Below, one piece after another: positions 1 through 64,000 of a stretch of 64,000 bases of DNA (position 1 is its first letter; each line of letters starts with the position of its first letter). The notes below the pieces were generated by a model. The model worked only from the letters and a program-made list of their open reading frames with translations, ran no database searches and was not told the DNA's origin. Both the position numbers and the translations under genes were made by a program. The DNA lies in the NCBI GenBank assembly GCA_000720995.1, contig JOEL01000003.1, positions 62,001-126,000 on the forward strand. Direction: 5' to 3'. This stretch comes from Streptomyces celluloflavus (GTDB lineage: Bacteria > Actinomycetota > Actinomycetes > Streptomycetales > Streptomycetaceae).

Positions 1-533
1 GCGGCGATGACGAGGGCGACGGCGGCGATCATCACCGTCCACAGGACGACCGTCAGCCGGGCGATGTTCTCCACCCGCCGCCACAGCAGCGCGATGATGG
101 CGGCGGTGACGACGAGCCCGACGGCATCGCCCTGTCCCTGGCTCATCTCCGGCCACAGATAGCCCAGGTACTGCACGAATCCGATGACGCCCGTGGACAT
201 CGCCAGCGGGATGAACAGCATGGCCGTCCAGACGAACAGGAACGGCATCAGCTTGCCGGTGCGGTACTGGAACGCCTGCCGCAGATAGACGTAACTGCCG
301 CCGGCGCCCGGTAAGGAGGCGCCCAGCTTCGCCCAGATCAGCCCGTCGGCCAGCGCCAGGACCGCGCCCGCGGCGAACCCTATGACGGCCTGCGGCCCGC
401 CGAACGCGGCGACCATCAGCGGGATCGTCACGAACGGCCCGATGCCGCACATCTGGCTCATGTTGATGGCGGTGGCCTGGAAGAGGCCGATCCGGCGGAC
501 GAATCCCGCGCGCGTGTCGAGCCGGTCGGACAT
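1..533 (-). CDS. APC-family amino acid permease, N-terminal part (runs off the window)
   Basis: The reverse strand reads without a stop from an ATG at 533 to the window edge, about 177 residues. The protein starts MSDRLDTRAGFVRRIGLFQA and then gives a first helix containing NMSQMCGIGPFVTIPLM, which is the glycine-rich TM1 typical of the APC superfamily. Three more hydrophobic helices follow, with a GAGGSYVYLRQAF segment typical of TM2-TM3. It probably imports or exchanges amino acids or related amines across the membrane, but the substrate cannot be told. The C-terminal helices lie outside the window. Confidence 0.85.
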   Translation of the reverse strand, partial: MSDRLDTRAGFVRRIGLFQATAINMSQMCGIGPFVTIPLMVAAFGGPQAVIGFAAGAVLALADGLIWAKLGASLPGAGGSYVYLRQAFQYRTGKLMPFLFVWTAMLFIPLAMSTGVIGFVQYLGYLWPEMSQGQGDAVGLVVTAAIIALLWRRVENIARLTVVLWTVMIAAVALVIA

Positions 534-679
534 GCATCAGCCCTTTCGCAGGCCGGCTCTCGCGCCGGTGCGCGGCCGGTGGTGCCGGGCCACAGGCTGA
601 CACGCCCGGCGCCACCGCGCACCGGTCGTGACCGGACTTTTCCGCGGCGCCCGCTACCGGGCGCGGTGCGGCGGGGCCG

Positions 680-1306
680 TCACAGGTCCCCGTACGCCTC
701 GCCGCCGACTTCCAGGAGCGCCGTCCCGGCCGTCGCGTCGGCCAGCCAGCCGCGGAAGGCGTCCAGCTCGGCCTCCGGGAGCCCGACCTCGATGCGTACC
801 TCGGCTCCGTATGTCACCTCGCGGACCGCGCGGCCCGTCGTCCGCAGGTCGTTCTCCACCCGCCCCGCCCGCTGGTGGTCGACGGTGACGGTCACCAGCC
901 GGAAGCGCTGCCGGGTGATCGTGCCGAGCACGTCCAGCGTCTCCCCGACGACGCCTCCGTACGCGCGGATGAGGCCGCCGGCCCCGAGCTTGATGCCGCC
1001 GAAGTACCGGGTGACGACGGCCACGACGTAGCGCACCTCGCGGCGCACCAGCATCTGGAGCATCGGGACGCCCGCGGTGCCGCCCGGTTCGCCGTCGTCG
1101 CTCGCCTTCTGGATACCGCCCTCGGCGCCGATGACGTAGGCGAAGCAGTGGTGGCGGGCGCCGGGGTGCTCCTTGCGGACGCGCGCGATGAAGTCCTGGG
1201 CCTCGGTCTCGGTCGCGACGGGCGCGAGCGCGCAGATGAAGCGGGACTTGTTGATCTCGGTCTCGTGGACGCCCGCGCGCGCGAGGGTCCGGTACTGGTC
1301 CGGCAT
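680..1306 (-). CDS. YigZ/IMPACT family protein
   Basis: A 208-residue protein of the YigZ/UPF0029 (IMPACT) family, with the usual bacterial length. The N-terminal domain carries ETEINKSRFICALAPV and HPGARHHCFAYVIG. These are followed by the GEPGGTAGVPML and TRYFGGIKLGAGGL stretches that mark the family. The C-terminal half is the ferredoxin-like UPF0029 domain. Its biochemical role in bacteria is unsettled; the eukaryotic relative regulates translation through GCN1. The ATG at 1306 is the natural start and the gene stands alone. Confidence 0.9.
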   Translation of the reverse strand: MPDQYRTLARAGVHETEINKSRFICALAPVATETEAQDFIARVRKEHPGARHHCFAYVIGAEGGIQKASDDGEPGGTAGVPMLQMLVRREVRYVVAVVTRYFGGIKLGAGGLIRAYGGVVGETLDVLGTITRQRFRLVTVTVDHQRAGRVENDLRTTGRAVREVTYGAEVRIEVGLPEAELDAFRGWLADATAGTALLEVGGEAYGDL

Positions 1307-1548
1307 CGCACCAGCCTATGCGGCCCCCGGAACGGGTGGACACCGGCCGCTCCCGCCGCCGCGCCGCGCTGCGGTGTCCGCCGTACGGGCGCAGTCCGCG
1401 CGTCCAGGCGGCGTACCCGCGCGGTCCGCTCGGTGCGTCGGAACGACGTCCGTGCCGCTCGTGGGCACTGTGAGCCCCGGGCGAGGGCCTCGGCATCCGG
1501 CCCCGCTCACGTACGCAGGAACGGAACGGCGGTCTGGCGGAGGGCTTC

Positions 1549-2349
1549 ATGGACAAGGACACACAGTCGGAGACGGCGGCGGGCGTTCCCGTGACGGGCA
1601 GTGCGATGCCCGAACCGCCGCCGGAGGTCGTCGAGGCGGCCCGGCAGGCACCCGATCACTGGCTGGCCATGGTGGATCTCACCTGGTCCGGCGAGGGACC
1701 GCCGCCGCAGTGGGCGCTGATCGGGCAGTGGCGGTCGGGGCCGACCGGTGAGATCGAGGAGTGGCAGGACAATCCGGAGTACCGGCCCTCCCCGCAGATG
1801 CTGGACTGGCCGGATCCGGCCGACGCGGTCGACAGCGCGGTCCAGCTGGCCGCCACCGGCTACGGCCCGGCGCAGGACGTTCCGGCGGCGCTGGCGCGCG
1901 CGGAGGTCTCCGTCCTGGTCAGCGCGACCGGGACGCCGCTGACCGCGGCCTCCCCCGAGGGCACGCCGGTGGTGCCCGTCTACACGTCCGCGGTCTATCT
2001 GGAGTCCGTGGGGCGTCTGCTGTACGACCGGCGGCCGGTGGCCGAACTCGTCGACCATCTGCCGCCGGGCCATGCCCTCTATCTCAACCCGACCGGCCCG
2101 GTGAGCATGCTGGTGGAGACCGAGCAGCTGCGCGCCGCACTGGCGGCCGTCGGCACCGGGCCCGGGGGGCAGGCGGGCGAGGCGGCGGAACCGGCCGCCC
2201 CGGGGACGCTGCGCCCGGGGACGGCGGCGGCCGGGGCCGAGCCGGTCGGCAGCGGGATGGCGATCGGCAAGCCGGCCCGCGCCGCGGTCGGGGCCACCGT
2301 CGTGGGGGCGGGGATGGCGGGCAGCGGGATGGCCGGCGGCCAGAGCTGA
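1549..2349 (+). CDS. SseB-domain protein
   Basis: A 266-residue protein with an SseB N-terminal domain between about residues 90 and 205, recognised from VPVYTSAVYLESVG and the segment HLPPGHALYLNPTGPVSM. The first 85 residues carry a WALIGQWRS tract, and the last 60 residues are a low-complexity Gly/Ala/Pro tail ending in AGMAGSGMAGGQS that is probably disordered. Proteins of this type are common in Streptomyces and have no proven function. A GGAGGG ribosome-binding site precedes the ATG. Confidence 0.8.
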   Translation: MDKDTQSETAAGVPVTGSAMPEPPPEVVEAARQAPDHWLAMVDLTWSGEGPPPQWALIGQWRSGPTGEIEEWQDNPEYRPSPQMLDWPDPADAVDSAVQLAATGYGPAQDVPAALARAEVSVLVSATGTPLTAASPEGTPVVPVYTSAVYLESVGRLLYDRRPVAELVDHLPPGHALYLNPTGPVSMLVETEQLRAALAAVGTGPGGQAGEAAEPAAPGTLRPGTAAAGAEPVGSGMAIGKPARAAVGATVVGAGMAGSGMAGGQS

Positions 2350-2366
2350 CCATCCCGCGCAGGACT

Positions 2367-2398
2367 CGCCCCGCCCGTCTTCCCCTTCGGGCGGGGCG
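2367..2398. terminator. Hairpin terminator after the SseB-domain gene
   Basis: An 11-bp perfect GC-rich stem (2367-2377 with 2388-2398) has a 10-base loop and starts 18 bp after the stop of the SseB-domain gene. There is no clear T-run, which is normal for Streptomyces terminators. Confidence 0.65.
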
Positions 2399-2570
2399 TC
2401 TGCGTGTCCGGGGACTCCGCACGGGGGCTCTGTCCGGGGGCGGGGTCCGGCAGCGCCCCGGGGCCCGGCGGCTCCCCCGCCCCGGGGCTTCCCCGGTCGG
2501 CGCGGGAATCTCCGGACGGCCCTGTCCGTTGATCGGCACAGGACCCATCCCCCTCCGCAGGAGGCAGCAC

Positions 2571-3008
2571 GTGTACGGCGACCCCCGCACCATCCGCCGG
2601 ATTCTCACCGGGTCCGGCGAGACCTGGGCCGTGGTCGGCCTGTCCGGCAACGAACGGCGGGCGGCGCACGGCGTGGCGGAGCTGTTGCAGCACTACGGCA
2701 AGCGGATCGTGCCCGTGCACCCCAAGGCCGAGACGGTCCACGGCGAGCGGGGGTACGCCACCCTCACCGACATCCCGTTCCCGGTCGATGTGGTCGATGT
2801 GTCCGTCAACAGCGCGCTGGCGGGCGCCGTCGCCGACGAGGCCGTGGCGATCGGCGCGAAGGCCGTGTGGTTCCAGCTCGGGGTGGTCGACGAAGCGGCG
2901 TGGGACCGGGTGCGCGGGGCCGGTCTCGACATGGTGATGGACCGCTGTCCGGCCATCGAGATACCCCGCCTGGGGCTCCGCCCCGCGTGCGCTAGCGTCC
3001 GTTCATGA
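2571..3008 (+). CDS. CoA-binding (YccU-type) protein
   Basis: A 145-residue single-domain Rossmann protein of the CoA_binding_2/YccU type. The start is the GTG at 2571 because a strong AGGAGG lies 6 bases upstream; the longer frame upstream is not coding. Visible features are the nucleotide-binding WAVVGLSGNERRAAHGV segment, KRIVPVHP, and VWFQLGVVDEAAW near the C-terminus, ending around MDRCPAIEIPRLGL. Family members bind CoA or acyl-CoA, but their physiological role is unclear. The stop overlaps the next ATG (ATGA), so the two genes are probably cotranslated. Confidence 0.85.
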   Translation: MYGDPRTIRRILTGSGETWAVVGLSGNERRAAHGVAELLQHYGKRIVPVHPKAETVHGERGYATLTDIPFPVDVVDVSVNSALAGAVADEAVAIGAKAVWFQLGVVDEAAWDRVRGAGLDMVMDRCPAIEIPRLGLRPACASVRS

Positions 3009-3496
3009 TCACACCACGTGCCGCCCGCCCCGAAGACGCCGCCGAACTCGTCCGGCTGCGCCGCCTGATGTTCTCCGCCATGACCGGCCGGGACGAGCCC
3101 GGCGGCTGGGAGCGGGACGCCGAGGAGATGGCCCGCCGGCAGCTGACCGGTCCGGATCCGGTGCTCGGCGCGTTCGTGGTGGACGGTGACGCGGCCGGCG
3201 CCGCCCCGCATCTGGCGGCGTGCGCGGTCGGGCGGATCGAGGAACGGCTGCCGGCCCCCGGCCACCCCGCCGGCCGCTTCGCCTTCGTCTTCAACGTCTG
3301 CACGGACCCCCGCTACCGCGGCCGCGGCCTCGCGCGCACCACGACGGAGGCGCTGCTGGCCTGGTTCGCCGAGCGTGGCGTCACCCGCGTCGATCTGCAC
3401 GCCACCGACGACGCCGAGCCGCTCTACCGGAGCCTGGGCTTCGCCGAGCACTCCACGGCTCTGTCGCTGGACCTGCGGACCCGCGCGCGGCCGTAA
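3005..3496 (+). CDS. GNAT-family N-acetyltransferase
   Basis: A 163-residue GCN5-related acetyltransferase. It opens with ITPRAARPEDAAELVRLRR, the usual beta1-alpha1 segment. The acetyl-CoA pyrophosphate-binding motif A is NVCTDPRYRGRGLARTTTEA (RGRGLA). The C-terminal LYRSLGFAEHSTALSLDL is the typical end of the fold. The substrate is unknown. It overlaps the CoA-binding gene by four bases, which is suggestive given that the upstream protein is also a predicted CoA binder. Confidence 0.88.
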   Translation: MITPRAARPEDAAELVRLRRLMFSAMTGRDEPGGWERDAEEMARRQLTGPDPVLGAFVVDGDAAGAAPHLAACAVGRIEERLPAPGHPAGRFAFVFNVCTDPRYRGRGLARTTTEALLAWFAERGVTRVDLHATDDAEPLYRSLGFAEHSTALSLDLRTRARP

Positions 3497-3538
3497 GCCC
3501 CGGCCGTCCGGGCTCCCCGACGGTCCCGGCGGTGGCCG

Positions 3539-4096
3539 TCAGGCGACGCCCAGCCCCGCCAGCACGGTGACGCCGGGCAGTTCGGCGAGCGCCTTGCCCG
3601 GCACGATGAGCTTGCCGCGGCGGCCGCCGCTGCCGATCAGCACGTACGGGGCGTCGGCGACGGCGGCGTCCACCAGCAGCGGCCAGCCGGCGGGCAGGCC
3701 GATCGGGGTGATGCCGCCGTACTCCATGCCGCTGTCCCCGACCGCGGTGTCCATCGGCGCGAACGACGCCTTGCGGGCGCCCAGTTGGCGGCGGACCACC
3801 CCGTTGACGTCGACGCGGGTGTGCGAGAGGGCCACGCAGGCGGCCAGGCTCACCTCGCCGCCGCGCTTGCCCGCGACCACGACGCAGTTCGCCGACTGTT
3901 CCAGCAGCCAGCGCCCGTGGTGCTCGACGAGGGCGTCGGTGTCGGCGATCGCGGGGTCGGTGTCGACGTAGCGGATCTCCTCCACCGGTACGGATCCGCG
4001 CCAGCCGCGGATCGCGGCGGCAACGGGCTCGGTCAGCAGATCCAGGCACGCGGTGGCGGGCCTGACCTCGTCGAAGGCATCCATGGGCACGGGCAT
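3539..4096 (-). CDS. YbaK/prolyl-tRNA deacylase-like protein
   Basis: A protein of about 185 residues with a YbaK/EbsC editing domain. Supporting segments are NCVVVAGKRGGEVSLAACVA, the lysine/glycine tract around GARKASFAPM, and YGGITPIGLPAGWPLLVD, a hallmark of aminoacyl-tRNA trans-editing domains that hydrolyse mischarged Cys- or Ala-tRNA(Pro). The start is ambiguous. A TTG at 4105 extends the frame, and ATGs at 4096 and 4084 are both possible; I chose 4096. It converges on the GNAT gene with a 42-bp gap. Confidence 0.8.
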   Translation of the reverse strand: MPVPMDAFDEVRPATACLDLLTEPVAAAIRGWRGSVPVEEIRYVDTDPAIADTDALVEHHGRWLLEQSANCVVVAGKRGGEVSLAACVALSHTRVDVNGVVRRQLGARKASFAPMDTAVGDSGMEYGGITPIGLPAGWPLLVDAAVADAPYVLIGSGGRRGKLIVPGKALAELPGVTVLAGLGVA

Positions 4097-4159
4097 GCGC
4101 GTCAAGCTAACAGGTGCCCCGAGCGGCCCGGCGGGCGGTCCCGGCAGGGGCGGACCGGC

Positions 4160-4732
4160 TCAGCGGGCGGGCGGAATGATCACCGACATGGTCATCTCGA
4201 CGGGCTCCGCGGCGTCGTTGCGGTAGCCGTGCGCGACCTTGGCCTCGAAGGTCGCCGAGGTGCCCGCGGGCACCGTGTGCGGCGCGCCGTCCACGATGAG
4301 CGTCAGCGTGCCGGCGCGGACATGGATCAGCTCGACGCTGCCGGGCGGATGCGGATCGGAGACGCTCTCGTCGCCGGGCATCAGGCGCCAGTCCCACAGT
4401 TCGAAGGGCCCGGGTGCCTCGGCCCCGACGAGGAGGGTGGTGTGGCTGCCCGCGTCGGTGGACCACATCCGCACGGCCTCGCCCGGTGCCACCATCCGCA
4501 CCTGCGGCCCCTGTTCGTAGTCCAGGAGCGTGGTGATGCTGACGCCGAGCGCGTCGGCGATCTTGACGGTGGTCCCCACGCTCGGGTTCGTCCGGGCCTG
4601 CTCGATCTGGATGATCATGCCGCGGCTGACGCCGGCCCGCGCGGCCAGCGCGTCGAGGGTGTATCCGCGTTCGGTGCGCCAGCGTTTGAGGTTGCGGGCG
4701 AGCGACCGGGTGAGCTGTTCGAGGTCGGTCAC
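4160..4732 (-). CDS. XRE-family regulator with C-terminal cupin domain
   Basis: A 190-residue regulator. Residues about 10-65 form an XRE helix-turn-helix (TLDALAARAGVSRGMIIQIE). Residues about 105-185 form a cupin barrel (HPPGSVELIHVRAGTLTLIV, VPAGTSATFEAKVAHGYRN). This architecture is typical of regulators of amino acid, polyamine or small-acid metabolism, with the ligand bound in the cupin. The GTG at 4732 is the start. No operator was identified. Confidence 0.88.
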   Translation of the reverse strand: MTDLEQLTRSLARNLKRWRTERGYTLDALAARAGVSRGMIIQIEQARTNPSVGTTVKIADALGVSITTLLDYEQGPQVRMVAPGEAVRMWSTDAGSHTTLLVGAEAPGPFELWDWRLMPGDESVSDPHPPGSVELIHVRAGTLTLIVDGAPHTVPAGTSATFEAKVAHGYRNDAAEPVEMTMSVIIPPAR

Positions 4733-4870
4733 GGTCCGTCCCGGTTCACTGTGTCGAATGCCGTTGCCGAGCGCGTCGCCGCACTACGGTCCGGTGCACT
4801 TCCGCGTGCAGCTCACTGTACTGCGTGGGGTCGCCGTGACCGCGGGTGGCGCCGCCCGGCTGACGGCCGC

Positions 4871-5674
4871 TCAGGAACCGCCCGGCGCCGCGTCCGCCGC
4901 CGAGCCGTCCGGGAGCGCCCGGTCCGCCTCCCCGGCCGCCGCGTGCTCGGCGAGCGCGAGCAGCTGCTCGGGGGTGACCCCCTCGGGCACCGGCACCGGG
5001 GGCGGCGTACGCAGCGGCGGCTGCCAGCCCGTCTCCCGGTCCCAGCTGCGGACGACCCTGGCGGGTGCGCCGGCCACCACCGCATGGTCGGGGACCGCAC
5101 CGCGCACGACGGCGCCGGCCGCGACGACCACGTTCCGGCCCAGCCGGGCGCCGGGCAGGATGACCGCCCCCGTACCGATCCAGCTGCCGGGGCCGATGCT
5201 GACCGGGTCGGTGCGCGGCCACTGCTTCCCGACCGGCACATCGGGGTCGTCGTAGCTGTGGTTGGTGGTGGTGACGTAGACCCCGGGGCCGAAGAAGCAG
5301 TCGTCGCCGATCGTCAGCCGGACATCCGCGATCACATGGCTGCCACGGCCCAGCACGACGCCGTTGCCCAGCGTCAGGATCGGGGCGGGCCCCAGGTCGA
5401 GGTCCGGCATCATGCCCGCCGTCAGGGTCACGTCCTGGGCGATGATGCAGTGGTCGCCGATCTCGATCCAGGGGTCGCCGAAGACGGTGCCCTGGGGGTA
5501 GGCGAGCCGGGTGCCGGCGCCGATCCGGCGGAAGCGGTACGGTCCCGGCCGCTCGGCCGTGACCGCCGCCGCCTGCCGCACCCAGCGCGCGCCACGGTGC
5601 ACGGCGCGCGACACGGCCCGGCGCCGCCAGGCCGCGACGGATGAGAACACGTTCTGGTTCGTCGGCACCCGCAC
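4871..5674 (-). CDS. Hexapeptide-repeat acyltransferase
   Basis: A 267-residue protein whose residues about 55-205 are left-handed beta-helix hexapeptide repeats, seen in runs such as GDHCIIAQDVTLTAG, VVLGRGSHVIADVR and IGTGAVILPGARLGRNVVV. The HSYDDPDVPVG loop is typical of WbbJ/maltose-acetyltransferase-type O-acetyltransferases. It probably acetylates a sugar or glycolipid, with the substrate unknown. The last 60 residues are a Pro/Ala/Glu-rich extension. The start is the GTG at 5674, and the next gene is divergent. Confidence 0.83.
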   Translation of the reverse strand: MRVPTNQNVFSSVAAWRRRAVSRAVHRGARWVRQAAAVTAERPGPYRFRRIGAGTRLAYPQGTVFGDPWIEIGDHCIIAQDVTLTAGMMPDLDLGPAPILTLGNGVVLGRGSHVIADVRLTIGDDCFFGPGVYVTTTNHSYDDPDVPVGKQWPRTDPVSIGPGSWIGTGAVILPGARLGRNVVVAAGAVVRGAVPDHAVVAGAPARVVRSWDRETGWQPPLRTPPPVPVPEGVTPEQLLALAEHAAAGEADRALPDGSAADAAPGGS

Positions 5675-5824
5675 ACGGTACTCAGCGCGCCGCGCGCCGT
5701 CCCCGCGATCCGCTGTGATCTTCGCCCCACCACCGCCTTCCCCGCTCGTCCGTCCGCCCCGGTGTCCGTCGTCTACGGTGCTGTGGACGCGGCGACCGGG
5801 CGGCGACGGCGAGGGGAGAGCGGC

Positions 5825-6364
5825 ATGTCGGGGCAGGCATTGATCTCAGCGGTGGGCGGCAAGGAGCCGGTGGTCGATCCGGCGGCGTTCACCGCCCCCA
5901 CGTCCGTGGTGCTCGGCGAGGTCACCCTGGCCGCGGGCGCCAGTGTCTGGTACCACGCGGTGCTGCGCGCCGACTGCGGTCCGATCGTGCTCGGCGCCGA
6001 CAGCAACATCCAGGACAACTGCACGGTGCATGTGGATCCCGGCTTCCCGGTGACCGTCGGCGCGCGCGTCTCCGTCGGGCACAACGCGGTCCTGCACGGC
6101 TGCACCGTCGAGGACGACGTCCTGGTCGGCATGGGCGCGACCGTATTGAACGGTGCGCACATCGGCGCCGGTTCGCTGGTCGCCGCGCAGGCGCTCGTCC
6201 CGCAGGGCATGCGGGTGCCGCCCGGTTCGCTGGTCGCCGGGGTGCCGGCGAAGGTCAGACGGGAGCTGACCGAGGAGGAGCGCGCGAGCATCAAGCTGAA
6301 CGCGGCGATGTACCTGGAGCTGGTACGGCGGCATCGAGCGGCGGCGGCCGGCACCGAGGGCTGA
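5825..6364 (+). CDS. Gamma-carbonic-anhydrase-like protein
   Basis: A 179-residue left-handed beta-helix protein of the gamma-carbonic anhydrase (CaiE/YrdA/PaaY) family. The histidine pattern of the zinc site is visible in CTVHVDPGFP and VSVGHNAVLHGCTVEDDV, and the Q/N-rich turn SNIQDNC also fits. I placed the start at the ATG at 5825 because GAGGGGAGAG precedes it; a longer frame from 5762 lacks such a site. True anhydrase activity has been shown for only some family members. Confidence 0.88.
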   Translation: MSGQALISAVGGKEPVVDPAAFTAPTSVVLGEVTLAAGASVWYHAVLRADCGPIVLGADSNIQDNCTVHVDPGFPVTVGARVSVGHNAVLHGCTVEDDVLVGMGATVLNGAHIGAGSLVAAQALVPQGMRVPPGSLVAGVPAKVRRELTEEERASIKLNAAMYLELVRRHRAAAAGTEG

Positions 6365-6391
6365 CCCGCAGCGGCCCGGCGCCGGCCCTCG

Positions 6392-7171
6392 TCAGGGGCG
6401 CCGCGCGGACTCGGCGGCCACCAGCACGGACGCCAGCAGTTCGGCGTCGAAGAGGGTGGCGTCCGCGAGGCGGTTGGCGCCCGCGTACGCGTTCAGCATC
6501 ATCTTGGCGCTCCGCAGGGCCGCGGGGGACCTGCGGACCAGCGGCCCGGTCCACTTCGCTATGACGTCGTCCAACTCCTCTTCCGGGACGGCCTTGTGGA
6601 GGAGGGACAGTTCCGCCGCCTTCGCCGCGTCGAACCTCTCGCCGGTGAGGATCAGCTCCCGGATCCGGGCGGCGCCCGATTCGTTCAGCAGCCGTGGCAG
6701 GACGCCGCCCCAGGCGGGCGGCAGCCCGAGCGCGAGTTCCGGCAGCCGGAAGCGGCAGGTGTCCGCGCCGGCCCGCAGATCGCAGAAGACCGCCAGCGCG
6801 ATCCCCGCGCCCACCACTCGACCGTGCAGCCGGGCGATGGTCACGGCGTTCGCGGTCGCGAGCGCGTCGCACACCCGCCTGGCCTTGTCGCCCATGCTGC
6901 GCAGACTCGCCCCGGTGCCGTCGGCGGCGAGGGACCGGGCGAAGTCCCCGCGGTCGCCGCCCAGGCAGAAGTCCGCCCCGGCGCCGGAGAGGATCAGCAC
7001 CCGGACCTCCGGCGCGTCCTGTGCGGCGCCGAGCACGGTGAGGAGGTCGTCGAGCATCGGCCCGGAGAGTGCGTTGCCGGATTCCGGGCTGTTCAGCCGG
7101 ACCGTGAGCACGGGCCCCTCGTGGGCGACCTCAAGGGTCTTGAAGCTCTCGCGCACGGTGTCGTTCGTCAT
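6392..7171 (-). CDS. Enoyl-CoA hydratase/isomerase family protein, last gene of the conservon operon
   Basis: A 259-residue crotonase-fold protein. Visible hallmarks are ADFCLGGDRGDF (oxyanion loop) and LHGRVVGAGIALAVFCDLRA, followed by FRLPELALGLPPAWGGVLPRL, the usual substrate-channel region. The position corresponding to the catalytic glutamate of hydratases falls in the GLPPAWGG segment and is not clearly an acid, so the reaction may differ from classical hydration. Its ribosome-binding GAGG overlaps the stop of the preceding P450 gene, so the two are cotranscribed. An acyl-CoA-processing enzyme downstream of two P450s suggests a small lipid or polyketide-like substrate. Confidence 0.87.
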   Translation of the reverse strand: MTNDTVRESFKTLEVAHEGPVLTVRLNSPESGNALSGPMLDDLLTVLGAAQDAPEVRVLILSGAGADFCLGGDRGDFARSLAADGTGASLRSMGDKARRVCDALATANAVTIARLHGRVVGAGIALAVFCDLRAGADTCRFRLPELALGLPPAWGGVLPRLLNESGAARIRELILTGERFDAAKAAELSLLHKAVPEEELDDVIAKWTGPLVRRSPAALRSAKMMLNAYAGANRLADATLFDAELLASVLVAAESARRP

Positions 7172-7178
7172 CGGTACC

Positions 7179-8444
7179 TCAGGGGTTGATTACGGGCAGC
7201 GTCACCAGGCGCCGGAAGGCGACGCGCGGCGCCCATTCCGGCGCACGGCCGAGGCGCAGACCGGGGAACCGCCCGAGCACCGCGGTCAGCAGCGTGGTCG
7301 CTTCGAGACGGGCCAGCGCCGCACCGAGGCAGTAGTGGATGCCGCCGCTGAAGCTCAGATGGGTGGCCTTGCGGCGTACGTCGAAGACATCGGGGTCGGT
7401 GTGCTGCGCCGGATCGTGGTTGGCGGCGCCGACCATGAGGTGCACCATCTGGTCCTTGGGGACGTGGACCCCGGCGACGGTGGTGTCCTCGCCCGCGACC
7501 CGGCTCACCACATGCGTGGGGGCGTCGTGGCGCAGCACCTCCTCGATCGCCCCGGGAATGTCCTGCGGGTGGGCGCGCAGCCACGCCTGCTGCCGCGGAT
7601 GTTCGGCGATCAGCCGCACCGTGGTGGACAGCAGGGTCGACGTGGTCTCCAGCGCGGCCAGGACGACGAAGAGCGCGAGGCGGTAGACGGCTTCGTCGGC
7701 GGCGTCCCGGTCCGGTTCGAGGCCGTCCCAGGTGCGAATCCATTCCGAGACCGGATCGTCACCGGGCGCCCGGCGCCGTTCCCGGACCAGTGCGGTGAAG
7801 TACTCGCGCAGCCGCCGGGTCGCGGCGTCGGACTGCGCGAGCTGGCTCGCGGACGGCAGCAGTTCCTGTGCGAACACCTGGTCGTGGGTGAGCGACCTCA
7901 GCAGCGGATAGTCGGCGGGCGGCAGCCCCAGCCATTGGCCGATCGTCGCCACCGGCAGTTCATCGCTGACCACGGCACCGAAATCCGCTTCGCCGTCCCG
8001 CAGTTGTTCCGCAAGCCTGTCCAGGAGGTCTTCCGTTGTCCTCTCGACGGAATTCTTGAGGGTGTCCAGGGTATTCCGGTCGAACATATTGCCCACCGAA
8101 CGCCGGACCCGTGTGTGGTGCGGCGGGTTGAGTCCGGGCAGTGTTTTGCTCATTTCGCGCGACGAGGCCGCACTCCAGCGCGTCGCATCACCTTGCCGGG
8201 CCCGCCATTCACTGTCGGGAACCAGCCAGGTTCTGTCGCGCACTATCTGGTCGCACAGTTCGTAGGAGGTCACCAGGTGGCCGCCCCAGGGAGCCGGAAC
8301 GAACTCCCCCATCGACCGGAGTTCCGCGTAGTAGGGCGAGGTGTCAGCTTGCCCGTCCGGTGTACGCAAGCGCGAAAAGAGCCTTACCACGGAACGGCGG
8401 TCGACGGTCGGGACCACGGGTGGGGCAACCACTGCGGCTTCCAC
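7179..8444 (-). CDS. Cytochrome P450, CYP154-like, of the conservon
   Basis: A P450 of about 421 residues. The I-helix has LAALETTSTLL, the K-helix has the normal ExxR motif in IEEVLRHDAP, and the heme-binding loop is FSGGIHYCLGAALAR with the cysteine ligand. I chose the GTG at 8444 because AAGGAG sits 8 bases upstream; a TTG at 8465 would add seven residues. In Streptomyces, CYP154 genes are typically paired with CYP157 genes within conservons, as here. It needs electron partners encoded elsewhere, since no ferredoxin is adjacent. The assignment to CYP154 rests on context and general sequence feel rather than a computed identity. Confidence 0.85.
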   Translation of the reverse strand: MEAAVVAPPVVPTVDRRSVVRLFSRLRTPDGQADTSPYYAELRSMGEFVPAPWGGHLVTSYELCDQIVRDRTWLVPDSEWRARQGDATRWSAASSREMSKTLPGLNPPHHTRVRRSVGNMFDRNTLDTLKNSVERTTEDLLDRLAEQLRDGEADFGAVVSDELPVATIGQWLGLPPADYPLLRSLTHDQVFAQELLPSASQLAQSDAATRRLREYFTALVRERRRAPGDDPVSEWIRTWDGLEPDRDAADEAVYRLALFVVLAALETTSTLLSTTVRLIAEHPRQQAWLRAHPQDIPGAIEEVLRHDAPTHVVSRVAGEDTTVAGVHVPKDQMVHLMVGAANHDPAQHTDPDVFDVRRKATHLSFSGGIHYCLGAALARLEATTLLTAVLGRFPGLRLGRAPEWAPRVAFRRLVTLPVINP

Positions 8445-8550
8445 GGCGGCGACTCCTTCGTTCAATACATCCGGGCAGATTGGCCTGATCTGACTACCCG
8501 TGAGGTTGAACGTTTATGCGACTGGATGTCACCTCACCCTGTTGCGAATG

Positions 8551-9915
8551 TCACACCTTCCACCAGGTCAGGAACGAACTCCACCAGCTACCCTTCTGCG
8601 GCGCTTTCTGCTGGTGCTGGGACGGGGCATTTCCGGCGGCGTTCCCGAACGACGGGTACGCTCCGCCTGCCCTTTTGTCGGGCCGTACCGGGGTGAAGCG
8701 GGCGGGCAGTGCGTCGAGTGCCCGGTGGAACGGTCCCGGCCGCCAGGTCAGGTTTTCCGCGGGCGTGGCCAGGTCGATATCCGGCAGGCCGTTGAGGAGT
8801 TTCTCGATCGCCAGCACGGAAATCAGCAGCGCGGGATCCTTGGCCGGGCAGGCGTGCGCGCCCGCGCCCCAGGCGAGATGGGCCCGCTTGCTGAGCGTCT
8901 GCCGGCCCACCGAAAGGTTCGGGTCGGTGTTCGCCGCCGCGAAACTGACGAGTACCGGATCGCCGGCCCGCAGCCCGCTGCCGAAGAGGTCCACGTCCTG
9001 CACGGGGTAATGCACGGCGTAGTTCGCGATCGGCGGGCTGTTCCACAGCACGTCGTTGATGGCATCGTCCACCAGCAGGCCCGCCGAATGCGGGCCGCCC
9101 GCGTACTTGTCGTCTATCAGCAGCAGCCGGAGCGCGCTGGTGATGATGTGCTGAGTGGGTTCCGTGCCCGCCGCGATGAGCGTGACGAGCTGATGAATCA
9201 TTTCCTCGTCGGAGAGCCTGGACTGATGCTGCATCAGCCAGGACGTGATGTCCTCACCCGGTGTCGCCCGCTTGAGCGCGACGAGTTCGAGCAGGGCTTC
9301 GGTGAGGACCTCGTTCGCCTTTTCCGCGTCGATTCCGTCGAAAATCCCGGAGATACCGAAGACCAGCCGGTCACCGATCTCGGCGGGGCAGCCGAACAGA
9401 TCGTTGAAGACCAGCAGCGGCAGCAACTGCGCGTAGTCGGACACCAGATCGGCCCGGCCCCGGCCGCTGAACTGGCTGATGAGATACGTGGCGACACGGT
9501 CGACGTGCCGGCTCAACCGGTGGGTGTCCACCCGGGCCAGGCTGTCCGTCACCGCCTGCCGCAGCCGCATGTGTTCCGCGCCGTCGGAGAAAAGGCAGTT
9601 GGGCCGGTACGCCATCATGGGCAGCACCGGGCTGTCCATCGGAATGTGCCCCTCGTTCCAGGCGCGCCAGCGGCGCGAATCCCGTGCGAAGGCATCCGGA
9701 TTCTGCAGGACGTGCAGCGCCGCGGCGTAATCCGTGACGAGGGTGGCCTCCACTCCGGGGGCCAGCTCGACCGGTGCGCCGGCGCCGTACTGCCGCATGT
9801 TCTCGTAGAAAGCCTCGGGAGCGGCGGCGAATTCGGACCCGTGCATGGGCAGGCGCCCGCCACCGTTGTGCGCGGGGCAGCCGGGCGGCGCCTGGTATTC
9901 CGAGTGAGATTGCAT
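8551..9915 (-). CDS. Cytochrome P450, CYP157-like, lacking the ExxR motif
   Basis: A 454-residue P450. The heme loop is LAWGAGAHACPAKDPAL, with Cys356 as ligand, and the I-helix has LIAAGTEPTQHI. At the K-helix, where almost all P450s have ExxR, the sequence reads AINDVLWNSPP (residues 285-295), so Asp and Trp stand where Glu and Arg should be. CYP157 enzymes of Streptomyces are known to lack ExxR (EQSLW in a characterised S. coelicolor member), which makes this a CYP157-type protein. The C-terminus carries a basic, tryptophan-rich tail (SWWSSFLTWWKV). AGGAG precedes the ATG, 10 bp after the stop of cvnD. Confidence 0.88.
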   Translation of the reverse strand: MQSHSEYQAPPGCPAHNGGGRLPMHGSEFAAAPEAFYENMRQYGAGAPVELAPGVEATLVTDYAAALHVLQNPDAFARDSRRWRAWNEGHIPMDSPVLPMMAYRPNCLFSDGAEHMRLRQAVTDSLARVDTHRLSRHVDRVATYLISQFSGRGRADLVSDYAQLLPLLVFNDLFGCPAEIGDRLVFGISGIFDGIDAEKANEVLTEALLELVALKRATPGEDITSWLMQHQSRLSDEEMIHQLVTLIAAGTEPTQHIITSALRLLLIDDKYAGGPHSAGLLVDDAINDVLWNSPPIANYAVHYPVQDVDLFGSGLRAGDPVLVSFAAANTDPNLSVGRQTLSKRAHLAWGAGAHACPAKDPALLISVLAIEKLLNGLPDIDLATPAENLTWRPGPFHRALDALPARFTPVRPDKRAGGAYPSFGNAAGNAPSQHQQKAPQKGSWWSSFLTWWKV

Positions 9916-9925
9916 GCCTGAACTC

Positions 9926-10516
9926 CTAGTTGAGGCGGGACTGGAGATAACGGACGAGCACGATCAGCGAATCCGCCGACGATCGCTGGTCACGCGCGTC
10001 ACAGTTGACGACGGGCGTCTCGGGGAGCAGGTCCAGAGCCTCCCGGATTTCTTCGAGCGAATGGCTCGGTGTCCCGTCGAACTGGTTCACGGCGATGGTG
10101 TACGGAATGCCGTAGTGCTCCACCAGGTCCATCACCGGGAACGATTCTTCGAGGCGTTCGGGATCGACCAGCACCAGTGCTCCGAGTGCCCCCCGCGACA
10201 GGTCTTCCCACACCTGAACGAAGCGCTGCTGACCGGGTGTTCCGAACAGGTACAGGACCAGCTTCTCGCTGAGCGTGAGCCGGCCGAAGTCCATGGCGAC
10301 CGTCGTCGTGGTCTTGCCGGGAGCGCCCTTGGGATCGTCTATTCCCGCGCCCGCCTGCGTCATGACTTCCTCGGTGCGCAGCGGCGGAATCTCGGACATC
10401 GTTCCGATGAACGTCGTCTTCCCCACGGCGAAATGCCCGACCACGAGGATTTTCGCGGCGGTCTGCACCGAACTGCGCAGGTAGACACTGTCATCCAAAT
10501 CGAGCCTGGAGCCCAT
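9926..10516 (-). CDS. cvnD: Conservon GTPase CvnD
   Basis: A 196-residue small Ras-like GTPase of the conservon type. G1 is GHFAVGKTT, G3 is FGTPGQQRF (the usual DxxG aspartate is replaced by Gly within FGTPGQ, as is normal for this family), and G4 is NQFD. Conservon proteins CvnA-D form a membrane-associated complex likened to eukaryotic G-protein coupled systems, with CvnD as the switch. The gene overlaps cvnC by 26 bases and has GAGGAGG before its ATG. Confidence 0.92.
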   Translation of the reverse strand: MGSRLDLDDSVYLRSSVQTAAKILVVGHFAVGKTTFIGTMSEIPPLRTEEVMTQAGAGIDDPKGAPGKTTTTVAMDFGRLTLSEKLVLYLFGTPGQQRFVQVWEDLSRGALGALVLVDPERLEESFPVMDLVEHYGIPYTIAVNQFDGTPSHSLEEIREALDLLPETPVVNCDARDQRSSADSLIVLVRYLQSRLN

Positions 10517-10871
10517 TCAGCACCTCCTCAAGAATTTGCCTGTCGACGAGTTGGGCGCTGGGTATCGGCGCGCGAGTCGAGAGGTGTCCTTCCGCCGTGA
10601 GGTCGGACACCAGAATCTTGACGACACCCACCGGCAACTGCATGTGCCCGGCTATCTCGGCGACCGAAAGGAAACCCCCCGCGCACAGCTCCAGCAGGCG
10701 GAGTTTCTCCGGGTCGAGAGGCTTTGTACGGGGCGGCTCCCGGTGCATGGTGACCAGTGTGATCAGTGAGAAATCACTGTCATCGAGCAGGTCGCGGCCG
10801 TTCGTGATGACATACGGCCGTACCAGTTCCGCTGTTTCCTGTGCCAGCTCCGGTTCGTCCGAGGTCGTCAT
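10491..10871 (-). CDS. cvnC: Conservon protein CvnC (DUF742)
   Basis: A 126-residue DUF742 protein. The winged-helix-like core is seen in LRLLELCAGGFLSVAEIAGH and PVGVVKILVSDLTAEGHL, preceded by the RPYVITNGRD segment that is diagnostic for CvnC. In the studied conservons CvnC interacts with the GTPase partner. It overlaps cvnB by four bases and cvnD by 26, consistent with tightly coupled translation. Confidence 0.93.
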   Translation of the reverse strand: MTTSDEPELAQETAELVRPYVITNGRDLLDDSDFSLITLVTMHREPPRTKPLDPEKLRLLELCAGGFLSVAEIAGHMQLPVGVVKILVSDLTAEGHLSTRAPIPSAQLVDRQILEEVLNGLQARFG

Positions 10872-11275
10872 GGTTGGATGTCAGCCCTCTCGCGAGGGGG
10901 GCTGGTCAGTGCTTTGCCGAGTTGTCCGACCAGCTGCTGCATACGGAAGGTGATCTCCGCCATGTCGACATCGGGCGTCGCCGAAACAGCGAGATAGGCG
11001 CCTTCGCCGGCCGAAATGAGGAAAACCCAGCCGTGGTCGAACTCGACCAGCGTCTGACGCCACTGCGGCCGCTCGTCGGGGCTGCCGCAGAAATCGGCGA
11101 CCGTACGGCTCAGCGACTGCATACCGCTCATCGCGGCGGCGACGGTGTCGGCGTGGTCCCGGCCGACCCCTTTCGAGCGCGCCATGAGAAGGCCATCGGC
11201 GGAGACGAGAATCGCGTGCTGCGCTTCGGGCACTTCCAGAGCACTGTCAAGCATCCACGAAAGATCGTAGTTCAC
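10868..11275 (-). CDS. cvnB: Conservon protein CvnB (roadblock/LC7 domain)
   Basis: A 135-residue roadblock/LC7-domain protein, the family that acts on small GTPases in other systems. Typical segments are LSWMLDSALEVPEAQHAILV, SADGLLMARSKG and WVFLISAGEGAYLAVSA. The start is a GTG at 11275 that overlaps the TGA of cvnA (GTGA). In the conservon it is thought to couple the sensor CvnA to the CvnD switch. Confidence 0.93.
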   Translation of the reverse strand: MNYDLSWMLDSALEVPEAQHAILVSADGLLMARSKGVGRDHADTVAAAMSGMQSLSRTVADFCGSPDERPQWRQTLVEFDHGWVFLISAGEGAYLAVSATPDVDMAEITFRMQQLVGQLGKALTSPPRERADIQP

Positions 11276-12408
11276 GGAGTCTCATGCCCTTCACTGCTTG
11301 CATTGGTGGAACGACGGCCCGATTGTGTCCCGCGCTGAAAGGCGCCCATGACGGAAGCTGTCGTCGCGCTGTCACGGGCCGGGCTGTTCGCGCTCTCCGA
11401 CTCGGTCGGCACGATCGATATCGCGCCTCGGCGGCGGCGTTTCGGCAGACCGCCGGCCGTCGTTACGGGAGCCGCCGGGCGAGGATTGTTCTCCTCCGGC
11501 GGCATCGGGGTGGACGCGGCCACGGCTGGACTCTCCTCGGGCTCATGCACGGACGTGAGTAGATCGTCGGGGAGCAGGACGACCGCGCGCACGCCACCGT
11601 AGGGAGAGGTGGAATCCACGGACACGCTGAAGCCGTAACGGGCGGCGAGGACACCGATGACCGTGAATCCGAACTGCGGCGGGTTACCGAGGCTGGAGAC
11701 GCCGGGCGAGTGCTCGCTCGACAGGAGTTCGGCGGCCCGCGCCTTCTCCTCCTCGTTCATGCCGACACCGGCATCGTCGACCACGATGCAGACGCCCTTG
11801 GGCACCGGCCGGATGTTGATCTCGATCATCGTTTCCGGCGCCGAGTAGCTGGTCGCGTTGTCCAGCAGTTCGGCGAGGGTGAGCGCGACCGGTTCGACGG
11901 CGCGGCTCACAATGGCGAAATTGCTCTGGGAACGGATCTCGACGCGCGTGAAGTGCCGGATGCGGCCCTTCGCGCTGCGGACCACGTCGTAGAGCGAGGC
12001 GGCGTTGCGCCGCCTGCCCAGCCAGCCGTCGCAGAGCACCGCGATGGACTGTGCTCGCCGGGCGAACTGCGAGTTCATGTGGTCGATATCGAGGAGGTCC
12101 TGGAGAATCTGGTGTTCGCCATACGCCCCCTGCATCTTGGAAATCGCCAGCTGCTGCTCACTCGCCAGGCCCTGAAGAGTCCGCATGGCGGCCTTCAGCG
12201 TGTTCTTCGTGGCCTCTTCTGCTCTGTCCTTGGCCTCTTCCACGGCCTCTGTGTAATGATTCTCCAGGTTGGCGTAGTGCTGCTTGAGCTCAGCCTTTTC
12301 GTTGCGTAGCTCCGCGATCTTTTTTCTGCCGCGAACAATCGCGGTGGCGGCGGCAGGGGTACCAACGATCAGACCCCAGAGCGCTGGATCCTGGAAGTAT
12401 GGCGTCAT
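11272..12408 (-). CDS. cvnA: Conservon sensor histidine-kinase-like protein CvnA
   Basis: A protein of about 378 residues. A short hydrophobic N-terminal segment (LWGLIVGTPAAATAIV) is followed by a helical region rich in Lys/Glu (residues about 30-85, probably a coiled coil). A GHKL ATPase domain follows, with the N-box ELLDNATSYS and the G-box VDDAGVGMNEEE. The C-terminal 100 residues are Pro/Ala-rich. I took ATG 12408 as the start because GAAGAGAG lies just upstream; a GTG at 12435 would add nine residues. The closest known relatives are the cvn9/rar type conservons, whose operons also carry P450 genes. Confidence 0.9.
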   Translation of the reverse strand: MTPYFQDPALWGLIVGTPAAATAIVRGRKKIAELRNEKAELKQHYANLENHYTEAVEEAKDRAEEATKNTLKAAMRTLQGLASEQQLAISKMQGAYGEHQILQDLLDIDHMNSQFARRAQSIAVLCDGWLGRRRNAASLYDVVRSAKGRIRHFTRVEIRSQSNFAIVSRAVEPVALTLAELLDNATSYSAPETMIEINIRPVPKGVCIVVDDAGVGMNEEEKARAAELLSSEHSPGVSSLGNPPQFGFTVIGVLAARYGFSVSVDSTSPYGGVRAVVLLPDDLLTSVHEPEESPAVAASTPMPPEENNPRPAAPVTTAGGLPKRRRRGAISIVPTESESANSPARDSATTASVMGAFQRGTQSGRRSTNASSEGHETP

Positions 12409-12978
12409 AGGACTCTCTTCGGACGACGGAGCCACGAGCTGTCAAATATCGGGATGTTGCGTTCAAAATCAGTCGCGCCCCCCGGACATACCTGAACGGC
12501 CGCGCACGGTCGCCTGCCGGAATACCGTCCACGGCCCGGCAAATGGCATAACTCTCCCCGGGGTGACGGTTTTCTCAGGGCAATGCGCGGATTTTATTTT
12601 GCCATAGCAGGATATTAAAGCGCTTGGCAAGTGCGATGATCTTAGCATCACGGCCACGCCCGACGTCCACGCAGATCCGCTCCGTTCCGTGACCTGACGG
12701 AGATTCAAAAATGGTCCACTTTGGTGATATTGGGGGCCGTTGCCGGACTCCCGGGCGGCCCCGGCAACCGCGTACCTGACGGACCGTGATGCGAACCCCC
12801 GGCTTGGCGAAAGCAATGACGCCGACCCCGGCCCCGCCCGCCGTCCCACCGCCCCAAGCAGCGGCAAAGGACGGGTCAAAGGTGCCTGGCCGAACCCGTC
12901 CGCCGGTTCACCGCCCACTGCGGCCGCTCCTCCCCCGTATCCGGCAACAGCCCGACCCGGGCGCCTCATGACGAGGTG
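12409..12978. other. Intergenic region upstream of the conservon
   Basis: About 570 bp between the conservon start and the convergent end of the esterase gene. The stretch 12,580-12,660 is unusually AT-rich for this genome and probably contains the conservon promoter. Short open frames here have neither ribosome-binding sites nor recognisable protein sequence. Confidence 0.5.
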
Positions 12979-13977
12979 TCAGACGGACGGGACGGGGCCC
13001 TGCATCCGCTCGCTGATCCAGTGCAGCGAATCGGCCATCCGCTGGATGTAGGTGTGGCCGCTGTGCACCCCGTCGGGTATCTCGAAGAGCGTGGCGTGGA
13101 TCGGCCCGCCGGTGTACTCCTGGATGAAGCGCTTGACGTCGGGCACCGCGGCCTCCTTGGTGCCGAGTTCGAACGCCAGATAGACCTGCGGCCCCTTGTG
13201 TGCGACCAGTTGCCGCGCCAGCCACCGCGGGTCGTTGGCGCGCATCTCGGCGGGGTGCCCCTGCCACATCGGCGAGTCCGGCGCCGTGTCCGGGCCGTTG
13301 GCGATGACGGCCTTGAAGCGGTGCGGGTACTTCAGCACCGCCTTGAGCCCGGCGAAGCCGCCGGAGGAGGACCCCATGAAGGCCCAGCCGTCACGGCTGT
13401 CGTAGGTACGGAAGTTGGCGCGTGCGAAATCCGGTACGTCCTGGGTGAGCCAGGTCCCCATCTTGGGCTGCCCCGGTATGTCGCTGCCGTCGTAGTACTT
13501 CTTCCCCGGGTTGAGCACCGGCATCACGACGATGAACGGCAGCGTCTTGCCCTGCTGCGACCACTCGGCGATCCGCTCCTCCAGCGCGAAGGGCGCGCTC
13601 GCCCAGTAGTTGGCCGGGTAGCCCCAGGAGCCGGGCAGCGCGATCAGTACCGGAAAGCCGCTCTTGAGGTACTTCGGCTGGTTGTACTGCGGCGGTACCC
13701 AGGCCCATATGTCGCCGGTGAAGCCGGACTTCCGGCCGTGCCACCTGGTCTTGACGACCTGGGTGCCGTCGTCGCCGGTCGTACGGAACGGGGTGAAGGT
13801 GGCGCGCGGGCCGGTCGGCGGCACCATCCGGGGCCTGCCGTCGCTGGCGTCCGCGGCGTGCGCCCGCAGCCGCGGTACGTCGGACGCGTCCACGGCGTCC
13901 GCGCCGGGATTGCCGCAACCGGCGAGCAGTCCTACGGCCGCCGCACACATCACGGCTCTGACGCGCAGACACTTCAT
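12979..13977 (-). CDS. Secreted esterase lipoprotein (alpha/beta hydrolase)
   Basis: A 332-residue protein with a lipoprotein signal peptide (VMCAAAVGLLAGCGNPG; lipobox LAGC, Cys21). The body is an esterase-D/feruloyl-esterase-like alpha/beta hydrolase. The nucleophile elbow is GSSSGGF, the oxyanion strand is in FPVLIALPGSWGYP, and the candidate catalytic His is in DGVHSGHTYIQRM near the C-terminus. It is expected to act at the outer membrane face on an ester substrate, possibly a plant-polymer or acyl-sugar ester. It stands alone. Confidence 0.85.
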   Translation of the reverse strand: MKCLRVRAVMCAAAVGLLAGCGNPGADAVDASDVPRLRAHAADASDGRPRMVPPTGPRATFTPFRTTGDDGTQVVKTRWHGRKSGFTGDIWAWVPPQYNQPKYLKSGFPVLIALPGSWGYPANYWASAPFALEERIAEWSQQGKTLPFIVVMPVLNPGKKYYDGSDIPGQPKMGTWLTQDVPDFARANFRTYDSRDGWAFMGSSSGGFAGLKAVLKYPHRFKAVIANGPDTAPDSPMWQGHPAEMRANDPRWLARQLVAHKGPQVYLAFELGTKEAAVPDVKRFIQEYTGGPIHATLFEIPDGVHSGHTYIQRMADSLHWISERMQGPVPSV

Positions 13978-14301
13978 CGGGACGTACTCCTAGGAGGCTC
14001 GGGACCGGGCGCGGGCGCCGCACGGTGCCACCCCGCCAGGCCGGACGAAGGACACCACAATAAGATCAACTAGAGGGTGCGAAAGACCGGCCCCGGTGAC
14101 CGACGGCCGACGACAGACCCCGGCGCGCACCCCGGGCGAACGTGCCGGTACCCGTATCCCGCACGGCCACGGACCGAGTCCCTGGGACCTGCGTCGGAGC
14201 GCGGCGAGCGGCTGCCCAACGACACCTCCGAGTGTCACGCGGTGTGACGGTGCGGATGCGGCCGGAGTGCGGCCGCGGCGGACCGGGCGCACCCTGGAGG
14301 A
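13978..14301. other. Intergenic region
   Basis: About 320 bp between the divergent esterase and the small ORF at 14302. It must hold both promoters, but I see no distinctive motif apart from an AT-richer patch around 14,050-14,070. Confidence 0.4.
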
Positions 14302-14511
14302 ATGAACCGTGCCCCGGTGATCGTCCATCCGCCCTGCGCCGGCGGCCGCCGCGTCACGCTCCACGGACAGGATCTCGGACGGGCACGGCGCCCCGGCGAG
14401 GTCGCCGCGATCCTGCGCCGGGCGGGTTTCTGCGCCGCGGGGCCTCCCTGGGACGACGCCGGTCTCGTCGAATGGCGCGACGGCGGGCCCGACATCTGGT
14501 CGATGCCCTGA
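14302..14511 (+). CDS. Small conserved Streptomyces protein, unknown function
   Basis: A 69-residue protein starting MNRAPVIVHPPCAGGRRVTL and ending VEWRDGGPDIWSMP. The pattern of an N-terminal VxVHPPxxxGGRRVTxHG strand and a C-terminal VEWRxG is shared by small hypothetical proteins I recall from many Streptomyces. A perfect GGAGG lies 5 bases before the ATG. No function is known. Confidence 0.7.
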   Translation: MNRAPVIVHPPCAGGRRVTLHGQDLGRARRPGEVAAILRRAGFCAAGPPWDDAGLVEWRDGGPDIWSMP

Positions 14512-14556
14512 CGGGGATCACGTCCGGTACCCGCGCCGCGTCCGGACGGTACGACA

Positions 14557-14586
14557 ACGGCCCGGCAGCGAGTGCTGCCGGGCCGT
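14557..14586. terminator. Bidirectional terminator
   Basis: A 13-bp perfect stem (14557-14569 with 14574-14586) with a GAGT loop lies between two convergent genes, 45 bp after the small ORF and 51 bp after the end of the DedA gene. Confidence 0.85.
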
Positions 14587-14636
14587 AGCTCCGCGTGCCT
14601 GGCCGGAAGGGCCGGGAGGTGTGGTGTCCCGGGCCG

Positions 14637-15284
14637 TCAGTCGGCCGCCGTGGCGACCGGGGCCTCCGCCTCGTGGGCCGCGGCCGCCTTCTGCGCCCGG
14701 CGCTTCATGACGAGGAACGAGCCGACGCCGAACAGCAGCGCGGCGACCAGTCCGAGCCAGGAGAAGCGCTTGAGCCACGGTTCGGCGACGATGCCGACGC
14801 TGTAGATCAGCGCGGTCGTACCGCCCGCCCAGACGATGCCGCCCAGCACATTGGCGATCAGGAACTTCCAGTACGGCATCTTCAGTACACCGGCGAGCGG
14901 GCCGGCGAAGATCCGCAGCAGGGCGACGAAGCGGCCGAAGAACACCGCCCACATCCCCCACTTGTCGAACTTCGACTCGGCCATGGCGACATGATCGGGG
15001 CCGAAGTGCTTGGGGAACTTGCGGCCGGCCCAGTCCACCAGTGGCTGGCCGCCCTTGCGCCCGATCAGATAGCCGATGGAGTCACCGATGATCGCGCCGG
15101 CGGACGCGCAGGCGCCCAGTACGACCGGGTCGATGTGGTCCTGGGTCGCGGCGAGGATCGCCGCGCTGACGAGGACGATCTCACCGGGCAGCGGAATGCC
15201 CAGGCTCTCCACCCCGATGACCACCCCCACCAGGAGGTACACGCTCACGGCCGGTACCGATTCCAGCCACTCCTGGATGTGCAA
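14637..15284 (-). CDS. DedA-family membrane protein
   Basis: A 215-residue DedA protein with the expected length and about five membrane segments. The family signatures are visible: EIVLVSAAILAA after the first helix, GAIIGDSIGYLIGRKGGQPL, and the R-rich FFGRFVALLRIFAGPLAGVL. DedA proteins are linked to lipid (undecaprenyl phosphate or phosphatidylethanolamine) flipping and membrane homeostasis. The start is a TTG at 15284 with GGAGGAAG upstream. The C-terminal tail is basic and Ala-rich. Confidence 0.88.
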   Translation of the reverse strand: MHIQEWLESVPAVSVYLLVGVVIGVESLGIPLPGEIVLVSAAILAATQDHIDPVVLGACASAGAIIGDSIGYLIGRKGGQPLVDWAGRKFPKHFGPDHVAMAESKFDKWGMWAVFFGRFVALLRIFAGPLAGVLKMPYWKFLIANVLGGIVWAGGTTALIYSVGIVAEPWLKRFSWLGLVAALLFGVGSFLVMKRRAQKAAAAHEAEAPVATAAD

Positions 15285-15359
15285 CGCCGCTTCCTCCGCA
15301 TGGTGTCGGGCCCCCGTGGGCCAATGCCCGGCGGCACCGGCACTGGTGCCCGTCGATCC

Positions 15360-15388
15360 CCCGGGCGCGCCGCAACGGCGCGCCCGGG
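15360..15388. terminator. Terminator after the thioesterase gene
   Basis: A perfect 12-bp stem (15360-15371 with 15377-15388) with a five-base loop. It lies about 100 bp past the end of the minus-strand thioesterase gene and upstream of the DedA gene. Confidence 0.75.
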
Positions 15389-15489
15389 AAGCCTACTCGA
15401 TGGCCGCGGCCGGACGCCGTTCTCCGGACCGGCCGGGCGCCGGGACCGCCACCGGGCCCGCCGGGGCCGCCGTCGGGGGCCGGGGCGGC

Positions 15490-15942
15490 TCAGGCGTTGG
15501 GGCGCAGTGTCCAGATGATGCGCAGTTCGGCCGTGACGGCCTCGTCCGCGCGCCGGATGGCGACGTGGACCGGGAATTCGGGGCGCCGGCCGGCATCGAG
15601 TTCGGCGACCACCTCGGCGACCGGACGGCCGAGCTCCGCGGTCGCGGTGACCGGCCCCATGGCCAGCTTCTTGTAGTCGATCTCCGCCCGTACGGCGAGG
15701 GGCACGGCGCGCGAGAGCTGGTCGCCGAACGCCCCGATGACGATGGCACCGCTGGCGGACTCCCCCAGCGTGAACATGGCGCCGGCGTGGGGGCCGCCCA
15801 CGTGGTTGTGGTACTCGCTCTGGTCGGGCAGGCGCACCACGGCACGCTCGGCGGTCGCCTCGACGAACTCCAGATTCAGGGTGCGGGCCATGGGCACGGT
15901 GGCCAGAAGCATCTCGCCGATGTTCGGCAGGGTCTCAGACAT
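15490..15942 (-). CDS. Hotdog-fold thioesterase-like protein (DUF4442/PaaI type)
   Basis: A 150-residue hotdog-fold protein. The helix segment HVGGPHAGAMFTLGESASG matches the PaaI/DUF4442 thioesterase core, including the HxGxxHxGAM pattern that lines the CoA site. It probably hydrolyses an acyl-CoA, with the substrate unknown. The gene is monocistronic. Confidence 0.82.
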   Translation of the reverse strand: MSETLPNIGEMLLATVPMARTLNLEFVEATAERAVVRLPDQSEYHNHVGGPHAGAMFTLGESASGAIVIGAFGDQLSRAVPLAVRAEIDYKKLAMGPVTATAELGRPVAEVVAELDAGRRPEFPVHVAIRRADEAVTAELRIIWTLRPNA

Positions 15943-16224
15943 GGCCAGAGGTTACCAGCGGGTAGCAAAGGAGGGGAAGGCCGGATTCTCCCCCTCCTAG
16001 GACGGGGAAGCCGCAGCTCGGCCTGTGCGGGCGGGGGTCCCCGTACATAGGGGGAACGGCCGTACGGTCCGCAGGCCGGCCCGCCTATCGTGGACGCCCA
16101 TGTGGCCAGAACAGCAGCACACCGGGGACGCGCCGACCGCGCACCCGGCACACCGGGCGACGGGCGCCCCGTACCCCGTCGCCACCCGGTCCGCCGGGGC
16201 GCCGGCCCGGCCGGTGCGGTCCCG

Positions 16225-17541
16225 GTGACGGGCCGTCCCGCCTGGGCGGGGCGCAACTACCTCCTGCTCACCGGCGCCACGGTCCTCTCCGGTCTCGGCG
16301 GCTCCGGGGCGCTGATCGCGGCCGCCTTCGCGGTGCTCGGGGCCGGCGGCTCGGCCACCGACGTCGGACTGGTCGCCGCCGCCCGTACCGTCCCGCTCAT
16401 CCTCTTCCTGCTGGTCGGCGGCGCGCTCGCCGACCGGCTCCCCCGGCATCGCGTGATGGTCGCCGCGAACGCGCTCAGCTGCGTCTCCCAGGGCCTGTTC
16501 GCGCTGCTCGTGCTGGCCGGGGAACCGCGGCTGTGGCAGATGGCGCTGCTGGCCGCGCTCGGCGGCACCGGGCAGGCGTTCTTCACCCCGGCGGCCGAGG
16601 GCATGGTGTTCGCCAGCGTCTCGGGCGAGCACTCCGGCCGCGCGTTCGCCGTCTTTCGGATGGGCATGAACGGCGCGAACATCGGCGGCGCGGCGCTCGG
16701 CGGCGCCCTGGTCACGGCGGTCGGCCCCGGCTGGGTACTGGCCGTCGACGCCGCCTCCTTCGCCCTCGCCGGGGCGCTGCGCGCGTTCCTCGACGTCAGC
16801 GGCGTCCCCGAGCGGGCCCCCGGTGGCGGGATGCTGCACGATCTGCGGGACGGCTGGCGGGAGGTGGCCGCGCGGCCCTGGCTGTGGGGCGTGGTGGTTC
16901 AGTTCGCCGTCGTCAACGCGATGGTCGCCGCGGCCGAGGCGGTCTACGGGCCGGTGGTCGCCGAGGAGCAGTTGGGCGGCGCCGGTCCCTGGGGGCTGGC
17001 GCTCGCCGCGTTCGGCGCCGGCACGGTGGGCGGTGCGCTGCTGATGACCCGGCTCACCCCGCGCCGTCTGCTGCTGACCGGTGTGCTCTGCGTCTTCCCG
17101 CTCGCGCTGCCCTCGGCCGCGCTGGCGGTGCCGCTGCCGACGGCCGGGCTCACCGCGATCATGTTCGGCACCGGTATCGCGGTCGAGGTCTTCGCGGTGA
17201 CGTGGATGACGGCGCTGCACCAGGAGATCCCCGAGGAGAAGTTCTCCCGGGTCTCCTCCTACGACGCGCTGGGTTCGCTCGCCCTCGTCCCGGTGGCCAC
17301 CTCGCTGGCCGGCCCCGTACAGGATCTCGTCGGCCGGACGGCCGCGCTGTGGGGCTGCTCGGCTCTGATCGCACTGCTGACGGCGGCCGTGCTCTGCGTC
17401 CCCGATGTGCGCCGGCTGACGCGACGGACGACGGCGGGTATGGTCCCATGGCCGACGGCGCCAACAACTCAGAAACCGCCGACGCATCAGACATCCCAGA
17501 CGCCTCAGGAAGCGCGGACCTCGCGGCCGTCCCGGTCGTAG
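16225..17541 (+). CDS. MFS transporter (enterobactin exporter EntS-like)
   Basis: A protein of about 438 residues with roughly twelve hydrophobic helices. It carries the MFS loop after TM2 in ADRLPRHRVMVAANALS (the D-R-x-x-R-H-R motif) and a central cytoplasmic loop around residues 190-215. The overall pattern fits the EntS/DHA3 exporter group, so drug or metabolite export is likely. I chose GTG 16225. The frame extends upstream to 16090, but that segment has no coding character, and a 42-codon ORF (16100-16228) ends exactly at this GTG. The C-terminal tail is Thr/Pro/Gln-rich. Confidence 0.82.
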   Translation: MTGRPAWAGRNYLLLTGATVLSGLGGSGALIAAAFAVLGAGGSATDVGLVAAARTVPLILFLLVGGALADRLPRHRVMVAANALSCVSQGLFALLVLAGEPRLWQMALLAALGGTGQAFFTPAAEGMVFASVSGEHSGRAFAVFRMGMNGANIGGAALGGALVTAVGPGWVLAVDAASFALAGALRAFLDVSGVPERAPGGGMLHDLRDGWREVAARPWLWGVVVQFAVVNAMVAAAEAVYGPVVAEEQLGGAGPWGLALAAFGAGTVGGALLMTRLTPRRLLLTGVLCVFPLALPSAALAVPLPTAGLTAIMFGTGIAVEVFAVTWMTALHQEIPEEKFSRVSSYDALGSLALVPVATSLAGPVQDLVGRTAALWGCSALIALLTAAVLCVPDVRRLTRRTTAGMVPWPTAPTTQKPPTHQTSQTPQEARTSRPSRS

Positions 17542-17773
17542 TCGCCGTCGCGCCGCCTGGCCGTTGCCGCAGCCGCGGCGGTCACCGCGGGCTCGGTCGT
17601 CACGGCTACCCGGTTACGGCTAGCAGCGCTCGGTCGTCACGGCCGCGGGCCGAGCCCTCGTACGCGACACCGCTATCGCCATCGCCGTCGCTATCGCCGT
17701 CGAGACGGTTCACATGCGGCGGCGACGGCAGGCCGCCGGGGGCAACCGCCACTGCCCGGGTCGGGTCGGTCCG

Positions 17774-17818
17774 GGTCAGGTCAGGTCAGGTCAGGTCAGG
17801 TCAGGTCAGGTCAGGTCA
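17774..17818. repeat. Pentanucleotide tandem repeat (GGTCA)9
   Basis: Nine perfect head-to-tail copies of GGTCA. The stop codon of the minus-strand spermidine-synthase-like gene (17816-17818) is formed by the last copy, so the array sits directly at the 3' end of that gene's message. Confidence 0.97.
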
Positions 17819-18709
17819 GCCGATGCTGAAGGCGCCGTCCGGTGGTACGGGGGACGCCACCGCCTCGGCATCGTGTACGGGAGCGGCGTCCGCGATCAGC
17901 CGCCGCAGCGCCGCGCCGTGCTCCACCCGGGCCGGGAACGCGTCACCCGCCGCCCGCCGGGCCAGGGCGCCGAGCGGCAGTTCCGCGCGCGAGGCGAGCA
18001 GCACGGCGTTGCCGAAGCGGCGGCCGCGCAGCACCGAGGGTTCGGCGATCAGCGCGAGATGGCCGAAGACCGTGGCGAAGTTGGCGAGTTGGCCGCGCAG
18101 GAAGCCGAAGGGCGCGCTGTCGGCGAGGTTCGCGGCGTAGACGCCGTGCGGTCGCAGCACGCGGGCGGCGGCGTGCGCGTACTCGACCGAGGTGAGATGC
18201 GCGGGCACCCGCGAGCCGCCGAAGACATCCGCCACGATGATGTCGGCGCTCTCCGCCGGTGCCGTTTCCAGGGCCGTACGAGCGTCCTGCGCATGCACCT
18301 CGACACCGGAACCGGCGGGCAGCGGAAGGTGTTCCGCCACCAGGGAGAGCAGCCCGCGGTCGGCCTCGATGACGGTCTGCCGGGAGTGCGGACGGGTCGC
18401 GTCGAGATAGCGCGGCAGGGTCAGCGCCCCGCCGCCCAGATGTAGCGCGTCGAGTGGGCGGCCGGGGGCGGCGGCCTCGTCCAGAACGTGGGCGAGCCGC
18501 CGCACGTACTCGAACTCCAGGTGCGTGGGCGCGTCGAGATCCACGTACGACTGCGGCGCACCGTCCACCGTCAGCAGCCAGCCGCGCGGACGGTCGATAT
18601 CCGGCAGCAGCTTGGCGGTGCCGCAGTCCACGTCCCGGGTGACGGGGATCGGCTCGGGTACCGCGTCCACGGTCCGGGGAACGGCTATCGGCTCGGGTGT
18701 TTCGTCCAC
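17816..18709 (-). CDS. Spermidine-synthase-like methyltransferase-fold protein
   Basis: A 297-residue protein of the SpeE superfamily. The nucleotide-binding glycine motif is LHLGGGALTLPRYL, with VIEADRGLLSL (acidic end of beta2) and DIIVADVFGG after it. QSYVDLDAPTHLEFEY matches the N-terminal domain. The free-standing SpeE-like proteins of actinobacteria are not proven to make spermidine. The N-terminus is odd: the motif PEPIxVxRxVD occurs twice (residues 5-15 and 18-28), reflecting an in-frame DNA duplication, whereas usual relatives have it once. The stop lies inside a GGTCA repeat. Confidence 0.8.
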   Translation of the reverse strand: MDETPEPIAVPRTVDAVPEPIPVTRDVDCGTAKLLPDIDRPRGWLLTVDGAPQSYVDLDAPTHLEFEYVRRLAHVLDEAAAPGRPLDALHLGGGALTLPRYLDATRPHSRQTVIEADRGLLSLVAEHLPLPAGSGVEVHAQDARTALETAPAESADIIVADVFGGSRVPAHLTSVEYAHAAARVLRPHGVYAANLADSAPFGFLRGQLANFATVFGHLALIAEPSVLRGRRFGNAVLLASRAELPLGALARRAAGDAFPARVEHGAALRRLIADAAPVHDAEAVASPVPPDGAFSIG

Positions 18710-18956
18710 GGTGCCATTGTGCCGGTCGGGGCGGATGCCCTGTTCAGGGCGGTGAGCACCCGGCCGGGCCGGGGGTGCTCAGCGCCGCCGGGCCGGGCGC
18801 CGTCCGGTTCCCGTCGGGGCGCCGTCCGGTCGCGGCCGGGCCTCGGCCCGCTCAGCCCACTGCGTCCACTCCGGCCGCCCGGCCCGGCGCCCTGCCGCGC
18901 TCCATCCGGGCCACCGGCAGGGCAGAGCAGGGCATGGCCCGGCAGAGCGGCGCTCC

Positions 18957-19799
18957 TCACGCCGACCAGACCCGCCGGATCTCCGCCACATGCGCGGCCG
19001 CCTGCCGCCGTCCCGCACGGGCCGCGTCCGCGCGCTTGGCGGGGTCCAGGACGTTGCGGCCGAACGCCGCACGGGCCTCGCGGTCCGGGTTCACCACGCA
19101 CACCCGCGCACCAGCCCGCGCCAGCGCGTCGCCCTGCGCGGTCGGCGAGGCGATCGGCCCGCCGCTGACCGCCATCGGTGCCACGACCACCACCCGGCCG
19201 TATCCGGCGGCCAGATCGGCATTGGCGCTGGAGTGCACCCCGCCGTCGATCCACCGCCGCCCGCCGATGGTGACCGGCGGAAAGACGCCGGGTACCGCGC
19301 AGCTCGCGCCCACCGCGTCGGTCAGCGTCACCCCGCTCGTGTCGTCGAAGGCCGTCCGCTCCCCCGTCGCCGCGTCCACCGCCGTGATCACCAGGCGGCG
19401 GGCGGGCCAGTCGGACGAGGCCAGAGTGCGGGCGATCGCCGCACGCTGAGCGGCCTCCGGGACGGTACGGGCCGCCAGCGCGAGCCGCCCCATCCGCGCA
19501 CCGAACGACACCGTGTCCCGGGAACTCAGCGCGATGGCCGCGAACCGGGCCATCGCCGTCGGCCCCAGCCGGCCGGACGCCCGGCTCTCGGGCGCGGCCA
19601 GCTGCCGCTCGTACATCTCCGCCGGTGTGAGGCGTTCCGCCGTGAGATGGGCGCCGACGATCGATCCGGCGGAGGTGCCGATGACGATCTCCGCGTCGGT
19701 GAGATCGATGCCCGCCTCCGCGAGACCGGCGATGATGCCGATCTCCCAGCCGATTCCGGTGAGCCCTCCGCCGCCCAGGACCAGTGCCGTACCCGTCAT
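18957..19799 (-). CDS. Patatin-like phospholipase
   Basis: A 280-residue patatin-family lipolytic enzyme. The glycine-rich oxyanion loop is LGGGGLTGIGWEIGI, the nucleophile elbow is IGTSAGSIVG, and the Asp of the Ser-Asp dyad is in RWIDGGVHSS (DGG). No signal peptide is present, so it should act on cytoplasmic membrane lipids or acyl esters. The ATG at 19799 starts close to the conserved first strand, as usual in this family. Confidence 0.9.
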   Translation of the reverse strand: MTGTALVLGGGGLTGIGWEIGIIAGLAEAGIDLTDAEIVIGTSAGSIVGAHLTAERLTPAEMYERQLAAPESRASGRLGPTAMARFAAIALSSRDTVSFGARMGRLALAARTVPEAAQRAAIARTLASSDWPARRLVITAVDAATGERTAFDDTSGVTLTDAVGASCAVPGVFPPVTIGGRRWIDGGVHSSANADLAAGYGRVVVVAPMAVSGGPIASPTAQGDALARAGARVCVVNPDREARAAFGRNVLDPAKRADAARAGRRQAAAHVAEIRRVWSA

Positions 19800-19935
19800 C
19801 CGACGTCCCCTTCCCTCACCGGCCGCCCGCCTCGGTCACCGTCGCGGCAGGGTCAGCCGCATCGACCGGTCCGGCCGGGCCAGCAGTCTCGCACTCCGCC
19901 CGCCCGGCGGAACAGCACGCGTGCCCCGCGCCACC

Positions 19936-19966
19936 GCGCCCCGTACCTGTGCGAGGTACGGGGCGC
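19936..19966 (-). terminator. Terminator after EF-Tu3, with a duplicated arm
   Basis: A perfect 12-bp stem (19936-19947 with 19955-19966) with a 7-base loop lies about 60 bp past the end of the EF-Tu gene. A 27-bp segment containing the loop and right arm is repeated in tandem at about 19970-19996 with one mismatch, so there are two nearly identical right arms. Confidence 0.7.
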
Positions 19967-20027
19967 GGCGTACCTGTGCGAGGTATGGGGCGCGGCGCTC
20001 ATGTCAGGGCTTGGTGCGTACCCCGTC

Positions 20028-21200
20028 TCACTCCTCGACGGTGCGCACCGTGCCCGCGCCGACCGTCCGGCCGCCCTCTCGGATGGCGAAGCCGAGGCCC
20101 GCCTCCAGTGGCACGTCCCGGCCCAGTTCGACCGATACGGTCACCGTCTCCCCGGGGCGGGCGACGGCCCGCTCGCCGAGGTCGAGGTCGCCGACCACGT
20201 CCGCGGTGCGGATGTAGAACTGCGGGCGGTAGCCGGTGGACAGCGGTGTCCGGCGGCCGCCCTCCTCCGTGGACAGTACGTACAGCTCCGCGGTGAAGCG
20301 GCGGCGCGGTGTGACGCTGCCCGGCGCCGCGACCACATGACCGCGCCGCACCTGGTCCCGGTGCAGACCACGCAGCAGCAGCGCGACATTGTCCCCGGCC
20401 TCGGCGGACTCCATCGGTTTGCCGAACGTCTCCAGACCGGTGACCGTGGTCTCGGTCTCCGCGCCCAGCACGGCCACCCGGTCACCGACCCGCACCGTGC
20501 CGCGCTCGACGGCACCGGTGACGACCGTGCCGCGGCCGGTGATGGTCAGCACGTTCTCCACCGACAGCAGGAACGGCGCGTCGACATACCGCTCGGGCAT
20601 CGGGACATAGGTGTCCACGGCGTCCAGCAGCGCGTCGATCGCCTCCGTCCAGCGCGGGTCGCCCTCCAGCGCGCGCAGCCCGGAGACCCGTACGACGGGC
20701 ACATGCTCCCCGTCGTAGCCGTGCGCGCCCAGCAGTTCGCGCACCTCCAGCTCGACCAGGTCGGTGAGCTCCGGGTCGCCGGCGTCGGCCTTGTTGAGGG
20801 CCACGACGATGTGCCGGACGCCGACCTGCTTGGCGAGCAGCACATGCTCGGAGGTCTGCGGCATGATCCCGTCGAGCGCGGAGACGACGAGGATCGCGCC
20901 GTCGAGCTGCGCCGCGCCGGTGACCATGTTCTTGATGAAGTCGGCGTGGCCGGGCATGTCCACATGGGCGTAGTGCCGGGTGCCGGTCTCGTACTCGACG
21001 TGCGAGATGTTGATGGTGATGCCGCGGGCGGCCTCCTCCGGGGCCCGGTCGATCCGGTCGAACGGGACGAACGTGCCGCTCCCCCGGTCGCTGAGCACCT
21101 TGGTGATCGCGGCGGTCAGCGTGGTCTTGCCGTGGTCGACGTGGCCCATGGTGCCGATGTTCAGGTGCGGCTTGGTGCGTACGTATGCCGTCTTGGGCAT
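20028..21200 (-). CDS. tuf3: Divergent elongation factor Tu (EF-Tu3 type)
   Basis: A 390-residue EF-Tu with all three domains. G1 is GHVDHGKTT (19-27), the switch I end is [13 protein letters not shown]3 is DMPGHAD (canonical DCPGHAD) and G4 is NKAD. The C-terminal [13 protein letters not shown] is conserved. It is shorter than the usual 397 residues and differs at many otherwise fixed places. Position 160, a tyrosine in E. coli EF-Tu whose mutation gives kirromycin resistance, is His here (LLGAHGYDG). Streptomyces often carry such an extra tuf3 gene outside the str operon, and one studied EF-Tu3 is elfamycin-resistant. No fusA neighbours it, supporting the tuf3 identity. Confidence 0.92.
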
Positions 21201-21966
21201 GGTGTTCTTCCTCGCGACAATGCGGTGAGTACGGCGACTTGACGCCGTGGGAGCCCCTGAGCCGGTCCGACCCTCCCCCTGTGGGGCTCACCGGACGTTC
21301 CGGGAAGGGTCAGCTTCGCGCGCCGCCGGCCGCGGGCGCTGCGGGGGCAACTGCTGCCGGGGCAGTTGCTGCGGCGGCTGCGGGGGCAGTTGCTGCGGCG
21401 GCTGCCGGGGCAGCAGTTGCCGCTGCGGCTGCGGCTGCGGGGGCAGCTGCGGCTGCGGGGGCCACGGCAGCCGGGAGAACGCCGATCGGCGCCCGGTCGA
21501 CTGCGGCGAGGGCCGCGAGAGAACAGACGGCAGCCTTCGGCCCGTCCGCGACTGCGGACGAGAACGGAAGGAAGGCGTGCCGGAACATGTGTCACAGCGT
21601 GCCCGCCGGGCGGCCCGGCGTCGAATGAATTTCCTGCCGGTCGTTGTTCACCGGCCGTTGTCCGCTGGCCGCTGCCCGCTATCTACCGGCACTGTCGTAC
21701 CGGCCACCGGCACCCGGCCCCGGCCTCCGCCCAGACGCCCGACAACCTGATGGCTCGCCATATGCCCCGCCGGCGCCACCGCGCCTACCCCGCCCCTTCA
21801 TCCATCTACTACTTCACCTTCTCTCCATGCACTCACCCAGCCCGCTTTCCCATCTCCCGTTACCCCTCCCTCCTCTCCCCTCCCTTCCCCTCCTTCTTGA
21901 AGGTGTCGGGACCGTGCCGCGGAGGGACGGCGACCAGTTGACACGCTGGTCGGTTAGGCTCCCGAA
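21201..21966. other. Region upstream of EF-Tu3 with a low-complexity Ala-rich reading frame
   Basis: About 770 bp without a confident gene. It must hold the promoter of the EF-Tu gene. A minus-strand frame of 92 codons (21588 to 21310) begins MFRHAFLPFSSAVADGPKAA and ends in a run of Ala/Pro encoded by imperfect 24-bp GC-rich repeats (about 21350-21470). It has no convincing ribosome-binding site, so I do not call it a gene. The stretch 21,780-21,930 is pyrimidine-rich and lies before the TVP38 gene. Confidence 0.4.
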
Positions 21967-22668
21967 ATGCTCGAACCCGCCGCAACGCCCGACGGCCTCG
22001 CCGCGCGCTGCACGCGTGTGCTCTTCTCCCCCTGGTCCCGGCTGACCCTGCTGCTCGCCCTGCTGGCCTGCGCCGCGATCGCGATGCTGCTGTGGCGGCC
22101 GCAGCGTCTGCTGGCCGACGGCTGGCCCGCACAGTTGTCCGGCCCGACCGCCGTCGTGATCTTCGCGCTGGCGTATGGCGTATGCACCACCGCCTTCGTA
22201 CCGCGCCCGGTACTGAACCTCGCCGCGGGCGCCCTCTTCGGCAGCCAGGCCGGCTTCGTCTCCTCGCTCGCCGGCACGGTCCTGGGTGCCGGCCTGGCTT
22301 TCGGGCTCGGCCGGCTGCTCGGCCAGGACGCGCTGCGACCGCTGCTACGAGCCCGCTGGCTCACCGCGGCCGACCGGCAACTGAGCGAACACGGCTTCCG
22401 CTCGATGATGGCCATCCGCCTCTTCCCCGGCCTGCCGTTCTGCGCCACGAACTACTGCGCCGCGGTCTCCCGAATGGGCTGGCTCCCCTACCTTCTGGCG
22501 ACGGCACTCGGCAGCATCCCGAACACCGCGGCGTACGTCGTCGCGGGCGCGCGGGCCTCGTCCCCCACCTCACCGGCGTTCCTCATCGCGACGGGCTTCA
22601 TCGTCCTCAGCGGGCTGGGCGCACTGGCCGTGGCCTGGCACAAACGCAAGGCGTTCCGAGGGCGCTGA
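21967..22668 (+). CDS. TVP38/TMEM64-family (VTT domain) membrane protein
   Basis: A 233-residue membrane protein of the DedA/TVP38 superfamily. The VTT/SNARE-associated core is visible in LNLAAGALFGSQAGFVSSLA, GAGLAFGLGRLLGQDAL and MAIRLFPGLPFCATNYCAA, in the expected order. Relatives are scramblase-like lipid transporters. The start is ATG 21967 with only a weak upstream Shine-Dalgarno, possibly a near-leaderless message. Another member of the superfamily (DedA) lies at 14.6-15.3 kb. Confidence 0.85.
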   Translation: MLEPAATPDGLAARCTRVLFSPWSRLTLLLALLACAAIAMLLWRPQRLLADGWPAQLSGPTAVVIFALAYGVCTTAFVPRPVLNLAAGALFGSQAGFVSSLAGTVLGAGLAFGLGRLLGQDALRPLLRARWLTAADRQLSEHGFRSMMAIRLFPGLPFCATNYCAAVSRMGWLPYLLATALGSIPNTAAYVVAGARASSPTSPAFLIATGFIVLSGLGALAVAWHKRKAFRGR

Positions 22669-22774
22669 ACGGGCGGGCGCCCATCATCGACACCGAGACC
22701 GGCCTCGACCACGGTTACGTAGACCGGACCGCCCTGGACATCGTCGCCCCTGAGTGGACTCATTACGGAGCGGA

Positions 22775-22822
22775 CTCGTTACGGATTCGCGGACGAACCT
22801 CGTTACGGGTTCGCGGACGAAC
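22775..22822. repeat. Direct repeat, two copies of 24 bp
   Basis: Two adjacent 24-bp copies (22775-22798 and 22799-22822), differing at one base, contain the sequence TTCGCGGACGAAC. They lie in the gene-free stretch before uppP. Confidence 0.9.
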
Positions 22823-22905
22823 GACGTGCGACGGACGGCATGCGGCGGACGGCGTGCGGCCCACGGGCCGAGAACAGACGGACCGGCAGACCGCCCGACT
22901 GCCGG

Positions 22906-22937
22906 ATCGCCAGATCGCCAGATCGCCAGATCGCCAG
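22906..22937. repeat. Octanucleotide tandem repeat (GATCGCCA)4
   Basis: Four perfect head-to-tail copies of GATCGCCA in the same gene-free stretch upstream of uppP. Confidence 0.95.
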
Positions 22938-22977
22938 ATTGACCAACCGACCGATGGACCAGTGGCCCTGTGGCCCG

Positions 22978-23009
22978 TTGGCCCGTTGGCCCGTTGGCCC
23001 GTTGGCCCG
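22978..23009. repeat. Octanucleotide tandem repeat (GTTGGCCC)4
   Basis: Four perfect copies of GTTGGCCC, flanked by diverged partial copies (GTGGCCC, GTTGGCCCG). The 541-bp stretch 22,669-23,209 otherwise holds no gene and must contain the uppP promoter, probably in its AT-richer last 120 bp. Confidence 0.95.
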
Positions 23010-23209
23010 ACCAACGACAGATCCGCCACCGAACTGCTGCTCTCCGGCCAGAGTCCTTTGGCTTTCCTGACACCTTTGGCCATTACTCTGCCCCCGTCGG
23101 CCGGTGATCACATCCGCCGCGCAACCTCACTTAGACGTCTTATCCCCTCATCTCCTCACCTCCTCCTGCGCCGGTAAGCGCTTGATCACCCTTGGATTGC
23201 GTACTCTCC

Positions 23210-24082
23210 ATGACTTGGTTTGAATCATTCGTCCTCGGACTCGTCCAAGGACTGACCGAGTTCCTGCCCATTTCGTCCAGTGCGCATCTCCGGCTGACCG
23301 CGGCGTTCGCCGGCTGGCACGACCCGGGCGCGGCCTTCACCGCCATCACGCAGATCGGCACCGAGGCCGCGGTCATCATCTATTTCCGCAAGGACATCGC
23401 ACGGATCATCTCGACGTGGGCCCGCTCACTTGTCAACCGGGATCTGCGCCACGACCATGACGCCCAGCTGGGCTGGCTGGTGATCGTGGGCTCGATCCCG
23501 ATCGGCGTGCTGGGCATCACGCTCAAGGACGCCATCGCGGGCCCCTTCCGCGACCTGCGGCTGATCGCGACCACTCTCATCGTGATGGGCATCGTCCTCG
23601 GCATCGCCGACCGGCTGGCGGCCCGCGACGAGACCGGCGGCCGACACCGCGCCGTCCAGCAGCGCAAGTCACTCACCGACCTCAACGTCAAGGACGGCCT
23701 GCTGTACGGCATCTGCCAGGCCATGGCGCTGATCCCCGGCGTCTCCCGCTCCGGCGCCACGATCAGCGGCGGCCTGCTGATGGGCTACACCCGCGAATCC
23801 GCGGCCCGCTACTCCTTCCTCCTCGCCATCCCCGCAGTGGTGGCATCAGGCGCATACGAACTCAAAGACGCAGGCCAAGGCCACGTCGCCTGGGGCCCCA
23901 CCATCTTCGCCACGGCCATCGCCTTCATCGTCGGCTACGCCGTGATCGCGTGGTTCATGAAGTTCATCTCCCACAAGAGCTTCATGCCCTTCGTCATCTA
24001 CCGAATCCTCCTCGGCATCGCCCTGTTCGCCCTGGTCGGAGCGGGCGTACTGAGCGCCGACGCGGGCGAATCGGCGGGGTGA
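23210..24082 (+). CDS. uppP: Undecaprenyl-diphosphatase UppP (BacA)
   Basis: A 290-residue polytopic membrane phosphatase that recycles undecaprenyl pyrophosphate for cell-wall synthesis and gives bacitracin tolerance. Both signature regions are present: LTEFLPISSSAHL (residues 16-28, with the E and S residues of motif 1) and GVSRSGATISGG (motif 2, with the active-site Arg). The start is ATG 23210 (MTWFESFVLGLVQGL), the usual family N-terminus; a TTG at 23192 would add six residues. Length is typical. Confidence 0.95.
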   Translation: MTWFESFVLGLVQGLTEFLPISSSAHLRLTAAFAGWHDPGAAFTAITQIGTEAAVIIYFRKDIARIISTWARSLVNRDLRHDHDAQLGWLVIVGSIPIGVLGITLKDAIAGPFRDLRLIATTLIVMGIVLGIADRLAARDETGGRHRAVQQRKSLTDLNVKDGLLYGICQAMALIPGVSRSGATISGGLLMGYTRESAARYSFLLAIPAVVASGAYELKDAGQGHVAWGPTIFATAIAFIVGYAVIAWFMKFISHKSFMPFVIYRILLGIALFALVGAGVLSADAGESAG

Positions 24083-24486
24083 TAACCCGGTTGTGCGGGT
24101 CTTGCAAGGCCCTCGAAGTCGGACGAGCTCAGCTCTGATCGGGCACCAGGAAGGCCCGGTTTCGCAAGATCGTCTACCTTCCGTCCCCCGGTCAATCACG
24201 CAAGCAACGCAGAAGCCGGTCCTTGATCGCCCGGTCATTCTGGGGGTATAGCTGCGATCCGCGGTCAGTAAATTGCCCACGTAGCAGGCAGCTGGAGATC
24301 GCGCGAGAGCGCCCGAGGGAGTGCACGGCGCTCGCCCCTCCACATACAGACGGCGCCGGACGCATATGGCAAGCGGGCGGCCGGTACTGGAAACTCAATG
24401 CTGCCGATTCCGAAGACGATACGGATGATGCTGTGGTGCGCGGCGCCACTGCCCAGGCGCGTGTCGCTGAGCACTTCCTGCATCGC
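24083..24486. other. Gene-free stretch between uppP and the first CRISPR array
   Basis: About 400 bp without a supportable gene. Short open frames on both strands are compositionally unlike coding DNA of this genome and have no recognisable domains. I find no cas gene here. Confidence 0.4.
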
Positions 24487-24699
24487 GGGACTGTCCCCCG
24501 CGTGCGCGGGGACCACTCGGAGTCGACTTGGCCGCGGCGGCGCCGCTCGGGACCATCCCCGCACGCGCGGGGACCACGGTTCGGCGAACCCAGCGGAACC
24601 ACGAGGGTGGGGACCATCCCCGCACGCGCGGGGACCACCCGCCCCCGACCCCCATCGCGCTCAGCGCTGCGGGACCATCCCCGCACGCGCGGGGACCAC
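24487..24699 (-). CRISPR. Type I-E CRISPR array 1: four repeats, three 32-bp spacers
   Basis: Three identical 29-bp repeats lie at 24549-24577, 24610-24638 and 24671-24699, and a degenerate fourth at about 24487-24516. Spacers of 32 bp lie at 24517-24548, 24578-24609 and 24639-24670. On the minus strand the repeat starts GTGGTCCCCGC and ends GGGGATGGTCCC, the Streptomyces type I-E pattern, so transcription should run from the 24.7-kb side. The decayed repeat is at the far end, as expected for the trailer end of an array. No cas gene is present anywhere in the window. Confidence 0.95.
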
Positions 24700-24850
24700 A
24701 AGGCGCGACCTGCGGTTTCACCTCGGGCCAGCGCGGATTTTGGATACTTCCACAGAGTCCGACCTATGGGGCATAGCGGACACATGCGGGCGCTCTCCCG
24801 CTAGTCCTGACCAGTCGAGTGGGTGTGCCCGAGCCAACCGCATCCACATG
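24700..24850 (-). promoter_or_regulatory. CRISPR leader of array 1
   Basis: The 140-150 bp next to the intact repeat end are homologous to the flank of array 2 at 29,869-30,020. Shared blocks include AAGGCGCGACCTGCGG, GGGCATAGCGGACACAT, TCCTGACCA and AGCCAACC. A sequence shared by two arrays only on the repeat-proximal, non-degenerate side is best explained as the leader that drives transcription and spacer integration. Confidence 0.8.
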
Positions 24851-25296
24851 CATCGACACTACCTCCGCCCCATCCAGAGAGACGCCCGGAAGAAGGCACC
24901 CGCCAACTGCCCACGCCATCGGCTACCCAGTAGCGACGGAGGCTCCGAACTCGGCTCTGCGGGGGGATCTGTCCGCCCGCGATCAACGACAGCGCCGACC
25001 GCATCGTCTACCGCGATGTCACGGGCCGGCATCGGGCAAGCCCTGCATCATCTCCGCTCCGTCACGCCCTGGACTCAACAGCCTCCGCTTGGCGACCGCG
25101 GCCCATAGCGAAATCGCCGCAGCCAGCATCCTCATCGCATCGGGCACGGCCATCTGGTGGAGGCGGGCCTGCCGCTCACACTCGCGCCGGACCCGCTCCG
25201 CCAACCGATCGCCTCGAACTCCCGCTACAAGGCGCCGCGGGCATCCCGCCCCTTCTGTTCATCCTGCGCCGGCAACACAACTGCCATGGCGGCGAG

Positions 25297-25545
25297 TTAC
25301 CCCATCGTCGTAAGGAGCACCAGCAGGCTGTCCTGGACGTCCACACAGGAAAGCTCTGTGTTCAGCCTGTCAGCGATGTTCCGAAGAACCCCGAGAAATC
25401 CCCCTCCGATCACCTGCGCAGTGCTGAAGATGCTGCTGACCATGCCAGGGGCGTTACTCACCGCACTCATCAGCGGCCCGAGGAGGATGATGAATACCTC
25501 CTCGATCGCACACCCCATGGCACCGGACTTGATCGACTCGGTCAT
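25297..25545 (-). CDS. Possible small hydrophobic protein
   Basis: An 82-codon frame starting MTESIKSGAMGCAIEEVFII, with two moderately hydrophobic stretches (EEVFIILLGPLMSAV and STAQVIGGGFLGVL) and the ending CVDVQDSLLVLLTTMG. Amino acid usage looks like a real protein rather than a shadow frame, but the ribosome-binding site (AGCGAAG) is weak and I recognise no family. It lies just downstream of the terminase remnant and may belong to the same decayed element. Confidence 0.3.
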   Translation of the reverse strand: MTESIKSGAMGCAIEEVFIILLGPLMSAVSNAPGMVSSIFSTAQVIGGGFLGVLRNIADRLNTELSCVDVQDSLLVLLTTMG

Positions 25546-25900
25546 CTTCGCTGACGGGCTATCCAGAGCCTGGCCACCGAACTTCGACGGGCATCAGAAC
25601 GCCAGCTGCGGCGCCGACCTGCACGCGGCCCTGTACGCCACTCCGGGCAGGCGCAAGAACGGCCGGAAACCCGCCGTCACACCGGCCGGCGCCGTCCACG
25701 GCGTGCCTGTCTTGTCGGCGGTCCGGGCCATCGACGGCGCCCCCGGAGAACGAGCGGGTCACCATCCGCCACCACCGCGTCCACGACCACACGGCCAGCC
25801 CGTTCCGGCTGTGTCAGCCATGAGTCGGTCGCGTGGGTGACCTGGTTCAGGCAGTAGCTGCGCGGGTCCAGCGGCCCCGCGTCCGGATCCCCGTACCCGT

Positions 25901-26760
25901 TCAGCGGGCGCCGCCGATCGCCCCGCCGCCTGCCCAGTCTGCCGAGCCGCCATCCGCGGTGGCCAAACCCTCCAAGAGGGATTGCTCGTCAGACAGGTCC
26001 GTCTCCGGAGGTGCCTCGCAGTGGTCGAACAGCAGGTCATCACCCGCTGTGGTCTTGCCGTCGAGCCGGCTCTTTCGCGCTCCGAACGACCGCTCTGCCA
26101 GGCCCCCGGCGCACCAGGGACGAACGCATTCGGCGTCTCAACAGAACAGCCTTGGCCTTGCCGAGGCTGCGGCGAATGACATCCGCCAGCCGACGCGCGC
26201 CATTCGTCGGCGTCCACGGCTCGGTCTGATCCAGCGCCGACAACACCGGCCGGAACCCCGCATGCGACGTGCCCGATATGCCCACCGGATCGATCCGGCC
26301 TCGCGGCACGTTCACGAACGTGTCCAGCGGTTCGATGTCTAATTTCCCGTTCGCCGTCGCGTTGCGTTCTGTGTTGCCTCAGCAGCGGAATGCAGGCGTT
26401 CGCCGTCTGATTCGGGCTGACAGCGACGATCTGTGCCTTCGCGTCGAACTTGCTCCCCGAAGAGGGCCACGGCCGACCGCCTGGTTCGCCGTCCGCGTCC
26501 CGGCCGTCCGGCAGGGCATCGGCGGGACCCCCGACCAGCACAGAGCAGCCGCCAGCGGCGAATTGGCCCCAACCGGCGGCCGGGAAGGCACCGAGCGGCC
26601 GACCCGCCGGTCGTTGTTCAACGCCCGTCCGCCAGCCCCGATCCCTCGAACCGCAGATCGATCGCGTACAGCTGAAGCACGAACGTCGCCTGCTCGTCGG
26701 TGAACCCCAGCGGCTCACCGGCCGCCTACCCGTACGGCACGATCGGTACTTCGGCATTGC
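25901..26760 (-). pseudogene. Decayed phage terminase large subunit
   Basis: Reading the minus strand in all three frames gives consecutive pieces of an actinophage-type TerL. In order they are EPLGFTDEQATFVLQLYAID, VGANSPLAAALCW (Walker A region, GWGKSPL in intact relatives), DADGEPGGRPWPS, AQIVAVSPNQTAN, LDQTEPWTPTNGARRLADVI, ETPNAFVPGAPG and HCEAPPETDLSDEQSLLEGL. The pieces lie in the correct order but in different frames, with a stop near the start, so several frameshifts have killed the gene. The C-terminal nuclease domain is missing. This marks a former prophage or phage-derived element. Confidence 0.8.
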
Positions 26761-26882
26761 AGCCCAGCGCCGACTGAACCGGCGTGGGCGGTTCGCCGGG
26801 GTACGAGGGTCCGCTCCAGGGCATCCTTCCCCGGCCGGTTGTCGGCTCCCGCTGCGTGAAGGTGTCCGCCTACCGTCCCGTC

Positions 26883-27350
26883 ATGCAGTGGACAGCGCTT
26901 GTCAGCGCGACCGTCGGGGCAGTCATAGCCACCCTCTCCAGCGCATACCTGGACCGCCACCGGTGGCGTCGAGATCAGCGCGATCGCATCAGCGATACCC
27001 GCCGTGCCCTCTACGGCGAATACCTCGCGAGCTTGTCGAAGGCACGTAACGTCTTTCGTAGTCTCGCCCGCGACGCGGACCTCGGTCCCACGGAACGGGA
27101 GAGGGCCGCGCGCGACGGCTTCGCTCCCTGCTACGAGATTCGCTACCAGATGTCGATCACAGCTTCCGTTGCCGTCGTTGCGGCATCGGAGGACGCGTTC
27201 CGACGCCTCCGCGACGTACGGGATCACGCCGCTGCCGGGGCTCTGGCGGGAGACGAGGCGTACTCGGGTGGCCGAGCGGAGTACGAAACGGCGCTCACGA
27301 AGCTACGCGCCGCCATGCGTCACGAACTCGGCGCCGAACAGCTGGAGTAG
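26883..27350 (+). CDS. Small membrane-anchored protein of unknown function
   Basis: A 155-residue protein with one N-terminal membrane helix (MQWTALVSATVGAVIATLSS) followed by a basic stop-transfer (DRHRWRRDQRDR) and a helical cytoplasmic domain rich in Arg, Ala and Glu. The layout resembles small Streptomyces proteins with an N-terminal anchor and a YxxYL-type helix bundle (RRALYGEYLASLSKARNVFR). I chose ATG 26883, where the helix begins; an upstream in-frame extension is non-coding. It lies on the opposite strand inside the decayed phage region and may be a later insertion. Confidence 0.6.
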   Translation: MQWTALVSATVGAVIATLSSAYLDRHRWRRDQRDRISDTRRALYGEYLASLSKARNVFRSLARDADLGPTERERAARDGFAPCYEIRYQMSITASVAVVAASEDAFRRLRDVRDHAAAGALAGDEAYSGGRAEYETALTKLRAAMRHELGAEQLE

Positions 27351-28122
27351 CGCCAAGGCCGTTGCCGAACGCCCGATCCATCGGAGCTGGTCTGCGGCTT
27401 GATGGCGCGCAGTTCCGCGTACAGGCGCTAGGTTCACGTCCGCGCCAGAGGATGCCTTGCCGCCGTTGGTCTCGATGTCCTCGTCGGTCTCGTCGGCCTC
27501 GTTGGCTTCATCCTCCTTGTCTGCCTCGTCTGCCTCGTCGAACGTCATACGAGGTCGGGCCCCGCCCTCCGGCGTCGCATCGCAGTTCGCCACCCGCGGC
27601 AGCCGCAGTTCAGCCGCGGGCAACAGGCCACCGAGCCCGTACTCCGCGTAGATATCGCCGTGTTGAGGAGAAGTCCCGGTCCGTTCCGCCGAAGTGCTCA
27701 GCCCGCGTGCAGGCACGCCACATTTCCCACCGCTCGACCGTCCAGGCGGGCCGGCCGAACGCGACCAGAAACCCTTCCAGCTCGATCTTGAAGGCCGGAA
27801 GGGCTGGCGCCTCGGCTCGCTCGCCTCGGGATCCTCTACTCCGCCCCCTTGTGGTGACGCACCCGCCGGCTCGGAACCTCGGGCACCGGTCCTGCCCCGG
27901 CCATTTCGGCGGCCATGCTCTCGCGGCCGCAGGGCCATATGAGCGATATGCGCTCCCCGATGACCCGGAGTCCTCAGACCCGTACAGAACCGGAACCGGA
28001 GCGCCTATGGCTTACGGTCGCGATTTCGTGATCACTGAGTCCCTCCCTGGGTCTCGCCGAGATCAACATGCATGAAGTACATGACGACGCGGTGATTGGC
28101 GCAGCCCTGGGACGTGCCTCGG
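27351..28122. other. Gene-poor stretch with an acidic reading frame
   Basis: About 770 bp without a gene I can support. A minus-strand frame starting at 27551 reads MTFDEADEADKEDEANEADE and continues into the end of the preceding gene. It has a weak start region and may be the tail of a decayed phage protein. Confidence 0.3.
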
Positions 28123-28419
28123 TCAGCCTGACGCGTCGCGGCCGAGGTCTGCGCCACCGACAGCCGCCGACTCCTGCGGTCTTCTTCTCTCGGCGCCATG
28201 AGCAGAGCACCTCAAGGCTGTTGTCGTGGCGGCCACGACGCTCGCCGATGTGATCGACCTCAGAGCAGTGGTCGCAGGGCAGCATCCGCCGTCGCGCGCG
28301 ATGGCAACGCACGGACGGCCGTCCCCGGCGAGGATGCGCCGCCGGATCGCGCGCCGGTCGGAGGGAAGTTGAGCATTCCGGATGCTGCCGTTCCATGCCA
28401 CGCCAGCCTGCTGGGTCAA
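28123..28419 (-). pseudogene. Frameshifted HNH endonuclease
   Basis: The minus strand reads AWNGSIRNAQLPSDRRAIRR and ILAGDGRPCVAIARDGGC in one frame. It then continues in a second frame as CDHCSEVDHIGERRGRHDNS and LEVLCSWRREKKTAGV. Joined, these match small actinophage HNH nucleases, with CxxC, the VDHI core and the LCSWHHxKK ending. A frameshift near 28,265 separates the zinc-binding parts, and the last conserved histidines are Arg here, so the gene is dead. In phages, HNH genes sit next to terminase genes, and a terminase remnant lies 1.4 kb downstream. Confidence 0.7.
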
Positions 28420-28571
28420 CCTCGGATTCCGATTCCGGCATCCTCTATGAAATTAAGTGATCATTCGAATGAAATTTCAATCGAACGGAATTACCCGGCT
28501 ATTCGGGTGATACGTCAAAAGAGTGACGGGTAGAGCATCTTCGTCCCATCACAACGCGCAAGGAGACAAAG

Positions 28572-28844
28572 ATGCGCAAGCTCGTAGGACGTGCCGTCGC
28601 TTCGGCAGTTCTCGCAACGGCTGCTCTCGTCCCCCTGTCCGGCATCGCGGCAGCCGCCGCTCCGACTCACACGCCCGTCCAGTCAGTCACCCGGGCCGCG
28701 GACTCCGACCGGGGGCACCACGGTTGGGAGCACCATAACTGGGAGCACCATGGCTGGGGGCACCATGGCTGGGATGGCTACGGCCACCGGTGGCACCACG
28801 GCATCGGCTTGGGCCTTGGACTTGGCTTGGGCCTGGTTCTCTGA
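28572..28844 (+). CDS. Small secreted His/Trp/Gly-repeat protein
   Basis: A 90-residue protein. A Sec signal peptide (MRKLVGRAVASAVLATAALV, cleavage probably after GIAAAAA) is followed by a spacer and then about four tandem repeats of the type HHGWxHHxWE (GHHGWEHHNWEHHGWGHHGW). It ends with a hydrophobic run of Gly-Leu repeats. AAGGAG precedes the ATG. The upstream 120 bp are unusually AT-rich (28,440-28,530) and probably hold a strong or regulated promoter. The histidine density suggests metal binding, but no family is recognised. Confidence 0.75.
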   Translation: MRKLVGRAVASAVLATAALVPLSGIAAAAAPTHTPVQSVTRAADSDRGHHGWEHHNWEHHGWGHHGWDGYGHRWHHGIGLGLGLGLGLVL

Positions 28845-28965
28845 CCGCGATCCGAACAGCTGCGGTGCGACGCGCGTGAGCGCTCAGCGACTGCACGGCT
28901 AGCTGTCGACTGACCCATATCTGGGGCCGGCGCCGTTCCACCGCCAGGCTCCGCCTCTGAGTACG

Positions 28966-29000
28966 ACGAAGGTCCCGATCAGCTTGGTCGGGACCTTCGT
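28966..29000. terminator. Terminator downstream of the His-rich protein gene
   Basis: A perfect 13-bp stem (28966-28978 with 28988-29000) with a nine-base loop, 121 bp past the stop of the His/Trp/Gly-repeat gene. Confidence 0.75.
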
Positions 29001-29715
29001 TGTGTCGAGGATCAGCGATACGCCCGCACGCCGAAGACGCCCCGAGTGCTACGTCTGCACGTGTGAGATCAAGCAGCCGTTGTCGGTTGGAGTTCGGCAA
29101 TGGCTACGAGCAACCGGCCGGTGCCGTTGTGGCCATTCCTGCGGACGATTCCGGTGAGTTTGCGTCGGTGGCACCGTACGCGGATGACGCCGGGTCAAGC
29201 TCCGGTGCCGGCATGGACGGTATGGATGTCAACTGCTCCCGGCCGACAGAAGGGCGTGTTGCCGGGGCGGAACCCATCGTCTCCCGAGGTCGCACCGGCT
29301 CAGAGCTTGAGCATTCAGTTCTGCGGTTTGGGACGACAAACACTCCTTCTTCTCAAGGGGGTTGGGGTAGCTGAGCCTTCGTCAGCGCACTCGCGCAGTC
29401 ACTCGGCGAGACCACCGTAGGCGCGACAGGCCGTCCAGCCCTGGGAGGGTATCGGCCGGCCTCCGGCAGGTGCGTTCAGTCCCTGCTGCTCGGCTCGGTG
29501 CGGATCGTGTGTCCGTGTGGTCTCAGTCGCTGCCCCCCTGCATCCAGGGTGGTTGTTGTAGGGAAAGGCGAGGATTTTTAGCACCGTCTCACGGACTGCT
29601 TGCCCCCTTCTGCCCGTCCGGTGCGGCACCCCTGTCTCACGTAGCACGCCCGTCAGATCGTGGCGGACGTTGCGCCCCGATCCCTATTGCGCCCAGCGGT
29701 GGCGACGCGGCCGAG
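29001..29715. other. Gene-free stretch before CRISPR array 2
   Basis: About 700 bp with open frames on both strands but none with a convincing start, composition or domain. A plus-strand frame from 29100 (106 codons) was considered and not accepted. No cas gene is present. Confidence 0.4.
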
Positions 29716-29868
29716 AGTGCCCCACGTGTACGTGCGTGGGGAGCACTTGAGCTGGGAGCTGCATGCACTCCGTGTGCCGGGAGCATCCCCGCATGCGCGG
29801 GGACCACCAACGGCCGCGGGGCCGCCGGAGGTACGGCCCGGGAGCATCCCCGCATGCGCGGGGACCAC
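29716..29868 (-). CRISPR. Type I-E CRISPR array 2: two intact repeats plus a degenerate one
   Basis: Two identical 29-bp repeats at 29780-29808 and 29840-29868 are separated by a 31-bp spacer. A strongly diverged repeat at about 29716-29746 still ends GGGGAGCAC and is separated by a 33-bp spacer. The repeats differ from those of array 1 at two positions (GGGAGC for GGGACC, and GCATGC for GCACGC). Orientation is the same as array 1, with the leader at the higher coordinate. Confidence 0.88.
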
Positions 29869-30020
29869 AAGGCGCGACCTGCGGATTCACCACCGGCCGA
29901 CGCGAGTTTCAGGCACTTTCACGGAATCCGGCGAACAGGGCATAGCGGACACATCCGCATTCCCCTCCGCCCATCCTGACCAACAGAGCGCGTACTCCCA
30001 AGCCAACCCGCCACCCCGAA
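29869..30020 (-). promoter_or_regulatory. CRISPR leader of array 2
   Basis: Homologous to the leader of array 1, starting with the identical AAGGCGCGACCTGCGG directly after the last repeat and sharing GGGCATAGCGGACACAT about 70 bp further on. It lies between the array and the protease gene. Confidence 0.8.
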
Positions 30021-30116
30021 ACGCCCCCACCGACCCTATCCACAGCCCAGCCACCACGCAGTACAGGTCCCGAATTCAACGCCGCCCCAACCTCAGCGCA
30101 GGAATAGCCACTACCA

Positions 30117-30152
30117 GCGACGGGGCACAGCCGTCCCGCTGTGCCCCGTCGC
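30117..30152. terminator. Terminator after the protease gene
   Basis: A 15-bp perfect stem (30117-30131 with 30138-30152) with a six-base loop, 24 bp past the end of the minus-strand protease gene. Confidence 0.85.
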
Positions 30153-30176
30153 CATGAGCACGGTTGCAGCAGTGCG

Positions 30177-31154
30177 TCAGGCGTTCTGGGCGCCGTTGTA
30201 GACCTGCCAGGCCGCGTCGCGGTAGTAGGCCCAGTAGGCGTCGCCCCAGGAGCCCATGTAGCTGGCGGTCTGTACGGCCGAGCCGTCGGGCTGGTAGTTG
30301 ACGACGAACGGGCCGCCGCTGGCGCCGCCCGAGAGGCCGTTGCAGACCTTGAGGCTCACGCCGCCCTGCTGGGCGTCGTAGGGTGCGCCTTCGCACCAGA
30401 CGGCGTAGTCCTTGTCGCCGGGGATGCCGAGGGCGTGGGCGTAGTTGTGGGAGTCCCAGTTGAAGCCGATGCCCGTGCCGCCGACCACGTCCTGGACGTG
30501 CCGGCCGTCGTTGCCGCCCGTGCTCAGCACGATGAAGGCGTTGTCGCCGCCGGCGGACTTGTCGTCCACGCGCCAGCCCATGGAACGCCAGTTCCACCAG
30601 CCATGGGGCGCGTTGCCGCGGTCGTAGGTGGGCGCGAAGCGGAAGTTGGTGTAAGTCTGGCCGGTGTCGATGTCCATGACACAGTGCCGGGCCGTGGCGA
30701 GCACGTCGTGGTTGTTGCTGTTGACGACGTTGGCGGTGCAGAGGTAGTCGCCCTTGCCGGGGATGCTGAAGACCAGCCGTCCGACGGTGGACCAGACGCT
30801 GGGGCCCGCGGCGGCCTTGGTGTTGGCCTCGGCCTTGGCGCGCAGGTCCGGCCCGCCCTTGGGAGCGGCGGCGGGGACGAGTCTGGGCTTGCCCGGCTTG
30901 GCGTCGGGTCTCTCGGCGGCCTCGACGGCCTTCGGCTTGGGCAGGACGAGCGGCTTGGCGTTCTTGATGCGCTGCGGCGTCCAGTAGGCGTCGAGCTTCG
31001 CGGCCGACGCCTGGTTGGTGGCGGTGACGACCGTCGAGGCCGGGGCGGAGTGGGCTGGAGCAGAGCCTGTCGGGGCCGCGCTGGCAGCGGTCTGGCCGAG
31101 GACGACCACCGTCGTGGTGGCCGCGCAGACGGCGGTCAGTGCTATTCGTCGCAT
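30177..31154 (-). CDS. Secreted trypsin-like serine protease
   Basis: A 325-residue exported S1-family protease. A Sec signal peptide (MRRIALTAVCAATTTVVVLG, cleavage near ASA) precedes a proregion of about 80 residues rich in Lys/Pro/Ala. The catalytic triad is visible: His in LATARHCVMD, Asp in GGDNAFIVL, and Ser in LSGGASGGPFVV. This layout fits the V8/trypsin-like peptidases common in Streptomyces. The ATG at 31154 is preceded by AGGGAAGC; the longer frame to 31205 is not needed. It probably degrades extracellular protein. Confidence 0.9.
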   Translation of the reverse strand: MRRIALTAVCAATTTVVVLGQTAASAAPTGSAPAHSAPASTVVTATNQASAAKLDAYWTPQRIKNAKPLVLPKPKAVEAAERPDAKPGKPRLVPAAAPKGGPDLRAKAEANTKAAAGPSVWSTVGRLVFSIPGKGDYLCTANVVNSNNHDVLATARHCVMDIDTGQTYTNFRFAPTYDRGNAPHGWWNWRSMGWRVDDKSAGGDNAFIVLSTGGNDGRHVQDVVGGTGIGFNWDSHNYAHALGIPGDKDYAVWCEGAPYDAQQGGVSLKVCNGLSGGASGGPFVVNYQPDGSAVQTASYMGSWGDAYWAYYRDAAWQVYNGAQNA

Positions 31155-31712
31155 GAGCTTCCCTGCTTTCCATACGGAAGGGGATGAAGCGAAAGGGAGA
31201 TACAAGCGGAAGGGAGATGCACTGGAACGCCGTGAGTATGGGCAGAGTCATTCAACTTCCGATAAACGAGCGATCAACATCGTGAACCGCCCACGCCTGG
31301 TTGCCTATTCGGGCGGGGACTGACTCTTGATCACCGCCGCTGCTTGGAATCCGTACGAGGCGGCCGCATCGAGAGTGACGCCTGCAGTCGAAGTGCCGTG
31401 ATCCAAGGCGGTGTTGATGCCAAGGGAAGCGCCTGAAGGGGCGCAACGGGCTCGTGCGGGATCGGCGGCCGTCCGGTACTCATCAGTGGAGCAGGCAAGT
31501 TGTCGGCCATGGGCCTGCCCCCTGAACCCGTGCGGACGGCGGCACCTGCCCCTCACTCAAGCCGCTCAGCCGCACAGACCAAGCCGCCGGCCCGCCGGTA
31601 GTCCGACCCACCGGTCAACCAACCCACCGGTGGTACGACGCGCTCACACAGATCGTGACCAGCCCACAGCCGACAACCGAGACGTAGGGAGGGACAGGGA
31701 GGGAGCGAGCGA
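31155..31712. other. Upstream region of the protease gene
   Basis: About 560 bp without a confident gene. The first 110 bp are AT-richer and hold an imperfect direct repeat (AAGGGAGAT twice within 25 bp, near 31,192-31,220), a reasonable place for the protease promoter. A minus-strand frame at 31556-31305 ends LDAAASYGFQAAAVIKS, which looks protein-like, but it is unrecognised and may be a gene fragment. Confidence 0.4.
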
Positions 31713-31746
31713 GCCCCGCCCCCGTGCGCTGTCACGGGGGCGGGGC
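31713..31746. terminator. Terminator after the alpha/beta hydrolase gene
   Basis: A perfect 14-bp GC stem (31713-31726 with 31733-31746) with loop CGCTGT, 73 bp past the end of the hydrolase gene. Confidence 0.85.
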
Positions 31747-31818
31747 CGGGTCCGAGTAGCGCCAGCAGCTCGGATGGTGACGGGAACCACGGTACGGGCG
31801 ACCACTGACAACGGCGGG

Positions 31819-32679
31819 TCAGTGCGGGGCGGAGGTCTGGGACGTGTGGTGGAGGAGGGCCGGTACAACGGTGTCCCAGAGGGATGGCGGGAGCTCGTGG
31901 CCGGTTCTGGGCATGATCAGCAGTTCGGCTTGCGGAAGGAGGCGGCACAGGGCTTCGCCGTGGGCGAGCGGGAAGACGGGGTCCTGTGCGCCGTGCACCA
32001 CCAGTGTGCGGATGGTGATCTCGTCCAGGCGGAGGCCGGTCAGCGCGCCGAAGTCGATGACGAAGTGGTTGGTCAAACACGAGGCGAGATCGCGCGTCCG
32101 GGCGACGTCGCGGGCGGCCAGGGCCCGCACACCGGCCTCGTCGTAGTGCGGTGAGCCGCCCGCGTAGATCCGCAGCAGGCCGACGATGAACTCCACCACG
32201 GCCGCGGGGTCCGCGGGATCCGGGCCGCCGGCATCGACGTAGTCGGTGAACTCCTTCGACATCGGTGGCAGGTCCGGGCCGCCCGGACTGGTGGAGACCA
32301 GGGTCAGGGACGCCACCCGGTCGGGGTACCGCTCCGCGGCCAGCAGCGCGATCCCACCGGCCATCGACCGTCCCACGAGGTGCGCGCGGTCGATACCGAG
32401 GGCGGTCAGGATGCCGATCGCGTCGTCCGCCATATCGGCCAGCGTGTACCCCGGCCGGCCCGGCGGGTAGCTGACCGATCTGCCGGTGTCCCGGTTGTCG
32501 AAGCGGATGACGTACCGGCCGCCGGACGCGATCCGTTCGCAGAGTGCCTCCTCCCACCACAGCATCGAGGCCGACGCACCGTGGATGAGCAGGATCGCCG
32601 GATCCGCCGGATTGCCGAATGCCTGCGTGCAGAGGTCGATGCCGTTGGCCTCGATGATCTTCTCGGCGCTGTTCGCCAT
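31819..32679 (-). CDS. Alpha/beta hydrolase (RdmC/epoxide-hydrolase-like)
   Basis: A 286-residue cytoplasmic hydrolase. Visible are the oxyanion loop LIHGASASMLWW, the strand RFDNRDTGRS, the nucleophile elbow VGRSMAGGIAL (GxSxA instead of GxSxG), the acid in HGAQDPVFP and the His in RTGHELP. The pattern is closest to anthracycline methylesterase-type or aromatic-ring cleavage hydrolases, but the substrate is unknown. The ATG at 32679 follows GAAGGAGCG. A much longer upstream frame to 33354 is low-complexity and non-coding. Confidence 0.87.
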   Translation of the reverse strand: MANSAEKIIEANGIDLCTQAFGNPADPAILLIHGASASMLWWEEALCERIASGGRYVIRFDNRDTGRSVSYPPGRPGYTLADMADDAIGILTALGIDRAHLVGRSMAGGIALLAAERYPDRVASLTLVSTSPGGPDLPPMSKEFTDYVDAGGPDPADPAAVVEFIVGLLRIYAGGSPHYDEAGVRALAARDVARTRDLASCLTNHFVIDFGALTGLRLDEITIRTLVVHGAQDPVFPLAHGEALCRLLPQAELLIMPRTGHELPPSLWDTVVPALLHHTSQTSAPH

Positions 32680-32882
32680 GCGTACGCTCCTTCTCTGGTG
32701 GGGACCAGCCTGCCCGGACGGCGTGGCTGCGGCGTCCGGCGCGCCGGAGAGTGGGGTGTGTCGCGGCGGCGCGTCGCGAACGAGGCGGTGCGACGCAGCG
32801 AACGGTGGGGCGGCATGGCGTGGGAGGGAACGAGCCCGGCGGTCCGTCCGGGTGAGGGCGAGGGGACGGGCGGCGAGGGCTG

Positions 32883-33281
32883 ATGGCGAACGGTGGCGAG
32901 GTGGCTGCCGGCAGGCCGCGGTGCGTGCTGGCGACGGTGGTCTTGGACTGTCCGGACGCGCGGGCGCTCGCGAACTTCTACCGGCGACTGCTGGGGTGGG
33001 AGGTGAGACTGAGCGAGCCGGACTGGGTGCTGCTCGGGCCGCCGGAGGGCGGCACGGGGATGTCGTTCCAGTCCGAGCCGGACTATCGGCCCCCGGTGTG
33101 GCCGGAACGGCCCGGGGAGCAGCAGAAGATGCTGCATCTCGACATTCGCGTCGACGATCTCGACGAGGCCGAGGCGTACGCGGTCGGGCTGGGTGCGACG
33201 CGGGCCGGGTGGCAGCCGCAGGACGACGTACGCGTCTGCTTCGACCCCGCGGGGCACCCGTTCTGCCTCTTCGTCCCGTGA
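32883..33281 (+). CDS. VOC-family (glyoxalase/bleomycin resistance) protein
   Basis: A 132-residue vicinal-oxygen-chelate protein. ATVVLDCPDARALANFYRRL is the typical first beta-alpha unit (CPDxxxLAxFY), with MLHLDIRVDDLDEAEAYAV starting the second repeat and FDPAGHPFCLF at the end. It may bind a metal or sequester a small molecule; its substrate is unknown. The gene is divergent from the hydrolase. Confidence 0.87.
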   Translation: MANGGEVAAGRPRCVLATVVLDCPDARALANFYRRLLGWEVRLSEPDWVLLGPPEGGTGMSFQSEPDYRPPVWPERPGEQQKMLHLDIRVDDLDEAEAYAVGLGATRAGWQPQDDVRVCFDPAGHPFCLFVP

Positions 33282-33495
33282 TCGCTCGCGCTCCGCGTCC
33301 GGTGTCCGCTCGGTGGCGCGGGGCCGAACGCGGAGCGTGTGGGACTGAACACATGAAGGCAGGGCAACCGGGCCGAATGCCCGATGATCTCCGCAGGTCA
33401 GAGAGGTGAGAAGGCGTCAGGGCCGCAACGGGGGTGCGTGTCCGGGGCGTTCGGCCGGCGCACGGGACGGTGCATTGTCAGTGGCTGCCCCTAGC

Positions 33496-33690
33496 ATGTC
33501 TCACATGTCCCCAACTCCTTCTACCCCTACAACTACGGTCGTTCCGGCCTCCGAAGCGAACGAATCGATCCGGCGTTTTGTGCGCACCCGGCGCGGTGCG
33601 GCGTGGACGGCGCAGGACATGGCGGAGTACGCGGTGCTGCTGGAGGTCTGGACGCACGCGGCGCGTAAGCCGGTCGTCGAGGCGGCGTAA
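33496..33690 (+). CDS. Small conserved Streptomyces protein
   Basis: A protein of 64 residues (61 if ATG 33505 is used). A Ser/Thr/Pro-rich start is followed by ANESIRRFVRTRRGAAWTAQ and YAVLLEVWTHAARKPVVEAA. The helical C-terminus with a conserved WxxAxxxxVVEAA ending is found in small hypothetical proteins widespread in Streptomyces. Function is unknown. Confidence 0.65.
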   Translation: MSHMSPTPSTPTTTVVPASEANESIRRFVRTRRGAAWTAQDMAEYAVLLEVWTHAARKPVVEAA

Positions 33691-34052
33691 CGCGCCACGG
33701 CGATGCCCGGTCGGGCGATGGGCAGACAGGCGACACCCGGACAGACGATGGTCGTGGCGGTGTGCGGGTCCCCCGACGGAGCCGGGGTCGGGAGGGGCAG
33801 GATCGTGGCCGGCCCGCAGACTCCGCCGGACAGGGCGGTGGGCCGAGAGCAGTCGGCCAGGTCCTTCTCCCAGGGCGGCGCCCGGCGACCGCGTTAGCCG
33901 GACGTTAGGGAGCGACCGGCCGGGCGTTAGTGGATCAACAGTGGCTCCGCCCAGACTGATGCATGTACACGGCACGGAGATGGCCGGGAAGACACCGGAT
34001 CTCCGAGAGCCACCGAACCACCATGCAGTCGCCTGCGCGCAAGGGGGATCCC
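33691..34052. other. Intergenic region before the lipoprotein gene
   Basis: About 360 bp, with nothing recognisable beyond a likely promoter for the downstream lipoprotein gene. Confidence 0.4.
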
Positions 34053-34760
34053 ATGTCCTGGAAGAACACCGCCACCACCGACACCGCCGCCACCGGCACC
34101 ACCACCGCCCGCTCGTCGCTCCGGCGGGGGCGCCGGATCGCCGCAGCATCGCTGATCGCCGTCGCCGCGCTGTCGCTGACCGCCTGCCAGAACGATCGGG
34201 ACGGCGTCAAGGCGAGCCCGGACGCGTCCAGCCCCGGCACTCCTGGTCAGGCGCCGTCCGACGGAGCTCCGGCCACACCGGCCAAGAACGGGTCCGACGG
34301 CGGCGGCAAGTCGCCGGAAAGCGGGCAGAGCCACGGGAGCGGAGCGGGCGCCACCGGCGGCGGCAGTGGTGCCCGGCACTCCGGAGCGAGCGGATCCGGT
34401 GCCGGGGCGGGGTCCTCGAACGGTGGCGGGTCCACGAACGGTGGCGGCTCTGCGTCCCGGGGCAAGGGAGTGGTCGGCACCTGGGAGGGCGTCCTCAACT
34501 ACCTGGCGCCGGGCAAGCTGACGGTCACCCCGTCGTCCGGCCCCGAGCAGGCGTTCTTCATCGGGCCGCAGACCAAGACCCTGGGCGCCGCCGGGATCTG
34601 CGCCTCCAACGGCAACGTCACCGTGGACAGCCACGGCTACGGCACCTCGCCGTGCACCGAGGCCCAGTTGGAGAAGGCGTCCAAGATGGACGCTATCCGG
34701 GTCCGGGTGACGGTCCGGGATGGTCTCGCCACCGAGATCGCGGAGCGCTACCACCCCTGA
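34053..34760 (+). CDS. Lipoprotein with disordered linker, unknown function
   Basis: A 235-residue protein. The N-terminus has a twin-arginine-like basic stretch (SSLRRGRRIAAASLIAV) and a lipobox LTAC. A 100-residue Gly/Ser/Ala linker follows. A compact domain of about 90 residues begins GTWEGVLNYLAPGKLTVTP and contains two Cys (GICASNG, TSPCTEA) that may form a disulfide. The start at 34053 has AAGGGGG 6 bases upstream. It probably displays a small sensing or binding domain on the cell surface. Confidence 0.75.
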   Translation: MSWKNTATTDTAATGTTTARSSLRRGRRIAAASLIAVAALSLTACQNDRDGVKASPDASSPGTPGQAPSDGAPATPAKNGSDGGGKSPESGQSHGSGAGATGGGSGARHSGASGSGAGAGSSNGGGSTNGGGSASRGKGVVGTWEGVLNYLAPGKLTVTPSSGPEQAFFIGPQTKTLGAAGICASNGNVTVDSHGYGTSPCTEAQLEKASKMDAIRVRVTVRDGLATEIAERYHP

Positions 34761-34769
34761 GGACACACC

Positions 34770-34796
34770 CCGGGCGGGCCGTTGCGGCCCGCCCGG
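34770..34796. terminator. Bidirectional terminator between convergent genes
   Basis: A perfect 11-bp stem (34770-34780 with 34786-34796) with loop GTTGC, 9 bp after the lipoprotein stop and 45 bp after the end of the pqq operon's last gene. Confidence 0.88.
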
Positions 34797-34841
34797 TCGG
34801 CTGCCGTCGCGGAAACCCCCGTCCGCGGCGGCAGCGTCATC

Positions 34842-36722
34842 TCAGGATGCCGGGCGGCCCGGTCGGCCACCCGGGGACGAAATGGGTTTCGGTACCGGGG
34901 CCGTTGCCGCTGCCCGGATTGCCGCCGGGGTCGCATAGGCGGTCCCGAGCCAGCTCTCGTCGATGCGCAGCCGCCGGTAGCGCTTGGTGTCGGTGGCGGC
35001 CGCGTGGGTGCTGAGGACTTCCAGTCGCAGGTGGCGGGTGGTGGTCGCGGGAAGGTCGATGAAGGAGACGCCGCGCCGGCTCGGGAGCGTGCCGCTCGCC
35101 ACGGGGCTCCCCCAGTGTTTGCCGTCCTGGCTGGCGTACACCCGGTAGTCCTTGATCCGCGCGGACTGCTCGGTGTCCGAGCGGGCGTAACTGACCGAGT
35201 CCTCCCGCTGGTTGAGGCCGAGGTAGCGCACCTTCCGGGCGGCGCCGAGGTCGTAGTCCAGGGAGACCGGCAGGGTGCGGTCGTTGTCCCAGTACGTCAG
35301 GTAGTCGCCGTCCGCGGCCGCCGCGGCGGGGTGTCCGCTCGCCGCGGCGCCGGCGCTCATCGTGTACGAGGAGGCGGGCAGGATGCCCTGGCGTCCCGCG
35401 GTACGGACCTTGAAAACGGTGTCGTACGAATCCCAGTCGCCGAGGCCGGTCAGGGAGAGGTAGCCGCCGGACTGGGTGAAGGGGATCCGCGCGCCAGTCC
35501 GCAGGTTGGTCACCTCGGCCACCCGGTATCCGTTGTCGCGCAGCCGGAGGGTGGGCTTCGACGGCGGGGTGATGACGTGAAGGTAGTGGCGGTCGGGGTC
35601 GGTGGCGCTGACGGTGGTGACGCCGTGGGCGCCGTCGTTCCAGAAGCCGGGTGCGAGGCCGCCGTGGAGATAGCCGCCGCCTTCGGTGCCGTGCAGGGAC
35701 TCCCAGATGGCGTCGAGATAACCGTCGGCGAAGGCGTTGAAGGCTTCCTGCTTGGCCGGGAAACGGCCGTTGACCTGCGCGGTCTCGGCCATCAGGGCCT
35801 TGATCGAGGAACCGGCGTTGGTGACCAGGCGGCCCAGGGTGAGCTTGCGGTCGACGTCCGGATCGGATCCGTCGTACCACCAGGCCCCGGTGGCGGGGAG
35901 TTTGAAGTCCGCCTCGGTCAGCCGGGGTGCGGCGGTGTAGATGGCCTGCGGATAGTCGTAGGCCGGGGACATGCCGGTCTTCTGCTCATTGCTGATCATG
36001 TCCATGATCGGCGTGTCCTCGTTGTTGTTGCTGAGGGTGTAGTCCGGGCGCTTGCTGTAGATCTGCTCGTAGAGGTGGTGGGTCAGCCAGTAGTCGTTGT
36101 CGTTGTCGATCCAGAAACCGCCCAGCTGGGGGTAGCGGTCCATGACCTCGAAGAAGTTGTCGTAGGAGAACTCGCCGAAGCCCTCCCGGGTGGTGAGGTC
36201 GATATCGCGGCCCTTGTGGCGGGAGTAGCCGGCCGAGTCCAGCCATTCATGGCCGCCCTGGTCGTGCCACTGCGGGTCGTCGGTCATATAGAGCATGACC
36301 TTCAGACCGCGGGCCTTGGCCGCCGTGATCAGCTCGCCGAGGAAGTCCCGCCGGGTGTGGCAGCTCCCCGGGATGTCCGACGGCCAGGGCCTGGCGTAGC
36401 CGAGCCGGCTGTGGAAGGTCGCCAGCACCAGGTACTGGGCGTGCAGTTTGCCGGCCTCCTTCACCCAGTAGTCCGGATTCCATCCGCCGTCGGTGACGTC
36501 CTTCTCCCAGCCGGCGCAGCTGGTGTGCTGCGGCGCGGTCCGCTCCCCCCAGTGGAGGAAGAGCCCGGAGACCGAACCGCGCAGGAACTCCTGGCGCGGG
36601 TGCTGGAGATCGGCGTGTGCCGTGCCGGGCAGCGCGAGCGCGCCGAACAGCAGGGTCAGTACGGCCAGGAGCACCGTGGCCGCCTTGGTACGCGGAGCCG
36701 CGAGGGCCGTCCCTCGTCTCAT
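34842..36722 (-). CDS. Secreted GH29-type alpha-L-fucosidase-like glycosidase with F5/8C domain
   Basis: A 626-residue exported protein. The signal peptide ends near ALPGTAHA. The catalytic (beta/alpha)8 part carries GLFLHWGERTAP (the HWG motif of GH29, residues 53-64) and GGFWIDNDNDYW, where Asp206 is the likely nucleophile. Residues about 470-600 form an F5/8 type C (discoidin/CBM32-like) domain (LDYDLGAARKVRYLGLNQRE, DYRVYASQDGKHW). Fucosidases of this layout act on fucosylated or related deoxyhexose glycans. It is the last gene of the pqq operon, with GAGGTGAC before its ATG and a 5-bp gap to the preceding stop. Confidence 0.8.
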   Translation of the reverse strand: MRRGTALAAPRTKAATVLLAVLTLLFGALALPGTAHADLQHPRQEFLRGSVSGLFLHWGERTAPQHTSCAGWEKDVTDGGWNPDYWVKEAGKLHAQYLVLATFHSRLGYARPWPSDIPGSCHTRRDFLGELITAAKARGLKVMLYMTDDPQWHDQGGHEWLDSAGYSRHKGRDIDLTTREGFGEFSYDNFFEVMDRYPQLGGFWIDNDNDYWLTHHLYEQIYSKRPDYTLSNNNEDTPIMDMISNEQKTGMSPAYDYPQAIYTAAPRLTEADFKLPATGAWWYDGSDPDVDRKLTLGRLVTNAGSSIKALMAETAQVNGRFPAKQEAFNAFADGYLDAIWESLHGTEGGGYLHGGLAPGFWNDGAHGVTTVSATDPDRHYLHVITPPSKPTLRLRDNGYRVAEVTNLRTGARIPFTQSGGYLSLTGLGDWDSYDTVFKVRTAGRQGILPASSYTMSAGAAASGHPAAAAADGDYLTYWDNDRTLPVSLDYDLGAARKVRYLGLNQREDSVSYARSDTEQSARIKDYRVYASQDGKHWGSPVASGTLPSRRGVSFIDLPATTTRHLRLEVLSTHAAATDTKRYRRLRIDESWLGTAYATPAAIRAAATAPVPKPISSPGGRPGRPAS

Positions 36723-36727
36723 GTGCG

Positions 36728-37930
36728 TCACCTCGCCCGCAGTTGTTCCGACATGATCAGGAAGGCGCCCAGACCGTGGAAGTCGTTGGTGGCCCGGGTG
36801 CGGTCGATGTAGTAGGCGTAGTCGCCGACATTGGTGCCGACGGTGATACCGGTGAGGTTGGTACGCCCGTCGGCGCCGAGCGAGATGCTGTGCAGCACGC
36901 CCGTGTACGCCCGCTGGGCGACCTTCGTGTAGTGCGGGTCCAGATAGCCCTGCTGCACCCCACGGGAGAGTGCGAAGGCGAACATGCTCGTACAGGAGGT
37001 CTCGGTCCAGTTGCCGGGGCGGTCCCCCTTGTCCATGACCTGGAACCAGCGGCCGGTGGCCGGGTCCTGGGTGCGTTCCAGGCCCGCCGCGAGCTTGCGC
37101 AGGATGCCGGTGAGCCGGGCGCGGCGCGGATGGCCGGCGGGCAGCGCGTCCAGCACGTCGACATCGGCCATGGCGTACCAGCCGACGGCGCGGCACCACT
37201 GTTCGGGCGCCTGTCCGGTCTTCGGGTCGGCCCAGCCGGCGGTCCCGGACTCGTCGTAGGCGTGGCGCAGCAGGCCGTTCGGGCTCTGCAAATGCGTGCC
37301 GTAGACGTCGAGTTGGCGGGCCGCCTCGTCGTCGGCGTACTGCGTGTCGCCGAATTCCCTGCCGTATTCGACGAGGAAGGGGGTGACCATGTAGACCCCG
37401 TCGCCCCAGAGCTGGTGTGCCCGGCTGCTCGTGGTGGCGTGCCAGAAGCCGCCGTCGGCGGTGCGCGGATAGCTGTCCAGGCGCTTGCGGATCTTGTGTG
37501 CGGCGATCCGGTAGCGGTCCGCGCCGGTCTCGTGGTGCAGGATGACCAGCAGCCGGCCGGCCTGCATGCTGTCCAGGCTGTTGAAGCCCTGGCCGATGTT
37601 GCCCGCACTGTCGACGAACCGGTCCACGTACTCCTTGAGATAGTCGAGATAGCGCTGCTGGTGGGTGCGCAGGTAGACGAGGTACTGGCCGTAGAGGTAG
37701 AGGCCGACCGGGTAGGACCAGCCGCCGATCGTCGCCGGGGTGTAGCGGGCGAGGGTCGAGTCGATCAGCGCCACGGACCAGTCGGTGGCCGCTCCCGGCC
37801 GGGTGGTCGCCGCCTGCCGCGCGGGGGTGCCCGGCTCCGGATGCGCCGCCGCGGCGGGCGGGCCGGGGAGCACGAGGGCGGCGCAGGCGAGGAGCGCGGC
37901 GGTCAGCGCACCGCGGAACCGGGCGTTCAT
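36728..37930 (-). CDS. Secreted GH88/GH105-type glycoside hydrolase
   Basis: A 400-residue exported protein with signal peptide MNARFRGALTAALLACAALV and cleavage near PPAAAA. The (alpha/alpha)6 barrel motifs of unsaturated glucuronyl/rhamnogalacturonyl hydrolases are visible: GGFWHATTS, LWGDGVYMVTPFLVEYGREF, PEQWCRAVGWYAMADVDVL and TSCTSMFAFALSRGV. Such enzymes remove unsaturated uronic acids from pectin or similar oligosaccharides. Its ATG overlaps the TGA of pqqE, so it is translationally coupled to PQQ biosynthesis, an unusual partner. Confidence 0.82.
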   Translation of the reverse strand: MNARFRGALTAALLACAALVLPGPPAAAAHPEPGTPARQAATTRPGAATDWSVALIDSTLARYTPATIGGWSYPVGLYLYGQYLVYLRTHQQRYLDYLKEYVDRFVDSAGNIGQGFNSLDSMQAGRLLVILHHETGADRYRIAAHKIRKRLDSYPRTADGGFWHATTSSRAHQLWGDGVYMVTPFLVEYGREFGDTQYADDEAARQLDVYGTHLQSPNGLLRHAYDESGTAGWADPKTGQAPEQWCRAVGWYAMADVDVLDALPAGHPRRARLTGILRKLAAGLERTQDPATGRWFQVMDKGDRPGNWTETSCTSMFAFALSRGVQQGYLDPHYTKVAQRAYTGVLHSISLGADGRTNLTGITVGTNVGDYAYYIDRTRATNDFHGLGAFLIMSEQLRAR

Positions 37931-39093
37931 CTCGCCCCCTTCGGGGCGGCCGGGGCGCGCCGGGCGGGTTTGCGCGGCCGGCCCAGGCCCGCGGAGGCCC
38001 CTTCGGGCGGGGCGGCCACGAGGTCGCGTACGAGGGCGTGGTCCGGGGAGAGCCGGCAGGCCGGGTCGGTCGCCGCGGCGTCGCCGGTGAGCGCGAACGC
38101 CTGGCAGCGGCAGCCGCCGAAGTCCTGTTCGCGCAGCGCGCAGCCGCGGCACGGTTCGCGCATCCACTCCGTGCCCCGATAGCGGGTGAACGCCGGGGAG
38201 TGGTCCCAGATCCAGGCCAGCGGCCGGTCCCGGACGTTCGGGGCGTCGAGTCCGGGGAGTACGGCGGCGGCCGGACAGGGCAGCGTCGTTCCGTCGGGGG
38301 TGATGGTGAGCGAGACGGCTCCCCAACCGCCCATACAGGGCTTGGCTTTGCCGTCGAAGTAGTCGGGGACCACCCAGACCAGCTCGGTCCGTCCGGCGAG
38401 CTCGGCGCGGCGGCGCCGTACGGTCCGCTCCGCGCGGGCGAGCTGCTCGCGGGAGGGCAGCAGTTCGGCGCGGTTGCGCAGCGCCCAGCCGTAGAACTGG
38501 GTGTTGGCGAGTTCGATACGGTCCGCGCCCCAGGCCGTCGCGAGATCGATCAGCTCGTCCAGCGCGTCGAGGTTGTGGCGGTGCAGGACGACGTTGAGGC
38601 CGAGCGGCAGCCCGGAGTCCTGGACCAGGGCGGCGGCCCGTTCCTTGGCGGCGAAGGAGCGGCGCCCGGCGATACGGTCGTTGGCACCCGGGTCGGCGTG
38701 CTGGACGGACAGCTGCACACTGCGCAGCCCGGCGTCGGCTAGGCGGCCGAGGCGGTCGCGGCCGAGGCCGACGCCGCTGGTGACGAGCTGGGTGTGGATA
38801 CCGGCGCCGTCGGCCGCCGCGACGATCTCCGCCAGATCGGACCGCAGCAGCGGTTCCCCGCCGGAGAGATGGGCGCTGACCACGCCGAGACCGGCGGCCT
38901 GGCGCAGTGCGTCCACCCACTGCTCGGTCGTCAACTCGGCGGATCTGCGGGTGAGTTCGAGCGGATTGGAGCAGTAGGGGCAGTGCAGCGGGCAGCCGTG
39001 GGTGAGTTCGGCGAGCAGCGCCCAGGGGCGGGGCGGCAGGGGCGCCCCAGGCGGGGCGGCGGGCTCCGGCGGGCGCTCCCCGGGCGCGGTCAT
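37927..39093 (-). CDS. pqqE: PQQ biosynthesis radical SAM protein PqqE
   Basis: A 388-residue radical SAM enzyme that, with PqqD, links the Glu and Tyr side chains of PqqA. The [4Fe-4S]-SAM site is Cys34-Cys38-Cys41 (GCPLHCPYC). The C-terminal SPASM cysteines are in KPCMGGWGAV, EPCRGCALRE and GGCRCQAF. Length is typical. It overlaps pqqD upstream and the glycosidase gene downstream by four bases each. Confidence 0.95.
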   Translation of the reverse strand: MTAPGERPPEPAAPPGAPLPPRPWALLAELTHGCPLHCPYCSNPLELTRRSAELTTEQWVDALRQAAGLGVVSAHLSGGEPLLRSDLAEIVAAADGAGIHTQLVTSGVGLGRDRLGRLADAGLRSVQLSVQHADPGANDRIAGRRSFAAKERAAALVQDSGLPLGLNVVLHRHNLDALDELIDLATAWGADRIELANTQFYGWALRNRAELLPSREQLARAERTVRRRRAELAGRTELVWVVPDYFDGKAKPCMGGWGAVSLTITPDGTTLPCPAAAVLPGLDAPNVRDRPLAWIWDHSPAFTRYRGTEWMREPCRGCALREQDFGGCRCQAFALTGDAAATDPACRLSPDHALVRDLVAAPPEGASAGLGRPRKPARRAPAAPKGAR

Positions 39094-39347
39094 CGCAGCC
39101 AGCCTTCGGCGCGTATCCGGCCGAGGAACGCCGGCACCTCGGCCGCCACCGGAGCATCCGGGTACCGCACGGCCAGCTCCGCCACGATGTCCGGCACGGC
39201 GCGCACCCCGTCACAGAGCCGCAGTACGGCGCCCGCGCTCCCTTCGAGGACGACGACCCGCTCCGGCAGGAGCAGCAGATCGGTGTCGCGCACCTGGTCG
39301 TGGCGCAACTGGACGGCGGGGGCCAGGGCGGGGCACCACCGTGTCAT
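39090..39347 (-). CDS. pqqD: PQQ biosynthesis peptide chaperone PqqD
   Basis: An 85-residue RiPP recognition element. It has LAPAVQLRHDQVRDTDLLLL at the N-terminus and the typical VLEGSAGAVLRLCDGVRAVP helix, which presents PqqA to PqqE. It is a separate gene rather than fused to pqqC. Both ends overlap neighbours by four bases. Confidence 0.92.
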   Translation of the reverse strand: MTRWCPALAPAVQLRHDQVRDTDLLLLPERVVVLEGSAGAVLRLCDGVRAVPDIVAELAVRYPDAPVAAEVPAFLGRIRAEGWLR

Positions 39348-40021
39348 GGCCGCTCCCCGCGCTCGACGGCGTCCAGCAGCGACCACAGCACCTGGCATTT
39401 GAAGGTCAGCGCGGCGACCGCGAGGTCCTGTTCGGCGTCGGTGCGCGCCCAGTCCAGGACGAGGGCCAGCGCTTCCTTGCTGTCCCGCCGCCCCTGGGCC
39501 TGCCGGCCCCGGAAGTAGGCGAGCCCCTCCGCGTCGATCCAGCCGTAGTGCCGTTCGAAGGCGTCGATACGGGTGCGCATGATGTCCGGGGCGGACAGTT
39601 CGGTGAGCGAGGCGGCGACCGCCTCCAGCGGGGAGCGCAGCCGGCAGAAGTTGACGTAGCCGTCGACGGCGAGCCGTACGCCCGGCAGCACGCCCGCCTC
39701 GTCCAGCAGCAGCGCCCGGTCGAGTCCGGCCGCTTCGCCGAGCCGCAGCCAGCGTTCCAGGCCGCCTTCGCCCTCCCGCTGCCCGTCGTGGTCCTGGATC
39801 CGGCGCAGCCACATCCGGCGCAGCTCCGGTGTGCCCAGCTTCGCGGTGATCAGGGCGTCCTTGACGGGGATGCAGCGCTGGTAGTGGAACCGGTTGCGGA
39901 TCCAGCGGCGCAGCTCCTCCGGCGTCAACTCCCCCGCGTGCATGCGGAGGTTGAAGTGGTGTCGGTCGTGGTAGCTGTCGCGTGCCACGGTCCGCAGCCG
40001 CTCCTCGAAGGGCGTGCTCAT
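39344..40021 (-). CDS. pqqC: Pyrroloquinoline-quinone synthase PqqC
   Basis: A 225-residue, heme-oxygenase-fold, cofactor-free oxidase that performs the last oxidation and ring closure of PQQ. Supporting segments are YHDRHHFNLRMHAGEL, WIRNRFHYQRCIPVKDALI (active-site His/Tyr/Arg-rich helix) and RDSKEALALVLDWA. Length and order of motifs are normal. Confidence 0.94.
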   Translation of the reverse strand: MSTPFEERLRTVARDSYHDRHHFNLRMHAGELTPEELRRWIRNRFHYQRCIPVKDALITAKLGTPELRRMWLRRIQDHDGQREGEGGLERWLRLGEAAGLDRALLLDEAGVLPGVRLAVDGYVNFCRLRSPLEAVAASLTELSAPDIMRTRIDAFERHYGWIDAEGLAYFRGRQAQGRRDSKEALALVLDWARTDAEQDLAVAALTFKCQVLWSLLDAVERGERP

Positions 40022-40932
40022 AGGGCGATCTCCATGCCTTCCGCGGCCACCGCGAGCCCCTGTTCGGCCAGCCGCTCGTGCTGCGGCGCTCCGGGGTCCA
40101 CGAGGGGGTTGGTGTTGTTGAGGTGGGTGTAGAGGCAGCGGGCGGCGAGCGGGGCGAGCCGGCGGGCGGTGCCGGCCGGCCCGTCGATGGGCAGATGGCC
40201 CATACCGGTCGCGGTCCGGGTGGAGAATCCGCTGCGGCGTGGTTCGTCGTCGTCCCAGAACGTGCCGTCGACCAGGACGCAGTCGGCATCGGCCAGCGCG
40301 TCCTGGAACGCGTCGGACCAGGCGGCGAGCGCGGGCGCGTAGACGGCGGTGCCGCCGGTGCGGCGGTCGTGCAGACGCAGGGCGACGACCCACGGTTCGG
40401 GGCCGGCGTCGGGTCCGGCCGGGCCGGGGGCCGCGGCCGCGTAGCGGGGGCGCTTGGCTGAGACCGGGACGGCGCTGATCTCGACGTCGAATCCCTCGCG
40501 CAGCGGAACGGGCCGCGCGCCCAGCTCCCGCCATACGAGGTCCGCGTACGGCGTGAGGACGGCGTCCAGGTGCGCTTGTTCGCAGAGTGCGGTGCGGACG
40601 CGGCCGGTGGCGAGGACCTCGATGCGGTCGGCCTCGCGGAGCCGGGCGATGCCGAGGGTGTGGTCGAGTTCGGCGTCGGTGAGGACCACGCCCGCCACCG
40701 GGGTCCGGCGCGCGGCGGGGCCCGGGTGCAGCGCGGCCGTGCTCTCGATCTGGTCGGCGATATCGGGGGTGGCGTTGATCAGATACCAGTGGTCGTCGTC
40801 GGCTCGTACGGCGAGCGAGGCGTGGCGGCGGCGCCGGTCGGGATGGGCGCGTGCCCCGGTGCACCCGGGGCACGCACAGTTCCACTGGGGCACGCCGCCA
40901 CCCGCCGCGGTGCCGAGCACCCGCAACAGCAT
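40018..40932 (-). CDS. pqqB: PQQ biosynthesis metallo-hydrolase-fold protein PqqB
   Basis: A 304-residue metallo-beta-lactamase-fold protein. It starts with RVLGTAAGGGVPQWNCACPG; the Cys pattern NCACPGC forms the structural zinc site of PqqB. LTDAELDHTLGIARLREAD takes the place of the metallo-hydrolase HxHxDH motif, as in other PqqB proteins. PqqB is thought to act as an iron-dependent tyrosine hydroxylase on the PqqA-derived dipeptide. It overlaps pqqC by four bases and begins 10 bp after pqqA. Confidence 0.94.
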   Translation of the reverse strand: MLLRVLGTAAGGGVPQWNCACPGCTGARAHPDRRRRHASLAVRADDDHWYLINATPDIADQIESTAALHPGPAARRTPVAGVVLTDAELDHTLGIARLREADRIEVLATGRVRTALCEQAHLDAVLTPYADLVWRELGARPVPLREGFDVEISAVPVSAKRPRYAAAAPGPAGPDAGPEPWVVALRLHDRRTGGTAVYAPALAAWSDAFQDALADADCVLVDGTFWDDDEPRRSGFSTRTATGMGHLPIDGPAGTARRLAPLAARCLYTHLNNTNPLVDPGAPQHERLAEQGLAVAAEGMEIAL

Positions 40933-40942
40933 GGCGGGGCGG

Positions 40943-41101
40943 TCAGCGGGCGTTCAGGGAGTAGGCGGTGACTTCCAGCGCGGTCTCGATGACCGTGTAG
41001 TCCGGGGCCTGCCAGGCGGTCTGCTCGCCGTGCGGCGCGGCCGGGCCGGGGGTGTGCGGCGGCTGCGAGTTCCGCGGGGGCTGCTCCATGGCGTCGTTCA
41101 T
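40943..41101 (-). CDS. pqqA: PQQ precursor peptide PqqA
   Basis: A 52-residue peptide. Its C-terminal part ETALEVTAYSLNAR contains the ExxxY core (Glu43 and Tyr47) that is converted to PQQ, and it matches LEVTxY in characterised PqqA peptides. The N-terminal 30 residues are Pro/Gln-rich and longer than in proteobacterial PqqA (22-25 residues in total). It heads the operon, as expected, and was missed by size-limited gene calling in many genomes. Confidence 0.93.
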   Translation of the reverse strand: MNDAMEQPPRNSQPPHTPGPAAPHGEQTAWQAPDYTVIETALEVTAYSLNAR

Positions 41102-41626
41102 GTGGGGTCCAGCCTTTCGTGTGGGGGTCGGTCGCGGTCGCCCGCACCGCGCTCGTCCGAGGGTCGTCGCCCGCCCGGTGGCCGGGGACGGTGGGCCGGG
41201 GCGGCCGACGCCGCCCGGTCCGCGGAGGGGGCGCGTGCCGCTTGCGCGTCCGCCGACGGCCCGGTCCGCCGACGGCCCGGGGGCGCCGGCCGCCGGCGGA
41301 TCGCCGGCCATGTCGTGTGGCGGTGCGTTGTCATGGCGTTGCCGTGTGTTGCATGGTGCTGCTCTGCAGAATCCCGAGCTTGGGGGGCGCGGTCAATGGG
41401 GCGGAACAAAAAATGATCCGACCTATGGAGCGATCACGTCTCTGCGGTGAACTCCCCGCACCGGCAATCCGCCTGCTCACCCCGCACTTCAGCAGCATCT
41501 CCCACGGCACACACCCGGTCCGAAGATCTTCGGACGCCAACTCACCCCGACGTGCGGGGAGATACGTCCTACCTTCCCGTCCCTTGACCCCTGCCCATGG
41601 GCGCAGTAGTTTCCGGGCCGGACCAT
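41102..41626. other. Divergent promoter region between pqqA and the sugar dehydrogenase gene
   Basis: About 525 bp with no gene. It must contain the promoters of both the pqq operon and the sugar dehydrogenase gene. Segments around 41,330-41,460 are lower in GC than the surroundings. Confidence 0.5.
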
Positions 41627-41641
41627 TAGGAAACTTTCCTA
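41627..41641. promoter_or_regulatory. Palindromic operator candidate upstream of the sugar dehydrogenase
   Basis: TAGGAAACTTTCCTA is a perfect inverted repeat with 7-bp arms around a central C, 71 bp before the ATG of the sugar dehydrogenase gene. Its AT-rich core stands out from the surroundings. It is a plausible regulator-binding site in the 5' region. Confidence 0.6.
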
Positions 41642-41712
41642 TCAGCCTGGCGCCGCTGATGCCCGCCCCCGAGGGAACACCCCGTCACATCTGCCTGACC
41701 GGAGGACCCCCC

Positions 41713-42897
41713 ATGCGCATGCGCACCACCACAGCCCGGCACGCCTCCCTCACCGCGGTGGCCGCCGCCACTCTGGCCACCGGCCTGCTCATCGCCGCGG
41801 CCGGCACGGGCGGCGCCGCCACCGCCCCGCACAGTGCCGCCACGACCACGACGAACAGCGCCACCGGAGGCGCCGCCGCAGCGACGGGCCGTGCGGCCGC
41901 CGCTGCCACGGCGCCCGGCCTCACCTCGGCACCCGGCTCGATCAAGACCATCTCGTCGGACTGGTCCATCCCATGGGGCCTGAGCTGGCTGCCCGACGGC
42001 TCGGCCCTGATCACCGAGCGCGATACGTTCAAGGTCTTCACGCTCGCCCAGGACGGCACGAAGAAGGAGATCGGCAAGGTACCGAACGTCGTCACCACGG
42101 GCGGCGAGGGCGGCCTGCTGAGCATCGCCGTATCGCCGTCCTGGAAGACCGACCACTACGTCTATCTGATGCACACCGCTTCGGAAGGCAACCGCATCGC
42201 GCGGATGACCTTCAACGGCGGCAAGCTCAGCGGCTACAAGGTGCTCGTCGACGGCATCAAGAAGAACAAGTACCACGACGGCGGACGCCTCAAGTTCGGC
42301 CCCGACGGCTACCTCTACGCCACCACGGGCGAGGCCCAGGACCGAAAGCTGGCCCAGGACAAGTCCTCGCTCAACGGCAAGATCCTGCGGATGACCACCG
42401 ACGGCAAACCGGCCCCCGGCAACCCCTTCGGCACGCTGCTCTACTCCTACGGCCACCGCAATCCGCAGGGCATCACCTGGGACGCCCAAGGCCGCCTGTG
42501 GGAGGCGGAGTTCGGCGACGCCAAGTACGACGAACTGAACCTCATCGAGCCTGGGAAGAACTACGGCTGGCCCACCTGCGAAGGCACCTGCTCCGTCGAC
42601 GGGATGACCAACCCCAAGCGGCAGTGGCCGGTCAGCGAGGCATCGCCCAGCGCGGTCGCGTACGCCGACGGAGCGATCTACATGGCGGCCCTGCGCGGCC
42701 AGCGCCTGTGGCGCATCCCGGTCGACGGCACCACCGCCGGCACCCCCAAGGCGTACTACACCGGCGACTACGGACGGCTGCGCACGGTCGAGACCGTCCC
42801 CGGTAAGAACTCCCTGTGGCTGACCACCACCAACGCCGACAACAACGGCAAGGCCGGGCCCGGCTCGGACAAGGTGTTCCAGGTCGATCTGAAGTAG
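41713..42897 (+). CDS. Secreted PQQ-dependent sugar dehydrogenase
   Basis: A 394-residue exported six-bladed beta-propeller of the soluble glucose/sorbosone (aldose sugar) dehydrogenase family. A signal peptide and a Thr/Ala-rich linker cover residues 1-70. The PQQ/substrate site is in KYHDGGRLKFGPDGYLYATT, where His188 is the likely general base and Arg192 contacts PQQ. SYGHRNPQGITWD and EFGDAKYDELNLIEPGKNYG complete the family pattern. GGAGGA lies before ATG 41713. It oxidises aldoses outside the cell using PQQ made by the divergent operon. Confidence 0.92.
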   Translation: MRMRTTTARHASLTAVAAATLATGLLIAAAGTGGAATAPHSAATTTTNSATGGAAAATGRAAAAATAPGLTSAPGSIKTISSDWSIPWGLSWLPDGSALITERDTFKVFTLAQDGTKKEIGKVPNVVTTGGEGGLLSIAVSPSWKTDHYVYLMHTASEGNRIARMTFNGGKLSGYKVLVDGIKKNKYHDGGRLKFGPDGYLYATTGEAQDRKLAQDKSSLNGKILRMTTDGKPAPGNPFGTLLYSYGHRNPQGITWDAQGRLWEAEFGDAKYDELNLIEPGKNYGWPTCEGTCSVDGMTNPKRQWPVSEASPSAVAYADGAIYMAALRGQRLWRIPVDGTTAGTPKAYYTGDYGRLRTVETVPGKNSLWLTTTNADNNGKAGPGSDKVFQVDLK

Positions 42898-43337
42898 CGG
42901 CGGTTCCGTCCACCACTGGCACCGGTCTCACGCGAAGCCCGTACGGCGGTGCGGCGCGCCCTCGGCGTGCCGCACCGTGGCGTCCGGCGGCGGACCGTGG
43001 CTTCCCGTGAGGTCCGGTCGACCGCCCACCGTGACGTCCGATTTCCGCCAGCCGGGCCGCCCCCGGACCCGCAGACTGGAAGAGAGCCCAGGCGACCACC
43101 AGGCAGCCGACCGCGGGGGCGCGGACACGACCGCGCCGCCGCGCACGAGGCTCCGCCGAGCGACCGCCCGGCACCCGGCGGCCGCCGCCTACCTCGGGCG
43201 TCTTGGCCCGGACCGCCGCCCGCGTGGCACGCTGATATGAGCAGCGGGACGCGAGCGGCGGCGTGGTGCGGCGGACCGGTACCCGGCGGGACGAAACGAG
43301 AGCGGCGGACGAGGGGGACGAGACGGGTGAGACACGT
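42898..43337. other. Intergenic region before alkB
   Basis: About 440 bp of very GC-rich sequence with no supportable gene. I see no clear terminator hairpin after the sugar dehydrogenase gene. Confidence 0.4.
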
Positions 43338-44108
43338 ATGAGCACACCGCTCCCCGGTTTCGAGGACTTCGGGGGACCCGTGGGTTCAGCACCCGCCGGA
43401 GAGGCCCTCGGCGAAAGTTCCGGCGCTGGCTCCGGCGGCCGTGGTGCCCCGGCGGCCGTCGGCCACGCCCCGGGCCGTCGGCAGCTGGCGCCCGGCGCCG
43501 TCCACGTCCCCGGTTGGCTGACCCTGGCGCAGCAGCGCGAACTCGTCGCCGCCTGCCGCGGCTGGGCGCGCGGTCCGGTCCCGATCCGGCACACCAGACT
43601 CCCCCGCGGCGGCACGATGTCCGTCCAGACGGTGTGCATCGGCTGGCACTGGCAGCCGTACGCGTACACCCGCACCGCCGACGATGTGAACGGCGCCCGG
43701 GTCGCCGCGTTCCCGGAGTGGATGGTCGGGCTGGGCCGCCGCGCGGTGGCCGAGGCGTACGAGGACCCGGCGGCGGGTGACGGCTACACACCGGACACCG
43801 CGCTGATCAATTTCTACGACGGCCAGGCCAGGCTCGGTATGCACCAGGACAAGGAGGAGCGGTCCGACGCACCGGTGGTCTCCCTGAGCATCGGCGACAC
43901 CTGTGTCTTCCGGTTCGGCAACACGCAGACGCGTACCAAGCCGTACACCGACGTCGAGCTGGCCTCCGGTGACCTGTTCGTCTTCGGCGGGCCGTCCCGG
44001 TTCGCCTACCACGGGGTGCCCAAGGTCCGGCCGGGCAGCGGCGACCCCGCGTGCGGTATGGCCGGCGGCCGTCTCAACATCACGATGCGGGTCACCGGGC
44101 TGGGCTGA
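43338..44108 (+). CDS. alkB: AlkB-like Fe(II)/2-oxoglutarate dioxygenase
   Basis: A 256-residue dioxygenase that probably repairs alkylated DNA bases. The metal ligands are His and Asp of GMHQDKEERSDAP (HxD) and the distal His of RFAYHGVPK. The 2-oxoglutarate-binding RLNITMRVTG (RxNxTxR) ends the domain. NFYDGQARLGMHQD is the AlkB hallmark. The first 45 residues are a Gly/Ala-rich extension not seen in E. coli AlkB. The start is ATG 43338. Confidence 0.92.
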   Translation: MSTPLPGFEDFGGPVGSAPAGEALGESSGAGSGGRGAPAAVGHAPGRRQLAPGAVHVPGWLTLAQQRELVAACRGWARGPVPIRHTRLPRGGTMSVQTVCIGWHWQPYAYTRTADDVNGARVAAFPEWMVGLGRRAVAEAYEDPAAGDGYTPDTALINFYDGQARLGMHQDKEERSDAPVVSLSIGDTCVFRFGNTQTRTKPYTDVELASGDLFVFGGPSRFAYHGVPKVRPGSGDPACGMAGGRLNITMRVTGLG

Positions 44109-44195
44109 ACCACGCCCGCCGCCGCCCACGGGTGCGACCGCCCCGCATCCGAGCCCGGCGCCCCGCATCCGGCCGCCGGGAGGGAGACTGGAGGC

Positions 44196-44420
44196 ATGTG
44201 CCGCAGTATCAAGACCCTCCGTCCGCCCGTCACGCCCGAGGTCACCGAGGAGGACATCCGGGCCGCGGCCGTGCAGTACGTGCGCAAGGTCTCCGGATTC
44301 CGGGCGCCGGCCGCCCACAACCGCGAGGTGTTCGACCGCGCCGTGGAGAGCGTGGCGGCCGCGACGCGGGAACTCCTCGACGGCCTGCGCGTCCGCGGCT
44401 CCACCGCCTCCCGCCCCTGA
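44196..44420 (+). CDS. DUF2277-family small protein
   Basis: A 74-residue protein starting MCRSIKTLRPPVTPEVTEED, the invariant N-terminus of DUF2277, followed by AAAVQYVRKVSGFRAPAAHN. The function is unknown; the conserved MCR(S/N)I start with Cys suggests a metal or redox role. GGAGGC lies directly before the ATG. Confidence 0.9.
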   Translation: MCRSIKTLRPPVTPEVTEEDIRAAAVQYVRKVSGFRAPAAHNREVFDRAVESVAAATRELLDGLRVRGSTASRP

Positions 44421-44443
44421 CCCGCGCGCCCGGCCCCCACGGG

Positions 44444-45385
44444 TCACCGGTCGAGCAGCGCCTGCACCGGCAGGTGATCGCTCGGAAACCGGCCGTGCTC
44501 GGCGAACGTGTTGATGGTGGCGCGCCGGGTCCGCACCCCCGGTGAGGTCAGGATCCAGTCGACCCGGTCGCCGTCCGGTACCAGGGGCCGGTAGCCGTGA
44601 AAGGTGCCGTACTGCGCGCTGCGCCGCGCGGCCGTGTCCCAGCTGTCCACGAGGGTCCCGCCGCCGAGCATCGCGTCGTAGACGGGGTTGCGGTGCGCCG
44701 CGACATTGAAGTCCCCCGTGACGATCCGGGGCAGTGCGGGATCCAGGGCGGCGAGCCGTTCGGTGATCAGCGCGGCGGACCGCTCGCGCGCGTACTGGTG
44801 GGCGTGGTCGAGGTGGGTGTTCAGGGCGTAGAACTCGCCGCCCGCGTGCAGGTCCCGGAAGCGGACCCAGGTCACCATCCGTACGACGGTGTTTCCCCAG
44901 GTGGCCGAGCCGATCAGGAGTGGCGTGGCGGAGAGCCAGAAGTGGTCGTACTCGACCGGTACGAGTCGGTGTACGTCATAGAAGACCGCCACGAACTCGT
45001 CCCGGCTCCCGCCACCCCGTCCCGTCCCCACCCAGTCGTACCGGGGGCCGAGATCCGCCGCGATATCGCGCAGTTGCCCGTACAGCCCCTCCTGCGTCCC
45101 GAGCAGGTGCGGGGCCTCGCGGCGCAGCAGTGCCCGCATCACGGGGCGGCGCTCGGCCCAGGAGTGCGGCGGGGTGTCCGACGCATACCGCAGGTTGAAG
45201 GTCATCACCCGGAGCCCCGGCCCGCGGTCGGCGGCGGACGCGGGCCCGGCTCCATACGCCGCCACCGGCGCGGCCACCGCCGTGGCGGCCGCCGCCCGTA
45301 GCGCGGAGCGGCGGCTGACCGGCGCCGCCGCGGGAGCGGGGTTGGGTGGATCTTCCGGTGCGGCAGCGAGGACGGGAGCGATCAC
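44444..45385 (-). CDS. Secreted endonuclease/exonuclease/phosphatase-family protein
   Basis: A 313-residue EEP-superfamily hydrolase exported by the Tat pathway (SRRSALRAAAATAVAAPVAA). The catalytic motifs are MTFNLRYASD, LLGTQEGLYGQL (metal-binding Glu), NTHLDHAHQYARE, IVTGDFNVAAHR (TGDFN) and FPSDHLPVQAL (SDH). The order and length fit the exonuclease III-like phosphodiesterases of unknown substrate found in secreted form in Streptomyces. The start is GTG 45385 with a GGAG upstream. Confidence 0.88.
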   Translation of the reverse strand: MIAPVLAAAPEDPPNPAPAAAPVSRRSALRAAAATAVAAPVAAYGAGPASAADRGPGLRVMTFNLRYASDTPPHSWAERRPVMRALLRREAPHLLGTQEGLYGQLRDIAADLGPRYDWVGTGRGGGSRDEFVAVFYDVHRLVPVEYDHFWLSATPLLIGSATWGNTVVRMVTWVRFRDLHAGGEFYALNTHLDHAHQYARERSAALITERLAALDPALPRIVTGDFNVAAHRNPVYDAMLGGGTLVDSWDTAARRSAQYGTFHGYRPLVPDGDRVDWILTSPGVRTRRATINTFAEHGRFPSDHLPVQALLDR

Positions 45386-45526
45386 GGCGACTCCAGGGAT
45401 CCGGTACCCGGCGGGCCCCGGCGAAGGCCGGCGCCCGTCACCCCAGCGTCCCGGATACCGCGCCGCGCCGGAAGTGGCCGCCGGGCGAAGCCGATCGGAA
45501 CAGTCGGCCGGCCTCTCCCCTGCTGC

Positions 45527-46144
45527 TCACCGGCCGCCGTCAGGGCCCTGCCAGTCCGCGTACCGGATGCGTGCCATCTCCCGGACCTCGCCGAGCGTGC
45601 CCCACTCGTTCTTGCCGAGCCGCGACAGGGGCCGCAGCCGGGTGATCGCGGGGTGGCCGTCCACCAGCACGTCCTGCGCTACGGCCGCGTGCACCACCCG
45701 TCCGAACACGATCGTCGAGTCACCGATCCCGAGCGTGCTGTACGCCTCGCACTCCAGCACCACGGGCGAGGCCGCGACCCGCGGCGGCTCGACCCGCAGG
45801 CTCGGTTCGGCGGTGATCGCGGCCGCCTCGAACTCGCTCGTCCCGTGCGGGAAATCGACGGCGGAGTCGTTGATCTGCTCGAACATCCCCTCCGGCGCGA
45901 GGTTCACCACGAACTCCCCGGTGGCCTCGATGTTCCGCAACGAATCCTTGCGGCCGACAGAGGTGAACTGCACCACCGGCGGCGCCACGCTGGCGATGGT
46001 GAAGAACGAGTGCGGAGCCAGGTTCGCGACGCCGTCCGGGCCGATGGTCGACACCCAGGCGATGGGGCGCGGCACGACCACCGCGGTCAACAGCCGGTAG
46101 AACTCGTTACGGGGCAGAGCGGCGGGGTCGAAGTCGGTACGCAT
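45527..46144 (-). CDS. Flavin reductase-like (FMN-binding) protein
   Basis: A 205-residue flavin-binding split-barrel protein. VVVPRPIAWVSTIGPDGVAN and APHSFFTIASVAPPVVQFTS are diagnostic of the flavin reductase/DIM6 domain. DSLRNIEATGEFVVNLA completes the FMN site. It may supply reduced flavin or act on its own on a small ester or quinone. It lies 138 bp downstream of an FAD monooxygenase gene on the same strand, which may be its partner. ATG 46144 is preferred over upstream codons. Confidence 0.87.
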   Translation of the reverse strand: MRTDFDPAALPRNEFYRLLTAVVVPRPIAWVSTIGPDGVANLAPHSFFTIASVAPPVVQFTSVGRKDSLRNIEATGEFVVNLAPEGMFEQINDSAVDFPHGTSEFEAAAITAEPSLRVEPPRVAASPVVLECEAYSTLGIGDSTIVFGRVVHAAVAQDVLVDGHPAITRLRPLSRLGKNEWGTLGEVREMARIRYADWQGPDGGR

Positions 46145-46282
46145 GATGACGAGTATCCCGGAGGGCGGCCCCGGACCCCAGGGTGATCCACGGCGCTGCC
46201 CGGCGAGAACACCGCGCGCCGACACCTCTCCGCCGCCCGTGGGGACGACCCGGGGCGACCCACCTGCCGCGTCCCGCGCAGG

Positions 46283-47494
46283 TCACCCGCCGTTCCGTGA
46301 CGCCATGGCGTGGTCGGGCAGGTCGAGCGCTTCCGCGGGCGGGCTGAACAGTGCTCCCGCGCCGCCTACGAGCCGGTTGGCCAGGGGGCTGGCGGCCGCC
46401 CGTAGTCCGGCCCAGACCAGCGAGCGCTGCAGTCGGGTGCGGGGGTAGAACATGTAGGGGAACCCGGGCCGGAGTTGCTGGGCCCGCTCGGCGAACGGGC
46501 GCATGACCGCCTCGTAACGGGCGAACGCGGCCTGCGGATCGGTGTGGCGGGTGAGCTCGCCCGCCAGAACGTAGGCGCCGGTGACGGCCAGGGTCGTCCC
46601 CATACCGCTGACCGGCGAGGCGCAGTAGGCGGTGTCCCCGAGCAGGGCGATCCGGCCGCTGCTCCAGCGCGGGAGCCGAGCCTGACCGAGCGATTCGAAG
46701 TACAGCGGGCTGTCGTCGAGGGCGTCGAGGATCCGGGGGGTTTCCCAGCCGATGTCGGCGAAGGTCGCGCGCAAAATCGTGACGATGTCCGCGCGGTCGA
46801 GGCGGTCGAGTCCGCGCGTGGCGCTGTGCATGTTCAGCGAAGCCCGAATGGTCCCGACGTCGTCCGGCCGCAGGGTCACCCCACGGCCGCGGTCGGCGAT
46901 CAGCCACCGCCACCGGTTGTCGTCGGCGTCGGTGCGCGGGATCGTGAAGTAGGCGCTGTAGAGGCCTAGTTCGCGCAGGCGCACGTCCCGTATCACCAGC
47001 GAGCGGGTGCGCGAACGGAGCCCCTCGGCGATGACCACCGCGTCGAACCGGCGGGCCGGCCCGTGGCGGAACTCGACGTCCACACCGTGCCCGTCGTCGT
47101 GCAGCGCGGTGATCTGGTCACCGAAGACGTATGCGGCGTCGGCGGACGAGTGGTCGTGGAGGATGCGCGAGAGTCGCCCGCGCAGGATCTCCAGTTCGGC
47201 GGTGCCGCCCGAGGTGTCGTCGATGCCGGCGGCGATACGCGCGACCGGCCTGCCCCGCTCGTCGACGAAGTCCAGGCCGGTCTCGTGGGTGTGCGCGGCG
47301 CGGACGACGTCTTCGAGACCCATCCGGCGGAGCACTTCGCGGCCGGTACCGCGGATGTCGATGTTCTGGCCCTCGTCGCGCAGCTGGTCGAAGCGTTCGA
47401 TGACGGTGACGTCCCAGCCGGCGGCGCCGAGCCAGGAGGCGAGGGTCGGTCCCGCGATGCTGGCGCCGGAGATGAGGATGCTCGGAGTGCTCAT
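46283..47494 (-). CDS. FAD-dependent monooxygenase (TetX/PHBH-like)
   Basis: A 403-residue class A flavoprotein monooxygenase. The dinucleotide fold is ILISGASIAGPTLASWL (GxGxxG variant), the DG motif region is VVIAEGLRSRTRS, and the second FAD motif is RIALLGDTAYCASPVSGMGT (GD...P). The pattern resembles TetX-type aromatic or tetracycline hydroxylases. It could modify an aromatic metabolite or inactivate an antibiotic; the substrate is unknown. Confidence 0.88.
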   Translation of the reverse strand: MSTPSILISGASIAGPTLASWLGAAGWDVTVIERFDQLRDEGQNIDIRGTGREVLRRMGLEDVVRAAHTHETGLDFVDERGRPVARIAAGIDDTSGGTAELEILRGRLSRILHDHSSADAAYVFGDQITALHDDGHGVDVEFRHGPARRFDAVVIAEGLRSRTRSLVIRDVRLRELGLYSAYFTIPRTDADDNRWRWLIADRGRGVTLRPDDVGTIRASLNMHSATRGLDRLDRADIVTILRATFADIGWETPRILDALDDSPLYFESLGQARLPRWSSGRIALLGDTAYCASPVSGMGTTLAVTGAYVLAGELTRHTDPQAAFARYEAVMRPFAERAQQLRPGFPYMFYPRTRLQRSLVWAGLRAAASPLANRLVGGAGALFSPPAEALDLPDHAMASRNGG

Positions 47495-47748
47495 GGTGGC
47501 GGACCTTCCTGTCCTGGTCACGGGCGCGAAGCCCGGTGGCGTCGCGCGCTCATACCTCCCCCGCGGGTCGCCCGGGGCGGCAGCGGTGGGCGGCCGCTCC
47601 GCCCGGCCACGGACCGCACCGGCCGCTCGGCGCGCCGGGCGGCCCCGATCCGCCGGCGAAGACGGGGCGGCGTCCCGGTTCGCCGCCCCCATACCGCCCG
47701 GTGCCCCCCCGGATCCGCAGAAGTGCGGGTCCGGCGGGGGTGTCGACA

Positions 47749-48813
47749 TCACACGCCCGCTCTCGGTGGAATGTAGGCCAGTCCGTGAGCGCCTTGATTG
47801 TGCGTGTTCTTCGAGAACTCCCCGCCTGGGTCGCCGAGGTCCACTTCGAGAGTGGTGACCGGGGTGTGGGCGTCGAGGTCCACCACGGTGACGGTGCCGG
47901 CGATGAGGTGGGAAACGAACGCGAGGTGCCCTTCGACGGCGGAGATGATGTTGATGGGGGTAATGCCCACGTTCAACTCGCCGAGGTACCGGTAGGTTTC
48001 GGCGTCGAGGATCGACAGGATGCCCTCCGCGAACGGATTCGCGCGGGAGCCCGACAGCGGCCAGCAGCCCACCAGGAGTTTGCCCGTGCCGGTGACGTGC
48101 GCCGGGCCCGGTGTCGCGGGCAGCGCGATCGTGGCCAGGGTGGTGAGGGTCGTGGTGTCGATCACCTTGACGGCGTGTGGTGCGGTGGGGTCGGGCGGAG
48201 ACAGAGCGGTCGGCGTGGCGATGTAGAGCCGGTCGCCCCTGGGAGACAGTGCGAGGCCCTCGCTGCCGGGGACCGGGATACGTCGCACGGGAGTCCGGCC
48301 CGTCAGGTCGATCCTCGACGCGAAGAGCGCGCTCTTGTTGGTGGTGTAGGCGGCCGTGCCGTCGGGTGCCAGCACCGCCCAGTGCGGCACCGGCGCGTCG
48401 GCGGAGTACCGGGCCACCACTTCGTTGGTTCGCAGGTCGATGGCGACCAGTCCACCCGGACGGGCCGGCCCCTCCTCGACGCTCACGTAGAGCAGGTCTG
48501 CCGCGGCATCAAGGGCGAGGGCGTGCGGACCGTGTTCCGGAGCGAGGTCGATCACCTCGACGACCTGGTGGGTGTCGACATCGATCACGCTGACCTCATG
48601 GCCCTTTTCGTCATGCGCGGCGAAGTGGCCCGATCGGTAGGTATGGCTCGCGTAGAGGCGCCGCCGCACGGGGTCGAAGCAGAGTTCGTGCCCCTCGGGC
48701 AGTACGGGCACGATGTCGCTGCGGCGGCCGGAGGCCAGATCGAAGAAACTCAGCGTGTGGCCGCTCTGGCTCAGCACCGCCAGCTCGGCGCCGGTGGGAA
48801 ACGAGGTGCTCAA
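47749..48813 (-). CDS. YncE-type beta-propeller protein
   Basis: A 354-residue seven-bladed propeller protein. Blades repeat the pattern VIDVDTHQVVEVIDL, GLVAIDLRTNEVVARY, VKVIDTTTLTTLATIAL and VTVVDLDAHTPVTTLEV. The family includes YncE and PQQ-quinoprotein-like surface layer proteins. There is no signal peptide, so it is cytoplasmic, which is unusual for YncE. Function is unknown. Confidence 0.8.
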   Translation of the reverse strand: MSTSFPTGAELAVLSQSGHTLSFFDLASGRRSDIVPVLPEGHELCFDPVRRRLYASHTYRSGHFAAHDEKGHEVSVIDVDTHQVVEVIDLAPEHGPHALALDAAADLLYVSVEEGPARPGGLVAIDLRTNEVVARYSADAPVPHWAVLAPDGTAAYTTNKSALFASRIDLTGRTPVRRIPVPGSEGLALSPRGDRLYIATPTALSPPDPTAPHAVKVIDTTTLTTLATIALPATPGPAHVTGTGKLLVGCWPLSGSRANPFAEGILSILDAETYRYLGELNVGITPINIISAVEGHLAFVSHLIAGTVTVVDLDAHTPVTTLEVDLGDPGGEFSKNTHNQGAHGLAYIPPRAGV

Positions 48814-49116
48814 GACTCCCCCATCAAGAGTTGGGACAGATCACGGGCCTCTCCGGCCGTACCACGTGATCACGCACTACGTGGCCTGGCCATCCATATC
48901 AACATACGTCAAGGCTCTTTGCTGGTGAGGGATTTCGCGCCATGGATGATGTTGCCGCCGGCCTGCTCGGAGTCCTCGACGTGTGGTGATCGACCAGCGG
49001 CGTGACTTGGCAGCTGGCCGGACGAACACCTCGCCGCCGGTGGCAGCGGCGAGCCGTAGCCTCGCGAGGCTGCGGGGACCACGGGCGATGCCTGCCGGTT
49101 CGCGGGGGCGGGGTCA
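48814..49116. other. Gene-free stretch upstream of the propeller gene
   Basis: About 300 bp. The AT-richer part, 48,880-48,920, probably contains the promoter of the propeller gene. The remainder may be decayed sequence preceding the oxidoreductase fragment. Confidence 0.4.
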
Positions 49117-49284
49117 GGCGGCCACCTCGGCCTTCTCCGGCACCCCCGACCACATCCGGGACCGCATCCGGGACCGACTCAGCGCCTACGCACGGGGCGG
49201 ATCACCGAGATCGTCTACCAGCCCACCCGCCCCGACATCCCCGGCGAACTCGAACGCTGCATCGCCATCGCCCGTGACGTATAG
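49117..49284 (+). pseudogene. C-terminal remnant of an LLM-class flavin oxidoreductase
   Basis: Two short pieces in adjacent frames match the C-terminus of F420/FMN-dependent luciferase-like oxidoreductases. FSGTPDHIRDRIRDRLSAYA is in one frame and GRITEIVYQPTRPDIPGELE, ending in ARDV and a stop, is in the next. A one-base shift near 49,195 separates them, and the rest of the roughly 300-residue enzyme is absent. Confidence 0.55.
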
Positions 49285-49489
49285 CGGGCTTGTCGGTCGT
49301 TGCGGGGCAGGGACCGAATCGCACCTGCGGTGATTTTGCGGCCGCAGCGGACGCCGCTCCGGACGCACTGCCCGCAGCGGCCCCGCACCCCTCCCGCCAC
49401 CGCTGTTGGGCGGACAGCCCCGCGGCAGCCCCCTCAACCCGTCGGGCCGGCCGGATCCGAGGCGGTTTCGTCCCGTCTCTCGACGGTTC

Positions 49490-49894
49490 TCATATGACGC
49501 TGTCGGTTCGCAACGGGCCGGCGGTGATGTGCAGGGTCCTGATACGCGCGGGCTCCGCGCCGTCGAGACGATAGATGTGCATGAACGGGGCGCGCACGAC
49601 AGCGTCGGGGGCGGTCTTCTTCGCCATGGTGGCTTCCCCGCGCAGGATGTGGACGCCTTGGGCTGCGGTCCAGTACTCGACGACTTCGTGGGTGATGTCG
49701 AGGGGTTCGTCGATCTTCACGAAGAATGCCTTGATGGCCTCGACGCCGACCACGTGCGCGGTGCCGAAGTACATCTCGGTCTCGTCGGTCATGCGGGCGA
49801 ATCCCTCGCCGAAGGCGAGCGTGTCGATCTCGTGCATGATCTGGAGCACCCAAGTGGGCGGTGCGGCGCTGGTCGCGGTGGGGGTCGGTGTCAT
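49490..49894 (-). CDS. SnoaL/NTF2-like protein
   Basis: A 134-residue NTF2-fold protein. EIDTLAFGEGFARMTDETEM is the N-terminal helix and strand, and ITHEVVEYWTAAQGVHILRG followed by FMHIYRLDGAEPARIRTLHI forms the curved sheet. Such proteins act as isomerases, cyclases or ligand carriers. It lies 14 bp downstream of the truncated hydrolase and is probably cotranscribed from the hxlR region. Confidence 0.8.
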   Translation of the reverse strand: MTPTPTATSAAPPTWVLQIMHEIDTLAFGEGFARMTDETEMYFGTAHVVGVEAIKAFFVKIDEPLDITHEVVEYWTAAQGVHILRGEATMAKKTAPDAVVRAPFMHIYRLDGAEPARIRTLHITAGPLRTDSVI

Positions 49895-49908
49895 CGCTCC
49901 GCTCTCTT

Positions 49909-50301
49909 TCAGGCTGCCACGGCGGACAGGCCGGCGAGGTAGGCGTCAACTTCGGCAGGGGCCTCGCCCGGGTCCTCGGGGGCGGCGAGGCGGCCGGTGC
50001 GCGGCAGCACCCGGAAGGTGATCCCTCTGGTGGCGTCGGCCATCTTCCGTACGGCGTGCGCGGGGAATTGACCGGCTTCCGCGCCCGCGATGACGAGGAC
50101 GGGAACGCCGGCGGGGACCATGCGGTGGGTGGGGACGAAGTGCTCATACTGGTACTGCCGCATGGCGCCGCCCGTTATCGGGCTCGGCTGGCAGACCATC
50201 GCGGGGCCGTCGACGCGACCTCCCGCCCGCACATTGATCAGTCCGAACGGTGTCGGGATCAGCTTCTCGGTGAGGCCGTCCAGCCACTTCGCTGCCGCCA
50301 T
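49909..50301 (-). pseudogene. Internally deleted alpha/beta hydrolase
   Basis: A 130-codon frame that joins the start of an alpha/beta hydrolase (LIPTPFGLINVRAGGRVDGP, then PSPITGGAMRQYQYEHFVPT) to a C-terminal part (MVPAGVPVLVIAGAEAGQFP). The nucleophile elbow and most of the core of a roughly 280-residue protein are missing. The reading frame is intact, so a short product may still be made, but it cannot be a normal hydrolase. It lies between hxlR and the NTF2-like gene. Confidence 0.6.
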
Positions 50302-50345
50302 GACCACTCCCCTCGGGGGCGGTTGACGGAAGACCTCCACCCATC

Positions 50346-50374
50346 GCTACTAGTAGCCTACCGCCACTAGTAGC
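50346..50374. promoter_or_regulatory. Tandem palindromes between the HxlR gene and its downstream gene
   Basis: A perfect 12-bp palindrome GCTACTAGTAGC (50346-50357) is followed 17 bp centre-to-centre by the near-copy GCCACTAGTAGC (50363-50374), directly upstream of the truncated hydrolase gene. The same ACTAGT core occurs in front of the HxlR gene. Two dimer sites of a winged-helix regulator would look like this. Confidence 0.6.
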
Positions 50375-50383
50375 AAATGTGTA

Positions 50384-50851
50384 CTACCTCTTCTCCATCT
50401 CGCTCTGCCGCTCAGCCAGCGGCTCCAGGGCGGAGGCGAGAATGGGCTGGTGGCAGCTGCTGCACGCGAGATAGGGCTCGGTCTCGTTCCCGCAGGTGGT
50501 GTGGAGGAGAGGTCGGGAATCGACCGCCGCACCGGCCGACCGGCTCTCCGCCCAGCGCGTGATCGCCACGACGGCGGGTACGACCAACTCCCGTGCCGCA
50601 TCGGTGAGCCGGTACTCGTACCACGGCTTGTCGGGCCGATAGGCCCGCTTCTCCAGCAGCCCCAGCTCGGTGAGGTCGTTCAACCGGGTCGTCAGCATGG
50701 TCGCCGAGATCCCCAGGGTGCGCTTGAGTTCGCCGAACCGCCGGACGCCGAAGAAGACCTCGCGCAGGATCTGGTAGTTCCAGCGCTCCGCGATCGCAGC
50801 GAGAAACGACTGGCCGTGCTGAAAGGTGATATGCGGGGTTCGTTCGGCCAT
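50384..50851 (-). CDS. HxlR-family transcriptional regulator
   Basis: A 155-residue winged-helix protein of the HxlR/MarR-like type. Typical segments are AIAERWNYQILREVFFGVRR, FGELKRTLGISATMLTTRLN and LGLLEKRAYRPDKPWYEYRL. The last 45 residues contain three Cys (TTCGNETEPYLACSSCHQPI), a possible redox or zinc sensor. Such a Cys-rich tail is not a standard part of the family. It may regulate itself and the downstream genes through ACTAGT sites. Confidence 0.9.
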   Translation of the reverse strand: MAERTPHITFQHGQSFLAAIAERWNYQILREVFFGVRRFGELKRTLGISATMLTTRLNDLTELGLLEKRAYRPDKPWYEYRLTDAARELVVPAVVAITRWAESRSAGAAVDSRPLLHTTCGNETEPYLACSSCHQPILASALEPLAERQSEMEKR

Positions 50852-50865
50852 GACCCGTCCTCCAG

Positions 50866-50892
50866 GTAGCAAACAAGTACTAGTTGGTGAAA
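50866..50892. promoter_or_regulatory. ACTAGT operator candidate in front of the HxlR gene
   Basis: GTACTAGTTGG, with its ACTAGT core at 50879-50884, lies about 30 bp upstream of the HxlR start codon. It shares the core and a nearby GTAGCAAA with the site at 50346-50374, which suggests autoregulation. Confidence 0.5.
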
Positions 50893-50931
50893 TGTATCTG
50901 CTGGGCCCGCCTTGGCCTCTGGTACGGGGCG

Positions 50932-50975
50932 GGTCGGTCGGTCGGTCGGTCGGTCGGTCGGTCGGTCGGTCGGTC
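50932..50975. repeat. Tetranucleotide tandem repeat (GGTC)11
   Basis: Eleven perfect copies of GGTC in the promoter-side region of the HxlR gene. It is the longest microsatellite in the window and is likely to vary between strains. Confidence 0.97.
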
Positions 50976-51065
50976 GCCAACGCCTCGTCCTCGTGGGCGG
51001 CAACGCGCAGGACTTCCCCGGTGACCCGGACGACAGGGCCAGGCGCGTCCGGCGACGCGGGGTCA

Positions 51066-51215
51066 CGCGACCCTCTGCCGCAGCGGCTGATCGAGCGACC
51101 GCGGGAGTCCGTGCTCGAAGGCGAGAGCACCGATCACCTCGGCTCCGACGAGCGCGACCCGGCGAGCCGGAACGGTGGCAACTCCCGCAACGGCAACCGT
51201 TCCGAGACCGTGCCG
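51066..51215 (+). pseudogene. Remnant of an IS256-family transposase
   Basis: The frame reads LPQRLIERPRESVLEGESTD and HLGSDERDPASRNGGNSRNG. The HLGxxxxDPxxRNxGNSRNG pattern is diagnostic of the N-terminal part of IS256-family (Mutator-like) transposases. Only about 50 of roughly 410 residues are left, with no terminal repeats found. The surrounding 50,976-51,640 has no other recognisable gene. Confidence 0.7.
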
Positions 51216-51640
51216 CCCGATGCCGACGCGGCTGAGACGGCCGCAGCCTCGACCAGGGCTCAGAGACCGGGGCTCAGATCACCGTCCGGTTCGCCCATTG
51301 CCGGACTGCCTGGACTCAGGCCGGACCTGAAGGCGGAGCCAGGAGACGAATTCGAGACATCCGAACGACTTGAGGCCACAATTGAAAATGACATCACCCA
51401 AGACGCAGGCAATCAGCTATCGGAAATTATTCCTGAACCACTCGAAAAGCCGACGGTTCATAGACGGCAGGAGATGAGCCATTCCGGACTTGGGCGTATC
51501 GTGGCCGGCGATGGGATCGGCCCACAGCCTCCGGAACGCGGGATTGACGGCCTCGCCCTACGGCCCCTGTCTGCTTCGCTGCGACTGAACAAATGTCGCG
51601 CGCCCCAACCGCTTCAGCCCTCCACGCGGAAGGATCAGCA

Positions 51641-52471
51641 ATGAGCACGGTCACCACCAGCGACGGCACAAGCATCTTCTACAAGGACTGGGGTCCGCGC
51701 GACGCCCAGCCGATCGTCTTCCACCATGGCTGGCCACTCAGTGCAGACGACTGGGACAACCAGATGTTGTTCTTCCTTGCGCATGGCTACCGGGTGATCG
51801 CCCACGATCGACGTGGCCACGGGCGCTCCACCCAGACCGCGACCGGTCATGAGATGGACACCTATGCCGCCGATGTGGCTGCGCTGACCGACGAGCTCGA
51901 TCTGCAAGGAGCCTTCCACATCGGGCATTCGACCGGCGGCGGTGAGGTCACGCGCTATGTGGCGCACGCCAAGCCCGGCCGTGTCGGGAAGGCGGTGCTC
52001 GTCAGCGCGGTGCCCCCGATCATGGTCAAGTCGGCCACCAATCCCGGTGGCCTGCCGATCGAAGCCTTCGATGAGATGCGCACGGCCCTCGCCGCCAATC
52101 GCTCGCAGTTCTACATCGACGTACCGACGGGTCCGTTCTACGGCTTCAACCGGCCCGGTGCGAAAGTCTTGCAGGGGCTGATCGACAACTGGTGGCGGCA
52201 GGGGATGAGGGGTGCGGCCAATGCCCACTACGAATGCATCAAGGCGTTCTCCGAGACCGACTTCAATGAGGACCTCAGAAAGATCGACGTACCGGTCCTC
52301 GTCGCCCACGGCACCGACGATCAGATCGTGCCGTATCCGGATTCGGCGCCATTGTCGGCCAAACTCCTGAAGCACAGCACCCTCAAGAGCTACGAGGGGC
52401 TTCCCCACGGCATGTTGTCGACCCATCCGGATATCCTCAATCCCGACATCCTGGCGTTTTTGAAGGCGTAG
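51641..52471 (+). CDS. Cofactor-free haloperoxidase/perhydrolase-type alpha/beta hydrolase
   Basis: A 276-residue protein of the non-heme chloroperoxidase group. It contains [31 protein letters not shown], the nucleophile elbow [15 protein letters not shown], the acid in [10 protein letters not shown] and the His in [11 protein letters not shown]. All triad residues are present and length is normal. Such enzymes make peracids and may brominate, but their natural role is often ester hydrolysis. AAGGATC precedes ATG 51641. GC content is a little lower than in neighbours, which suggests recent acquisition. Confidence 0.92.
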
Positions 52472-52740
52472 AGCCCGAAAATGAGACACGGCCGGTTTTC
52501 CTTGAGCTGTCGCCGGCAGCTGAGACGGGAGACCAGTACGCGCAGGCCCGTAAATGACCTTTCCCGTGCCGGGCCTGATCTTTCTCGCGGCGGTGCGGCA
52601 TAGTCAGGCCGGTTCCCCGGTAGGCGTCATCCACGATCACGGTGGAACGTGGTCGATCACGTATGGATGATTACGTGTCTGTGGACTCTGCGAAACCCGT
52701 CCGGCGTCGCTGTCGGCCGCTCCCGTACGCGGTGGCGCCC

Positions 52741-53520
52741 TCAACCCGTCGCGGCCGTCCGATAGGGGCGGAAGAACGCCCGCAGCTCCTCCCCGCGTAG
52801 GGCTCGGGCTCCTCGAACGGCGCGAAGCGTCCGCCGCGCGCGGGCTCGGTCACGCGCACGACGTTCGCCGTGCGTTCGAGCCACGCCCGCGGCGGGCGGA
52901 CGATGTCGCCGGGGAAGAGCGAGAAGCCGGACGGCACCTCGACCCGGCGGACCTGCTGCGCGGGAGAGATCGCGGCGTTGACGTGGTACCTGCGCATCGA
53001 CGAGCCGATCGTCCCCGTGAGCCGGTAGAGCGTGAGGTTCGTGAGGGGCTCGTCCTTCGTGAAGCTCCGCTCGGCGTCGCCATCGCAGTCGCAGTTGCCA
53101 TCGCAGTCGCTCCATGCTCGGAGTTTCTCGACGATCCACGCGGCGAGACCGACCGGCGAATCGGTGAGCCCGAAAGCGGCGGTCTGGGGCCTCGTGCGAT
53201 GCATGGCGGGCGGCATAGGCGCCCTCATTCCCGTCCCAGGCCGCAGCGCCCTCCAGCCAGGCACGCCCCTCGGGCCGACGTCCACCGGATCGCCGGATCG
53301 CCGGATCGCCGGTGAAGAGGGGCAGGCCCGCGTCCGTACGGTACTCGGCGACGACCCGGTCGGGGGGGGCGAGCCCGAGGTGACGGCTCACATGGCTGCC
53401 GATGTCCCCGCCCGCCGCGCCGAACCGCGCGTCGCAGAGGACGCCCATGAGTTGAGCCCACAGACCGGCGACAGCGATGACATCAAGGGGCGTGACAGGC
53501 CCCAGCCCCAGCCCCAGCCC
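52741..53520 (-). pseudogene. Frameshifted epoxide hydrolase
   Basis: The minus strand carries, in order and in shifting frames, AQLMGVLCDARFGAAGGDIG, then RPQTAAFGLTDSPVGLAAWI, VEKLRAWSDCDG, FTKDEPLTNLTLYRLTGTIG, SMRRYHVNAAISPA and FEEPEPYAG, followed by EELRAFFRPYR. These match the second half of microsomal-type epoxide hydrolases (GGDxG nucleophile elbow, DSPxGLAAWIxEKxRAWSD, LTNLxxYxxTGTIGSS). At least two frameshifts and a missing N-terminal domain make it a pseudogene. Short tandem repeats inside it have expanded. Confidence 0.75.
53285..53312. repeat. Octanucleotide tandem repeat (CCGGATCG)3.5
   Basis: Three and a half copies of CCGGATCG inside the decayed epoxide hydrolase gene. Confidence 0.92.
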
Positions 53521-53528
53521 CAGCCCCA
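53499..53528. repeat. Hexanucleotide tandem repeat (GCCCCA)5
   Basis: Five perfect copies of GCCCCA at the upstream edge of the epoxide hydrolase remnant. Confidence 0.95.
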
Positions 53529-53622
53529 GCTCAACGGTCGCGGATCGTGCTGGAGTGCGCTGAGGGGCAGTCGACTCATGCCACCGACACCCGCGCCGGT
53601 ACGTCTCCCCCGTCGACGACGG

Positions 53623-54240
53623 CTATCCGCCGGACTTCAGGGCGTCCAAGTGCCGTCGGAGCACCTGGCGCAGCCGCTCCGGCGGCACGGGGTCCGGGAG
53701 GAGTGCCGCTCGCAGGGTGAGGCCGTCGAGCAGGGCGGTCAGGCGCTCGCTCTCCAGATCCAGATCCAAGTCGGCCGGCAGTCCGCCCGAGCTCTGGGCC
53801 TCGGAGAGCACGCGGGCGACGAGGGCGCGCATCTCCTGCTGCATTTCGGCCGCGTAGGGCCGCAGTTCGGCGCGGGTGTGGGTCGCGGCGGTGAAGGCGA
53901 TCCAGAGGACCGCCTCCTCCCGGCGGGCCTCGTCGAGGGGGAGGAACTCGGCCAGGAGTTCCTCTGTAGCCGCGCGGCGGTCGGTGTCGCCGTCAGGGGC
54001 GAGGAGCCGATCGGCGTGCGCGCGCAGACGATCGCCGATGCGCTTGCTCAGCTCCCGCATGGTGAAGGTCATCAGCTCGTCGTGGTCCGCGAAGTAGTGG
54101 CGGACCGAGCCGATGGCGAGGCCGGCCTCCTCGGCGACGTTGCGGAGCGAGGCGTGTTCCAGACCGTGCCGGGCGACGACGGCCAGGACGGCTTGCGCCA
54201 CGGCGCGGCGGCGGGCTTCGGGGTCGACAATCTTCGGCAT
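53623..54240 (-). CDS. TetR/AcrR-family regulator
   Basis: A 205-residue repressor. The N-terminal HTH (residues about 10-55) is VVARHGLEHASLRNVAEEAG followed by LAIGSVRHYFADHDELMTF, the classic TetR pattern. The ligand-binding half has LWIAFTAATHTRAELRPYAA, as in BetI-like members. It is divergent from a small membrane gene, and an inverted repeat lies between them. Confidence 0.92.
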   Translation of the reverse strand: MPKIVDPEARRRAVAQAVLAVVARHGLEHASLRNVAEEAGLAIGSVRHYFADHDELMTFTMRELSKRIGDRLRAHADRLLAPDGDTDRRAATEELLAEFLPLDEARREEAVLWIAFTAATHTRAELRPYAAEMQQEMRALVARVLSEAQSSGGLPADLDLDLESERLTALLDGLTLRAALLPDPVPPERLRQVLRRHLDALKSGG

Positions 54241-54259
54241 GTTGTCGTTATAGCACGAC

Positions 54260-54282
54260 CGAGCTAATATCTTTTTAGCTCG
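54260..54282. promoter_or_regulatory. TetR operator candidate
   Basis: CGAGCTAA (54260-54267) and TTAGCTCG (54275-54282) form a perfect 8-bp inverted repeat with a 7-bp spacer, 20 bp upstream of the TetR start and 58 bp upstream of the divergent membrane gene. Size, symmetry and position are those of a TetR site controlling both genes. Confidence 0.75.
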
Positions 54283-54340
54283 CCCACGCCATAAAGGATT
54301 TACGGCGAGGTGTGACAACGTCTGGATAGGTGGTACGTGC

Positions 54341-54820
54341 GTGAATCCCTGGCTGCTGACGGCGATCATCGTGGTGCTCGTGGTCGCTGTTGTGATCAAG
54401 CGGCGGATCGGTGAACCGGTCAACGTACGGGAGCTGTTCGGAGCACCAGTGATCCTCACCGGTATCGGCGTCCTGTCCCTGGTCAAGATGACGGGGGTGA
54501 CCGGCACCGACTGCGCGTGGGCCGTCACGGGCTCCGTACTGGGTATCGCCCTCGGGGCGCTACGAGGCACGAGCATCGAACTCACCCACCGGAACGGGGC
54601 TCTGTGGCAGCGCTATACCGGGCGCACCTTCCTCGTCATGGTCGGCAGTCTCGTGACCATGGCGGGCTTCAACTTCCTCGCGATGAAGATGGGCATGCAC
54701 GAGAGCGCCCGCCCGATACCGCTCTCCGTCGGCGTGAGCTTCCTCGGGGAGTCGTTGATAGTGGGGCGGCGCGGGATGCTCTCCGGCATTCCGTTCGCAC
54801 CGGCGGCACGGGGGCGCTGA
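54341..54820 (+). CDS. DUF1453-like membrane protein
   Basis: A 159-residue protein with about four hydrophobic helices, starting MNPWLLTAIIVVLVVAVVIK and then RRIGEPVNVRELFGAPVILT. The RRxxEPV(N/R)xRELF(G/A)xP motif after the first helix matches DUF1453/CcdC-like membrane proteins. The start is GTG 54341. It is probably repressed by the divergent TetR. Function is unknown. Confidence 0.75.
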   Translation: MNPWLLTAIIVVLVVAVVIKRRIGEPVNVRELFGAPVILTGIGVLSLVKMTGVTGTDCAWAVTGSVLGIALGALRGTSIELTHRNGALWQRYTGRTFLVMVGSLVTMAGFNFLAMKMGMHESARPIPLSVGVSFLGESLIVGRRGMLSGIPFAPAARGR

Positions 54821-55063
54821 CGCCTGTTCCCACGCTGGCTCCGACTCCGGACTCCGGACTCCAGCTCCGACCGTGGCTCCGGCCCTGACGGGGCGTCGTC
54901 CGCGCCAGGAGGGGGAGCCGCCTCGTGCGACACCGCTGCTCTGGACACTCACCGGCCAGCGGATACTCGGGAGCGGAGCAGTACCGACCACGCTGCGGAT
55001 GCACCCGCGTCACGCGACGGCGAAGGCTCGGGCGCCGCTGGCAGTGACGCACCACCAGGACGC
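54821..55063. other. Gene-free stretch after the membrane gene
   Basis: About 240 bp with short internal duplications of CTCCGGACT and CTCCGAC around 54,838-54,880. No coding sequence is supportable. Confidence 0.4.
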
Positions 55064-55103
55064 GGTGACGCGGTGACGCGGTGACGCGGTGACGCGGTGA
55101 CGG
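55064..55103. repeat. Octanucleotide tandem repeat (GGTGACGC)5
   Basis: Four perfect copies of GGTGACGC and a fifth with one change lie about 165 bp before the start of the pore-forming-type protein gene. Confidence 0.95.
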
Positions 55104-55268
55104 ATGATCTCCCGCAACGATCAGCGCCCCGCGCCGGGGGGAAATCCGTGCAGTTCCGGGTGATTCGGTGGTTCGGGACCAAAGTCCCTATGCGCTGCGA
55201 AAGATCGCCGATTGCATAGCTCACCACGACGATTCACCCGTGCCGCCTCATACCGGATTGGGACCTCC

Positions 55269-56291
55269 ATGAGTCATGTCTCCAGACGGCGCGTTCTCGC
55301 CTTCGCTCCCGCTGTCGGCCTCGCCGCGGCCGTCCCCGCTTCCCTCGCCACTGCCGGTACCGCGGCGGCAGCCTCCGGTCAGCCGAGTGCCCCACAGAGC
55401 GCCCCGAAGCGCAAGGTGGCCGCCCGTCCGCTCCAGGAAATAACGGACGAGTGGGGGAAGTGGATGGCCAGGGAGCGGTTCCCCCGCTCCAACGGCTGCC
55501 GCTTCACCGCGTCCACGGACTACGGCCGGCAGAGCGCGCTCGGCGATTACCGCAAGTACCAGGTGGTTGCGAAGTACAGCGGTATCACCTACGACCCCAG
55601 CGCGCCCTCGCCCATACCGGGCCAGGTCAGCTCGGTGACCACCAACTACCGCAACGGTTCGACGGTGGAGCAGGTCGTCACGTACAAGCAGAGCAGGACG
55701 ACCGAGCAGGATCTGCGGATCTCGGTGACGGAATCGCTGAAGATCGGCGTCACCATGGAAGTCTCGGCGGAGATCCCCACGGTGGCGAAGGTCAGTGAGA
55801 CCACCTCGATCGAGACGAACCTCTCCTCGACGCAGGAGTTCACGCACAAGGAGACACAGAACTGGAGCGTCGACCTCCCGCTCAGGATTCCGCCGAAGTC
55901 GTTCATCGAGGCGTCGCTCGTGGTCGGCACCCAGACGTACGACATCGACTGGACGGCCACCGCCGGTATGACGGGAAGCGTGGCGATCTGGTTCGAGGAG
56001 AAGGTGGATCTCAATCACGACGGTGACTACCACTGGCTGTGGTTCGTCCCCATCGAGGAGGTGTTCCGCGACTGCCGCACCCACTCGATCGTCGACACCA
56101 CCGGTTACGAGATCACCGCGGACGGCGTGGACGCCTTCGCGAGCGGAAAGTTCGGTGGGGGCCAGGGAGTGGCCCTCAACGTGAACGTCGTCCAGAAGGA
56201 TCTCGACGGCGGAGAGCAGCGCAACGCCCCCCAGTCGATCCCGATCCCGCTCACCCAGGACGGGAAGAAGGTCATCCGCGCCGGTCACTGA
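55269..56291 (+). CDS. Tat-exported aerolysin/ETX-MTX2-like protein
   Basis: A 340-residue protein. A Tat-type signal (SRRRVLAFAPAVGLAAAVPA) ends near residue 35. Residues about 120-225 have the composition and alternation of the pore-forming module of ETX/MTX2 (aerolysin-like) toxins: Ser/Thr-rich strands (VVTYKQSRTTEQDLRISVTE), a central amphipathic stretch (LKIGVTMEVSAEIPTVAKVS), and the return strands TNLSSTQEFTHKETQNWSVD followed by LRIPPKSFIEASLVVGTQTY. The last of these corresponds to the I-P-P-x-S/T-x-V ending of the fold. A C-terminal domain of about 110 residues may be the receptor or cap part. It is monocistronic with ATG 55269. Identification is by pattern, not by database search. 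Confidence 0.65.
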   Translation: MSHVSRRRVLAFAPAVGLAAAVPASLATAGTAAAASGQPSAPQSAPKRKVAARPLQEITDEWGKWMARERFPRSNGCRFTASTDYGRQSALGDYRKYQVVAKYSGITYDPSAPSPIPGQVSSVTTNYRNGSTVEQVVTYKQSRTTEQDLRISVTESLKIGVTMEVSAEIPTVAKVSETTSIETNLSSTQEFTHKETQNWSVDLPLRIPPKSFIEASLVVGTQTYDIDWTATAGMTGSVAIWFEEKVDLNHDGDYHWLWFVPIEEVFRDCRTHSIVDTTGYEITADGVDAFASGKFGGGQGVALNVNVVQKDLDGGEQRNAPQSIPIPLTQDGKKVIRAGH

Positions 56292-56654
56292 CCGGTTGAC
56301 CACATCTGAGCTCTCCGGCCCATGACCATGGAGCGAGATTCACCATGGAGTTGCCGGTGAGTGCGGTGGTGTGATCGACCATTGGGGTACTCACGCTGCT
56401 CGGGGCGGTGGTCGTCGCGGAGAGATCACCGTCACCGCGCCCAACTCCAGCCCCCGCAGCCGCGCGCACAGGTGCTCGTAGCGGGCGCACATGATCTCGC
56501 CGGCGGTGTCGCGGCGGGCCGGCGAGATTCACAGCAGCCTCCCCAATTCAAGGGCTGCGGCAGGTAGCGGCCGGATCCGGTCCGTTTGAGCCAGCCTCGC
56601 GCGGCCGATGCTCACGACCGGGCCGTCGTCTGAGATGCGGAGCGGGGTACGGGC
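56292..56654. other. Intergenic region after the pore-forming-type gene
   Basis: About 360 bp without a confident gene. A minus-strand stretch reads AGEIMCARYEHLCARLRGLE and GAVTVISPRR. It looks like part of a protein, but no complete frame or start is visible, so it may be a remnant. Confidence 0.35.
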
Positions 56655-57179
56655 ATGAGGGATCGTACGGTCACCAGCCGGCAGCGCGGCGATCGGCCAC
56701 CGCGCGCACAGGCCGCGTTCGGCGTCGGCGTCATCGTTCTGGACGAGGACGGCCGCGTACTGCTCGGGCGGCACCGGGCCGGGACCTGGGAGCTACCCGG
56801 CGGCAAGATCGAGCCGGGTGAGAGCGTGCAGGTCGCCGCAGCAAGGGAGTTGGCCGAAGAGACCGGGCTGCGCGCCGAGCCGGCCGATATCCGTGTGTTC
56901 GCGATGCTGCACGATGCGGTCCACGGCCTGAACCGCATCACCATGGCTTCGGCCCTCACCACTTACGGCGGCGTGCCGTACGCGGCGGAGCCCGATCTCG
57001 TCAGCGCATGGGAGTGGCACTCCCCCACCGGCCTGCCCAGCCCGCTGTTCACGCCTTCCGCGCAGATTCTGGCGGCGTGGTACCCGGACGTGGACATCGC
57101 GTATCCGGCGGCGCACCGGTTGACCGTGACGGAGGTCGACGGCACCCGGTCTGCCAAGTCGGAGCTGCGTCGGGGGTGA
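56655..57179 (+). CDS. Nudix hydrolase
   Basis: A 174-residue Nudix protein. The box [20 protein letters not shown] followed by ETGL has all consensus residues (Gx5Ex7REUxEExGU). [20 protein letters not shown] is the preceding strand. The length and the [17 protein letters not shown] region resemble MutT-like NTP or dihydroneopterin-triphosphate pyrophosphohydrolases. The substrate is not determined. Confidence 0.92.
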
Positions 57180-57266
57180 TGGACCAGTCGCCTTGGCCGA
57201 AAGTCTCCGCCGTTGTCGGCAACCGATGCCTGGCGGGCTGCCCTTGACGGCTGGATGCATCGATGC

Positions 57267-57341
57267 ACGACGGCACAGGCTCTGGCTCTGACCCTCGCTC
57301 AGAGATCTCGGATCGTGCTGAAGTGGCGCTGCGAAGGCGGC
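57267..57341 (+). pseudogene. Short IS630-type transposase remnant
   Basis: The frame reads TTAQALALTLAQRSRIVLKW, which resembles the first helix of IS630-family transposases (RTAQALALRARIVL). Only about 25 residues can be matched, and the context (57,180-57,538) has no other recognisable gene. Confidence 0.35.
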
Positions 57342-57538
57342 CGTGACGAGCCGGGACCAGGCGTCGAGGTGCCGCCGTTCCGACCGATCGTCAGCGGACA
57401 GACGGCCGGTGCCACCCGCCGAGCATGCCGCGCTGTCGCCCACCCCACGGTGTCGTCCACGACCTGGCGGGCGGGGCACTGAGCCCGCCCCCCGCGCCGC
57501 AGCGGCGTCAAAAGCGCCCTGCCGCACCGAACAGGCCG

Positions 57539-58255
57539 CTACTCGGCACCGCCGCCGGAATCCGCAGTGCTCGCGGTCTTCGAGGCCGGGCTCAGGACCA
57601 GTGGCAGGTATACATCGTCGATGATTTCGGTGATGGTCTCGTCCTCGATGGGCGCGCCGAACATCAGGAACTCGTTGCGCAGCAGGTCGGTCGCGACCGT
57701 GGCCCGTCGGGAATCCAGGATCCGGCGCTCGACCTCGCCGCGCTCGACGGCCCGCTCCAGGATGACGCGGATCGTCGCGGGACCGGCGGTGTGGACCTGT
57801 TCCCGGATCAGCCTGGCGAAGTCGGGATCGCGCGTCATCTCGGCGAGCAGGCCACGCAGGATGCCGCCGAACGGGCTGGTCATCTTCGCGGCGACCTGCC
57901 GCAGGAGGGCGATCATGTCCGTGCGGAGCGCACCGGTGTCGGGGAGGTCGATGTCGGCGACGCGATGCAGCTTGCACGCGTCCACGACCAGTTCGGCGCG
58001 GCCGGGCCAGCGGCGGTAGAGGGCGGCCTTGCTGGTGCGGGCCCGGGTGGCCACCCGTTCCATGGTCAGCGCGGCATAACCCACTTCGGTGAGTTCCTCC
58101 AGCGCCGCCGTCAGGATGGCGCTTTCCAGCTCTTCACCGCGGCGGCGGGGACCTTTGCGGTGGTCAACGGCCGCTTCGACGGTCTGGTCGACGTTCGGTG
58201 ACAGCGTGACTCCTGAGAGTTTGCCGAGGGGGCCTTGCGCTCCTTGTGGGAACAC
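57539..58255 (-). CDS. TetR-family regulator divergent from the CYP105-type P450
   Basis: A regulator of about 220-238 residues. The HTH is in LEELTEVGYAALTMERVATR and ARTSKAALYRRWPGRAELVV, the TetR pattern with the YRRWPGR signature. The C-terminal half includes FGGILRGLLAEMTRDPDFAR, typical of TetR_C_16-like domains. The start is uncertain. GTG 58255 has AGAGG upstream, while a CTG at 58204 has a better AGGAG five bases upstream. It probably represses the P450-ferredoxin operon. Confidence 0.88.
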   Translation of the reverse strand: MFPQGAQGPLGKLSGVTLSPNVDQTVEAAVDHRKGPRRRGEELESAILTAALEELTEVGYAALTMERVATRARTSKAALYRRWPGRAELVVDACKLHRVADIDLPDTGALRTDMIALLRQVAAKMTSPFGGILRGLLAEMTRDPDFARLIREQVHTAGPATIRVILERAVERGEVERRILDSRRATVATDLLRNEFLMFGAPIEDETITEIIDDVYLPLVLSPASKTASTADSGGGAE

Positions 58256-58270
58256 CCTAGCCTCTGAATT

Positions 58271-58289
58271 AGAGAACTCACCGTTCTTT
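58271..58289. promoter_or_regulatory. TetR operator candidate before the P450 gene
   Basis: AGAGAAC (58271-58277) and GTTCTTT (58283-58289) form an inverted repeat with one mismatch and a 5-bp spacer, in the short divergent promoter region between the TetR and P450 genes. Confidence 0.5.
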
Positions 58290-58313
58290 AAATGCGAGAC
58301 TTCGAGGGGACCG

Positions 58314-59534
58314 ATGACCGTGACCGCGACGACGCCCCAGACGCAGGACGCCCCCGCCTTCCCGAGCGACCGCACCTGCCCGTACCAGCTGCCCGACGGG
58401 TACGCCCGGCTCCGGGACGAGCAGGGCTCGTTACGGAAGGTGACCCTCTACGACGGTCGTCCGGCCTGGGTGGCGACCAAGCACGAGACGGCGCGCAAGC
58501 TGCTGGCCGACCCCCGGCTCTCCTCCGACCGCACCCACGCCGACTTCCCCGCCACCTCGCCCCGTTTCGAGGGCCTCCGGGACCGGCGCCCGGCGTTCAT
58601 CGGCATGGATCCGCCGGAGCACCAGGCCAAGCGGCGGATGACGATCAGCGAGTTCACCGTCAAGCGCATCAAGGGCATGCGTACGGACATCGAGCGGATC
58701 GTGCACGGCTTCATCGACGAACTGCTCGCCGCGGGTCCGCCCGCCGACCTGGTCAGCCGGTTCGCGCTGCCGGTGCCGTCCATGGTGATCTGCCGGCTGC
58801 TCGGCGTGCCCTACGCCGACCACGACTTCTTCCAGGACGCGAGCAGGCGGCTGGTGCAGGCGACGGACGTGGCGAGTGCGGTCGCCGCGCGCGACGACTT
58901 CGAGGAGTACATGGACGGGCTGATCACCAAGCTCCAGGCAGAGCCCGGTCCGGGCCTGCTCGGCAGCCTGGTCGCCGAGCAGCTGGCCAACGGCGAGATC
59001 GAACGCGAGGAACTGATCTCGACCGCGCTGCTGCTGCTCGTCGCCGGCCACGAGACGACGGCCTCGATGACCTCGCTCAGCGTGATCACCCTGCTGGAGC
59101 ACCCCGATCAGCACGACATGCTGCGCGCCGACCCCGGCCTCGTACCCGGCGCCGTCGAGGAGTTGCTGCGCTACCTCGCCATCGCCGACCTCGCGGGCGG
59201 CCGCATCGCCACGGCCGACATCGAAATCGACGGGCAGCTCATCCGGGCCGGTGAGGGCGTGATCATCACCAACTCCATCGCCAACCGCGACGGTTCGGTG
59301 TTCGAGGACCCGGACACCTTCGACGTGCACCGCTCGGCCCGCCACCACCTCGCCTTCGGCTACGGAGTACACCAGTGCCTCGGCCAGAACCTGGCCCGTC
59401 TGGAGCTTGAGGTGATCATCACCGCGTTGTTCGACCGCATTCCGACGTTGCGTCTGGCCGTCCCCGTCGAGCAGCTGACGCTGCGACCGGGCACGACGAT
59501 CCAGGGCGTCAACGAACTCCCGGTCACCTGGTGA
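58314..59534 (+). CDS. Cytochrome P450, CYP105-like
   Basis: A 406-residue class I P450. The I-helix is LLLLVAGHETTASM (AGxET), the K-helix is AVEELLRYLAIAD (ExxR, with the LLRYL ending typical of CYP105), and the heme loop is HLAFGYGVHQCLGQNLARLE. CYP105 enzymes oxidise varied xenobiotics and macrolides and are often drug-inducible. The ferredoxin gene follows 20 bp downstream, so this is a self-sufficient pair apart from the reductase. ATG 58314 is preceded by GAGGGG. Confidence 0.92.
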   Translation: MTVTATTPQTQDAPAFPSDRTCPYQLPDGYARLRDEQGSLRKVTLYDGRPAWVATKHETARKLLADPRLSSDRTHADFPATSPRFEGLRDRRPAFIGMDPPEHQAKRRMTISEFTVKRIKGMRTDIERIVHGFIDELLAAGPPADLVSRFALPVPSMVICRLLGVPYADHDFFQDASRRLVQATDVASAVAARDDFEEYMDGLITKLQAEPGPGLLGSLVAEQLANGEIEREELISTALLLLVAGHETTASMTSLSVITLLEHPDQHDMLRADPGLVPGAVEELLRYLAIADLAGGRIATADIEIDGQLIRAGEGVIITNSIANRDGSVFEDPDTFDVHRSARHHLAFGYGVHQCLGQNLARLELEVIITALFDRIPTLRLAVPVEQLTLRPGTTIQGVNELPVTW

Positions 59535-59554
59535 CCCCGGAGAAAGGAGTGGCC

Positions 59555-59746
59555 ATGCGAGTGACCGCCGACCGGAATGTCTGCGTGGGCGCCGGCCTCT
59601 GCGCCCTGACCGCACCCGAGATCTTCGACCAGGACGACGACGGCCTGGTCACGGTGCTCAAGTCCGACCCCGACGACGACAGCCGGCCCGCCGCGCGTGA
59701 GGCCGGCGTCCTCTGCCCGTCCGGCGCCATCCGGATCACCGAATAG
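59555..59746 (+). CDS. [3Fe-4S] ferredoxin partner of the P450
   Basis: A 63-residue ferredoxin. The cluster ligands are Cys10 and Cys16 (CVGAGLC) and the C-terminal Cys54 in VLCPSGAIRI. The second cysteine position of a 4Fe site is replaced, giving the CxxxxxC...CP arrangement of [3Fe-4S] P450 ferredoxins such as those of CYP105 operons. AAAGGAG lies before ATG 59555. Confidence 0.94.
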   Translation: MRVTADRNVCVGAGLCALTAPEIFDQDDDGLVTVLKSDPDDDSRPAAREAGVLCPSGAIRITE

Positions 59747-60366
59747 CCAGGCCCGGGACCGGCCCGCCGATGGGATCCGGTCCCGGCCCGACCACACCCG
59801 GCCCGCCAGATGCCGCGCCGCCCACGTCCGCCGGCACGGGCGCACCGACACCACGCACATCACGGCCGCCACCCGCCTGCGTTCCGGCTCGCCCCGGCTC
59901 GGACCGCGCGTACAGCCCCGGCTCGCGACAGCAAGCCGCACGCCCACACCACTCATGACCACGGCTACGAACTTCCGTCGGCCGCCACCGACTTGACGTC
60001 GGCTACGGAAGGCTCCGGCACCGCCCGCCACAGGGCCTGCAAGTGCATCACCGGCTGGTGGGAAACGCCGCTCCTGCGGCAGCGGCGCCCGTGGGCCACG
60101 CGTCGACGGCCGGCCGCGCCGAGGTCCGTCGCGGGCCCCGGCCGACCGGGGCCCCCAGGAGCGACCGGAGTTGAGGGGCCTCGCCCCACCGGGCGGAGCG
60201 GCCCGGACGGCGCGGCCTGTCGGGGGTACCGGGGCCTCCTCACCGGGGCGCGGCGGGTGCGGCGTTTCCCGCTCGCGGCCCGTTTCACGCCTGGCGGCCG
60301 CGTGTCTCACCTCACCATCCGCATGCTGGACGTGGCCGTACGCACCCGCGCACGGCCACGTAGGCT
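59747..60366. other. Gene-free stretch before the riboswitch
   Basis: About 620 bp of very GC-rich sequence with no gene I can support. The metE promoter must lie in the last part, upstream of 60,367. Confidence 0.4.
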
Positions 60367-60563
60367 GGCAGGTGCAGCTGGTTCGCCCCGTCCGCCAGGC
60401 GGGACGCGTCGTAAGAGGGAACCCGGTGGGAATCCGGGACTGCCCCGCAGCGGTGAGTGGGAACGACCGCCGTCACCACGCACTGGGCCCGTCCGGGCCT
60501 GGGAAGCGACGGCCAGTAGATGTCCTCCTCGGGAGGACGTGCCCGCGAGTCCGAAGACCTGCC
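60367..60563 (+). ncRNA. Cobalamin (B12) riboswitch of metE
   Basis: All core elements of the AdoCbl riboswitch are present: AGAGGGAACCCGGTGGGAAT, then CCGGGACTGCCCCGCAGCGG and the B12 box GCGAGTCCGAAGACCTGCC. The 5' GGCAGGT (60367-60373) pairs with ACCTGCC (60557-60563) as P1. It lies about 185 nt before the metE start. Further down, CGGGATCTC (60710-60718) can pair with the Shine-Dalgarno region GAGATCTCCG (60738-60747), suggesting translational control. With B12 present, MetH replaces MetE and metE is switched off. Confidence 0.95.
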
Positions 60564-60746
60564 CGCTGCCCGTGTGCGAACACCTCGTGCGCGGACATCC
60601 CGGTGACCTCGTGGGCGGGTCGGCGTACATATCAGGCGGACGACCGTGCCATGCCGCGCGAGGTCGTATCGCCCGGTCTGTCACCCCTTCGCGCTCTCGT
60701 CCCCGTCTCCGGGATCTCAGGGATTCATCTCGCGAAGGAGATCTCC

Positions 60747-63056
60747 GTGACCACCAAGCCCGCAGCCGCGGCAGCACGGGCCACCGTGTACGGCTACCCC
60801 CGCCAAGGTCGGAACCGGGAACTGAAGAAGGCGATCGAAGGCTATTGGAAGGGCCGCGTCACCGCCGACGCCCTGGAGGCCACCGCCGCCGGACTGCGCG
60901 GCGCCAACTGGCAGCAGCTCGCCGAGGCCGGCGTCCACGAGGTGCCGACCGGCGACTTCTCGTACTACGACCACGTCCTCGACACCACCGTCATGGTCGG
61001 CGCGATCCCCGAGCGGCACCGCGCCGCCGTCGGCACGGACGCGCTGGACGGCTACTTCGCGATGGCCCGCGGCACCCAGGACGTGGCGCCGCTGGAGATG
61101 ACCAAGTGGTTCGACACCAACTACCACTATCTGGTGCCGGAGTTGGGGCCGGACACGGTGTTCGCGGCCGACTCGTCCAAGCAGGTGACCGAGTTCAAGG
61201 AGGCCCTCGCCCTGGGCTTGAGCGCGCGGCCCGTCCTCGTCGGACCCGTCACCTACCTGCTGCTCGCCAAGCCCGCGCCCGGTGTGGCCGCCGACTTCGA
61301 CCCGCTCACCCTCCTCGACCGGCTGCTGCCCGTGTACGCCGAGGTCCTCGCCGACCTGCGCGCCGCGGGCGCCGAGTGGGCGCAACTCGACGAACCCGCC
61401 CTCGTCCAGGACCGCACCCCGGCCGAACTGGACGCCACCGAGCGCGCCTACCGTTACCTCGGCGCACTCACCGACCGCCCGAAGCTGCTGGTCGCCTCCT
61501 ACTTCGACCGGCTCGGCGACGCGCTGCCCGTACTGGCCAAGGCGCCGGTCGAGGGGCTCGCGATGGACTTCACGGAGGCCGCCGCCGCCAACCTCGACGC
61601 GCTCGCCGCCGTCGGCGGGCTGCCCGGCAAGCGCCTGGTCGCCGGTGTCGTCAACGGCCGCAACATCTGGGTCAACGACCTGGAGAAGTCCCTGGCCGTG
61701 CTCGGCACGCTGCTGGGCCTCGCCGACCGGGTCGACGTGGCCGCCTCGTGCAGCCTGCTGCACGTCCCGCTCGACGCGACCGCCGAGCGGGATATCGCAC
61801 CGCAGATCGTGCGCTGGCTCGCCTTCGCCCGGCAGAAGACCGACGAGATCGTCACGCTCGCCAACGGCCTCGCGCGCGGCACCGGCGCGATCGCCGCCGA
61901 ACTGTCGGCCAACCGCGCCCACCTGGCGTCCCGGGCCGGCTCCCCGATCACCGTGGACCCGGCGGTGCGGGCCCGCACGGCGGCCGTCACCGAGGCCGAC
62001 GCCCGCCGCTCCCAGCCGTACGCCGAGCGGACCGCCGCCCAGCGCGCCCACCTCGGCCTGCCGCTGCTGCCGACCACCACCATCGGCTCCTTCCCGCAGA
62101 CCACCGAAGTGCGCACCGCGCGCAGCGATCTGCGGGCCGGGCGCATCGACACCGCCGGGTACGAGGAGCGCATCAAGGGCGAGATCCGGGAGGTGATCTC
62201 CTTCCAGGAGAAGGCCGGGCTGGACGTCCTGGTACACGGCGAGGCCGAACGCAACGACATGGTCCAGTACTTCGCCGAACAGCTCACCGGCTACCTCGCC
62301 ACCCAGCACGGCTGGGTCCAGTCGTACGGCACCCGCTACGTGCGGCCGCCGATCCTCGCCGGGGACATCTCGCGCCCCGCGCCGATGACGGTGCGCTGGA
62401 CGACGTACGCCCAGTCCCTCACCGACCGCCCGGTCAAGGGCATGCTGACGGGCCCCGTCACCATGCTCGCCTGGTCCTTCGTCCGCGATGACCAGCCCCT
62501 CGCCGATACCGCCCGCCAGGTCGCCCTCGCGCTGCGCGACGAGGTCAACGACCTGGAGGCGGCGGGGACTTCGGTCATCCAGGTGGACGAGCCCGCCCTG
62601 CGCGAAACCCTGCCGCTGCGCACCGCCGACCGGCCCGCCTATCTGGGGTGGGCCACGGAAGCCTTCCGGCTCACCACCGGCGGGGTGCGTCCGGCCACCC
62701 AGATCCACACCCATATGTGCTACGCGGAGTTCGGCGACATCGTCGAGGCCATCGACGATCTGGACGCCGATGTCATCAGCCTGGAGGCCGCCCGGTCCCA
62801 TATGCAGGTCGCCCGGGAGCTGGCGGCCCATGGCTACCCGCGGGAGGCCGGCCCCGGCGTGTACGACATCCACTCCCCGCGCGTGCCGAGCGCCGAGGAG
62901 GCCACCGCCCTGCTGCGCACCGGACTTGAAGCCCTCCCGGCGGAACGGCTGTGGGTCAACCCCGACTGCGGCCTCAAGACCCGTGGCTGGCCCGAGACGC
63001 GCGCCTCGCTGGAGAACCTGGTCGCCGCGGCGCGCACGATCCGCGGTGAGCTGTGA
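60747..63056 (+). CDS. metE: Cobalamin-independent methionine synthase MetE
   Basis: A 769-residue enzyme that transfers the methyl group of 5-methyltetrahydropteroyltriglutamate to homocysteine. The N-terminal half starts with [20 protein letters not shown]. The C-terminal catalytic half has [37 protein letters not shown], the zinc His/Cys in THMCYAEF and the final Cys in [11 protein letters not shown]. The start is GTG 60747 with GAAGGAG. It is under the B12 riboswitch. Confidence 0.97.
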
Positions 63057-63165
63057 GATGTGAAGTGTGAGCTGTTGACGTACTGACCGCGCGTGATGCG
63101 GGGGCGAGGCCGGGGCGCATCGTGCGCTCCGGCCGTGCCTCCGCGACGGTGTCGGCCGAGAATGC

Positions 63166-63199
63166 GAGAGGGCCCCCGGATCGTTCCGCGGGCCCTCTC
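63166..63199. terminator. Bidirectional terminator between metE and cbtA
   Basis: A perfect 10-bp stem GAGAGGGCCC/GGGCCCTCTC (63166-63175 with 63190-63199) lies between the convergent ends of the two genes. Confidence 0.88.
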
Positions 63200-63218
63200 C
63201 CCGGTGGCTTCGGGTCGT

Positions 63219-63977
63219 TCAGTCCGAGGCGGCGACCGCCGTTCCCGGGGGCGCCGTCGCGGGCTCGGGGGCCAGTAGCCGCTCGGCGAGTTCGCCGAAG
63301 GCGAGGCCGAAACCGCCCCACAGGGTGATCTGTATGGCGAGGGCGGAGAGGCGGAACCGCCACAGCAGGGTCGCGGGGAAGTTCTGCGGCACCTCGTTGA
63401 TGACGGGCAGGAGGGCGTACGCCAGACCGATCACGAGGGCGAAGGCCGCCACCGCGACGACCGTGGCGTACCAGGTGCCCAGGTGGGGGGCGAGCCGCTT
63501 GCCCAGGAGGGTGGCGGCGATCGCCAGGAGCACGCTGAGCAGCATCATCAGGAAGTACAGGGTCGTGCGCTTGCCGATGGTGTCGGGCTCGCCGACCGAC
63601 GGCGGGTTGGCCGGGTACTTCAGGAACGGCACGACGTACACCGCGAGCAGCGCACAGCCGGACAGCAGCAGTGCGGTGGCCCGCGGGGTGAGGCGGCCGA
63701 CGCGGCCGAGCGCGAAGCAGTAGGCGAGCGCGGCGATGCCGCCGAACGCGACACCGTAGACCAGGACACCGGTGGCGAGACCGGCGGTGGACTGGAGGCC
63801 GCGGGAGACGAGCTCGACCTCGTGCTCATGTGCCGGGGCGTGGGCCTCCTCGAAGCCGATGGCGCCGTCGACGTTCGGCTCACCGAGGAAGTAGGCGACG
63901 ATCAGGGCGAGCACACCGGCCGTGAGACCGGCGAGCATGCCCCGCACGAGCAGGTTTCTTACCGTTGCGGAGTTCAT
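63219..63977 (-). CDS. cbtA: CbtA-family cobalt transporter subunit
   Basis: A 252-residue membrane protein with about six helices. The CbtA signature is at the N-terminus: [20 protein letters not shown], then [17 protein letters not shown], where the E-P-x-(I/V)-(D/E)-xAIxxE motif is seen. The region [14 protein letters not shown] has the His-rich loop that is typical. CbtA with CbtB (probably just outside the window) is a predicted cobalt transporter under B12 control, which fits the neighbouring B12-regulated metE. Start is ATG 63977. Confidence 0.87.
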
Positions 63978-64000
63978 GGGTATGCGGCATCCCTCGCGTC

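What the first reader, a model, noticed from the sequence alone, without database searches (positions are those of the whole stretch)
34842..42897. PQQ biosynthesis operon translationally coupled to two secreted glycosidases, with a divergent PQQ sugar dehydrogenase
pqqA-B-C-D-E run on the minus strand with 4-base overlaps between B/C, C/D and D/E. The same overlap (ATGA) joins pqqE to a secreted GH88/GH105-type gene, which is followed after 5 bp by a secreted GH29-type gene with an F5/8C domain. Divergent from pqqA is a secreted PQQ-dependent sugar dehydrogenase. The sequence shows the layout directly. The inference is a single extracellular sugar-release and sugar-oxidation module in which cofactor synthesis is tied to glycan breakdown. 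I do not know of a described coupling of pqqE with a GH105-type enzyme.
Basis: partly seen in the sequence, partly recalled or inferred. Interest (0 to 1): 0.72.

Follow-up and report, generated by a model that had tools for sequence, protein, structure and literature searches.

The report
PQQ operon joined to glycan-degrading genes
A Streptomyces carries, in one overlapping gene run, the genes that make the redox cofactor PQQ and two sugar-cutting enzymes that look secreted, beside a dehydrogenase of a PQQ-using family, and the same linkage recurs in related soil bacteria, often as part of a larger glycan-degrading gene cluster.

Summary
pqqABCDE, a GH105-type gene (GHa) and a GH29/F5-8C gene (GHb) form one minus-strand run with 4-base overlaps at B/C, C/D, D/E and pqqE/GHa; a GSDH gene (PQQ sugar-dehydrogenase family) diverges from pqqA. 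It is no accident of one genome: 29 distinct pqqE-GHa junctions were found, 22 with the 4-base overlap. Of 80 named loci with a GHa relative, 25 have pqqE directly upstream and 55 a GSDH. The window is a cut-down copy of a larger actinobacterial cluster: GHa, a uronate-lyase-fold protein, GH28, GHb, GH27, GH18-like, and a GSDH that usually carries a CBM35 (44 of 54). Linkage survives rearrangement. But pqq is the optional part: 50 of 80 loci have no pqq gene nearby, and 4 of 4 such genomes checked lack pqqE over the cut-off. So the firmer partnership is glycan enzymes plus PQQ-type dehydrogenase, with cofactor genes gained or lost repeatedly. Export, substrate, PQQ use and electron acceptor are untested; the full enzyme set fits fucose-bearing glucuronan of Mucoromycota at least as well as plant pectin. 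Ten searches of open-access papers showed no description of the link; Streptomyces pqq is discussed there as phosphate solubilisation.

The parts
40943..41101 (-). pqqA, precursor peptide, 52 aa
   Evidence: TIGR02107 25.1 bits over cut-off 20
40018..40932 (-). pqqB
   Evidence: TIGR02108 355.9 bits
39344..40021 (-). pqqC
   Evidence: TIGR02111 270.6 bits
39090..39347 (-). pqqD
   Evidence: TIGR03859 74.1 bits
37927..39093 (-). pqqE, radical SAM/SPASM
   Evidence: TIGR02109 500.7 bits
37927..37930 (-). ATGA overlap of pqqE stop and GHa start
   Evidence: 4-base overlap in 22 of 29 distinct junctions (20 by script, 2 on reading, and for L114)
36728..37930 (-). GHa, GH105-type (unsaturated uronyl hydrolase), signal-like N-terminus
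   Evidence: PF07470 298 bits; best solved relative YteR
34842..36722 (-). GHb, GH29-type with F5/8C domain, signal-like N-terminus
   Evidence: PF01120 and PF00754; model matches GH29 fucosidases
34770..34835 (.). two hairpins after GHb (34770-34796 and 34800-34835), possible end of the run; no T tract
   Evidence: not listed as terminator by the scan
41719..42897 (+). GSDH, soluble PQQ sugar dehydrogenase family, signal-like N-terminus, no carbohydrate-binding module
   Evidence: PF07995 238 bits; best solved relative 3das; motifs

Best explanation
pqqABCDE-GHa-GHb is one transcribed, probably translation-coupled run and, with the divergent GSDH, a reduced member of a conserved actinobacterial cluster for breaking and oxidising a uronic-acid glycan outside the cell. 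Shown: gene identities, overlaps, recurrence of pqqE-GHa, and linkage of GHa, GHb and GSDH. Inferred: GHa removes unsaturated uronic acid ends made by lyases (lyase and GH28 are not found in this genome); GHb removes L-fucose or a similar sugar; the secreted GSDH, loaded with PQQ from the same run, oxidises the freed aldoses and passes electrons to an unknown acceptor. Where pqq is missing, GSDH would use PQQ from neighbours. The glycan is unknown; a fucose-bearing glucuronan of Mucoromycota is my first guess.
For: 29 distinct junctions, 22 with 4-base overlap. GHa, GHb and GSDH together in 11 of 12 GHa-bearing genus loci; GSDH in 55 and GHb in 57 of 80 named loci. 44 of 54 cluster GSDHs carry a CBM35. 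GSDH sits beside pqq without GHa in 18 of 28 other fetched pqq loci, two of them in pieces and one cut by the contig, once by the same 4-base overlap with pqqE (L052). GSDH motifs HxGGR, GHRNPQG and GRLR kept in 54 of 54. Linkage kept through different orders: L101, L107, L135, L151, L045/L046. In 149 genus genomes, pqqE and GHa co-occur more than by chance (8 of 12 GHa genomes have pqqE against 24 of 137 others; Fisher p 0.0005, shared ancestry not corrected). All nine YteR active-site residues named in PMC4528949 are matched and invariant in 13 GHa rows.
Against: 50 of 80 GHa loci have no pqq gene nearby and 25 of 80 lack GSDH; 4 of 12 GHa genomes have no pqqE over cut-off. Nearest pqq relative G090 has no GHa and keeps pqq. 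Window genome lacks the lyase and GH28 (without a positive control). No activity, export or PQQ binding shown; GSDH misses TIGR03606. Streptomyces pqq papers discuss phosphate solubilisation instead.
Confidence: 0.58

Rival explanations
1. The working unit is only pqq plus GSDH, a general sugar-oxidising (for example phosphate-solubilising) system; glycan genes share its site because that slot tolerates insertions, and the overlap is inherited rather than selected.
For: pqq with GSDH but no GHa in 18 of 28 loci; one slot between an aldo-keto reductase and an AMP-ligase gene holds the cluster with pqq in 14 and without in 18 named loci, and in L052 and L055 pqq plus GSDH without GHa. Papers on Streptomyces pqq speak of gluconic acid (PMC11858620, PMC12472026, passages).
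Against: Linkage also occurs where neither flank gene was found (8 of the 30 named loci with pqq) and in other orders and genera; GSDH stays with the glycan genes in 28 of 50 loci without pqq; CBM35 on GSDH.
Confidence: 0.25
2. The cluster degrades plant pectin (RG-I) or arabinogalactan, not a fungal glucuronan.
For: Best solved relative of GHa is YteR, an unsaturated rhamnogalacturonyl hydrolase; GH28 domain over cut-off; GH27 matches include beta-L-arabinopyranosidases.
Against: GH18-like part nearest to an exochitinase, GH8 in L114, lyase fold near alginate and glucuronan lyases; Mucorales glucuronan contains GlcA, fucose, galactose and mannose (PMC6433966, passages).
Confidence: 0.4
3. GSDH here does not use PQQ, and PQQ serves another enzyme, such as the second GSDH of the genome (contig C12).
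For: 133 bits against a cut-off of 434.55 for TIGR03606; second GSDH on C12 scores higher in Pfam (254 against 239 bits); GSDH is kept in four genomes without pqqE over cut-off (4 of 4).
Against: Conserved motifs in 54 of 54; 18 of 28 other pqq loci have a GSDH nearby.
Confidence: 0.1
4. Accidental neighbours.
For: G090, close in its pqq genes, lacks the GH pair, with aligned DNA on both sides of the gap.
Against: 28 other distinct junctions; in G090 the divergent GSDH is frame-broken as well.
Confidence: 0.03

Closest known systems
Bacterial pqqABCDE operons with a PQQ dehydrogenase nearby
   Same: Complete pqqA-E set in order; GSDH-family gene beside it
   Different: pqqE overlaps a glycan hydrolase gene; no description of this found in the searches listed
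YteR-type GH105 unsaturated rhamnogalacturonyl hydrolase (1nc5)
   Same: Fold family and active-site residues
   Different: Signal-like N-terminus and place in a PQQ run; substrate untested
GH29 alpha-L-fucosidases
   Same: Fold by model, Pfam match over cut-off
   Different: Low sequence identity (about 20%); F5/8C domain; fused to GH28 and GH27 in relatives such as L037
Streptomyces coelicolor aldose sugar dehydrogenase 3DAS
   Same: Best solved relative, 328 bits
   Different: Cluster relatives mostly add CBM35 and fn3 domains; window copy does not
Fungal AA12 PQQ pyranose dehydrogenase (CcPDH)
   Same: Works alike if the reading is right: secreted, CBM-bearing in relatives, sugar oxidation; CcPDH oxidises L-fucose
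   Different: Not an AA12 member by any match here; no cytochrome domain; made next to cofactor genes

Membership tests
PQQ biosynthesis operon | PqqA to PqqE, each over its NCBIfam cut-off | tested here: met
PQQ biosynthesis operon | production of PQQ | not testable with these tools
   needs chemistry
GH105 | family profile and YteR active-site residues (Tyr41, Asp88, His132, Trp141, Asp143, Met147, His189, Trp211, Trp217) | tested here: met
   mapped by hand on the alignment; Pfam's PF07470 covers GH88 and GH105 alike
GH29 | fold and profile | tested here: met
   model of middling confidence (mean pLDDT 73.7)
GH29 | catalytic nucleophile and acid/base | tested here: inconclusive
   an Asp at 206 is invariant in 20 rows and sits where I recall the nucleophile; not mapped on a structure
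Soluble PQQ sugar dehydrogenase (PF07995) | profile and conserved His, Arg-Asn and Arg-x-Arg motifs | tested here: met
   link of motifs to PQQ binding partly recalled, partly from PMC6881789 passages
NCBIfam TIGR03606 PQQ dehydrogenase subfamily | score over cut-off | tested here: not met
   133 against 434.55 bits
AA12 | AA12-like profile match, cytochrome domain | tested here: not met
   only PF07995, PF08450 and PF23500 listed
CAZyme gene cluster with transporter and regulator | adjacent transporter or regulator | tested here: inconclusive
   none among seven neighbouring proteins scanned; other neighbours not scanned

The most novel reading that the evidence does not exclude
Actinobacteria own a portable extracellular operon in which a peptide-derived redox cofactor is made in step with enzymes that strip a fucosylated glucuronan (Mucoromycota wall or slime), while a polymer-bound PQQ dehydrogenase oxidises the sugars in place; species that lost pqq are cofactor scavengers living off producers.
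Probability: 0.27. Interest if true: 0.78.

Novelty: new variant of a known kind. Interest (0 to 1): 0.6.

Why it matters
In the papers found, Streptomyces pqq genes are discussed for gluconic acid and phosphate. A conserved overlap of pqqE with a glycan hydrolase, in clusters whose dehydrogenase usually carries a carbohydrate-binding module, would tie a cofactor to breakdown of a particular polymer: a bacterial parallel to fungal AA12 enzymes. Natural versions of one cluster with and without pqq make cofactor sharing among soil bacteria directly testable.

Tried and rejected
Accidental adjacency: rejected by conserved junctions. One insertion site as the whole explanation: weakened. Loss of the active site in GSDHs of pqq-less clusters: not seen, motifs kept in 28 of 28; my first pattern missed half of the GHRNPQG variants and one search corrected it. 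Missing lyase and GH28 elsewhere in the window genome: no match (one search had no positive control). Lyase-fold protein by sequence: weak Pfam match to PF14099 (33.4 bits, cut-off 29.9) in L037 and none in the L045 relative, no meaningful solved relative (best E 0.89); fold search gave the broad alginate, glucuronan and heparin lyase group. GH18 label: Pfam listed no GH18 domain in the L037 protein; the label rests. Promoter and terminator scan: no promoter, one chance-level terminator on the plus strand; it suits Streptomyces poorly. Direction of pqq change: the GHa tree ('quick' method) needs at least 13 changes, shuffled mean 24, at least 5 forced by starred branches, but gives no direction. 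Literature: ten searches (some searches were on neighbouring questions) over open-access papers only; passages of eight papers seen, the rest as listings.

Full report
Observation. The coordinates of the finding are right. On the minus strand pqqA (40943-41101), pqqB (40018-40932), pqqC (39344-40021), pqqD (39090-39347), pqqE (37927-39093), GHa (36728-37930) and GHb (34842-36722) follow each other; B/C, C/D, D/E and E/GHa overlap by 4 bases and GHa/GHb are 5 bases apart. All five Pqq proteins pass NCBIfam cut-offs. GSDH (41719-42897, plus) begins about 0.6 kb from pqqA. Two hairpins lie just after GHb. The window lies in an 8.68 Mb assembly of 193 contigs; the nearest named GHa row is from Streptomyces inhibens (84% over 354 tree columns).

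The two hydrolases. GHa's best solved relative is YteR, GH105 (310 bits). Nine YteR active-site residues listed in PMC4528949 (passages), mapped by hand on that alignment, correspond to Y73, D120, H164, W175, D177, M181, H223, W245 and W251 of GHa, all invariant in 13 rows. GHb matches the fucosidase and F5/8C profiles; a model from 20 rows (mean pLDDT 73.7, with poor stretches such as 243-278) finds GH29 fucosidases first.

Genus sample. In 150 genomes of the genus, the window's included, pqqE passes its cut-off in 33 and a strong GHa (E below 1e-100) occurs in 13. Leaving out the window genome, 12 have GHa: six with pqqE just upstream (G040, G033, G128, G101, G063, G146), two with pqqE about 7.5 kb away in another order (G096, G055), four with no pqqE over the cut-off (G011, G117, G084, G068). 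I mapped 40 fetched stretches: the 12 with GHa and 28 pqq loci without it; 3 of the 40 pqqE loci over cut-off (G130, G142, G111 C28) were not fetched in full. GHb lies in 12 of 12 and GSDH in 11 of 12; the miss, L043, ends near a contig end. Of the 28 pqq loci without GHa, 18 have a GSDH match (L063 and L065 in pieces, L067 cut), and six of the ten misses are a distant pqq type, L069-L074.

Named genomes. A search with the GHa alignment found 125 relatives, of which the best 80 were kept: mostly Streptomyces, also Amycolatopsis, Nonomuraea, Kribbella, Actinoallomurus, Actinacidiphila, Kutzneria and Catenulispora. Some are the same genomes as the unnamed ones (three identical junctions). Of 80: pqqE directly upstream 25, at least three pqq genes 27, no pqq gene 50, GHb 57, GSDH 55, GH28 54, GH27 47, GH18-like 38, lyase-fold protein 49. 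Contig ends cut some; of the 69 with at least 8 kb upstream and 9 kb downstream the same counts are 20, 24, 44, 50, 47, 48, 39, 30 and 42. In the 20 of these with GHa below 66% identity the link is thin: one with pqq, four with GSDH.

The junction. One search found 32 pqqE-GHa junctions, 29 distinct, window included: 20 have a GHa start 4 bases inside pqqE by script, L042 and L114 on reading (L114 also), L123 and L128 overlap by one base, and L041, L090, L092, L105 and L113 do not overlap. each give 25 named adjacent loci but differ by one (L133 in the first, L099 in the second). Most junctions show GGAGG-like sequence before the ATG, so fresh starts are possible too.

The full cluster. In L037 the run is pqqA, C, D, E, GHa, a 259 aa lyase-fold protein, an 1827 aa protein with GH28, GH29, F5/8C and GH27 domains and a chitinase-like tail, and a 660 aa CBM35-fn3-fn3-GSDH protein, with gaps of 4, 11 and 59 bases by my own gene caller. 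44 of 54 cluster GSDHs carry a CBM35. The window keeps GHa, GHb and a plain GSDH; its genome shows no GH28 and no lyase-fold match and has a second GSDH elsewhere. The lyase-fold model (mean pLDDT 78.2) resembles PL7, heparin, PL14 and glucuronan lyases with TM near 0.5.

Optional cofactor genes. On a tree of 81 GHa rows (31 with at least two pqq genes nearby, 45 without, 5 undecided) the label changes at least 13 times. The slot between an aldo-keto reductase and an AMP-ligase gene holds the cluster with pqq in 14 and without in 18 named loci. GSDH motifs are intact with pqq (26 of 26) and without (28 of 28). G090, with pqq proteins 52-88% identical to the window's, lacks the GH pair; DNA on both sides aligns, and its divergent GSDH is frame-broken.

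Other arrangements. L107 (Actinoallomurus): GH18-like, GSDH, GHb, GHa, GH28, GH27, a second GHb and pqqA-E in one direction. L101 (S. varsoviensis): GSDH divergent from GHa-GHb-pqqA-E. L151 (S. violaceusniger), G096 and G055: GHb-pqqA-E with the rest beside it. L135 (Amycolatopsis saalfeldensis): distant pqqC-D-E-B (43-56%) divergent from GHa, GH28 beyond, no GSDH found. L135 is one case only.

Mechanism and novelty. My reading: secreted enzymes free sugars from a uronic-acid glycan and a PQQ-type dehydrogenase oxidises them outside the cell, with the pqq run supplying cofactor. Fungal PQQ pyranose dehydrogenase oxidises L-fucose to L-fuconic acid and drives LPMOs (PMC4133262, PMC5960967; passages), which makes a GH29 partner sensible. 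The Mucoromycota idea rests on reported sugar make-up (PMC6433966; passages) and is much weaker than the linkage. Each family is known; the combination was in none of the listings searched, so I call it a new variant of a known kind.

Noticed in passing
L037, L039, L041, L042, L044; 14 of 28 named loci with pqqC and pqqE: pqqB is missing from the pqq run next to GHa. In G040, G101 and G146 the only PqqB-model match lies elsewhere in the genome; 42-45% identical to the window PqqB, with shared neighbour genes.
   Followed up: partly
L161 (G084), L162 (G068): These genomes have no pqqE over cut-off, yet keep the same unlinked PqqB-type gene: perhaps a relic of lost pqq, or a gene with another role. 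G011 and G117 have none.
   Followed up: partly
L069-L074: A second, distant pqq type in Streptomyces (PqqE 52-57% identical to the window's) without a GSDH match in the stretch held.
   Followed up: no
window 34470-34760 (+): Small gene of no Pfam family, convergent with GHb; its relative stands directly after pqqE in L063.
   Followed up: no
L001 (contig C109 of the window genome, 707-904): A second PqqD-domain match, stronger than the pqqD of the run (59.4 against 41.4 bits), on a short contig.
   Followed up: no
L041 (G128): The pqqC next to GHa is cut short, while a second, complete pqq set lies elsewhere (L058).
   Followed up: no
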